Of a stretch of DNA of 22,342 bases, positions 1-22,342 are shown piece after piece (position 1 is the stretch's first letter; every line of letters starts with the position of its first letter). Both the position numbers and the translations under genes were made by a program. A model generated the notes under the pieces. The model saw only the letters and a list, made by a program, of their open reading frames with translations, was not told the DNA's origin and made no database searches. This DNA comes from a virus, in IMG/VR virus record IMGVR_UViG_3300044655_000950, positions 1-22,342 of that record, one strand, 5' to 3'.

Positions 1-183
1 AAACGGAAAACTGAAATCGGTTAACTGCCCCAACCGTATCTGAGCAGAACCAGAAGCAACCCCAGAAGTACCACCACCAAAACCCGTAGCAGTACGACCA
101 ACAACACGAAAATATGTGCCACGATAAAACGGGCGTGTATCAGAAAACGGTTCTGCGAAACCCGTAACTGCTGTTTGTGCCAT
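1..183 (-). CDS. Hypothetical virion protein, N-terminal part
   Basis: This gene starts with ATG at 183 and runs off the left edge, giving 61 residues in an open frame. The N-terminus is MAQTAVTGFAEPFSDTR, followed by an aromatic/basic segment and a Gly/Ser/Thr-rich stretch (GFGGGTSG). The purine-rich GGGGG tract a few bases upstream can serve as ribosome binding site. I do not recognise the family. It is the next gene after the small tail-fibre-like protein in the late direction, so a structural role is likely but inferred from position only. Confidence 0.55.
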   Translation of the reverse strand, partial: MAQTAVTGFAEPFSDTRPFYRGTYFRVVGRTATGFGGGTSGVASGSAQIRLGQLTDFSFPF

Positions 184-201
184 AGGGTTTACCCCCTACG
201 A

Positions 202-570
202 CTAATCGAGAGACAGCGTAAGCGAAGTGATTTGAAAAGTATCGCCAGCAGTAACAGCCGCAGACGACGACAAAGCACCAGTCCACAAAGCATTACCTGA
301 AGTTGAAGCATCCCACAAAGACCAATGAGTGATCGTTTCTGTTGCCGCAACGTTAGTCCATTCAAGAGTCGCGTTAGTTGCGATAGAACCAGAAGACGCA
401 GCCGCCCAAGCAGCAGACTTACGAGTTGCCTCAGTAGCCGCATTAGATGTCGCAGCCTCACCAGGATCACCAGTATGCAACTTCACATACACCGTAGCTG
501 GCATAGTCCAAGCAGTTTTACCTGTGGTGTGTTCCAAAATTTTGTTTTCAGCGTAATTAGAAATAGACAT
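202..570 (-). CDS. Small phage tail-fibre-like virion protein (122 aa)
   Basis: The 122-residue product begins MSISNYAENKILEHTTGK and has the pattern S-N-Y-x-E-N-K-x-L followed by TMPATVYVKLHTGDPGE. This is typical of a widespread roughly 120-aa phage family usually annotated as tail fibre or head-tail protein. The rest is Ala/Ser/Thr-rich with beta-type segments ending in TFQITSLTLSLD. The exact virion location is not visible from sequence. The start is supported by GAGAGG about six bases upstream. The gene lies beyond a strong terminator that follows the capsid gene, so it may be read by read-through or from a weak promoter (TATAGT at 590-595, no matching -35). Confidence 0.7.
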   Translation of the reverse strand: MSISNYAENKILEHTTGKTAWTMPATVYVKLHTGDPGEAATSNAATEATRKSAAWAAASSGSIATNATLEWTNVAATETITHWSLWDASTSGNALWTGALSSSAAVTAGDTFQITSLTLSLD

Positions 571-607
571 AAAAACCTCTCACACGGACACTATACACCA
601 TACAAAA

Positions 608-643
608 GTAGAGCCAGGCAGAAGGGGAACTGCCTGGCTCTAC
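608..643 (-). terminator. Intrinsic terminator after the major capsid gene
   Basis: A perfect 14-bp inverted repeat (608-621 with 630-643) encloses an 8-base loop. On the minus strand the hairpin begins 30 bases after the capsid stop and is followed by TTTTGTAT. GC-rich stem plus U-run is the classic rho-independent signal. It would protect or terminate the abundant capsid message and lower expression of the genes to its left. Confidence 0.85.
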
Positions 644-672
644 ATTTATTAACTTACTTCAACTAGTGGGGT

Positions 673-1623
673 TTATGCGCCACCAAGCGAAGACGATGTG
701 TTGAGAACACGGATAGCTGCCTGACGGAAAATTCCGTAGCCACCCAACCAGTACCAACCAACCGGATTGAAACGCATCAACGAATCAATTACTGGACCAC
801 GAACAACCTTCGGATATGCTCCGTTGCCGTCTGTGATCGAGTGAGCCTTCGCCAATGACTGACGACCCATGATAAGAGTTGAATAGAGATCAACTGTTGA
901 AGCTGAACCACCAGTCAAATCCAATGGGGCGCGAGGAGTCTCAATGAAACGAACGGCCTCAAACGCACCGATTTCGCCATTGTAGATGTTCGCTGTGTCC
1001 ACATAGTTATGCGGGTCACGCCACGATTGTGCGCCGGTTTCGCGGCGAAGATCGTACGAAACGTCTGGGTGAATGAAACCCATGTACATTCCGTTGAACG
1101 TCTGAGCCTTCGAACCACGCAACTGTGCTGTTGCCTTGCGAACGTCATTGGCTTCAATGATGTCCTCTGCTTGAACTGTTGCGTTCGTTGTTGGGGTTGT
1201 TGCACCGCCACCACCGTAAATCACGTTCGTTGCTTCCTTCAAAATGTTAGCAACAATAGTATCGATTGACGATCCTGCGTTGTAACCGATGAGGTTTGCT
1301 GCAACAGCATCAACGTCAAGGAACGAAGTTCCACGCAGTTTCGCTGTTGTGTTGATCGTGTTGCCGTACTCGGCAAGGGTGACAGTTACTTGACTGTCTG
1401 CCATCGCTACCGCGGTGACATCAGTTGTTTCGCTGAGTGTTGCTGTCGCATCTGCGAGTTCCGAGAAAATCGTGAACGCGACTGATGTTCCAGGCATTGA
1501 CTGAGCGACAGGCTGTACGTCTGCTGCTGCGTCAAAAAGCATTTCTGAACGGAGTGCGAAATACGCAATCTGGTCAAACGCCGCCTGATCGACTGATAAT
1601 GAACTTTGTTGTGTATATGCCAT
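673..1623 (-). CDS. Major capsid protein, N4-gp56/HK97-fold type
   Basis: The product is 316 residues starting MAYTQQSSLSVDQAAFDQIA. Residues about 60-97 read ATLSETTDVT...VTLAEYGNTINTTAKLR, followed by a helical DAVAANLIGYNAGSSIDTIV segment. This order (Thr-rich loop, beta strand, YG motif, long helix) is typical of the N4-gp56 family of HK97-fold capsid proteins. The product assembles the icosahedral head. The ATG at 1623 is preferred over an in-frame TTG at 1647, because GGGGAG and AAAGG lie just upstream of it and MAYTQ is a natural capsid N-terminus. It sits right after the scaffold gene, shares the promoter at 2233-2261 and is followed by a strong terminator, fitting high expression. 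It has no cysteine. Confidence 0.88.
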   Translation of the reverse strand: MAYTQQSSLSVDQAAFDQIAYFALRSEMLFDAAADVQPVAQSMPGTSVAFTIFSELADATATLSETTDVTAVAMADSQVTVTLAEYGNTINTTAKLRGTSFLDVDAVAANLIGYNAGSSIDTIVANILKEATNVIYGGGGATTPTTNATVQAEDIIEANDVRKATAQLRGSKAQTFNGMYMGFIHPDVSYDLRRETGAQSWRDPHNYVDTANIYNGEIGAFEAVRFIETPRAPLDLTGGSASTVDLYSTLIMGRQSLAKAHSITDGNGAYPKVVRGPVIDSLMRFNPVGWYWLGGYGIFRQAAIRVLNTSSSLGGA

Positions 1624-1662
1624 GACCTTTGAGGTCTTTCTCCCCAAAGACTTGCTTTGAGG

Positions 1663-2115
1663 CTAGATGTTTTGTTGTTGATTAACCTGGGCCAGCAGTT
1701 GCATAACTTCGTCTTGAGATTTGGCGTTAAGGATTTTGGCGTTCCAATCCACTTCAGGTTCAACAGATTCACCGAAACTTTTTGCTTTCGAAACCCGATC
1801 CCAAGCTTTTTGTTCGGCTTGAATTTCGGTTTTCGGTTGCGTACCTGCGATGAGATTTGCTTCCTGTGCGGCTTGGCGGATTGCGTCTGCTGTCATTTCG
1901 CCGTCATACGCTTTAACGAAGTAGCGTGAAACCGGTGCGTTAAGATCAACGCCCGCTTCCACAAATGCCAACTTGCGTTGCGCGTCTGTAGCTTCTAACA
2001 GTTTGGCTTCCAGTTCTTTGTTCTTGGCTTCAAGATTTCGAAGCTGTTGACGTACTGGATTCCGTTCTACCTGGTCCTTTGCGTCTTCCTCAAACTCGTA
2101 GTTCGTATCTGACAT
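1663..2115 (-). CDS. Putative capsid scaffolding protein
   Basis: The 150-residue product is acidic and strongly helical: residues about 15-50 (DQVERNPVRQQLRNLEAKNK onward) form a predicted coiled coil, and the C-terminus is Gln/Asn-rich (LLAQVNQQQNI). Size, charge, coiled coil and position directly upstream of the major capsid gene match phage scaffolding proteins, which chaperone procapsid assembly and then leave the head. I see no protease motif. The identification rests on context and composition rather than a family motif. AGAAAGAG upstream of the ATG at 2115 is a plausible ribosome binding site. Together with the capsid gene it forms a two-gene unit behind its own promoter. Confidence 0.72.
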   Translation of the reverse strand: MSDTNYEFEEDAKDQVERNPVRQQLRNLEAKNKELEAKLLEATDAQRKLAFVEAGVDLNAPVSRYFVKAYDGEMTADAIRQAAQEANLIAGTQPKTEIQAEQKAWDRVSKAKSFGESVEPEVDWNAKILNAKSQDEVMQLLAQVNQQQNI

Positions 2116-2137
2116 GACCCACTCTTTCTGCCCACAC

Positions 2138-2226
2138 TTGGACTAGAGGAGTCCAAATGGCTGCAATCTCACCCTGTTGTACACACCGAACTCGGGGGGT
2201 CCGACGGTTATCTTCAAAAGAAGATA
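2138..2226 (-). promoter_or_regulatory. 5' leader with two stem-loops before the scaffold gene
   Basis: Two perfect 7-bp hairpins lie in the roughly 110-base untranslated leader downstream of the promoter. The first is TATCTTC/GAAGATA with a four-base loop (2209-2226), placed at about +1 of the predicted transcript. The second is TTGGACT/AGTCCAA with a five-base loop (2138-2156), just before the ribosome binding site. A 5'-terminal hairpin can shield a transcript from 5'-end-dependent decay by RNase E or RNase J, which would suit a capsid message. That role is inference. Confidence 0.6.
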
Positions 2227-2232
2227 CTCGTG

Positions 2233-2261
2233 ACTGTATCACCACTCTCGGTGGTTGTCAA
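2233..2261 (-). promoter_or_regulatory. Near-consensus sigma70 promoter for scaffold and capsid
   Basis: On the minus strand the -35 box TTGACA (2256-2261) is a perfect consensus match, the spacer is exactly 17 bp, and the -10 box is TACAGT (2233-2238). The predicted start is near 2226. The spacer itself holds a dyad (ACCAC, five bases, GTGGT) that could bind a regulator. The promoter lies between the stop of the 414-aa gene and the scaffold gene, and nothing else in this gap is coding. Confidence 0.8.
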
Positions 2262-2270
2262 GTGTTTAGA

Positions 2271-3515
2271 TTATTCGGCTACACCCAAACCAGTTTGAAC
2301 GGTACCGGATGTTTGGCCAGTTGTTTTAGCGAACGATCCGCCGCCACCGAACTCGGCTTTGCGGGTTGCTTGACGTTTCTTTATCCCTTGTTGCCCTGCG
2401 ACATCGTAGCCAAGTGCGGCCCCAACCTTTTGTTGCTGAGTCAAAGCCTGCTCACCAAACATTTCGGTGTACAAACCTTCTTGCAAACCCATCGCCGTGA
2501 ACCCTGCTTCGGCTTCCTGTGCTGTGATACCACGAGCTGCGATCTCCTCAGCAGTACCAGACAACAGTTGGATACGGCCCTGTTCTTTGGCTCGTGCCGC
2601 AATCTTCGCAGCCTCAGCCTGACGAGTCAAAATAGGTGCAGCCTTCTCAGGGTCAAGGAAATATGCGGCCAAACCTGCTTCGTTCACACCGTACAGTTCT
2701 TGCATTTGCCGTTTAACCTCAGGGTCAGCATCCTGTACAGCTCGGAAGCCTTGTTGCACACGTGTCTGTAGTTCTTGTGGTGACACGTCGCCTTCAAGCA
2801 GCGCAGTAAAATCTTCTGTCTGATCGTAGAAACCTGACGGTAAACCGTTTGATTGTAGTAGTCGACGGTAATCGTTTTCTAAAGCCAAATAGGATGCTGG
2901 GTCTAGTTCGGCTAAACCTTTTTTGGCTCGTGCAGCGTTAGCAGCAAACCGTTCCTTGTATGCGTCTTGTTCACGCAAAGAAAAAATGAGTGCGTCAGGG
3001 TTATTGATATCTACTTCGCCACGGGCATAAACGCCGTACAAAAAATCGCTTAATTTTTTTGCGTCTTTTTCCTTAAAATAGGTTGCTAATACTGCTCGAA
3101 TGGTATTCCGGGCATCTGCGCGTGGTTCAAAACCGCCACCGCCGCCACCGCCGCCACCGCCGCCTTTGCCGTCGTCGCCAGTTTCCACACCGAAAGTAGC
3201 AACGTTGCGGGCTTTACCTTCAGCGATAAGTCTCTCCAACGCAGCCTGAGTATCCGCACCACCACCCAACGCACCCGATTGAAGTTGACGAATATAATCT
3301 GCTGTAGCAGCATCACCAGAAAAACCTGCTGCCTGATAAGCGGCAGCGTCAATAGCAGCAGACTGCTCGGCAGTAAACTGTCCACGACCCTGAGTAGCAG
3401 GATCAACAGTTGTTGTTGTTGTTGTGCCACCAGTATTAACCGCATCTAACTGTTCTGGTGTAAGCGGTTTAATACCAAGATCAAGCAGATCGCCACTAAA
3501 ACTCATGTCAGACAT
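2271..3515 (-). CDS. Putative virion/internal structural protein (414 aa)
   Basis: The N-terminal third is low-complexity and includes a six-Thr run (residues about 31-36) and an 11-Gly run (residues 118-128, encoded at 3132-3164) that looks like a flexible hinge. The remainder is helical and charged, with FTALLEGDVSPQELQTRVQQ, an AAYFLDPEKAAP segment and a Gly/Ser/Thr tail. I recall the LLEGDVSPxEL / AAYFLDPxxA pattern from uncharacterised actinophage virion proteins, but no enzymatic motif is seen and there is no cysteine. It is the last of four genes joined by one-base stop/start overlaps (TAATG at 3513-3517), pointing to translational coupling and fixed stoichiometry. A role as ejection or internal virion protein is inferred. 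Confidence 0.68.
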   Translation of the reverse strand: MSDMSFSGDLLDLGIKPLTPEQLDAVNTGGTTTTTTVDPATQGRGQFTAEQSAAIDAAAYQAAGFSGDAATADYIRQLQSGALGGGADTQAALERLIAEGKARNVATFGVETGDDGKGGGGGGGGGGGFEPRADARNTIRAVLATYFKEKDAKKLSDFLYGVYARGEVDINNPDALIFSLREQDAYKERFAANAARAKKGLAELDPASYLALENDYRRLLQSNGLPSGFYDQTEDFTALLEGDVSPQELQTRVQQGFRAVQDADPEVKRQMQELYGVNEAGLAAYFLDPEKAAPILTRQAEAAKIAARAKEQGRIQLLSGTAEEIAARGITAQEAEAGFTAMGLQEGLYTEMFGEQALTQQQKVGAALGYDVAGQQGIKKRQATRKAEFGGGGSFAKTTGQTSGTVQTGLGVAE

Positions 3516-5131
3516 TATTGAACCTTTCCAAACGCACGAGCAATAGCCAACCCAATACTCGTAGCATCCTGATTAGCTTGCTTAGTAAACGAATACTTAT
3601 ACTTATCGTTAGTACGCAACTCAGTCTCCCACTCAGACATCGACAACACACGCGGCTGCCCATCCTTACGATAATTCAAAGCATCACTAAAATCTGTAGC
3701 AAAATTGATCGTGTTCGGGTCCAACTCCAAAAGTTTTGCAGCTTTCTCCTTATACGAAGCAGACAAATCCTCTAACGTCAAACCGGCATCAATCTGTTCC
3801 GACAAATGCCCATACGTTGCTTTCGCAGCAAGACGAGCTTTACGAATCAAATCATCACGAGAAACAGCCACACCATCAGCGTTCGGCGTACCAGCCAAAA
3901 CCTGCTCAACTTGCGAATCGGCAATATCCCAAAAGTATTGTTTACCGATATCTTTCAAAGCCAAATACGGTGTCGAAGCACGAACCTCGTTGACTGCTAG
4001 ATCGTTAACATATTTGCCACCGACTTTGCTAAACAGTTCAGCGTAAGCCTGCTGTTTAAGGTTCTCGCCGGTGTAACCAAACTGAATAGATTTCGTCAAA
4101 AACTTTGCCAACTGACCAGAACCCCAAGTGAAGTTACCGATAGAAGCCGACAACTCACGGCCCTTCTTACTTGATTCAAGTTCACGATCAAACGAAGTAC
4201 CCCTAAAACGTCGATCAAATTCTTCTGTGGGCATATTCTTGTCTTGTGCCAATTTGAATAACTCAAACACATCAGCATATTTAGTTCGGTCCAAATCGGT
4301 AAACATCCAAGCGTATGTTGGATAGTTCTTTTTGAAAAGTGTTTCCCAAGCAGTATCCGTTACAACAGGCTTGTCACCAGGTTTCTCATCAGAAACTACA
4401 TTCTTTAATGCTTGTCGAGCAGTTTTACGGTTCTCAGGTGTATCCGGCAATTTAAGTTCAACAAGTTTCGCATCAACTTGTTCTTTTTTGATGACAACTT
4501 TTGGCTTATCTTTGCCACCGCCCGCAGGTGGTGGTTCTTCCGCAACTACTTCTGTCGGCGCAACAACACTACGGCCAACACCCGCACGAACTGGTTGATC
4601 GCCGCCAGTAGAACTAACACCAGAAGTTACAACAGGCGCAGTTTCAACCGCTGCGGCAGGAGTACCCGCAGGCACCACATTCCCGTCACTCTGTTTAATT
4701 ACTAAACGATTAAAAGATATGCCCTGTTTCTCAAATTCTGTGTACCCAGAATTTAACGCCGCCATCGCATTTAGATAAGCGGTTCCTTTGTTCGGATCGT
4801 TCGGGTCGGCTTTATAGGTTTTTTCTGCCGACTTGTATAGACGCTCTAAAGTAGGTATTTCGGCATTGGCTTTTTGTTCCAACAACGCTTTGTTCCTTGC
4901 CGTATCTGAAGCTGTATCGCTTTGTGTTTGCGCGGCTTTATCGGCAGCTTTCTGCAAAGGGTCATAGATTTTCTGTTTAACATCACGGTCATCTTTAGCA
5001 GCCTCGTATTTTTTTTGTATCGAAATGTAAGCAGCAGTACCAGGTATAGCGTTACCTAAATCTACTTTAAGTTTGTCAACGAGTGCTTGCGCATCATCAA
5101 ACGCTTTTTTGGCTTTACTTAGTTCATCCAT
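3515..5131 (-). CDS. Putative virion/internal structural protein (538 aa)
   Basis: Residues about 1-120 are a helical, Lys/Ala/Asp-rich coiled-coil-like region. Residues about 150-220 are a Pro/Val/Gly-rich disordered linker (AEEPPPAGGGKDKPK). The C-terminal 300 residues are a folded helical domain with DVFELFKLAQDKNMPTEEFD and an end motif SEWETELRTNDKYKYS. Similar acidic-basic 'W-x-x-x-L-R-x-x-x-x-Y-x-x' endings occur in uncharacterised large virion proteins of actinophages. No transglycosylase or peptidase catalytic motif is visible, and there is no cysteine. It overlaps both neighbours by one base (TAATG), so all four proteins are probably made in linked amounts. Confidence 0.68.
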   Translation of the reverse strand: MDELSKAKKAFDDAQALVDKLKVDLGNAIPGTAAYISIQKKYEAAKDDRDVKQKIYDPLQKAADKAAQTQSDTASDTARNKALLEQKANAEIPTLERLYKSAEKTYKADPNDPNKGTAYLNAMAALNSGYTEFEKQGISFNRLVIKQSDGNVVPAGTPAAAVETAPVVTSGVSSTGGDQPVRAGVGRSVVAPTEVVAEEPPPAGGGKDKPKVVIKKEQVDAKLVELKLPDTPENRKTARQALKNVVSDEKPGDKPVVTDTAWETLFKKNYPTYAWMFTDLDRTKYADVFELFKLAQDKNMPTEEFDRRFRGTSFDRELESSKKGRELSASIGNFTWGSGQLAKFLTKSIQFGYTGENLKQQAYAELFSKVGGKYVNDLAVNEVRASTPYLALKDIGKQYFWDIADSQVEQVLAGTPNADGVAVSRDDLIRKARLAAKATYGHLSEQIDAGLTLEDLSASYKEKAAKLLELDPNTINFATDFSDALNYRKDGQPRVLSMSEWETELRTNDKYKYSFTKQANQDATSIGLAIARAFGKVQ

Positions 5132-5979
5132 TACGCCCCCAATTCTTTGATACGGGCATCCATAATTTGCGCATAATTAGCGGCAGCAAAACTTTGTGCC
5201 TCAGGTTGAAACTGTTTAAGAATCTGCTGCTCGGCAACAGTCGAAGACGAAGCCGCCGAAGTAAACACACCACCAGCAGCCTGCTTCTGTGCCTCAGCAA
5301 TCTCCATCTGCTGATATGTTTTAGCAAACTTTTGTGCCGTCGCATCATCAATTTCGTAGCCCAACAAATCTGTTGACGCTTTACGGAACACAACTTTAAG
5401 ATCATCCGGTGAAGTAACCCGAACAGACGGGGCTTTTTTACCGGCACTTTGAACCTGTGGGGTGCCTTCAAGAATTTGGAAAGCAGTCTTGTATGTGACA
5501 CCGTTAGCGTTCGCAACATTGTTTAAGAACTCTGCCATCGCGCTACGGGCAGCCGAATCAACCCTGTTCGTACTCGGTTTTGAGTTGCCGTAGTAGCCGC
5601 GTGTTTGCAGCAGGTTTGTGTAATACTTGTATTGGGTTGGGTCTTTGATAAGTTCCAACAAAATCGTGTTCGCATCAGTTAACGGGGATAGGTCGTATTG
5701 TGGGCGGGTAACGATACCGTTCTCGTCAACCAACAACGGGCCTCGATATGTTTGTCTTGTTCCGCCACCACCACTAGTAGTTTCAAAATCTTTCGGATCA
5801 ACAGCGATACCTTGCTTTGTGCCTTTAACTATGCGCGACGGGTATCCGTAACCCGACAAATAGTTTGTACCACCCTGCTGACCAGCAGAACCAAAAAAAG
5901 CCACCAATTCTTCCTGGGTCATCTCCGTAACTTTTTTGTCGCCAGTAGCGGTCTGTGTATCTTTATCGTCTGCAGCCAT
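5131..5979 (-). CDS. Putative virion structural protein (282 aa)
   Basis: The 282-residue protein has an acidic, disordered N-terminus (MAADDKDTQTATGDKK) and a short helix EELVAFFGSAG. A Gly/Tyr-rich central part follows (NYLSGYGYPSR), then a C-terminal helical domain (SPDDLKVVFRKASTDLLGYE, then AQKFAKTYQQMEIAEAQKQA). The C-terminal helical segment resembles one seen next to large ejection-type proteins in other actinophages. I cannot assign a function. It contains no cysteine. Start and stop overlap the neighbours by one base (TGATG at 5977-5981 and TAATG at 5129-5133). Confidence 0.68.
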   Translation of the reverse strand: MAADDKDTQTATGDKKVTEMTQEELVAFFGSAGQQGGTNYLSGYGYPSRIVKGTKQGIAVDPKDFETTSGGGGTRQTYRGPLLVDENGIVTRPQYDLSPLTDANTILLELIKDPTQYKYYTNLLQTRGYYGNSKPSTNRVDSAARSAMAEFLNNVANANGVTYKTAFQILEGTPQVQSAGKKAPSVRVTSPDDLKVVFRKASTDLLGYEIDDATAQKFAKTYQQMEIAEAQKQAAGGVFTSAASSSTVAEQQILKQFQPEAQSFAAANYAQIMDARIKELGA

Positions 5980-8900
5980 CAGTCCTCAACCTCATACGAA
6001 AGAAATCGTTGCCACACACGGCCAAACTCAGGGTTCTCTAAAATAAGCATTTCGCCCATACTAGCCAACTTGTCTCGAAGGTATTGAGTTTGCTTTGATT
6101 GCTTAATGTTATTTGATCCGAATTGTTGCAAAGCAATGTTTTGTGCCGCGGTGCGGAACGTCAAATAGGTGTTAATTGTTTGAGCTATCGGACTGTTAGC
6201 GACACGTGAATCAGTCACCAAAGCCTTCATGTCTTCAACCTGGTTGTCGTATTCGCCTACCTTGAACTCGGCTACCAACGGGAAACCTGGCAGTTCAGCG
6301 TGTAACGCAGCACGATACCGCTTCAACAAAGCACGACTGTCATCGGTTGGGAACTGGCCGATCTGTTTCCTGGCCCAACGATACTTCGCCGAACCGATAC
6401 GTTCCTGAGCCAAATCAATGATTTCTTTGTCAGTTAACCGTTCACGGCTACCGCTACGGATTTGCCGATCCCACACAGCGAACGAGAAATCGTCGCCACC
6501 TGGCGCAAGATATGAGGCGATGTCTGGGAAGTCTTTAATCAAATCCCCGTTGGATCGTTCCCAATCACCGAACTGTTCTGTGGCTTCCAAGCCTTGAACC
6601 GTTGACTTAGATTTTGACGAAATGTACAAACCGGCATCGTCACCGAACTGATCCAAAAAGGTTTGAACCGCAGAATCATAATCTTTTGTTTGCAAAGCAT
6701 AGAACTGTTTGATTAGTTCGCTAACAAAAATGTCACCGTCTTTGGTGGTGATTTTGAACTCTGTCGCACCGGCTGTCGGCCCGATGAACTGTGACAAAGC
6801 ACGAAACGCTGTCAACCATTGTGCTTTGCCTTTAGCGTCTGATTGCAACTTTTTGATTTCGTCAGGATTACCCATATCGTATTTGCCGGTGGCTGATAAC
6901 GCCCTCAAAGTTTCGACATAGGTGTTGGCGTACACGGTATCCATTTTGCCTTCGTCGCGAAATAGTGCCTCTTTAAGTTTTCGTGCATACCCTGGAAGAA
7001 ACGCTGTCGCTGTTTCTGTACCGCCTTTGCGACCATACGGCAAAAGCACTTCAACAATCTTGTCCGTCTTCGGTGTATCAGGAATCAACTTTGATGCCGC
7101 TAACTGTGCGAACGGGCCAAGCGCAGGGAACACCTGTAAACCTTGCGACAATCTTTGCAACGGTGCTTTCAACGGAGCATCCAACCCTGTGATCGCTTTC
7201 GCTAAAGCACCCGAAGCAGGGAACATGAAAGTCATAGCGTTCGTCACCGGATCGTTGTAGAAGAACCCTCGACCATCGTTGTCAGGGTCGGCGTTTGATG
7301 CGGCGTTATATATGCGGGTTGTGTTCCGATACAGCGAAACAGGGTCTTCTCGGAAGATGTGACTGTATGTGCCAATGATTTCTTTCCACGCTGGAGCAAA
7401 CGGGGCGACGATACGCATGATGTCTTCAAGGTTTGTTTTGTTGCTTGCGTCGTAAAGCAAGCCTTTAGTTTTTTCTAGCCCGACGTGTTTTGCGTAGTCG
7501 TCTAGTTCTTGCAAAGTTGCTGTGCCGTTACCTGTTGATGCTCGGTTCAAATCTTTCAAAAGTTTTGGGCTGCCAACATATTTTTCAATGGTTTCACCGG
7601 CTTCTTCTGCTGCTTCTTTAATGGCGTTCAAAGCCTCTTGTGCGCCTGCTGGTGAAAGTTCGTCAACATATTTGCCGACTTCTTCGTAATAGTATTTTCT
7701 GAACACCGGTGAACGTTCAAGTGTGCGGGTAATCGAACCGTACAGTTGGCCGAAGAACCAGTTTGTTCCACGATCCATTGATTTTCGCCATGTGCTTGTG
7801 TTGCGTTCCGTCGCCAAATTTTCACGTTTAAGCGCTTCTGGTAAACCTTTTTGCCCATCCCAAAGTTGTGTATTTTCCGCAACCTTACGGAACTGTGGTG
7901 TACCTACACCGTTAGGACCAAAAGCGGTAGCGAACGTTGATGCTTCTTTACCTGCTTTTTCTGTAACAATCGGTTGTATTTCTGCAACGAAATCATCAGG
8001 ATTAAGAATTTTGCTTTCGATAAACCGTTCGCCAGTTTTTTGATTTACAAGTTTTGTTACGACACCAAAAGTTGGGTTATTTGGGTCCGAACTTGTGACA
8101 ACAGTTGAACCAACACGGATTGGTGTTACTTCAAAAGGAATGATATCAGACATTGTTTGCCTCAATATAGGCACAGAGTTGCCTTCAGCGTCACGTAACA
8201 TGATGCGGTTAAAGGCGTACGCGAACTCAATGTCGGGTATGTTGCCGGTCAATTCTTGGACATTGTTCACAACTATCCGTTCAGCGTGTTGAAACAACAG
8301 TTGGTCTACTTCGCTTGAAGGAAGTTCGTCAAACAAAATTGGCTTTAATCGAATTGTCTTACCCGTATTGTCTGATATTTCAAGACCTGAAGCATAAGCT
8401 TGTTTGATTGTTTTGTATGTTTTTTTCTCTGCTTTAATAGCGGCCACAATTCGTTCTTTAGCAACCAAACGGGCTTCGCTTGTAACCCCACCAAACTCAA
8501 CAAACGTTTCTGCCGCAATTTTTCGCAGAGGATCAGCGTGAACTAAATAACCGTTTTGTGCTACAGCATCCGTGTGCAATTTTTTTCCGTCAGGGTCCGA
8601 ACGACGTGCCGTACTCCAATTATTTGTTTTAGCCATGTTGTCAAAAACTTGATCCGAACCCACACCTGCTTGACGTAAACCGAAAGTCATCGCTTCTCGA
8701 ACATCGTCAACATATTCTTCAAGTTTCAAACCAGTCAACAACTCACCCTTCAAAGACGTGCGCTTAGATTGACCCAAAACAAGCGAAATGTATTCAAACG
8801 GATGAGTGAACACCGAAGGCAAACTTGAGAACGCCATACGAACCTGGGCATCAAGCGAGTTACGGACAACATACCCGCCGGTCATCAAAGTCAACGGTTT

Positions 8901-10877
8901 CCAAATCGAATTTTGCAAAACGTCAACAGCTTTCAAGCCGGCTCGTTCCTCTCCGGTGCGTACCCGCATTGACACTTTCTGTTTCAATCCTTCGCGTTCT
9001 GCTTTCAACGCATCTAAAGCCGCAGCTATATCATCTGAAGCCCCTTCGCCTTCCGCAGCCATTTTGTTTAAGTAACTAATATCGTCGCCAAGTTTGTCGT
9101 ACAAATCTTCATCAACAATTTTTGTTATGTCACGGCGAAGAACACTTTTGCCACCAATGGTGCCGGCTTTTTCACTAAAACCAAAGAACCGGTTAGATGC
9201 CAACCTGCGTAACTGTCGAACATCAGGCAACACCTGTACCCGCTGCAACATTTCCGATATCTGCAAAGGCGAAACAACACGATAATCGCCGCCCTCACCA
9301 AAAGTTTTAATCAAAGTTTCTATTTCTTCAAAAGGCAAAAAGTCTCGGTTGCTGTTAGCCAACCATTGAGCCATACCGTTATCGCTGGTTACACCGGCGC
9401 GATTCAACATATACAACCTGACTTCATCCATGCCTTCACGAACTTGACGAAAAATGCCGTCACGGACTTCTTGCGCAACACCGTTGAGTTTCAACACTTC
9501 ATCAATCGCTGTGTTGAAAGTTTCTAGAACCGCATTTTGTTGAGGTCGTGTGCCTGTCTCAGAAAAACTTTCTATCGCTTGCGCACCGATACGGGAAACA
9601 GTTTCTTTATCCGCACCAACGGTACGCAAATAGTTGATAATGTTTTTGGCCGCTTTAGAGTTCTGGAACCTGTCGCCGCCAACAATTAATCCTTCTTCGG
9701 GTTTTTCGGTTAAATACTTTGTTACGACACGGCTAGTGTTTTTAACAAATTTGCTGTTCGCCAACGGTGTACGTTCAACAAGGTTCCCACCCATGTTTTT
9801 GAGTGAGGTGCCGAGTCGCCCAGATTTTTGCAACAATCGAACTTGATCGCTTAACGCACCTTTTTCTAACTGAAAACCTAAAGCAAGAACAGCTTTAACC
9901 TGATCGTCGGTTTCTGCTTTCGCCAATAACGCAACCATTTCGTTAGTGACGTTCGCACTCTGGTCAAACATGTCCATGATTTTGACCGGATCTTTTTCGT
10001 TACGCACCCGACCAACAAGTGTTCTTGCCCGAAAGTTTGTGTCCATAAAATGCGCATACTTTGTTTCGTTCAAACCGACATCAGACAAACCTGGAATAAA
10101 ACCTGCGTCGGCTTCAAGAGCTTTACGCAACTCGTCTGTCTGCACTCTGGTGAGCCGTGGGATAAGTGTCGTAACATCTTTGAACTCTTTAATTGCTTTC
10201 GTAAGCGGCCCTGTTGGATCGGTTTTAACCAAAACCAAAGCATCAACTAAACCTGAAAAAAAGTTGTACGGCAAAGTTTTAGGTTTGAAAACCGTGTTCG
10301 CTGCTGCTCGCCCGATAGTGAACGCAGACCCGTTGATCGTGCCACGGTAACGTCGAGCGCGTTCACCTTGCCGTTCCAACAGTTCGTCACTAACAAAAAA
10401 CCCTGAACCCGCCGTAATCTTTTCACCGGTAACAGGGTCATAGTCGCCTTGTGTTGCTTTGATTAGCGAACCTAACTTTGTTGAAATGAACCAGCCGTCA
10501 ATGTCTGTGTTCTTGTCAAAAATTTGTGCTACCGCACCCTGCGTTGTTTCAGGAACAAAATCAAGTCCGGCTGTCAACCAACGTGAAACCGTTTTAAGGT
10601 TCTTATACAAAAAACTTGATTGGTCTGGTTTCTCAGGTTCGGCTTGTGTGTCAATAGTTTTTTGTGCCGCCATTTTGCCGACAGCATCAATCGCCTGGTT
10701 GGATGCGTTAGCTTTCGCTAAAGCCAACTGTGTTTCAATAGGTATCCACGCAGCGCGTTGTTTAACGTTCGAAAGATTCGCTGAAACGTTCGGATCAAAC
10801 GTAGGTTGTGCGGTAGCGACTTTTTTTTCTAAAACAGTTTTCTTAGTAGCCGGATCAAGATTGGATTCCCATGCCAT
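5979..10877 (-). CDS. Giant virion-associated protein, probable DNA-ejection/internal protein (1632 aa)
   Basis: At 4.9 kb this is by far the longest gene. The product is mostly alpha-helical and charged, with a few short hydrophobic patches (for example TFMFPASGALAKAI near residue 1240) but no signal peptide or clear membrane helix. No lysozyme, protease, MuF or nuclease motif could be recognised, and there is no cysteine in 1632 residues. Size, composition and its place as first of four coupled genes suggest a role like the large internal virion proteins of podoviruses (T7 gp16 class) that enter the host envelope with the DNA. A tape-measure function is the main alternative, but the typical long hydrophobic repeats are lacking. 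It follows the 120-aa gene with a TAATG overlap at 10875-10879. Confidence 0.72.
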   Translation of the reverse strand: MAWESNLDPATKKTVLEKKVATAQPTFDPNVSANLSNVKQRAAWIPIETQLALAKANASNQAIDAVGKMAAQKTIDTQAEPEKPDQSSFLYKNLKTVSRWLTAGLDFVPETTQGAVAQIFDKNTDIDGWFISTKLGSLIKATQGDYDPVTGEKITAGSGFFVSDELLERQGERARRYRGTINGSAFTIGRAAANTVFKPKTLPYNFFSGLVDALVLVKTDPTGPLTKAIKEFKDVTTLIPRLTRVQTDELRKALEADAGFIPGLSDVGLNETKYAHFMDTNFRARTLVGRVRNEKDPVKIMDMFDQSANVTNEMVALLAKAETDDQVKAVLALGFQLEKGALSDQVRLLQKSGRLGTSLKNMGGNLVERTPLANSKFVKNTSRVVTKYLTEKPEEGLIVGGDRFQNSKAAKNIINYLRTVGADKETVSRIGAQAIESFSETGTRPQQNAVLETFNTAIDEVLKLNGVAQEVRDGIFRQVREGMDEVRLYMLNRAGVTSDNGMAQWLANSNRDFLPFEEIETLIKTFGEGGDYRVVSPLQISEMLQRVQVLPDVRQLRRLASNRFFGFSEKAGTIGGKSVLRRDITKIVDEDLYDKLGDDISYLNKMAAEGEGASDDIAAALDALKAEREGLKQKVSMRVRTGEERAGLKAVDVLQNSIWKPLTLMTGGYVVRNSLDAQVRMAFSSLPSVFTHPFEYISLVLGQSKRTSLKGELLTGLKLEEYVDDVREAMTFGLRQAGVGSDQVFDNMAKTNNWSTARRSDPDGKKLHTDAVAQNGYLVHADPLRKIAAETFVEFGGVTSEARLVAKERIVAAIKAEKKTYKTIKQAYASGLEISDNTGKTIRLKPILFDELPSSEVDQLLFQHAERIVVNNVQELTGNIPDIEFAYAFNRIMLRDAEGNSVPILRQTMSDIIPFEVTPIRVGSTVVTSSDPNNPTFGVVTKLVNQKTGERFIESKILNPDDFVAEIQPIVTEKAGKEASTFATAFGPNGVGTPQFRKVAENTQLWDGQKGLPEALKRENLATERNTSTWRKSMDRGTNWFFGQLYGSITRTLERSPVFRKYYYEEVGKYVDELSPAGAQEALNAIKEAAEEAGETIEKYVGSPKLLKDLNRASTGNGTATLQELDDYAKHVGLEKTKGLLYDASNKTNLEDIMRIVAPFAPAWKEIIGTYSHIFREDPVSLYRNTTRIYNAASNADPDNDGRGFFYNDPVTNAMTFMFPASGALAKAITGLDAPLKAPLQRLSQGLQVFPALGPFAQLAASKLIPDTPKTDKIVEVLLPYGRKGGTETATAFLPGYARKLKEALFRDEGKMDTVYANTYVETLRALSATGKYDMGNPDEIKKLQSDAKGKAQWLTAFRALSQFIGPTAGATEFKITTKDGDIFVSELIKQFYALQTKDYDSAVQTFLDQFGDDAGLYISSKSKSTVQGLEATEQFGDWERSNGDLIKDFPDIASYLAPGGDDFSFAVWDRQIRSGSRERLTDKEIIDLAQERIGSAKYRWARKQIGQFPTDDSRALLKRYRAALHAELPGFPLVAEFKVGEYDNQVEDMKALVTDSRVANSPIAQTINTYLTFRTAAQNIALQQFGSNNIKQSKQTQYLRDKLASMGEMLILENPEFGRVWQRFLSYEVED

Positions 10878-11239
10878 TACAGTTCATTTCCGTAGGTGTC
10901 CAACAAATCGAGCAGATCATCTGTCGGAAAAATTTGTGCTATTTGACGCAACTCATCTACAGCCATAGCTCCTTGTGATGGCATCATTGGGATACCTGCA
11001 CCCATCGCTGTTGGGCCTGGACCAAAGTTTGCGCCCGCTGTGATCGGTTCGTTAGGTCTGCCTGTTGGTGCTGTTAACGGTGTTAGTGATCCTGGTGCTG
11101 TTCGTGGCCGTTGTCGGACAGGTGACGGCACAGATGTTGGTGGGGTTCCCATTGGTACGGCTTCTTGTGCGCGTTGTTGCGCTAAACGTTGACCGTACTG
11201 TTGGTTTGATGCCGTAGAGATTGGGAGTTGTTCAGCCAT
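10877..11239 (-). CDS. Small Pro/Gly-rich protein downstream of portal (120 aa)
   Basis: The first 90 residues are disordered and rich in Pro, Gly, Thr and Gln, with the segment TGRPNEPITAGANFGPGP. The last 30 are an acidic amphipathic helix (DELRQIAQIFPTDDLLDLLD). The RPNEPxTAGAxxGxGP pattern recurs in small proteins next to the portal in actinophages. It may be a portal-associated or head-joining accessory, but no activity is known. The start ATG directly abuts the portal stop codon (TAA at 11240-11242), so it depends on portal translation. Confidence 0.7.
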   Translation of the reverse strand: MAEQLPISTASNQQYGQRLAQQRAQEAVPMGTPPTSVPSPVRQRPRTAPGSLTPLTAPTGRPNEPITAGANFGPGPTAMGAGIPMMPSQGAMAVDELRQIAQIFPTDDLLDLLDTYGNEL

Positions 11240-12997
11240 TTATGCCCCTAGTTGTGCTAATAGTGCTTCTAACGGTGGTGCGCCCTGTGGTCCTTGTACT
11301 GGTGCTTCTGCGCCCATGCCTGGCATCGCTAGTCCTGGCATTGTTTCTGGTGCGCCTTGTGGCATCGCTGCGGCTTGTCTGTCTCGTGCGCGTTGATCTG
11401 TTCGTTTAACTGCTTCGTAAAGTGTTACGTCTTTTTCTAAAACGAGCGATGTAAGGTAGGCGAGGTCGTCTGGCTGGTATGGGCCTTGCGGGTTTACTGC
11501 CTGCTGTTGAATGGATGACAGTAACGCAGATTCGACACCTTCGCCGATGATGCGGTCATGTTCTAGTTCTGGGTCTGTGATTAGAGGGTCGGCTTCTCGT
11601 GCCGACTCTTTTGACATTAGCCCTGTACCAAGTCGTTGTCCTAAGCCGATGATGAGACTGTTTACGTCTGATCCTGCTGCCGAGTATGCAACATAGTGGA
11701 AGTCTGTTTCCCAAATTTTGTTTGGTGTGTAGTTTTCTTGTCCGACTGAGGATCGTGACGGGATGAAGAACGTTTTGGTTGTGTCACCCCAATATGCTTT
11801 TTCGATTGCGATAGCGATTTTGTCTTCTTCGAATAGTGATGCTTCGAATGTTGATTGTGCTTCTTGTACACGGTAGTCAACTGTTGCTGATAGTACGGAG
11901 TCTCCGCGTCGACCTGTGCGAATGTTTGATCCTGATTCGCCGCCGAACTCTGCTGGGATAGCACCCTCAAGTCGTTCCTGTCGTTCAAGTCTGTCTAACG
12001 CTGTATCAGTTTTGTAGCCTGGGTTCAGTTGCAACTGTTGAATGTCGCCACCTTTGACGACACCGAGTACACCGTTTTTGCCGTCAGCTAACTGCAATAT
12101 TTCAGGGTTCTCACCGACACGGGCAACAAGGTATTCTTCAGGGAAAATGCCGCGCTCGATAGCGATCTCTGTTAACGCTTGTAGGCGAGCGCGAGTGTAA
12201 TACATTCCCATAACGCCATCAAACTGTCCACGGGGTTTGTCGAGTGTGATTCTGTTTGCTACGACTGCTAGTGGCATACCGGTGCGGTTCGGTACGAATT
12301 CTAAACCGAGGGCATCCATGCCTGCCCGTTCAGCAATGTTTAACCCTGGGTTGTCTTCGGCACCTAACACGATTAGTTGTAGTGAGTCTGCGTCAACGTA
12401 TTCGAGCATTGTGTATCGGCTGTCCGAGTTCACTTTGCCCATTCGTAGTTGTTCGGTGATTTCGTTGCCGTACATTTTCATTAGATATGATGCTGATGCA
12501 CGAAAGGTGAAGATGCAGTCGTCTGGCAGCATGTTGTCTGGGTCGTCTACTGGTGCTGCGAATGTGTCTAACGGGTTGCGTACAGTCCATGTTGGTGTGA
12601 GTGTGCGGAAGTTTGGTTTGAGAACTACAGCCGATTGCGAGTAGCCAAGTAGGTGTCGGGCGCGTCGACGCATTTTCATTTGCATCTTGTTTTCATCCCA
12701 AATAGATAGCATCGCTTTGCGTCGTTGACGTGCCGAAGATTTCGCTCGTTCTGAGCCTTCTTTGATTGGTGGAAAGTATGGGGTTGGCATCGTTGAAGAT
12801 ACGCGCATAGACATTTGATCTAAGCCTTGTACGAGCAGGTTTGCTACAGATGCTTTGGCGTTACGGTCCAGTTCGTTTAATGGTACGATCACGTCACCGT
12901 TTGCTAGTTCGCGTACGCGCCGCATCTGGTTGTGGACAGGGCCTGCTGCTGTGCGCCTCTGATTGTAGAGTTCGACTATTTCTTCAACTGTACGCAA
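11240..12997 (-). CDS. Portal protein
   Basis: The 585-residue product matches phage portal proteins in length and build. It has an N-terminal helical region (ELYNQRRTAAGPVHNQMRRV), a central mixed domain (SSTMPTPYFPP, VRNPLDTFAAPVDDP), the clip/stem-like segment (IQQLQLNPGYKTDTALDRLE, then IPAEFGGESGSNIRTGRRGD) and a disordered Pro/Met/Gly-rich tail. The portal forms the dodecameric ring through which DNA enters and leaves the head. It lies between terminase and the ejection-type genes, as expected. The start is a TTG at 12997: an in-frame TAA lies only nine bases upstream, no ATG or GTG is available before residue 25, and AAGGA is well spaced. Confidence 0.85.
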   Translation of the reverse strand: MRTVEEIVELYNQRRTAAGPVHNQMRRVRELANGDVIVPLNELDRNAKASVANLLVQGLDQMSMRVSSTMPTPYFPPIKEGSERAKSSARQRRKAMLSIWDENKMQMKMRRRARHLLGYSQSAVVLKPNFRTLTPTWTVRNPLDTFAAPVDDPDNMLPDDCIFTFRASASYLMKMYGNEITEQLRMGKVNSDSRYTMLEYVDADSLQLIVLGAEDNPGLNIAERAGMDALGLEFVPNRTGMPLAVVANRITLDKPRGQFDGVMGMYYTRARLQALTEIAIERGIFPEEYLVARVGENPEILQLADGKNGVLGVVKGGDIQQLQLNPGYKTDTALDRLERQERLEGAIPAEFGGESGSNIRTGRRGDSVLSATVDYRVQEAQSTFEASLFEEDKIAIAIEKAYWGDTTKTFFIPSRSSVGQENYTPNKIWETDFHYVAYSAAGSDVNSLIIGLGQRLGTGLMSKESAREADPLITDPELEHDRIIGEGVESALLSSIQQQAVNPQGPYQPDDLAYLTSLVLEKDVTLYEAVKRTDQRARDRQAAAMPQGAPETMPGLAMPGMGAEAPVQGPQGAPPLEALLAQLGA

Positions 12998-13006
12998 AGC
13001 GTATCC

Positions 13007-13246
13007 TTATCTGCCGTGTTTGCGGAGTCCGCCACCCATGAATGATTTTAATTGTTCTAAGGTTGATCTAACAGCAATTCCGCTTTCTTTGTAAACTCGA
13101 TTTGCTTTAGACATATCGCCAGGCATATAGTTTGCTTCGCCGCCAACTATATTTGGACCATATTTTCGCACTTCTCGCTTATCTAGATAATCACCGATAG
13201 GTGATGGTTCTTGAACTTTTTTTGTTGGTTTCTTTTTAGCGGCCAT
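13007..13246 (-). CDS. Small basic protein between terminase and portal (79 aa)
   Basis: The 79-residue protein starts with a lysine-rich tail (MAAKKKPTKKVQ) and has a short acidic/aromatic middle (IGDYLDKREVRKYGPN) and a basic end (GGGLRKHGR). The strong ribosome binding site AAGGAG lies eight bases before the ATG. Position between TerL and portal suggests a head-completion, packaging or DNA-binding accessory, but no family is recognised. It ends nine bases before the portal TTG start. Confidence 0.68.
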   Translation of the reverse strand: MAAKKKPTKKVQEPSPIGDYLDKREVRKYGPNIVGGEANYMPGDMSKANRVYKESGIAVRSTLEQLKSFMGGGLRKHGR

Positions 13247-13278
13247 GACTTCTCCTTAACATAAGTGCTGTTATAGTA

Positions 13279-15261
13279 TCACGCCACAAACCATGAAGGC
13301 CGCCACATGCGCGGCGGGGCTACAGACGGGCGTAACTGTGGAACATGTAACTCTGCGAACCAATGCGCCATCACAAGATCGGTACCATTCTTTTTGTTTC
13401 GAGTCCAACTGCACATCTCCTCAACGAAAGCCAACGTTTTCCAGTTCTCCCGCATAGACGGCAACCTGACCTGACCGGTACGCCACAACGGGGGCAGCAA
13501 AGCTTCAACACCCAAGTTTTCATCCAGTTTGTTACGGCTCGTGGTGTGCGGCACAACGTTGACTCCTTGTAACGACTGCCATTTGCGCACAAAGTCGTGT
13601 GCTAACAGGAAACGTTGCGCAGCGTTCACTTCAACTATCCAATGAGAGATCGGATACCCCATGTCAAAAGACCTGTTCTGCCATTCTTCCATGATCCCTG
13701 AATAGGTGCGGGTAGAAGTGTCGTAACCCAACAGTTCTTCGGCCGTCAGTTTGCAACGCTCAACGTCAACCAAATACCTAAGGTTCGTTTCAGGTTGGTA
13801 CAGCCACCATTGGATAGCCCAAAACATTGTTGGCGACGGATCAACGGAAGCAATCGAAATGATCGGTGGCCGTAAATCTTGCGGAATGTAACCTGGTCTG
13901 CGTTCCTGATCTATACACCCTGGGTACACCACACCGTCAGGCCCCATGCCACCGGTAGCCCACACCCGTTCAATCAGATATGTGCCTTGCGCCAAATCTT
14001 GTTGCTGATAGACGACATCAAATTTTTGTGGGGTGCTATATCGGATGTACGATAAATCTTTCCATGACAAACGGTACGGGTCCAACAGAGGGCCGTCAGG
14101 CCATGCTGGTGCGTTCACCCGTTTAGATTCCTTACCGGTGTCTAGCTCGTCGTAGTATGCCTTGTAGACAAGATGATGATATTTGGATTTTTTTTCAGGC
14201 TCGACACTAGTGGTTTGGTCGGTGACATCGGAACCGTCGTAGTTGTCCTCGAAATCTTCGTAAGTGATTTTAGAGAGACAATGTGCGTACAGATCACCGG
14301 AACCCAAACGTTGCCCTATTACGGCCAGCAGGCCACCTGGGTCGCATCGTGCTTCGGCCATCGTATCCCACCGTTCCAACAGTTTGTCTCGCGCAACTGA
14401 TTCCTTAGAGTTCTCTGAGGATGCAACGTCGTCAAACAAACATAGGTCGGCGCGATGTCCGATGAACTCTGAGTCGATACCGTACGCCGAAACTGTCGGC
14501 TCTTTGTTATCTAGACCGCCCAACGATTCTTGTTCAACCACAAATTCTTCTGCCCGCCACAAAGCACCAGACGACTGCGGCTTAAACCTGCCGTAGTCAA
14601 TAGATAGGCAAGCTTCAGCGTTCAAAGCCAACCCTTTCTCCACAAGTATCGCATCAGGTTCCAACGGAAACGGGCGCTCTAGGGTTTCTCGGATACGACG
14701 CGAATACTGTTTTGCCAACGTCTGTGTAACCGAACCGATCAACACACGAATCTTACGGTTACGAACAATCATCCACACCGCAACATCATGAAACAACGTC
14801 GACTTACCTGCACCAGGCGGCACGTTCAAACAAACAAACTCTTTCTCCGGTGACTCCAACCATGCCACAATCTTGTACGCAGCATCAACCTGCCACGGGC
14901 TAGGTACACGACCCAGATAGCGTCTACGAAAATAGTCAAAATCAACTAAAGCTTGTTGCGCTTCAGGACATAACCGGTCATGCGGAATAACCGGTGGCAG
15001 ATCGGCAACATCCATAACCTGTTTCCATTGATCGGCCTGCACACCGCCTTCTTGTTTACGTACTTTCCCTTTGTCGATACGTGCCAACTCAAGGTCGGCT
15101 TGTGCTACACGCCGTTTAGCATCCCATTTTTGTGCCGTGTTGTAATGCACCGCAGCTATCTTCGCTGCTTCCTTGATAGACATACCTGAGGCTCGTGCCT
15201 GCCAGTATCGTGCCACATCTTGTGGCGGTACCTGTCGCCGCCCCGAACGGCCAGCAACCAT
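13279..15261 (-). CDS. terL: Terminase large subunit with N-terminal helix-turn-helix
   Basis: The 660-residue protein is the DNA-packaging motor. Residues about 15-46 (SGMSIKEAAKIAAVHYNTAQ) form a helix-turn-helix like that of terminase small subunits. The ATPase domain has Walker A VPPGAGKST (147-155, Lys153) and Walker B LCLFDD (273-278). The C-terminal RNase H-like nuclease shows plausible metal ligands Asp474 (SVDPS), Glu544 (IVEVN) and Asp628 (GTDLVMAHW). No separate small terminase is evident nearby, so the fused HTH may take over DNA recognition. The gene starts in a TGATG overlap with the 174-aa gene and heads the virion operon. Confidence 0.92.
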   Translation of the reverse strand: MVAGRSGRRQVPPQDVARYWQARASGMSIKEAAKIAAVHYNTAQKWDAKRRVAQADLELARIDKGKVRKQEGGVQADQWKQVMDVADLPPVIPHDRLCPEAQQALVDFDYFRRRYLGRVPSPWQVDAAYKIVAWLESPEKEFVCLNVPPGAGKSTLFHDVAVWMIVRNRKIRVLIGSVTQTLAKQYSRRIRETLERPFPLEPDAILVEKGLALNAEACLSIDYGRFKPQSSGALWRAEEFVVEQESLGGLDNKEPTVSAYGIDSEFIGHRADLCLFDDVASSENSKESVARDKLLERWDTMAEARCDPGGLLAVIGQRLGSGDLYAHCLSKITYEDFEDNYDGSDVTDQTTSVEPEKKSKYHHLVYKAYYDELDTGKESKRVNAPAWPDGPLLDPYRLSWKDLSYIRYSTPQKFDVVYQQQDLAQGTYLIERVWATGGMGPDGVVYPGCIDQERRPGYIPQDLRPPIISIASVDPSPTMFWAIQWWLYQPETNLRYLVDVERCKLTAEELLGYDTSTRTYSGIMEEWQNRSFDMGYPISHWIVEVNAAQRFLLAHDFVRKWQSLQGVNVVPHTTSRNKLDENLGVEALLPPLWRTGQVRLPSMRENWKTLAFVEEMCSWTRNKKNGTDLVMAHWFAELHVPQLRPSVAPPRMWRPSWFVA

Positions 15262-15785
15262 CAGCGTCGCTTGGGTGTTTTCGATTTAGGTAATTTATCA
15301 GATTTTCGAATCTGGTTAACTACGTTCGTTAACCCTTCAACAATTTCACGGCCACCTTGTTGAACACCAATAGTTGTAGCAACACCAGCAACACCACCAT
15401 AAACAGCACCTTTAGCACCAATTTTCACATCACGCACATACTGGTTTACTGCTCTAGTTGTTTGCCCCTGAATAATACCTTGAATCTGATTCTCTGTTAA
15501 AGCAGGTTTACGAACAAACACTTGTGACCCCGGATAACTACCACCAGGAGTGAACACTTCACTACCTTTCAAAGATTTCAAAGAATCACCAGTACGAGGC
15601 ATTGACGGCCCTTTTGGTATCGGTGCAACATATTCACCAATTTTTGTGGCAGTAGCCCGCACAGGTCGAGTAACAATTTTTTTACCGCTCGCCACAAACC
15701 CTGGCAACGGATTCCCGCCACCACTATCAATTTGCTGGTCTTTAGATTTAGGTCGATTATTACCTTTAGGTTTGCGTGCAGCCAT
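15261..15785 (-). CDS. Basic protein upstream of terminase (174 aa)
   Basis: The product begins MAARKPKGNNRPKSKDQQID and is strongly basic at both ends (ending SKTPKRR), with a Gly/Val/Ala-rich hydrophobic segment near residues 112-132 (GAKGAVYGGVAGVATTIGVQ) and a short helix after it. Position immediately before TerL is where a small terminase often sits, but no helix-turn-helix is seen, so that role is not claimed. The start is uncertain: the ATG at 15785 lacks a clear ribosome binding site, and an in-frame ATG at 15830 would add 15 residues but would run into the inverted repeat of the adjoining noncoding region. Confidence 0.65.
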   Translation of the reverse strand: MAARKPKGNNRPKSKDQQIDSGGGNPLPGFVASGKKIVTRPVRATATKIGEYVAPIPKGPSMPRTGDSLKSLKGSEVFTPGGSYPGSQVFVRKPALTENQIQGIIQGQTTRAVNQYVRDVKIGAKGAVYGGVAGVATTIGVQQGGREIVEGLTNVVNQIRKSDKLPKSKTPKRR

Positions 15786-15799
15786 AACAACATGATACA
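15772..15799 (+). promoter_or_regulatory. Possible plus-strand promoter before the structured region
   Basis: TTGCGT (15772-15777), a 16-bp spacer and GATACA (15794-15799) would place a start at about 15806, three bases before an 11-bp closing stem. Both boxes are imperfect, so this is only a candidate. It would be the only plus-strand promoter in the window. Confidence 0.3.
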
Positions 15800-15805
15800 C
15801 TAACA

Positions 15806-16211
15806 GACGTTGGCGGGTACCGTTGAGCATCCCTACCGTGGTTGAAGGAAAGTTCCGGACTCCCTACCCGCCAACATAATTTTCTTAAACAGTAGCAACG
15901 AACAAAACCATCTGCTACGATCATAACCGCAACTCACGGCTGTACACCTATTGCAAGGTGCGGGGCATTAACACCAGGGAACTGGGGTAGATGATCCTGT
16001 CACGGGATCAAGCAGCGTAACTAACGTCAACTAGTTAAACATGGTGTCGGCTAAAACAATGGCTAACGGCTACCAACTCTCACAAAGAGTAAAACGTGGG
16101 GGGAAGTACCTGTCGCACATACGTTTGACCTAGCGCACTCGCATACGCTCGCTTGCTCGCAGCACCAACCAGCACCCTTTGTCGACATGCCTCTTTTTTT
16201 GCCGTTTTTTT
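15806..16211 (+). ncRNA. Candidate structured noncoding RNA or packaging region
   Basis: No credible gene covers this stretch, yet it is rich in stem-loops. The outermost is an 11-bp perfect inverted repeat, GTTGGCGGGTA (15809-15819) with TACCCGCCAAC (15865-15875). Inside it lies GGAAAGTTCCGGACTCC, close to the conserved P4 strand of RNase P RNA. Further elements are GTAGCA/TGCTAC (15892-15918), CACCT/AGGTG, CCAG-GGAA-CTGG with a GNRA-type loop (15974-15985), TGATCC/GGATCA (15992-16010), TAACTA/TAGTTA (16018-16037) and ACTCT/AGAGT (about 16076-16090). Two T7 runs (16194-16211) might mark a 3' end. Strand and boundaries are guesses. Alternatives are a cos/pac site upstream of the terminase operon, or an origin. 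Confidence 0.4.
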
Positions 16212-16533
16212 CTCTAGCAAAACATTCCCGCCCACCACCCAAAGTGAACACAAAACCACACACAGAAACACACCCTTATAAATACCTAGGGAGCCCGTAG
16301 CTTCGGCATACCGCCGGTGTGCGGGTGGGGTGTTTGTGGGGTTTGTGGTGTTGTCGGTGGCGTTATTGGTGCGACTCGATCCGGTGCTTTTGCTTTGCCG
16401 GCGATAGATACCGGTGAACGGGTGCGCAATAGGCAAGGCTGGCCGCTATTCGAGGATCGTTCACGCTTTGCGGGTAGTTCCGGCGGTTCGTCGCCTATGG
16501 TGTGCGGTTGTTGACGGCTGCCGGCAGATATGG
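16212..16533. other. Noncoding gap, G/T-rich on the plus strand
   Basis: No gene is supported here. The half nearest the clamp gene has the same G/T-rich plus strand as the early genes, and minus-strand reading gives only Pro/Thr-rich low-complexity frames without ribosome binding sites. Several GCCGG/CCGGC words occur. It could be decayed coding sequence, an untranslated 3' end, or spacer between early and late blocks. No late promoter with good boxes was found on the minus strand. Confidence 0.4.
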
Positions 16534-16570
16534 CAAAGGCCACCGGCGTGGGGTTTGCCGGTGGCCTTTG
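16534..16570 (-). terminator. Strong hairpin after the early operon
   Basis: A perfect 14-bp inverted repeat (16534-16547 with 16557-16570), GC-rich with CTTTG at its end and a nine-base loop, starts 21 bases after the sliding-clamp stop. It would end the early minus-strand transcript. There is no extended U-run beyond the stem, so termination may be Rho-assisted, or the hairpin may protect the 3' end. Confidence 0.65.
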
Positions 16571-16591
16571 GTGCGCTGTGTGCGCTGGGGG

Positions 16592-17206
16592 TTATGGGTT
16601 TATGCGTTGGGGCATTATTAGTGTGAGTAGCTGGCCTTGTTCGGTGGTGGTTGTGTAGATGACTGGTTTGGTGGGTGCTTGCCATGTGGCCATGATTAGC
16701 GGCGTGTCTTTGGTTAGTTTTTTGTGTGCTTTGGTTATGCGTTCGAGGTAGTCGGCATTAAATCCGGTTGGCTCGTGGGGTGTTGTGGCGGGTGTTGTTG
16801 TTTGTAGTAGTTGTTTTGTGTTGGGGTGTTCGGCGTTTATTGTTTGGCCGTTGTAGCTGCCGATCGTGGTTTGGCCGCTTGTGGCTGTTAGTTGCCAATA
16901 GTGGCCGTCGCTGGTGAGTGTGGCTGTGGTGGTTGCTTTTCCGGCGGCTTTGTTCAGGTTTTTTAGTGCTGTGGTTAGTTCTCTGGCGTCGATGAGTGCC
17001 GGCTGGCCGGTGGTGATCGGTTCGGCCGGTGTCCATTGTGCGAGTGTGTAGCTGTCTGTTGCTGTGATTGTTTCGGCGGTGATATAGATACCGGTGAGAC
17101 AGTATCTTGTCCGGTCTGTGCTTGCGTGTAGTGCTACGGCTTCGACGATTTTGGTTAGATCGTTTAGGCCGGTGCTGGTTGTGTGTGTGGTTGTTTTGGT
17201 GTTCAT
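16592..17206 (-). CDS. dnaN-like: DnaN-like DNA sliding clamp, shortened two-domain form
   Basis: The 204-residue protein matches the second and third domains of bacterial beta clamps. TRYCLTGIYI (33-42) and TATDSYTLAQ (48-57) correspond to the 'RPVLTGVLFE...VATDSYRLA' block of domain 2. GFNADYLERI (148-157), PTKPVIY (178-184) and LTLIMPQRI (194-202) correspond to the C-terminal 'FNPKYLLDAL...PALI...YLLMPVRL' block. A canonical clamp has about 370 residues in three domains, so domain 1 is absent; the length is like the two-domain clamps of T4 type. It should tether a polymerase to DNA. The start at 17206 gives an ATGA overlap with the preceding gene and removes a low-complexity extension. The sequence is unusually Thr-rich. 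A polymerase was not found in the window. Confidence 0.78.
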   Translation of the reverse strand: MNTKTTTHTTSTGLNDLTKIVEAVALHASTDRTRYCLTGIYITAETITATDSYTLAQWTPAEPITTGQPALIDARELTTALKNLNKAAGKATTTATLTSDGHYWQLTATSGQTTIGSYNGQTINAEHPNTKQLLQTTTPATTPHEPTGFNADYLERITKAHKKLTKDTPLIMATWQAPTKPVIYTTTTEQGQLLTLIMPQRINP

Positions 17207-17394
17207 TGGTTGTTTTCCGTTTCTGTGTGGTTGGTGTTTTGTAGTGTTGTTTCGTTTAGTTTTATCTGTTGGCGTATCCATACGAGGCAACGATCAGCCC
17301 ATTGTTTAGCTTCGTCGGTTGACCATTGATCTGGTTCGTTTAGGTAGTCGATTAGGCCGGTTATCTCGTCGTAAAGGTTATATGTTTTGGGCAT
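17203..17394 (-). CDS. Hypothetical 63-aa protein
   Basis: The product starts MPKTYNLYDEITGLIDYLNE and is a small acidic helical protein (WSTDEAKQWADRCLVWIRQQ) with a hydrophilic Asn/Thr tail. AAAGGA upstream gives a good start. It is joined to the clamp gene by an ATGA overlap. No family recognised; helical size would suit a partner or regulator of replication proteins, which is only a guess from context. Confidence 0.6.
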   Translation of the reverse strand: MPKTYNLYDEITGLIDYLNEPDQWSTDEAKQWADRCLVWIRQQIKLNETTLQNTNHTETENNQ

Positions 17395-17398
17395 TGGT

Positions 17399-17536
17399 TT
17401 ATCCTTTTTGGTTGTGTTTGTTTGTTGGGTGGTTGTTGCGGCTGCGTTGCTCTCGGCTGGCCGAGATATATAGCGGGATAGTCATTGCTGCGAGACATAG
17501 TGCTGCGCTGAGTAGTGCGCCGGTGATCTCGTTCAT
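17399..17536 (-). CDS. Small single-pass membrane protein (45 aa)
   Basis: MNEITGALLSAALCLAAMTI carries one hydrophobic helix (residues about 5-25) followed by a basic, hydrophilic tail (REQRSRNNHPTNKHNQKG), suggesting N-out/C-in insertion. Size and topology would fit a holin-like or other small membrane effector, but nothing specific shows this. The start at 17536 overlaps the 136-aa gene by ATGA and discards an arginine-rich upstream frame. Confidence 0.6.
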   Translation of the reverse strand: MNEITGALLSAALCLAAMTIPLYISASREQRSRNNHPTNKHNQKG

Positions 17537-17943
17537 TGTGCTATCTCGTCGAGGTAGGCAGATAAGTTTGGGTAGGTGTTGCGGGTTGTGGCCTGATCTC
17601 TGCCGTCGTAGGTTGTGATGGCTATGACTTGGCCGTCGTTGCTGTCTCGTGTGATCTCGCAATGAGGGCCGCCGCAAGTTCTTAGCATTTCTATGCGGGT
17701 TTGTTCTCGGTTATCTGTGCGCAAGATTTTGAACTCAAGAATAGTTTCGTTGATCCATTGCGTTATTGCTTCGTATGGTTCGCCGGTGTTCTCAAACTCT
17801 AATTCGGCGTAGGCTTCGGCTAGTCGTTCGTCGTCGTCGTCAGTTCTGACGGCTTCGCAGTCGAGTAAGTTTTCAAGTGCGTCTAGTTCGCATTGAATAG
17901 ACCGGCAATAATCTAGAGCCGTGTTCGTGGTTGCTGTGTTCAT
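17533..17943 (-). CDS. Hypothetical acidic protein (136 aa)
   Basis: The acidic, largely helical N-terminal half (ALDYCRSIQCELDALENLLD, then TDDDDERLAEAYAELEFE) is followed by a beta-rich C-terminal half around LRTCGGPHCEI and VIAITTYDGR. The GGPxC with two nearby cysteines might bind metal, but no family is recognised. It is the first gene after the promoter at 17997-18025, so it heads the operon that includes the sliding clamp. The ribosome binding site (GGGAG) is 12 bases from the ATG, somewhat far. Confidence 0.65.
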   Translation of the reverse strand: MNTATTNTALDYCRSIQCELDALENLLDCEAVRTDDDDERLAEAYAELEFENTGEPYEAITQWINETILEFKILRTDNREQTRIEMLRTCGGPHCEITRDSNDGQVIAITTYDGRDQATTRNTYPNLSAYLDEIAQ

Positions 17944-17969
17944 ATATTTAACGCTCTCCCAAGCGTGGC

Positions 17970-17988
17970 GGCCATTGGTTTAATGGCC
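17970..17988 (-). promoter_or_regulatory. 5'-terminal stem-loop of the clamp operon leader
   Basis: GGCCATT/AATGGCC, a perfect 7-bp stem with a five-base loop, begins about two bases after the predicted transcription start. There is no U-run, so it is not a terminator. Its placement matches the stem-loops at the two other strong promoters in the window, suggesting a shared mRNA-stabilising leader. Confidence 0.6.
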
Positions 17989-17996
17989 TATTAGAG

Positions 17997-18025
17997 ACTA
18001 TAGGGCAAAAATTAGAGTGTGTCAA
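17997..18025 (-). promoter_or_regulatory. Near-consensus sigma70 promoter for the clamp operon
   Basis: TTGACA (18020-18025), exactly 17 bp, TATAGT (17997-18002) on the minus strand. The predicted start is near 17990. The -35 box lies in the last codons of the 63-aa gene that ends at 18012, the -10 box lies just beyond it. It drives the 136-aa, membrane, 63-aa and clamp genes. Confidence 0.82.
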
Positions 18026-18203
18026 GTTTTGTCTGTAATTCTTTTAGAGTAAAGGCGACTAGTTCGGCAGTTGGTATTGCCGGCGGGAATAGTGGCCGGA
18101 TTACGCCGAGTCCGGCGGCGTATTGTTTAGCGTCGTCGAGTGTTGCGAAGCTGCCAAAGATCACGAGGCCGGCGGCGGTGTTTATTTCTACTAGGTAGGC
18201 CAT
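18012..18203 (-). CDS. Hypothetical 63-aa protein
   Basis: MAYLVEINTAAGLVIFGSFA has an alternating beta pattern followed by a helix (TLDDAKQYAAGLG) and a C-terminal helix (TAELVAFTLKELQTKLDTL). This looks like a small folded alpha/beta protein. The frame is well supported by composition, but no ribosome binding site precedes the ATG. The promoter -35 for the next operon is embedded in its 3' end. Function unknown. Confidence 0.5.
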   Translation of the reverse strand: MAYLVEINTAAGLVIFGSFATLDDAKQYAAGLGVIRPLFPPAIPTAELVAFTLKELQTKLDTL

Positions 18204-18335
18204 GCATAGATCGAGGAGTGTTTGCCGGTTTTGTGTAAAGGTTTTGCGGCAAGTTTTTTTGAGATCACGCCGGCCACCAACTAGCGCAAAGTTTTGTGCG
18301 AGTGTGGCAGCCGGCGGTGTTGGTGGCGTTGGTGG

Positions 18336-18509
18336 CTATTGTTGCTGTTGGTGGCGGTGTGCTCGCCAAGCTAGGTGTGTGAACGGATACACGCACACGG
18401 CGCGGATCAGCCAGTCGAGGCCGGTGCTGTCGTTGCCGGTGAACAATGCGATCACAAATAGGATCAGGCACGTTGTTGTGAACGCGTCGGTAGTGTTAGT
18501 GCGGATCAT
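18336..18509 (-). CDS. Small membrane protein (57 aa)
   Basis: Starting MIRTNTTDAFTTTCLILFVI, the product has a hydrophobic segment at residues about 11-24, a short polar loop (GNDSTG) and a second weaker one at about 32-46, ending in a His/Gln tail. Two short helices with a tight turn suggest a membrane hairpin; a holin-like or superinfection role is possible but unproven. The start at 18509 forms a TAATG overlap with the 66-aa gene. About 130 bases after its stop contain no gene I can support. Confidence 0.6.
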   Translation of the reverse strand: MIRTNTTDAFTTTCLILFVIALFTGNDSTGLDWLIRAVCVYPFTHLAWRAHRHQQQQ

Positions 18510-18709
18510 TACAGAAACTCTCCGTCTTCTTCGGTGGTGATATCCCAAACACCTATCTTTTCGGTGTCGATACCGTGATGGTTTAGTAGCTGTTGTTGTG
18601 CGTATTGTTCGGCGTGTTCTTCGTCTGGTGCTTGAACACAAGTAGTTAATGTGAAGTGGTCTCCGGTGAACTTTACTGTATATAGATATTCTGTCTGTGT
18701 TCTACTCAT
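18509..18709 (-). CDS. Hypothetical acidic protein (66 aa)
   Basis: MSRTQTEYLYTVKFTGDHFT forms beta strands, followed by a helix rich in Glu/Ala/Gln (DEEHAEQYAQQQLLNHHG) and a terminal strand (KIGVWDITTEEDG). This beta-alpha-beta layout resembles small phage proteins of unknown role. ATGA overlap with the 76-aa gene; its ribosome binding site is the repeated GGAGACAAC element. Confidence 0.65.
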   Translation of the reverse strand: MSRTQTEYLYTVKFTGDHFTLTTCVQAPDEEHAEQYAQQQLLNHHGIDTEKIGVWDITTEEDGEFL

Positions 18710-18936
18710 TGGTTGTCTCCTTTGTTTAGTTGTTTTAGTGCCATATATAGTTTGCCGGCGATGTCGTCGTCATTGTCATTGTATTTACCGTCGCCTAAAT
18801 AAGCTGTTTCCCATTGGCCGGTTTCGGTGTCGTAAACGGTTTCGTTGTTTAAGAACTTGGTTTCTGCGTCGGTGTCGATATCCCATTCGCCGGTATCGGT
18901 ATCGTAAGAGACAATGAAGTAGTGGTTTTTACTCAT
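18706..18936 (-). CDS. Hypothetical acidic protein (76 aa)
   Basis: A very acidic protein with repeated 'DTxTGxWxxD/xA' blocks: YDTDTGEWDIDTD and YDTETGQWETAYL. The repeat suggests internal duplication of a short beta hairpin. The end reads LKQLNKGDNQ, nearly identical to the end of the 51-aa protein at 19464-19619; the same bases act as ribosome binding site for the next gene. Strong negative charge could mean DNA mimicry, which is speculative. Confidence 0.65.
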   Translation of the reverse strand: MSKNHYFIVSYDTDTGEWDIDTDAETKFLNNETVYDTETGQWETAYLGDGKYNDNDDDIAGKLYMALKQLNKGDNQ

Positions 18937-19238
18937 CGGCCTATCTCCCGCATATATTCTGACGGCGTTAATGCTTGCGCAAGATCAGGGGTTGTGCCGT
19001 AGCTGTGAGACCACTCCGCATAATTGATACCGTAGCCGTTGCGTTCGCTGTCGGTCATTGTTTCCCATACGCCTATCTCGTCGTCGCCCCATTGGGATAC
19101 GTCGATGATGACTAGCCGTTTAGCGTCGCCATACGTGCCGGTATCGGTGTCGATCCATAGTGCGGGCGGGTAGTAGTCGTTCATTGTGTCTTGCGGTATG
19201 GCCGCAAGGTATTCGTTCACGTGTCTAAGCGTTGTCAT
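18933..19238 (-). CDS. Hypothetical protein (101 aa)
   Basis: MTTLRHVNEYLAAIPQDTMN opens the protein, followed by DTDTGTYGDAKRLVIIDVSQ and WGDDEIGVWETMTDSERNGY. The 'IGVWE/D' word also occurs in the 66-aa protein, hinting at related small folds. GGAGACAAA seven bases upstream supports the start at 19238, which overlaps the previous gene by 14 bases. No function recognised. Confidence 0.65.
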   Translation of the reverse strand: MTTLRHVNEYLAAIPQDTMNDYYPPALWIDTDTGTYGDAKRLVIIDVSQWGDDEIGVWETMTDSERNGYGINYAEWSHSYGTTPDLAQALTPSEYMREIGR

Positions 19239-19464
19239 TGTTTGTCTCCGTATCTAATGTCTCAATAGCTACCCAACGAATATCGCCCCACCAATCGAGA
19301 TTATCTAATGCCTTTGTCGTAGCGGCGGCGATCTCTGCCCATTGGCCGTCGTTAATGTCGCGGTTAAGGTTCATCGCAACGTGGTCGCGATCCCAATACG
19401 CGACGATGATCTCGTCGTCGGGATCGTATTCTTTAAGTTGTTCGATTAGATATTTAACTCGCAT
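19225..19464 (-). CDS. Hypothetical protein of the 'MRVKxLIExLKEYDPDxE' type (79 aa)
   Basis: The N-terminus MRVKYLIEQLKEYDPDDEII is a motif found in many small phage proteins of unknown role, where a helix is followed by a DPDDEI turn and a beta strand (VAYWDRDHV). The rest carries acidic and aromatic residues (LDWWGDIRWVAIETLD). TAATG overlap with the 51-aa gene and a well-placed AAGGGAG ribosome binding site. Confidence 0.72.
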   Translation of the reverse strand: MRVKYLIEQLKEYDPDDEIIVAYWDRDHVAMNLNRDINDGQWAEIAAATTKALDNLDWWGDIRWVAIETLDTETNNDNA

Positions 19465-19619
19465 TAGTTGTCTCCCTTGTTTAGTTGTTTAATCTCGCGG
19501 TTGAATTGGCGGATCGCCTCACGCCGGCAGTAGCCATAGTATTGGCGTTGTATTAGGTGGCCGGTGTTATCGGTGGCCGCTATAGACCAGCCAGCTTCGC
19601 GGTTGCGTTCGATAATCAT
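19464..19619 (-). CDS. Hypothetical small basic protein (51 aa)
   Basis: MIIERNREAGWSIAATDNTG is followed by a basic helix (YCRREAIRQFNREIKQ) and the tail LNKGDN. The ATG at 19619 forms a TAATG overlap with the 126-aa gene and is preferred over upstream frame extensions. Fold and size resemble small beta-beta-alpha phage proteins. The C-terminal coding sequence doubles as the ribosome binding site of the next gene. Confidence 0.6.
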   Translation of the reverse strand: MIIERNREAGWSIAATDNTGHLIQRQYYGYCRREAIRQFNREIKQLNKGDN

Positions 19620-19999
19620 TACGCTATTTCCCATTCTGGAATATATACCGGTTTTACAGTAAATGATCTGCCGGTAGGTACGTCGTGGTGTGATAGGCAG
19701 CAATAAAGTGTGTCGCTATCTACCGAATAACGCAAACTCCAATCGCCGCGAATAGTTATGGCTCGCAATAATTCTTCGGTGGTTTTGACCGTAAAGTTTC
19801 CGGACACGTTGTAATTCCATAACGGTAGGCCGTCGATAAAGAAGTCTCCGTTAGTGATATCTAGTAGGTGTTTTGTGTTTTCGTCAAAGTCTGCGAGTAC
19901 CTCGTACCAGCAACCGTAGCAATCGTCTATGTATTCGCCGTTTTCGCCGGTACAGGTACAGTTGTTAGTTATTTGGTATTCTTGTTTAGTTGTATCCAT
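19619..19999 (-). CDS. Hypothetical protein with N-terminal cysteine cluster (126 aa)
   Basis: Residues about 12-32 hold four cysteines in NCTCTGENGEYIDDCYGCW, i.e. C-x-C...C-x2-C, which could bind zinc. The remainder is an alpha/beta domain (GDFFIDGLPLWNYN, then TTEELLRAITIRGDWSLRYS) with a second CC pair. The family is unknown to me. It is the first gene behind the promoter at 20044-20072, with GGGAG well placed before the ATG. Confidence 0.68.
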   Translation of the reverse strand: MDTTKQEYQITNNCTCTGENGEYIDDCYGCWYEVLADFDENTKHLLDITNGDFFIDGLPLWNYNVSGNFTVKTTEELLRAITIRGDWSLRYSVDSDTLYCCLSHHDVPTGRSFTVKPVYIPEWEIA

Positions 20000-20020
20000 G
20001 TCTAGACTCCCATCTAGTAG

Positions 20021-20035
20021 CCCTATCAGGTAGGG
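20021..20035 (-). promoter_or_regulatory. 5'-terminal stem-loop of the mid-early operon
   Basis: CCCTA/TAGGG with a five-base loop lies at about +2 to +17 of the transcript predicted from the promoter at 20044-20072. No U-run follows. Similar in place, though not sequence, to the leaders at 2209-2226 and 17970-17988. Confidence 0.5.
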
Positions 20036-20043
20036 ATATTTAG

Positions 20044-20072
20044 AGTGTAGGGCAGCCGGCGAGCGATGTCAA
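20044..20072 (-). promoter_or_regulatory. Near-consensus sigma70 promoter of the mid-early operon
   Basis: TTGACA (20067-20072), a 17-bp spacer and TACACT (20044-20049) on the minus strand, with predicted start near 20037. It begins immediately after the TAG of the 43-aa gene and drives the run of small genes from 19999 to about 18012. GCCCTA before and CTCTAA around the -10 region are shared with the promoter at 17997-18025. Confidence 0.82.
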
Positions 20073-20073
20073 A

Positions 20074-20205
20074 CTATTTTTTATATTTTTTTTGCCACGT
20101 TTCAATGATCGTTGCGAGCTGTAGATCGGTGTATGCGGCGAGCGGTGTGTCGTCGTTGCGCAACGGTTCTTTAATGTCGTCGAACAATGACGGTTGATCG
20201 TTCAC
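20074..20205 (-). CDS. Small hypothetical protein with GTG start (43 aa)
   Basis: Reading from a GTG at 20205, the frame encodes VNDQPSLFDDIKEPLRNDDT, a helix LQLATIIETWQ and a lysine tail ending YKK. The GTG overlaps the stop of the preceding gene as GTGA, exactly like its neighbours' ATGA junctions, and the frame ends just before the next promoter. The SLFDD opening is common in small phage proteins. Function unknown. Confidence 0.6.
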   Translation of the reverse strand: MNDQPSLFDDIKEPLRNDDTPLAAYTDLQLATIIETWQKKYKK

Positions 20206-20510
20206 GTTGCTTGCCAAACTCGGATCGGCCTTGCGTGGCACTCCGGTCTTTTCGATTGTCGGTAGCGGTCAGTAGGTGTGATGAGGCCGGCGCGGTGTGC
20301 GGCGATCATTAACGCGCCAAGTGCGCGTGGTTCGTGTGGTGTTGGTAGCGACGTTTCGGATAGTTGTTGCCAAATGTCGTCGGTTGTGAAGTCGAAGGTG
20401 TTGGTGGCGATTTGTTTGATGATGAGCATTGTTTGTGCTGCCCAAGTTGGGTTGGTGTTGGTGGCGACTTGTGTGATTGCTTTGTCGCGGGCTTCGGTAG
20501 CGGTGTTCAT
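20202..20510 (-). CDS. Hypothetical winged-helix-like protein (102 aa)
   Basis: From MNTATEARDKAITQVATNTN the protein is helical. It includes FDFTTDDIWQQL and a segment PHEPRALGALMIAAHRAGLI followed by RPECHARPIRVWQA. The 'RALGALMxxAxxAGxIxPT...RPECHxRPIxVW' pattern is a recurrent family in actinophages, with the layout of a winged helix (helix-turn-helix plus beta wing), so DNA binding or a replication accessory is plausible but not shown. The start at 20510 gives an ATGA overlap with the upstream gene. Confidence 0.72.
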   Translation of the reverse strand: MNTATEARDKAITQVATNTNPTWAAQTMLIIKQIATNTFDFTTDDIWQQLSETSLPTPHEPRALGALMIAAHRAGLITPTDRYRQSKRPECHARPIRVWQAT

Positions 20511-20743
20511 TGTTCCCATCCCAGGTTGTTTGCTCGCCATGTTGACGGCGTGTGGTTTGCTTCAACTGCTTGTTTCATTTCAGGGTCTTCGTAGAGTCTG
20601 ACGATGTGAATACATGGATCGTTGCCGTTGAATAGTTCTTCGTCTTCGAAGATTGTTGTTGGTAGTGCGTCGTGTATTTCGCAGACCGGTGGGCCGCACC
20701 ATCCTTGTTTGTATCCGTGTTGTATCCATTCGTCGAATGTCAT
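20507..20743 (-). CDS. Hypothetical protein of the 'GWCGPPVCxxHDxxP' family (78 aa)
   Basis: MTFDEWIQHGYKQGWCGPPV, then CEIHDALPT, then DPCIHIVRLYEDPEMKQAVE and ANHTPSTWRANN. This order is a small family common in actinophages. Three cysteines and two histidines (CGPPVCxxH and PCIH) suggest a metal site. Function unknown. ATGA overlaps on both sides (20740-20743 and 20507-20510) tie it to the zinc-ribbon and winged-helix-like genes. Confidence 0.8.
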   Translation of the reverse strand: MTFDEWIQHGYKQGWCGPPVCEIHDALPTTIFEDEELFNGNDPCIHIVRLYEDPEMKQAVEANHTPSTWRANNLGWEQ

Positions 20744-20877
20744 TTGGTTTTGCCTTTGGTGGTCATGGTTTGTGTTTGGTGGTTGTTTGCGCAGGTCGGT
20801 GGTTCAGACAGTTTTATGTAGGTGGTGACTGTGTTGCCGCATGTAGGGCAAAGCCATTCGTGTTTGATCCCCTTCAT
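20740..20877 (-). CDS. Small zinc-ribbon-like protein (45 aa)
   Basis: The frame reads MKGIKHEWLCPTCGNTVTTY followed by IKLSEPPTCANN, a knuckle CPTC plus a later cysteine and a histidine, as in zinc ribbons. The 'CPxCGxxVTxxxxLSEPPTC' pattern recurs in short actinophage proteins. It ends in an ATGA overlap with the next gene and starts six bases after the 87-aa gene's stop. No clear ribosome binding site, so reinitiation is likely. Confidence 0.72.
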   Translation of the reverse strand: MKGIKHEWLCPTCGNTVTTYIKLSEPPTCANNHQTQTMTTKGKTK

Positions 20878-20883
20878 CGCAAG

Positions 20884-21147
20884 TTAGAACGGTTCTTCGT
20901 CAGCCAGGTTCACCGGTGCTGCTGCTGGTTTTGGTGCCGGTTTTGTTTTGCTGACGTTCACGGTGCCTGCCGGTGTAAGTGACCATAGTTCTGCGTCATC
21001 AAACTTGGCGACACGTTTGCCGAGGATCACAGTCTTTGTGTCACCGGCTTTCGTTGTGACTTCGACTTCCATGTTTGGTTCGCCTGCGAACTCTTTGATG
21101 CGCACACCCCATGAGTCGTCTTTAAGTTTGTAGAATGATGCTGACAT
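20884..21147 (-). CDS. Small protein with SSB-like acidic C-terminal tip (87 aa)
   Basis: The N-terminal domain (MSASFYKLKDDSWGVRIKEF, then MEVEVTTKAGDTKTVILGKR) looks like a five-strand beta fold with the 'YKLxDxSWGVR...VTTKxGxTKTV' pattern seen in actinobacterial phage proteins. A Pro/Ala/Lys linker follows (KTKPAPKPAAAPVN), then ADEEPF. A flexible linker ending in acidic residues plus Pro-Phe is the hallmark of bacterial single-stranded-DNA-binding proteins, where it recruits replication partners. Whether this protein binds DNA is inference: it is shorter than SSB (about 110 residues for the OB fold alone). AAAGGCGG precedes the ATG. Confidence 0.75.
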   Translation of the reverse strand: MSASFYKLKDDSWGVRIKEFAGEPNMEVEVTTKAGDTKTVILGKRVAKFDDAELWSLTPAGTVNVSKTKPAPKPAAAPVNLADEEPF

Positions 21148-21194
21148 AAATGTTCCGCCTTTAAGATAGTTTTTTAGTGGGTTAATTATTTGGA

Positions 21195-21431
21195 TCAGAG
21201 TTCTGCACCCTGGGCCATAGCTATTCTCATCCGTTCAACCATCTGTTTGTAGGTTGATAGTTCTCTGTTGAGATCAATGGATGCCTGAATTGTTATGTTC
21301 AAGTCTTTTACTAGTTGTTCGTTTTGTTGTTTTAGTTCGTCGCGTTCTTCACGTACACGATCTAAACTGTTTTGCAGGTCGTTGCATCGGGCATCCCACA
21401 TCGCCATTTCTGCTGCCAATGTATCTGTCAT
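21195..21431 (-). CDS. Hypothetical coiled-coil protein (78 aa)
   Basis: Almost the entire sequence is a predicted coiled coil: LQNSLDRVREERDELKQQNE and QLVKDLNITIQASIDLNREL. ATGA overlap with the WhiB-like gene (21428-21431). It probably dimerises; no function can be given. Confidence 0.68.
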   Translation of the reverse strand: MTDTLAAEMAMWDARCNDLQNSLDRVREERDELKQQNEQLVKDLNITIQASIDLNRELSTYKQMVERMRIAMAQGAEL

Positions 21432-21712
21432 GATTCCATCTTAGCCTTATATTTGCGGGCGTACAAGGTTCTTTCGCGTTCTTTAGGTGATCGGCCACCC
21501 CACACGCCGTACATGACTTCGTTGTTTAACGCCCAATCGAGGCAGCGTTGTTTGACGGGGCAATCGGAACAAAACTTTTTGGCTTCCAATGTTAAGTGCC
21601 GTTGGCCTTGTTCTGGGAACCATGTGATGCCGTCTTCCATGTGGCATTTTGCGTGGTCCATCCACCGGTTGTCTTTGTCGTGGAGTTTGAATGAGGTTAA
21701 TAGTTCTCCCAT
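21428..21712 (-). CDS. whiB-like: WhiB-like iron-sulfur regulator
   Basis: From MGELLTSFKLHDKDNRWMDH, the 94-residue protein has the four cysteines of WhiB proteins: Cys23 (AKCHM), then Cys48-x2-Cys51-x5-Cys57 (CSDCPVKQRC). The WhiB turn GVWGG (69-73) and a basic C-terminal tail (RSPKERERTLYARKYKAK) follow. WhiB proteins hold a [4Fe-4S] cluster and bind the primary sigma factor SigA to change transcription. The ATG at 21712 lies four bases after the lysozyme stop, with GGAAAG as ribosome binding site; the longer frame start inside the lysozyme gene is less likely. The presence of WhiB points to an actinobacterial host. Confidence 0.9.
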   Translation of the reverse strand: MGELLTSFKLHDKDNRWMDHAKCHMEDGITWFPEQGQRHLTLEAKKFCSDCPVKQRCLDWALNNEVMYGVWGGRSPKERERTLYARKYKAKMES

Positions 21713-21716
21713 AGCG

Positions 21717-22232
21717 TCACTTTCCCCAGGGGGTGAACCCGTTTCCGTTGGTTTTTTCGGCGTAGTCATAGAGGGCTTTAGCCGCGACAAGGTTCAGGTA
21801 AGGATCGAATAGGTCTTTACAGTAGTTGATTTTGCCTAATGTTTGCAAGTATCCGTTCGGATACCAGCGTGTAGGCAGGCACCAGGATCGGTCATTGATT
21901 TGGGTTAAGCCGATGTCGGTTGATTTGTCGGCGTTCAAAGTGGTGTTGTGCGCATGGTTTAGGCATCGTGATTCGCGGTGCAGGATGCTGTCAAGGGTGG
22001 GTAGCTGCTCGATGGTCCAACCGGCTTTGATGGCTGTATCCCACCATTGGGGGCATAGGGCTTTAGGTTTGGGTACAGCTTCAGAGTCACGCCAGACGCG
22101 TTGTGTTGCGTTCTGTGCGACGATAACCGTCGGTGCTGTGTTCACCACAGGGGGTGCTTCGGCGAGGCTTGTGACACCCCCAACTGTGAAACTTACCGTG
22201 AGTACGGCAAATAGCCGTGATAGTGCATCCAT
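21717..22232 (-). CDS. Secreted lysozyme/SLT-like muralytic protein (171 aa)
   Basis: An N-terminal hydrophobic segment (residues about 5-24: SRLFAVLTVSFTVGGV) ending in an AEA-type cleavage site suggests a signal peptide. The lysozyme-like domain has a probable catalytic Glu87 in HRES, an STDIGLTQIN motif (104-113) and the terminal NGFTPWGK typical of transglycosylases of the SLT/goose-lysozyme class. Four cysteines (60, 90, 118, 138) could form two disulfides outside the cell. It would hydrolyse peptidoglycan glycan strands, as endolysin or as a virion/host-wall factor. AAGGGAG upstream is a good ribosome binding site. It sits directly before the WhiB-like gene. Confidence 0.85.
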   Translation of the reverse strand: MDALSRLFAVLTVSFTVGGVTSLAEAPPVVNTAPTVIVAQNATQRVWRDSEAVPKPKALCPQWWDTAIKAGWTIEQLPTLDSILHRESRCLNHAHNTTLNADKSTDIGLTQINDRSWCLPTRWYPNGYLQTLGKINYCKDLFDPYLNLVAAKALYDYAEKTNGNGFTPWGK

Positions 22233-22267
22233 TTTGTTCTCCCTTTATTGTAGTTGATTCGGTTAAA

Positions 22268-22284
22268 CCCTTACCGTATAAGGG
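22268..22284 (-). terminator. Hairpin at the end of the preceding gene
   Basis: CCCTTA/TAAGGG, a 6-bp stem with a five-base loop, overlaps the stop codon of the gene cut by the right edge and is followed by TTTAA. It may be a weak terminator or attenuator before the lysozyme gene. Confidence 0.4.
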
Positions 22285-22342
22285 CTATCAGTTCTGCGAA
22301 CTCGTTTAGTGTCATCAACACTATCCCGTCAGAGTTACCTTC
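22271..22342 (-). CDS. Hypothetical protein, C-terminal end only
   Basis: An open frame entering from the right edge encodes 23 residues (EGNSDGIVLMTLNEFAELIA, then LIR) and a TAA at 22271-22273. The hydrophobic helix suggests a real C-terminus, but too little is present to name it. Confidence 0.4.
   Translation of the reverse strand, partial: EGNSDGIVLMTLNEFAELIALIR

Follow-up and report, generated by a model that had tools for sequence, protein, structure and literature searches.

A virus record of 22,342 bases from IMG/VR (the window, that is, the whole stretch of DNA analysed) almost certainly carries a structured RNA on its plus strand. The gene of this RNA spans from about position 15928 to at least 16107, and its 3' end may lie within 16107-16211. 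It is best read, and with fair probability, as an independent gene of the phage whose product, a structured non-coding RNA, would act in trans, and to which we assign neither a specific job nor a partner. This reading was based on the presence of seven stems, two pseudoknots and a GNRA hairpin, on the lack of a protein product and on the sigma-70-like promoter that the RNA usually has of its own. The novelty is at the level of the RNA family only, and a new mechanism is not claimed.

Every plausible gene of the window was located on the minus strand (Table 1), including a major capsid protein gene, and no tRNA was found in it. The terminase, with 660 amino acids, is a full-length large subunit whose residues 44-649 aligned to the terminase profile, and the presence of the WhiB gene suggests an actinobacterial host. 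The initial annotation had described roughly 400 bases next to the terminase operon as coding for nothing credible. This was confirmed, since no credible protein-coding open reading frame was found between 15785 and 16592 and the frames were mostly closed in the homologues too, none of those spanning the core being open in more than 11 of 84. The length of the core varied from 154 to 183 nt among relatives, with no three-base period.

The same annotation had pointed to a region rich in stem-loops, a claim that proved to be understated. A structure of 45 pairs was written from inspection of the aligned sequences, and 94.9% of these pairs were canonical in the 37 sequences of alignment A1 (made with MAFFT from sequence only; alignment A5 was likewise sequence-only), compared with 76.1 ± 0.7% after shuffling. 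Covariation in A1 was 0.527, against 0.191 for the shuffled alignments and 0.05-0.08 for the slid controls, the latter leaning in favour of the structure because it was read off the same sequences. The proposed covariation analysis on homologues was carried out with a home-made, R-scape-like null that takes the tree into account, with the substitutions re-placed on a FastTree tree in 20 replicates. When all column pairs were scanned in 84 sequences, 19 exceeded every null pair; 15 of them were drawn pairs, including pairs of S1, S2, S3, S7 and PK2, and the other four were register or neighbour effects. Additional drawn pairs were found at E 0.1-0.2. Furthermore, 154 G-U and only 18 A-C cells were counted among the proposed pairs, and this excess indicated that the plus strand is the RNA. 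The folding energy was unremarkable (z = -1.17 for the plus strand and -0.28 for the minus strand), so that the window alone does not beat chance; its homologues do. These near-zero scores are what would be expected from chance folding, or from a coding stretch mistaken for an RNA, but this explanation was refuted by the covariation controls, the wobble asymmetry and the closed frames also being against it, and it can be virtually dismissed.

Table 1. Coordinates of the features in the window.
Feature	Positions	Strand	Remarks
Portal	11240-12997	-	
Large terminase	13279-15261	-	
Extended -10 of the small hairpin element	15793-15801	+	TG-A-TACACT; from sequence
Small conserved element	15809-15875	+	11-bp perfect stem 15809-15819/15865-15875; ~67 nt
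-35 of the main RNA promoter	15893-15898	+	TAGCAA; 17 bp from -10
Extended -10 of the main RNA promoter	15913-15921	+	TG-C-TACGAT; TG 15913-15914, TACGAT 15916-15921
Core of the structured RNA	15934-16107	+	Model R1, 172 positions; covariation
Stem S1	15939-15966	+	15939-15941/15964-15966 and 15945-15948/15957-15960
Pseudoknot PK1	15951-16015	+	S1 loop 15951-15954 with 16012-16015
Stem S2	15974-15985	+	CCAG-GGAA-CTGG; GNRA tetraloop 15978-15981
Stem S3	15992-16010	+	7 bp; 15992-15998/16004-16010
Stem S4	16018-16037	+	16018-16022/16033-16037; loop with invariant AACG
Stem S5	16042-16075	+	16042-16045/16072-16075; encloses S6 (~16049-16053/16060-16064 in the window)
Pseudoknot PK2	16066-16097	+	16066-16068 and 16071 with 16094-16097
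Stem S7	16076-16090	+	16076-16080/16086-16090
Invariant G-run	16098-16103	+	GT, then 5-7 G
U-rich tracts	16194-16211	+	Possible 3' end
Weak DNA clamp match	16592-17290	-	
Late-promoter-like element	16276-16312	-	Putative function; TATA-rich 16276-16288 plus GGCATACC 16305-16312; similar element in relatives
WhiB	21428-21790	-	

Model R1 gave 159 bits (E 2e-50) on the core of the window, which belongs to its training set. Among the 37 sequences, S1 was paired in 100%, with changes on both sides at five of its seven pairs. S2, the tetraloop hairpin already noticed in the initial annotation, was also 100% paired, with two covarying pairs and a loop that is GGAA in the window and GAAA, GCAA or GUAA in relatives. 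Further stems had been expected beside it, and they were present: S3 was 98.5% paired (both-side changes at 7/7 pairs), S4 88% (4/5 pairs covarying), S5 98% (covariation at the outer pair), S6 88% (one-sided variation only) and S7 83% (both-side changes at 5/5 pairs). PK1 was 100% paired, and its pair 15952-16014 swapped between U-A and C-G in 84/84 sequences; this pair alone reached an E of about 0.2 in the tree-aware scan. PK2 was 97% paired in 41 sequences, and its pair 16071-16094 alternated between G-C, C-G and U-A beyond the tree-aware null.

The 3' domain (S5, S6, S7, PK2 and the G-run) was held in these 41 sequences, which come from three lineages. In this set the pairs of the domain were 92.1% canonical versus 78.1% when shuffled, with a covariation of 0.388 versus 0.155. 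The G-run was present in 175 of 175 loci found by pattern, a search pattern that itself demanded four G. The 5' domain types differed among relatives.

A terminase-seeded search yielded 79 loci, and the non-coding stretch 15934-16104 was kept in most of them despite the varying distance to the terminase. With a DNA pattern taken from the 3' part, independent of the terminase, at least 120 stretches were obtained, and two narrower patterns added more, reaching a total of 233 loci with the pattern in which certain contigs are counted twice. The RNA was found in more than 200 IMG/VR loci from three phage lineages with unrelated terminases. R1 detected it in 68 of 75 terminase-seeded loci. Among the seven that were missed, L024, L036, L051 and L071 are truncated, the RNA is absent from L011, and L049 and L054 carry a diverged RNA-like sequence, approximately 400-700 nt upstream of the terminase and behind a similar promoter, which keeps the GAAA hairpin and a G7 run and is not detected by R1. 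One copy per genome was observed in ten contigs of ~40 kb. A contig of 79,213 bases (G011, L366/L367), considered as a two-copy genome, was not used as such evidence because it bears two terminase/portal sets that differ from each other, both accompanied by an RNA, and is probably chimeric. The pattern matches in L100, L117, L083, L169, L174, L184 and L187 were due to chance and had no significant model match, and in L308 a chance match had masked the true RNA at 1530-1603, recovered with R2, a model of the 3' domain derived from R1. A type-B hairpin string without R1 or R2 match was seen in L306, L311 and L329, which may hold a further variant of the 3' domain. No blastn homologue was found in cultured phages and plasmids (one 31-nt match at E 0.8), nor any homologue in 84,980 bacterial genomes by the strict 3'-domain pattern or by TerL, and Immanuel3, ct2KA10, MW202803 and D29 gave no significant model match.

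Lineage 1 comprised 203 loci with the RNA, which was always near the terminase genes and divergent from the late operon. The -35 of the RNA frequently overlaps the ATG of the gene that comes first, whichever this is. The lineage 2 terminase has no detectable similarity to that of lineage 1 and is ~34% related to Arthrobacter phages, SSB and WhiB being the first genes. The RNA of this lineage, counted in 13-14 loci on one occasion and in 19 of 37 lineage-2 loci on another, was likewise divergent from the late operon. In lineage 3 it was found in a single contig (L166, identical to L370), whose terminase is T4-like and which also has a small-subunit-like gene, and was absent from 40 other loci of the lineage, many of them short. 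In that contig the RNA lies on the late-gene strand inside a 2.6-kb non-coding gap, accompanied by a similar promoter region, a hairpin with a GGGA loop upstream of it and a tail rich in U, and the relatives of the genes flanking it come mostly or exclusively from lineage 3. The recurrence with unrelated terminases, once on the late-gene strand, favours a self-contained RNA that would probably act in trans over a cos/pac site or a cis element. This evidence comes mainly from lineage 2, in which the RNA still diverges from the late operon, and from the lineage-3 contig, whose support is suggestive because it is a single one.

The constant proximity to the terminase in lineage 1, where a small terminase subunit was not recognised, would also suit a packaging element, either a motor RNA like the phi29 pRNA or the cos/pac site upstream of terminase that had been suggested before. 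The packaging ATPase of phi29 is small, unlike the full-length large terminase present here; no Rfam pRNA match was obtained, and the lineage-3 phage has its small-subunit-like gene yet keeps the RNA. As for a cos/pac site, G-U covariation on one strand is not expected of DNA, and this, together with the late-strand copy in a non-coding gap, disfavours it as the main explanation. Packaging was consequently considered a highly unlikely function. The 127-nt overlap at the ends of three contigs was read as an assembly k-mer and is uninformative on the physical DNA ends.

The RNA is very probably transcribed independently. Of 91 non-redundant loci, 55 had a sigma-70-like promoter, complete with extended -10, ahead of the core, compared with 7 of 455 control windows; the match failed in the other 36 loci under the strict rule. 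The -35 of relatives is TTGACA, TTGCAA or TTGTCA, 16-18 bp from the -10, and in the window transcription is predicted from the promoter sequence to start near 15928. In most relatives, but not in the window, promoter and core are separated by an additional hairpin whose loop is of the GGGA type. Downstream, many loci have U-rich tracts, TCTTTTTT was found in 34 of 97 regions, and clear terminators follow the RNA immediately in L052 and L172. An intrinsic terminator was rejected as the general 3' end, with 15/127 cases versus 18/254 in controls and thus no enrichment.

An opposite-strand element, TATA-rich plus GGCA(T/G)A, was present in 77 of 97 non-redundant downstream regions, 120-380 nt past the RNA, and also in L011, a locus without the RNA. 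A late leader starting at this promoter-like element would cover the RNA, which, added to the divergent orientation in lineages 1 and 2 and to the -35 often lying on the first late ATG, would be in line with a cis-antisense regulator that pairs with the late mRNA leader or interferes with late transcription. Nevertheless, the predominance of G-U over A-C reveals selection on the plus-strand fold, pseudoknots are superfluous for antisense pairing, and in lineage 3 the RNA shares its strand with the late genes. Such a regulator is therefore decidedly unlikely.

The region 15806-16211, initially treated as one, was structured as described and joins two conserved elements, the main core being only one of them. 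The 11-bp closing stem exists and is perfect, but it closes a separate element of ~67 nt and not the whole; it is distinct from the main RNA and located upstream of the main promoter. The plus-strand promoter proposed just before this first stem was also found, as an extended -10, and in relatives TGnTAnnnT again precedes GTTGGYGGG with the same spacing. The small element, 63-74 nt long, was found as a single copy in each of about 66 loci; its covariation support was modest, with 20 distinct sequences from few subfamilies. By inspection, CCG 15820-15822/CGG 15856-15858 and GAG 15825-15827/CTC 15860-15862 would cross, making an internal pseudoknot possible. A string resembling CR-I of bacterial RNase P RNA (GAAGGAAAGTTCCGGACTCC, 15844-15863) was discarded, as it had no Rfam match and was not conserved in relatives.

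As regards the function, the RNA, if it is the autonomous trans-acting RNA that we favour, would be transcribed by the host RNA polymerase early, ahead of phage-specific late transcription, the only basis for this timing being the host type of the promoter. Acting in trans, it would display conserved unpaired bases, together with the invariant G-run, on its 3' pseudoknot domain (GGUGUCGGCU...ACGGC...GUGGGGGG), and a protein or a nucleic acid of the host or the phage would dock to this surface. The near-universal retention within the clade points to a real job.

An origin RNA like RNA II, whose hybrid would persist at the G-run and prime phage DNA replication rightward, was the favoured reading until the skew control failed across clades, for which reason it was demoted to an unlikely rival. 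The precedent is RNA II of ColE1, a structured, host-transcribed RNA with initiator-free priming (PMC5043065), and the invariant G-run would fit. GC skew flips at the RNA locus in the window clade and in eight ~40-kb contigs with the gene strand unchanged, and the third-codon skew is +0.38 to the right of the RNA and decays with distance. In addition, a ~40-kb relative (G005, L287/L288) has genes for recombination and nuclease proteins as well as a C5 methyltransferase (its PHROG matches being those among the first 25 of the 98 families), and none of its scanned proteins was recognised by Pfam as a polymerase, helicase, primase or initiator; the window has the weak clamp-like match. However, the flip is absent or reversed in L076, L109, L053, L103, L124, L052, L183, L112 and L189, which bear the RNA, strong in L011, which does not, and absent in L049/L054. 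The sequence 3' of the G-run is A/C-rich and not purine-rich, and the RNA unit also occurs in other lineages. Separately, the third-codon GC/AT skew on same-strand genes of the window (15001-22342) and of the eight ~40-kb contigs L279-L296 changes sign near 16 kb and decays over ~14 kb rightward, a clade-specific flip that is not tied to the RNA.

More generally, it seems rather unlikely that the RNA serves as a component of some core machinery of the phage and not as a regulator, for instance a ColE1-like primer at an initiator-free origin (no replisome genes being apparent) or a part of a packaging motor without a recognised small terminase subunit. Whatever its job, it is a compact two-pseudoknot RNA, common in uncultured, probably actinobacterial phages and crossing unrelated terminases, with a size that suits structure determination, and hence a well-defined target for functional work.

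The search against Rfam (4,227 families) gave no match beyond noise, up to E 10, for the window or its homologues, in keeping with the earlier failure to place the sequence, and no description of the RNA was found in the open-access PMC literature, beyond which one could exist. The phi29 packaging RNA also comes from a phage, has a similar length and lies near packaging genes, and differs in that no Rfam match links the two and that the RNA described here accompanies a full-length terminase, and also unrelated terminases. ColE1 RNA II is likewise a structured non-coding RNA with a host promoter, that of the phage RNA being predicted by sequence only, but it runs ~550 nt before the origin, whereas no antisense partner was found for the phage RNA; a location of the latter at a replication start would agree with the skew in the window clade, an agreement that fails across clades. 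Cluster A mycobacteriophages (L5, D29, StarStuff) produce, early and in abundance, a non-coding RNA whose function is unknown (PMC5712189). Both are actinophage non-coding RNAs without an assigned function, that of cluster A being made early; it differs in its size of ~500 nt and its position at the right end of the genome, and neither R1 nor R2 gave anything significant in the D29 genome. GOLLD and ROOL are structured RNAs of phages and prophages whose function is unknown, and GOLLD has a conserved 3' and a variable 5' region (PMC12286853). The suggested membership in either family was unsupported by any Rfam model match in the window or homologues, and the core of ~172 nt contrasts with the more than 800 nt of many GOLLD members and the also larger ROOL. 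The conserved 3' domain of the 41 sequences, combined with differing 5' types, nevertheless recalls GOLLD, as a resemblance and not as homology.
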